A stretch of 5,298 nt of DNA, taken from positions 1 to 5,298 of the forward strand of contig JAKLKB010000217.1 of NCBI GenBank assembly GCA_023150835.1. The letters run 5' to 3'. Position numbers and translations under genes: made by a program. Origin of the DNA: Myxococcota bacterium (GTDB lineage: Bacteria > Myxococcota_C > UBA6777). Positions within the stretch are counted from its first letter, which is position 1, and the number at the start of each line of letters is the position of its first letter. The notes beneath the pieces are model-generated. The model saw only the letters and a program-made list of their open reading frames with translations. It did not search any database and was not told the DNA's origin. This document shows positions 1-5,298 of the stretch, in pieces.

Positions 1-128
1 ACCGCTGAAAAAGGCAGCGTCCATGTTGTTGAAGTCCTTGCGTCCGAGCTATCAGGGGTCATGTTCTTTGCTCCTTTGTGGTGAGGGCGAATTCTTGGTT
101 ACTTTGGAAGTCGATCTGCTCATTTTTT

Positions 129-169
129 GGGGCGCTGCCCCATGCCCCGCAAGGGAGCGCATCTCCCTT
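129..169. repeat. Tandem double-hairpin, REP-like palindromic element
   Basis: Two perfect inverted repeats lie 9 bases apart. GGGGC at 129-133 pairs with GCCCC at 137-141 around a 3-base loop. AAGGGAG at 151-157 pairs with CTCCCTT at 163-169 around a 5-base loop. A run of six T precedes the first hairpin (123-128), and GACCCC follows the second. The pattern (G-rich hairpin, CCCCGCAAGGG, second hairpin, CCCTTGACCCC) resembles intergenic palindromic elements I recall from many bacterial genomes, but I cannot name a family. It is not a standard terminator, since neither hairpin is followed by a T-run on its own strand. Confidence 0.6.
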
Positions 170-406
170 GACCCCGTATTTGGCGAAAAGATCACAGGTT
201 TTTCAAGACAACGGCTTCGTCGCTTGATCGGATGCGAACACGGGTTTTTGGGAGCCGACTGCGCCGCTCTTCTCTTCTTGGATGAGAAATTCTACAAGTA
301 TCGGGGAGATTGGGATGGTGGGTGGAAAAATATTTTCTTTTTCCGAGGGAGTGGCTTATCTTCGTTGGGGTTTCTGTGTTTGCTTTGTCACAAAGGCTCT
401 TGATCC

Positions 407-412
407 AAGGAG
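407..412 (+). promoter_or_regulatory. Ribosome binding site of the short leader frame
   Basis: AAGGAG lies 6 bases before the ATG at 419, a near-ideal Shine-Dalgarno match and spacing. It is the best site in the first 460 bases and supports translation beginning at 419, ahead of the ferredoxin start at 464. Confidence 0.5.
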
Positions 413-418
413 AAAGCG

Positions 419-463
419 ATGTCGAAGCCAAAGAAGATCCGAGGTTGTCAAGATGGGGGTTAA
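419..463 (+). CDS. Possible 14-residue leader peptide before the ferredoxin
   Basis: The frame reads MSKPKKIRGCQDGG and ends with TAA at 461-463. The next base begins the ATG of the ferredoxin gene, in the same reading frame. The peptide is short and basic at its N-terminal half (K3, K5, K6, R8) with a single cysteine, and resembles no family I know. The reasons to list it are the strong AAGGAG site ahead of it and the exact stop-start junction, which would allow translational coupling: ribosomes ending at 463 could restart at 464. An alternative is that the leader was once the N-terminus of the ferredoxin and was cut off by a stop codon. A chance frame is also possible, because 15 codons is too short to judge by composition. 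Confidence 0.35.
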   Translation: MSKPKKIRGCQDGG

Positions 464-781
464 ATGAAGGGGTGGGTGCGCGTGGCCCAAGAGTCGGAGG
501 TGATCGCCGCAGGCCGTCTCGTGGTTGAGATCGGCGATGCGCGGATCGCGCTGTTTTCTATCGCAGAGCAACGCGGGATCTACGCGATCGATGATCGTTG
601 CCCGCATGTGGGGGCTTCGCTTGCGGGTGGAAAAGTCGAAGGGCTGGTGGTTTCGTGTCCGTGGCATCATGCGCGCTTTAGTCTTACGACGGGGGCGAAC
701 CTGTCCCCACCCGACTTTGGGCCTGTGCGTGCGTACCCTGTGCGCGTCGAAGAAGGCTACATCGAGATCCTTTTGCCATAA
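464..781 (+). CDS. Rieske-type [2Fe-2S] ferredoxin
   Basis: This is a 105-residue small soluble electron carrier of the Rieske family. The cluster ligands are all present: C46-x-H48 (in CPHVG) and C65-x2-H68 (in CPWHHARF), separated by 16 residues, as in the ferredoxin partners of ring-hydroxylating dioxygenases and the small subunit of NAD(P)H nitrite reductase. There is no signal peptide or membrane segment, so it should act in the cytoplasm. The length matches a complete stand-alone Rieske ferredoxin. The ATG at 464 is preceded by GGGGG at 455-459, and an in-frame TAA sits immediately upstream, so no longer start exists. No oxygenase, reductase or nitrite reductase gene lies in the window, so its redox partner is unknown. 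Family identity is near certain; the pathway is not. Confidence 0.93.
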   Translation: MKGWVRVAQESEVIAAGRLVVEIGDARIALFSIAEQRGIYAIDDRCPHVGASLAGGKVEGLVVSCPWHHARFSLTTGANLSPPDFGPVRAYPVRVEEGYIEILLP

Positions 782-801
782 GTCCACGAAAGCCTCGGCG
801 C

Positions 802-1782
802 TCACAAAGGAAGGTGTTTTCCAATGTAGCCCACGAATATCTCTTTTTTCTGTGGAAGAGGGAAGAAGTGAATGCGGCGACCATTTCCCAATTTTAGGTG
901 CCAGAAGCATTCGTAGGTGCTGCCTTCTGGGGCAGAAAATCTTCGTTTCGAGCGGAGATGTGGGTTGTTTTTGACGCTATCTGATTCGTCTGATGCGTCT
1001 TTTAATGTGGGGTGTTGGATATCGAATTCGCCTGCTTGTCTTTGCTCTGCGTAATGGTTGAGATCCGCTAACCTGTCAACGGTTTGACCGAACAATTTCC
1101 CTCCGCCCATTTGCGAGATCGATTGTTCGCTTTCTTTGCTCCAGATCAAATAAGGAAAAAATCGGTCAAATTGTCCAGATAAATCTCTACCGATCTGTGG
1201 GGGAGGGAGGCAGTTGTTTTGCAAAGATTCTTTGAGTGCATCGATATGCGCTTCTTTGCTGGCGTGGTGGATCTTGGCTTCTTCTGTGTGGAGTTCGCCT
1301 TGTTCGCTGAAGCGTTGCAACGTTGCGGTGATGCAGTGTGTTTCCCACCGTTCGGCGGTTGGGAAGCTGACCGCGACACCTCGAAACGCATGCGCGGCAG
1401 AGAGACCGGCGGCGCTTCTCTGATCGAGCGAGATCTCCGATTCGGCGTGGCGTGTGGCGTCACCGTGTTCGGAGGATGGATCGTAAATTGGTGTTCTTGT
1501 TGCGAAACTAAGAAGAAAATCTCTTTTTCTCTGTTCGAGATGGTGGATCGACTCTTGGAGCGGATAGTCTTTCGCCAAGCGCGTTTCTGCATCGTAAAAG
1601 GATACGCTGCTTCTGAGCAGGAGACTGTTCCAATAACGACCCCTTGTGTCTTTCAACCAAGTATCGAAAGCCAGCAGCACCGAGACGAATGATTCCATTT
1701 GAGAGTGAGCGGCTTGTTTGTCGGTCTGCTGTTCACAATCTCGTAAGCAAAGTTCGTTAAAGGCGAGATTAAGTGCGCTCAT
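802..1782 (-). CDS. Unknown third protein of the DUF262/ATPase module
   Basis: This 326-residue protein is not from a family I can name. Its ATG overlaps the stop codon of the ATPase gene (ATGA at 1782-1779), and AAGGA lies 9 bases upstream inside that gene, so the two are translationally coupled and probably work together. There is no signal peptide or membrane helix. The N-terminal third is helical-looking and charged. A middle part (about 125-185) contains AHAFRGVAVSFPTAERWE and then an acidic/basic stretch with IHHASKEAH. A polar, low-order stretch (about 255-285) leads into a compact C-terminal block with WHLKLGNGRRIHFFP (294-308) and VGYIGKHLPL (317-326), a beta-rich, basic and aromatic ending that resembles a small nucleic-acid-binding or toxin-like fold. 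That reading is inference only. I cannot assign catalytic residues. The gene ends 20 bases from the convergent ferredoxin gene, with no clear terminator between. Confidence 0.82.
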   Translation of the reverse strand: MSALNLAFNELCLRDCEQQTDKQAAHSQMESFVSVLLAFDTWLKDTRGRYWNSLLLRSSVSFYDAETRLAKDYPLQESIHHLEQRKRDFLLSFATRTPIYDPSSEHGDATRHAESEISLDQRSAAGLSAAHAFRGVAVSFPTAERWETHCITATLQRFSEQGELHTEEAKIHHASKEAHIDALKESLQNNCLPPPQIGRDLSGQFDRFFPYLIWSKESEQSISQMGGGKLFGQTVDRLADLNHYAEQRQAGEFDIQHPTLKDASDESDSVKNNPHLRSKRRFSAPEGSTYECFWHLKLGNGRRIHFFPLPQKKEIFVGYIGKHLPL

Positions 1783-2942
1783 CGTCGAGCGTCCTTTTGG
1801 GCGGCAGCTTCTGCACGCAACAAGTCGCCAAGCCCTTCTGTGATCTCGTCAAAAAAGCCTTTGGGCCAAGGTTCGATGTGCCCTGCGTGGTCGATTTGAG
1901 GAGATTCTACCCAAGAGAAGCTTTCTCCTTCCTCGGACACGCGCTCGATAAAGTGAAGGGCGACTTTTTCGGGAGGTAACCCGCCTTGGGCGACTTCTAA
2001 GCGGATGCCGTTGAGGATGTGATCGCTGTGTGATTCGACGAGGATCTGGATGCCGACGGAGGCAGCTTTTGCGAGCAACCGCCCAAGCTGCCGCTGGCCG
2101 CGTGGATGTAAGTGAGCTTCTGGATTCTCGATGATCACCAGATCGTTTGGTTTGGAGGACAAAAGCGCGACGATCACGGGAAGGGTGTAGGTGATCCCGA
2201 AGCCGACGTGGGTGGCTCGATATCTCTTGGTCTCTGTTCCGCCCTTCACATGGAAAGCATAGCGCATTTGGATTTGATCGAGGCTGGGGTGTGCTTCCAA
2301 GCGCAAGCGTGTGCCGGGGCATACTTCGGACATCCAACCTTCCACTTGATACTTTAATTCATTTCTGCCTTCACCTGGATAAAGTAGCTCTTTTCTTTGG
2401 ATTTTGTCTTCTCCGTAAAGAGACAGAAAGTGCGCTGTAAATTCGCCGCTGGTTCCAAGATTTCTTTGCGTTGAAACCATGAGATCAGAAAACCCATAAG
2501 AGACGCGAGGACCAATGCGTTCGGCATGGAGCGTTAGGCAAGAGGAGTCCGAGAAAAGACTCAAACCTCGGAGCGATTCTTCATTCGGGCAAGAAAGTAG
2601 TTCCAAGTAGCGACTTTCGAGCTTTTCTTTCGAGAAGCTAGGGATCGAGAAAACCCATGCAGCTTCGCCATTTTCCCAAGACAGGCCGAGTACGCCCTCG
2701 TCTTCGACCGCATATTCGTAACGCACATCTTCGACTGTTCCCAATTTGGCAAGATCGCCCTGCAAGGAAAGCCCGGGTTTGGGGAGGCTTTTTTGTTGGT
2801 AGGACTGGCGCAAAACGAGAAGAGCCTGAAGGATCGAGCTTTTGCCTGCACCGTTTTGGCCCGAAAGCAAAGTCAAGGCACCAAGGGAGAGTTCTTGATC
2901 TACGAAAGATTTCCAATTTTTTAATCGAATGCTTCGCAACAT
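1779..2942 (-). CDS. DUF3696-like AAA/ABC-type ATPase (SMC-like)
   Basis: This 387-residue P-loop ATPase belongs to the SMC/RecF/OLD-like group. The N-terminus MLRSIRLKNWKSF is the usual first strand. Walker A is GQNGAGKSS (28-36). A signature-like VGFGITYTLP lies at 246-255, Walker B is LVIIENPEAHLHP (268-280) with E272 as the probable catalytic acid, and the switch region is VESHSDHILNGIR (302-314). The C-terminal KGFFDE (361-366) is typical of DUF3696 ATPases. There is no long coiled coil, TOPRIM or HNH nuclease domain, so any effector activity should come from a partner. The frame could start at a TTG at 3011, but the ATG at 2942 has a good ribosome binding site and gives the canonical first strand. 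It follows the DUF262 gene by 10 bases and overlaps the next gene by 4. ATPases of this type occur beside DUF262 proteins and in anti-phage modules. Confidence 0.95.
   Translation of the reverse strand: MLRSIRLKNWKSFVDQELSLGALTLLSGQNGAGKSSILQALLVLRQSYQQKSLPKPGLSLQGDLAKLGTVEDVRYEYAVEDEGVLGLSWENGEAAWVFSIPSFSKEKLESRYLELLSCPNEESLRGLSLFSDSSCLTLHAERIGPRVSYGFSDLMVSTQRNLGTSGEFTAHFLSLYGEDKIQRKELLYPGEGRNELKYQVEGWMSEVCPGTRLRLEAHPSLDQIQMRYAFHVKGGTETKRYRATHVGFGITYTLPVIVALLSSKPNDLVIIENPEAHLHPRGQRQLGRLLAKAASVGIQILVESHSDHILNGIRLEVAQGGLPPEKVALHFIERVSEEGESFSWVESPQIDHAGHIEPWPKGFFDEITEGLGDLLRAEAAAQKDARR
1792..1796 (-). promoter_or_regulatory. Ribosome binding site inside the ATPase gene
   Basis: AAGGA on the - strand lies 9 bases before the ATG at 1782, within the last codons of the ATPase gene. 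With the ATGA stop/start overlap it supports coupled translation of the ATPase and the 326-residue protein. Confidence 0.6.
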
Positions 2943-2945
2943 AAG

Positions 2946-2952
2946 TTTCCCT
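2946..2952 (-). promoter_or_regulatory. Ribosome binding site that fixes the ATPase start
   Basis: On the - strand AGGGAAA lies directly after the TAA of the DUF262 gene, with 6 bases between AGGG and the ATG at 2942. It favours this start over the upstream TTG at 3011, which would lie inside the DUF262 gene. Confidence 0.7.
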
Positions 2953-4188
2953 TTATTTTTTTGAGAGATACGCAACCAAGGCCAACGTGCCGATGCCAAG
3001 CAAGCCACCAACGAGCAAGTCTTGTTGTTGTTTTTCTTCGATGAAGGTTTTTTCTTGCTCTATTTTTACTCGAAGGCTTTCAATCAAGCCGTCAAGGTAC
3101 GCAGAGGAAGCCTCTTCAATTTGCCCCATCCACTCGAAAAGCCGATCTTCGTTTTTTTGATTTGTGGGCGGAGTGGTTTGGGCGATCTCCATTAAAGCCA
3201 AGCCGACCCCTTCTCTTGTGTGGGCTGCTTTGGGCAAATGGGCGATCAACGCTTGTTGTTGGAGTGTGTCCTCTGCTTTTTGAAGAAACGAACGTACTTG
3301 TGTGTTGGAGGCCAGTTCTCGTGCGATTTGATTGGGGAAGGCAGTGGAGTGGGCTTGCAAGCGTCGAATGATCGCATATTTGGCTTGGCGAGCGGAGCCT
3401 TTTTCGATGGTGTGAAGCGTCCAGCGGCTTTCGAGTATCTTTCTTTGGAGGGGGCGTGGCAATTCATCGTAAGATTTGCCTTCGTATTGCGGGAAAAATT
3501 CGAGTCCTTGCAAGGTTAGAGATTTGTCGACGAGAAAGGAACGGCAGGATTGGACTCTTTGTTCTCCGTCATAAAGCAGCCAGTGATCGTCCTGTTGAAC
3601 GCCGAGCCAGATCGGCGGCAGCGGGAGTGCAAGCATCAAAGATTCGATCCATCGGCTTTGTGCGATTGCAGACCAGAGCGTGTTGGTTTGCGACTCTGGA
3701 AAAAGCTCAAAGCGCGTCAACCATTTTTTTCTTTTGATATGTTCCATGATCTCGCCGAGTGGGATCAGGCGCGTTTCAAAACGTAATTCAGCGAGGTCCT
3801 CTCTATCGACGGGTTCTGTGGGCTGGATCGGCTCTTGGGGGGAAGTGGATAATTGCAATTGCTCAAAAGCGTTTTGCAGGGCGGACAGAGACTGTTCCTT
3901 GTCGAGGTTCGTTGTGGGGTCTTGCAATGTGCGAAGTGTGTCGATGAAATATTCAAGGCGATCCAATGGCTCGCTTTGGAGCATCTTTGGATTGGAAAAG
4001 CTTTCGCGAATCAGAGAGATGAATTTTTCTTGGATTTTTTCGCTGCGTTTTTTTAGTAGTGTAAGAGGCTCTTTCTTCAAGGTTTTTCTCACGTTCGCGA
4101 GGTACGTGGTCGCTGAGGGGTCCCGTCCGTGGATAAGGAGCAGGCATGAAAGATCGCAGAACGTAGCCTGAGCAAGCGGGAAAAGCAA
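2953..4188 (-). CDS. DUF262-type protein with C-terminal membrane anchor
   Basis: Numbered from the TTG at 4188 (411 residues). Residues 140-300 resemble the DUF262 (GmrS/ParB-like) fold: RWIESLMLALPLPPIWLG (179-196) matches the usual LI-SILLG-PIP stretch, and YDGEQRVQS (206-214) is the DGQQR motif with Glu for the first Gln. The upstream FQR motif is degenerate (FPESQTNTLW, 163-172). No HNH/DUF1524 nuclease domain follows. Instead comes a Gln/Glu/Lys-rich helical stretch (about 350-389) and a hydrophobic segment LLVGGLLGIGTLALVAYL (391-408) ending in SKK, which looks like a tail anchor. The start is uncertain: the first ATG is at 3984 (residue 69), other options are GTG 4092 and TTG 4080, and none has a clear Shine-Dalgarno site. 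The DUF262 domain is intact with any of them. The gene begins 15 bases after the SUMF1-like gene and in the same frame. Confidence 0.85.
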   Translation of the reverse strand: MLFPLAQATFCDLSCLLLIHGRDPSATTYLANVRKTLKKEPLTLLKKRSEKIQEKFISLIRESFSNPKMLQSEPLDRLEYFIDTLRTLQDPTTNLDKEQSLSALQNAFEQLQLSTSPQEPIQPTEPVDREDLAELRFETRLIPLGEIMEHIKRKKWLTRFELFPESQTNTLWSAIAQSRWIESLMLALPLPPIWLGVQQDDHWLLYDGEQRVQSCRSFLVDKSLTLQGLEFFPQYEGKSYDELPRPLQRKILESRWTLHTIEKGSARQAKYAIIRRLQAHSTAFPNQIARELASNTQVRSFLQKAEDTLQQQALIAHLPKAAHTREGVGLALMEIAQTTPPTNQKNEDRLFEWMGQIEEASSAYLDGLIESLRVKIEQEKTFIEEKQQQDLLVGGLLGIGTLALVAYLSKK

Positions 4189-4203
4189 GGGATAGTGTTG
4201 GGG

Positions 4204-5298
4204 TCAAGGCTCTTTGACGCAGCGGAAACCCACCCAACTAAGCCCTTGGCGAAGTTCGATTCGCCCGCGCCAATCGAGTGGATGTGCTTGACTAAAGGCA
4301 GAGCCTCCTTTGATCAGACCGTCACGCATCATCTCGGCGACATTTCCTGCAAGCATCTGAACTCCAAAGGGGCTGATATCGCCAAGTGGTCGATGGATCG
4401 GAAGAAGAGAAGGCACTTGAACGCCATTGCGCTGTACGGGAAAGCACCAGTGCAGGTTAGCGCGCTGGCAGTCGTGTTTGTTTTCGCCCCAAGGATAGGG
4501 GCGTTTGGGGAAGGGATTGGGGCCGTTTGGCAAGCGAAGAGAGCCACGCGCAGCGATCATCCATTGCGCCTCGGTGGGGAGGGTCATGTTTCGCCATCGA
4601 CAAGCGGCTTGCGCATCTTTGACACGCAAACGATCGCGAGGAAGGCTCCAAGACAAAGCAAAGAGATCGTCGAGTGGTGGGCAGCGACCTGCCACCGCAC
4701 AAGCCGCATAATAGGCCCGATCTGCTTCGTCTCGGTCGATCGAAAAAGGGGCGACTTGTTGGAGCCGTTCTTTGCCGTCGTAGGTGATCCAGACTTCGCC
4801 CGAAGGGATCGGTATCTGTGGGATGTTCGGCGGGACGGATGGGGTGGCATCGCGTAGAGGCTCTTGGCAAAAGGGAGCGAGCGTTGCTCCCCCGCGTTGC
4901 AAGAGCCGACAGATGTGGACCAATGAGGCGCGATAAAGAGGCTCGGGGGTGTTTTGGGCGACACGCAACAGATCGATCCAGACCATCGCTTCCAAGATCT
5001 GCAAAAAAGGCGCATCGGTGGGCAAGATCGCAGCGGTTGGGGGAGGATCGGGGAGGATGATATCTTTGGGGAGGTGAGCGAGTAGGCGGGGCGGCTGATC
5101 GGCGGTTTTGGCGAAGAGGGCGGTGTTGTTGAAAGAAATTAGCGTACGCAAGCGAAAGCCTGCTGGAGCGGGATGATCGAAAGAAAAAGACTCGGGCAGG
5201 CGAGGTTGTTGCGAGGCAGCAGGAGAAAAATGGGTAGGAGTCGGATCTGCCGATGGGATGGGGGACTTGGGGGACGAATGACTCGAATGCTTTGAGTT
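4204..5298 (-). CDS. SUMF1/FGE-like domain protein, C-terminal part (cut by edge)
   Basis: The frame is open to the right edge, giving 364 residues; a TTG at 5151 is the first possible start, but the codons before it are all sense. The first 45 or so residues are rich in Ser, Pro and His, like a disordered linker. The C-terminal 200 residues are an FGE-sulfatase (SUMF1) domain: LPTEAQWMIAARG (240-252), YPWGE (268-272), SPFGVQMLAGNVAEM (309-323), KGGS (330-333) and GFRCVK (357-362). After KGGS, where formylglycine-generating enzymes have two catalytic cysteines (CHRSYC in human FGE), this protein has SQAHPL, so sulfatase activation is unlikely and a binding or structural role is more probable. 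In several phyla such domains sit at the C-terminus of membrane or Ser/Thr-kinase signalling proteins. The missing N-terminal part could be a kinase, but that is a guess. It is the first gene seen of the - strand operon. Confidence 0.88.
   Translation of the reverse strand, partial: NSKHSSHSSPKSPIPSADPTPTHFSPAASQQPRLPESFSFDHPAPAGFRLRTLISFNNTALFAKTADQPPRLLAHLPKDIILPDPPPTAAILPTDAPFLQILEAMVWIDLLRVAQNTPEPLYRASLVHICRLLQRGGATLAPFCQEPLRDATPSVPPNIPQIPIPSGEVWITYDGKERLQQVAPFSIDRDEADRAYYAACAVAGRCPPLDDLFALSWSLPRDRLRVKDAQAACRWRNMTLPTEAQWMIAARGSLRLPNGPNPFPKRPYPWGENKHDCQRANLHWCFPVQRNGVQVPSLLPIHRPLGDISPFGVQMLAGNVAEMMRDGLIKGGSAFSQAHPLDWRGRIELRQGLSWVGFRCVKEP

What the first reader, a model, noticed from the sequence alone, without database searches (positions are those of the whole stretch)
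802..4188. Three-gene DUF262 / ATPase / unknown-protein module, candidate defence system
The DUF262 protein, the DUF3696-like ATPase and a 326-residue unknown protein are packed with a 10-base gap and a 4-base ATGA overlap on one strand. DUF262 (GmrS, BrxU) and SMC-like ATPases are recurrent parts of restriction-like and anti-phage modules, but no standard nuclease domain (HNH, TOPRIM, REase) is visible in any of the three, so the effector would be new or unrecognised. The function is inference; the gene order and the motifs are seen.
Basis: partly seen in the sequence, partly recalled or inferred. Interest (0 to 1): 0.72.

Follow-up and report, generated by a model that had tools for sequence, protein, structure and literature searches.

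The report
Divergent Menshen anti-phage defence operon
The three genes are a bacterial anti-virus defence operon of a type already named Menshen, whose third protein is predicted to be a toxin-like RNA cutter; what stands out here is an unusual first protein that has lost most of its usual nucleotide-binding signature and gained a greasy, membrane-type tail.

Summary
The trio is real and is a Menshen (NsnABC) defence system, not an undescribed one. PADLOC models hit all three proteins in order: NsnA 5e-35, NsnB 4e-108, NsnC 1e-57. A detectable A-B-C order is found at 68 of 80 NsnB relatives from many phyla, and a deposited Vibrio phage record labels the same trio Menshen. The architecture also equals the predicted 'ptuXYZ' operon (PMC11980606), a paper that does not mention Menshen. 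The 'unknown' 326-residue protein has a C-terminal RelE/YoeB-type RNase fold (VIA Z 8.6, 84 residues). E266, H295, R303 and H/K323 are nearly invariant, and four relatives carry a clear YoeB Pfam domain there. So the effector is most likely a toxin-type RNase. NsnA is the unusual part: in the window and its sister species it has lost two of three DUF262 motifs (QR to QT, FxxxN to IxxxQ) and ends in a hydrophobic tail seen in none of 60 relatives, yet is under purifying selection (dN/dS 0.27). The NsnA start is probably GTG 4092, not TTG 4188. Verdict: new variant of a known kind; moderate-low interest.

The parts
2953..4092 (-). nsnA: divergent DUF262 (ParB/Srx fold) protein, 379 aa from GTG 4092; keeps DGxQR, lost QR and FxxxN motifs; hydrophobic C-terminal tail (residues 359-377)
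   Evidence: PADLOC NsnA 5e-35 over residues 107-308 of the 411-aa ORF; fold match to BrxU Z 9.2 and SspE 6.4; motif table and hydropathy; start from frame comparison with L005
1779..2942 (-). nsnB: OLD/PtuA-like ABC-type ATPase with DUF3696 C-terminus, 387 aa, no TOPRIM detected
   Evidence: PADLOC NsnB 4.2e-108; Pfam AAA_15, AAA_21, DUF3696; Walker A, Walker B region (E272) and H305 conserved; family-invariant N245 is H here
802..1782 (-). nsnC: two-domain effector candidate, 326 aa; N-terminal domain with weak PIN-like resemblance (about 1-190) and C-terminal RelE/YoeB-like domain (about 207-326)
   Evidence: PADLOC NsnC 1.1e-57; AF2 pLDDT 89; RelE superfamily matches up to Z 8.6; E266/H295/R303/H323 conserved
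4093..4203 (-). intergenic leader upstream of nsnA, strongly conserved with the sister species; presumed promoter region
   Evidence: pairwise alignment with L005; promoter role is inference

Best explanation
The operon is a Menshen (NsnABC) anti-phage system. NsnB, an OLD/PtuA-like ATPase, and NsnA, a DUF262 ParB/Srx-fold protein, most likely form the sensing and control part. NsnC carries a RelE/YoeB-type RNase domain on a PIN-like adaptor domain, held inactive until infection is sensed, and then cleaves RNA (most likely mRNA on ribosomes) so that the infected cell stops growing. In this lineage NsnA has lost two of the three DUF262 motifs, so it probably no longer runs a normal NTP cycle, and it may be anchored to the membrane by its C-terminal tail. 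Shown by computation: gene order, family membership, co-occurrence, fold, motif losses, purifying selection. Inferred: the RNase activity, the inhibition and its release, the membrane tail, and the loss of NTP hydrolysis.
For: PADLOC NsnA/NsnB/NsnC. An NsnA relative next to 77 of 80 NsnB genes and an NsnC relative next to 70. Trio labelled Menshen in phage record PQ189377.1; trio beside brxL/pglZ on an Acinetobacter plasmid. NsnC model: the top 26 VIA rows are all RelE-superfamily chains, Z 8.6 to 6.1, followed by two multidomain proteins at 5.5 and unrelated folds at 5.1 or less. PF06769 YoeB at 2e-16 to 8e-21 in four NsnC relatives that share the N-terminal domain. Conserved E266 (49/51), H295 (51/51), R303 (51/51), H/K323 (50/51). 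NsnA core resembles BrxU and SspE. dN/dS: A 0.27, B 0.12, C 0.19. A review says that mutation or deletion of the DUF262 gene abolished Menshen protection (PMC10952713).
Against: The window NsnC matches no Pfam model itself, and Foldseek alone gave no match below E 0.001. A profile comparison of extended-form and YoeB-form C-termini was not significant. The NsnA C-terminus is poorly predicted (pLDDT about 45). The motif losses in NsnA and N245H in NsnB could mark a system that is drifting rather than specialising, though dN/dS argues against decay.
Confidence: 0.75

Rival explanations
1. The operon is a decaying Menshen system: NsnA lost its DUF262 motifs because defence is no longer selected, and the trio is on its way to becoming pseudogenes.
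For: Loss of near-invariant residues in NsnA (FQR to SQT, N246 to Q, GG to HS, E256 to I) and of the family-invariant N245 in NsnB; higher dN in the NsnA C-terminal half.
Against: All three frames are open in two species; dN/dS is 0.27, 0.12 and 0.19; the DUF262 core is nearly identical between the species (dN 0.007); the upstream leader is conserved. NsnC and the NsnB catalytic motifs are intact.
Confidence: 0.15
2. NsnC acts as a structural or DNA/gyrase-targeting protein (ParE-like) rather than as an RNase, and another protein of the trio provides the effector activity.
For: RelE-fold proteins include ParE gyrase inhibitors (established knowledge); ParE chains are among the fold matches.
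Against: The nearly invariant E, H, R, H/K set in the RelE-like domain and YoeB-type domains in relatives point to RNase activity. NsnA and NsnB show no nuclease domain in Pfam.
Confidence: 0.2
3. The locus is a housekeeping operon linked to the FGE-sulfatase-like or Rieske gene beside it, not a defence system.
For: The same flanking genes lie next to it in the sister species (L005).
Against: The trio is absent from the other three genomes held for the family. Elsewhere it lies in unrelated settings, on plasmids and in a phage. In L005 the FGE gene overlaps an mnmC-like gene and is separated from nsnA by a longer, non-conserved gap.
Confidence: 0.02

Closest known systems
Menshen (NsnABC), anti-phage system of Millman et al. 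2022
   Same: Same three protein families in the same order and strand, with short gaps or overlaps; all three hit PADLOC Nsn models
   Different: NsnA hits its model only over the DUF262 part (residues 107-308 of the ORF), lacks two of three DUF262 motifs and the family C-terminus, and ends in a hydrophobic tail; NsnB has H for an invariant N at 245
ptuXYZ (Gerdes 2025, PMC11980606)
   Same: DUF262 protein, PtuA-like ATPase, then a PIN-like plus YoeB-related two-domain protein
   Different: That paper does not mention Menshen; its table of sequences could not be read here, so identity of the two systems rests on architecture and on NsnC relatives with a YoeB domain
BrxU / GmrSD and SspE (DUF262-DUF1524 enzymes)
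   Same: NsnA core has the same ParB/Srx-type fold (Z 9.2 and 6.4) and keeps DGxQR
   Different: No DUF1524 nuclease domain found; QR and FxxxN motifs lost
YoeB / RelE / HigB toxins
   Same: C-terminal fold of NsnC; conserved E, H, R, H/K residues
   Different: Sits behind a PIN-like domain, has an extended loop with an extra conserved His, and has no separate antitoxin gene; control presumably by NsnA and NsnB
Septu PtuA, PARIS AriA and OLD-type ATPases
   Same: NsnB shares the ABC-type ATPase core
   Different: NsnB has a DUF3696 C-terminus and no detected TOPRIM

Membership tests
Menshen (NsnABC) | NsnA, NsnB and NsnC homologues, one operon, in that order | tested here: met
   PADLOC 5e-35, 4e-108, 1e-57; gap 10 bases and 4-base overlap
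Menshen (NsnABC) | Full-length NsnA with the usual C-terminal region (common to relatives; not a stated requirement of the system) | tested here: not met
   PADLOC match only 107-308 of the ORF and 23-214 of 385 model positions; C-terminal conserved residues replaced
Menshen (NsnABC) | Protection against phage | not testable with these tools
   needs experiment
DUF262 / GmrSD_N (PF03235) | Score above Pfam gathering cut-off | tested here: not met
   30.5 and 27.9 bits against 33.2, although all 62 aligned NsnA proteins match at E 0.01 or better
DUF262 / GmrSD_N (PF03235) | ParB/Srx fold like BrxU | tested here: met
   BrxU Z 9.2, 134 residues, rmsd 3.3; SspE 6.4
DUF262 / GmrSD_N (PF03235) | QR, DGQQR and FxxxN motifs (named in PMC4619093) | tested here: not met
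   QT, DGEQR and IxxxQ in the window and L005; intact or nearly so in the other 60
RelE/ParE superfamily (NsnC C-terminus) | RelE fold | tested here: met
   VIA Z 8.6, 84 residues aligned of an 86-residue chain, rmsd 2.6; first 26 rows all RelE superfamily; Foldseek alone weak
RelE/ParE superfamily (NsnC C-terminus) | Match to a RelE-superfamily Pfam model | tested here: inconclusive
   None for the window; PF06769 at up to 8e-21 in four relatives
RelE/ParE superfamily (NsnC C-terminus) | Conserved active-site type residues | tested here: met
   E266, H295, R303, H/K323 in 49 to 51 of 51 sequences, window included; that they form the active site is inference
RelE/ParE superfamily (NsnC C-terminus) | RNA cleavage | not testable with these tools
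   needs experiment
OLD nuclease | TOPRIM domain after the ATPase | tested here: inconclusive
   No TOPRIM model among Pfam matches of NsnB; C-terminus is DUF3696; its structure was not predicted
ptuXYZ | DUF262, PtuA-like ATPase, PIN-like plus YoeB protein | tested here: inconclusive
   Architecture agrees; the paper's own sequences could not be compared

The most novel reading that the evidence does not exclude
A Menshen variant in which NsnA has given up the nucleotide cycle of DUF262 proteins and become a tail-anchored membrane scaffold, so that a RelE-type RNase is triggered from the membrane, for example at phage DNA entry.
Probability: 0.2. Interest if true: 0.55.

Novelty: new variant of a known kind. 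Interest (0 to 1): 0.33.

Why it matters
The mechanism of Menshen is listed as unknown in a 2026 review (PMC12926258). Linking it to ptuXYZ and to a RelE/YoeB-type RNase domain with four conserved residues gives a directly testable effector. The window's NsnA is a natural experiment on which DUF262 motifs a Menshen system can lose.

Tried and rejected
Sequence search of NsnA and NsnC against PDB chains found nothing useful. Foldseek of NsnC against PDB and viral models gave no match below E 0.001. Profile comparison of extended and YoeB-type C-termini was not significant. An empty-site comparison failed, because FGE-like and Rieske relatives in the other genera lie in unrelated surroundings. 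No close relatives of the window NsnA were found in viral contigs. The phylum holds only five genomes here, so the spread of the variant could not be tested further. PIN-like resemblance of the NsnC N-terminus is weak (Z 3 to 3.7) and is not relied on. The housekeeping-operon reading was rejected for lack of co-occurrence. The original Menshen paper was not held, so what is said of its experiments comes from a review.

Full report
Observation. The window is a whole contig (G000:C189) of a 7.5 Mb draft genome. Its sister genome, G001 (= L005, MAG Myxococcota KLAP109), carries the same trio between the same neighbours. The three minus-strand ORFs, the 10-base gap and the ATGA overlap are as described. 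The TTG start at 4188 is doubtful: against L005 there is a one-base length difference just upstream of GTG 4092, so only the frame from GTG 4092 onward is shared. NsnA is then 379 aa, close to most relatives.

Identity. PADLOC gives NsnA, NsnB and NsnC for the three proteins, that is, Menshen. A genome scan with NsnB returned 80 relatives in cyanobacteria, proteobacteria, Bacteroidota, Bacillota, archaea and others. Without pre-selection for the partners, 77 have an NsnA relative and 70 an NsnC relative next to them, 68 both; several of the rest are at contig ends. Plasmid relatives are annotated DUF262/DUF3696; one lies beside BREX genes. A Vibrio phage record names the three genes Menshen NsnA, NsnB and NsnC. 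The three other genomes held for the family lack the trio. This is the accessory, mobile distribution expected of defence. A 2023 review records that mutation or deletion of the DUF262 gene abolished Menshen protection (PMC10952713).

Effector. The NsnC model is confident (pLDDT 89). Residues 207-326 align with RelE/YoeB/HigB/ParE toxins: Z 8.6 over 84 residues of an 86-residue chain, and the first 26 rows are all of this superfamily. Four relatives with the same N-terminal domain carry a clear PF06769 YoeB domain in that place. Among 51 extended-form sequences (window included, sister left out), E266 is kept in 49, H295 in 51, R303 in 51, and H or K at 323 in 50. In the alignment with the YoeB-type forms, E266, R303 and H323 fall at or near the E, R and H that from established knowledge form the YoeB active site (E46, R65, H83); this correspondence was read by eye and a profile comparison of the two forms was not significant. 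Other relatives have different C-termini: L062 resembles the end of a CARF_DUF2103 protein and L056 is shorter. So the C-terminus seems to be an exchangeable effector module on a shared N-terminal domain. A 2025 paper described the same architecture as ptuXYZ, with a PIN-like domain lacking catalytic residues plus a YoeB-related domain (PMC11980606); it does not mention Menshen. I infer that the two names denote one system.

The unusual part. GmrS-type DUF262 proteins share three motifs: QR, DGQQR and FxxxN (PMC4619093). In 62 aligned NsnA proteins the pattern is almost uniform. Only the window and L005 depart from it: QR is QT, DGLQR is DGEQR, and FxxxN is IxxxQ; the GG and QE positions that follow are also changed. 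The DUF262 core still models like BrxU (Z 9.2). In BrxU, Q101A and R102A of DGQQR still bind but do not hydrolyse the nucleotide (PMC8565348); both positions are kept here, so loss of the NTP cycle is probable but not certain. The usual C-terminal region is replaced, and the last 20 residues form the most hydrophobic stretch of the set (mean hydropathy 2.04), resembling a tail anchor. NsnB has H where the other relatives have N at 245. The genes are nevertheless under purifying selection, so decay is less likely than specialisation. Low dS in the 5' part of nsnA (0.06 against 0.2 to 0.39 further on) may reflect recombination.

Mechanism. Best-supported reading: NsnA and NsnB sense infection and control NsnC; NsnC cuts RNA and stops growth. 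Gene order, families, fold and conservation are computed; activity, control and trigger are inferred.

Verdict. A genuine defence operon of a known kind, with an effector class already proposed in print under another name, and a lineage-specific NsnA variant that is the only new element.

Noticed in passing
window 4204-5298, minus strand: FGE-sulfatase-like protein (PF03781, 3.8e-11), cut by the contig end; in the sister genome it overlaps an mnmC-like oxidoreductase gene and is further from nsnA, so it is probably not part of the defence operon.
   Followed up: partly
window 464-781, plus strand: Small Rieske [2Fe-2S] ferredoxin gene, 92-93% identical in the sister genome, convergent with nsnC.
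   Followed up: partly
L062:8059-8940, L078:3478-4305, L056:8142-8873: NsnC relatives with other C-terminal modules: L062 (checked) matches the end of a CARF_DUF2103 model, L078 has a similar-looking C-terminus, L056 is shorter; suggests effector swapping in Menshen.
   Followed up: partly
window 2208-2210 (NsnB residue 245): The ATPase has His where the other relatives have Asn in the NVGFG motif, in the same lineage where NsnA lost its DUF262 motifs; the two changes may be linked.
   Followed up: no
window 3447-4092 against L005: Synonymous divergence is several times lower in the 5' part of nsnA than in the rest of the operon: possible recombination or extra constraint.
   Followed up: no
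G000:C61:11729-12409, G000:C225:16732-17676, G000:C44:13725-14045: Three further DUF262 proteins above the Pfam cut-off in the same genome, in open frames of 607, 712 and 168 aa.
   Followed up: no
L128 (PQ189377.1) 3096-6994: A Vibrio phage with integrase and repressor genes carries a Menshen trio next to a predicted type II methyltransferase, between the integrase and the repressor.
   Followed up: no
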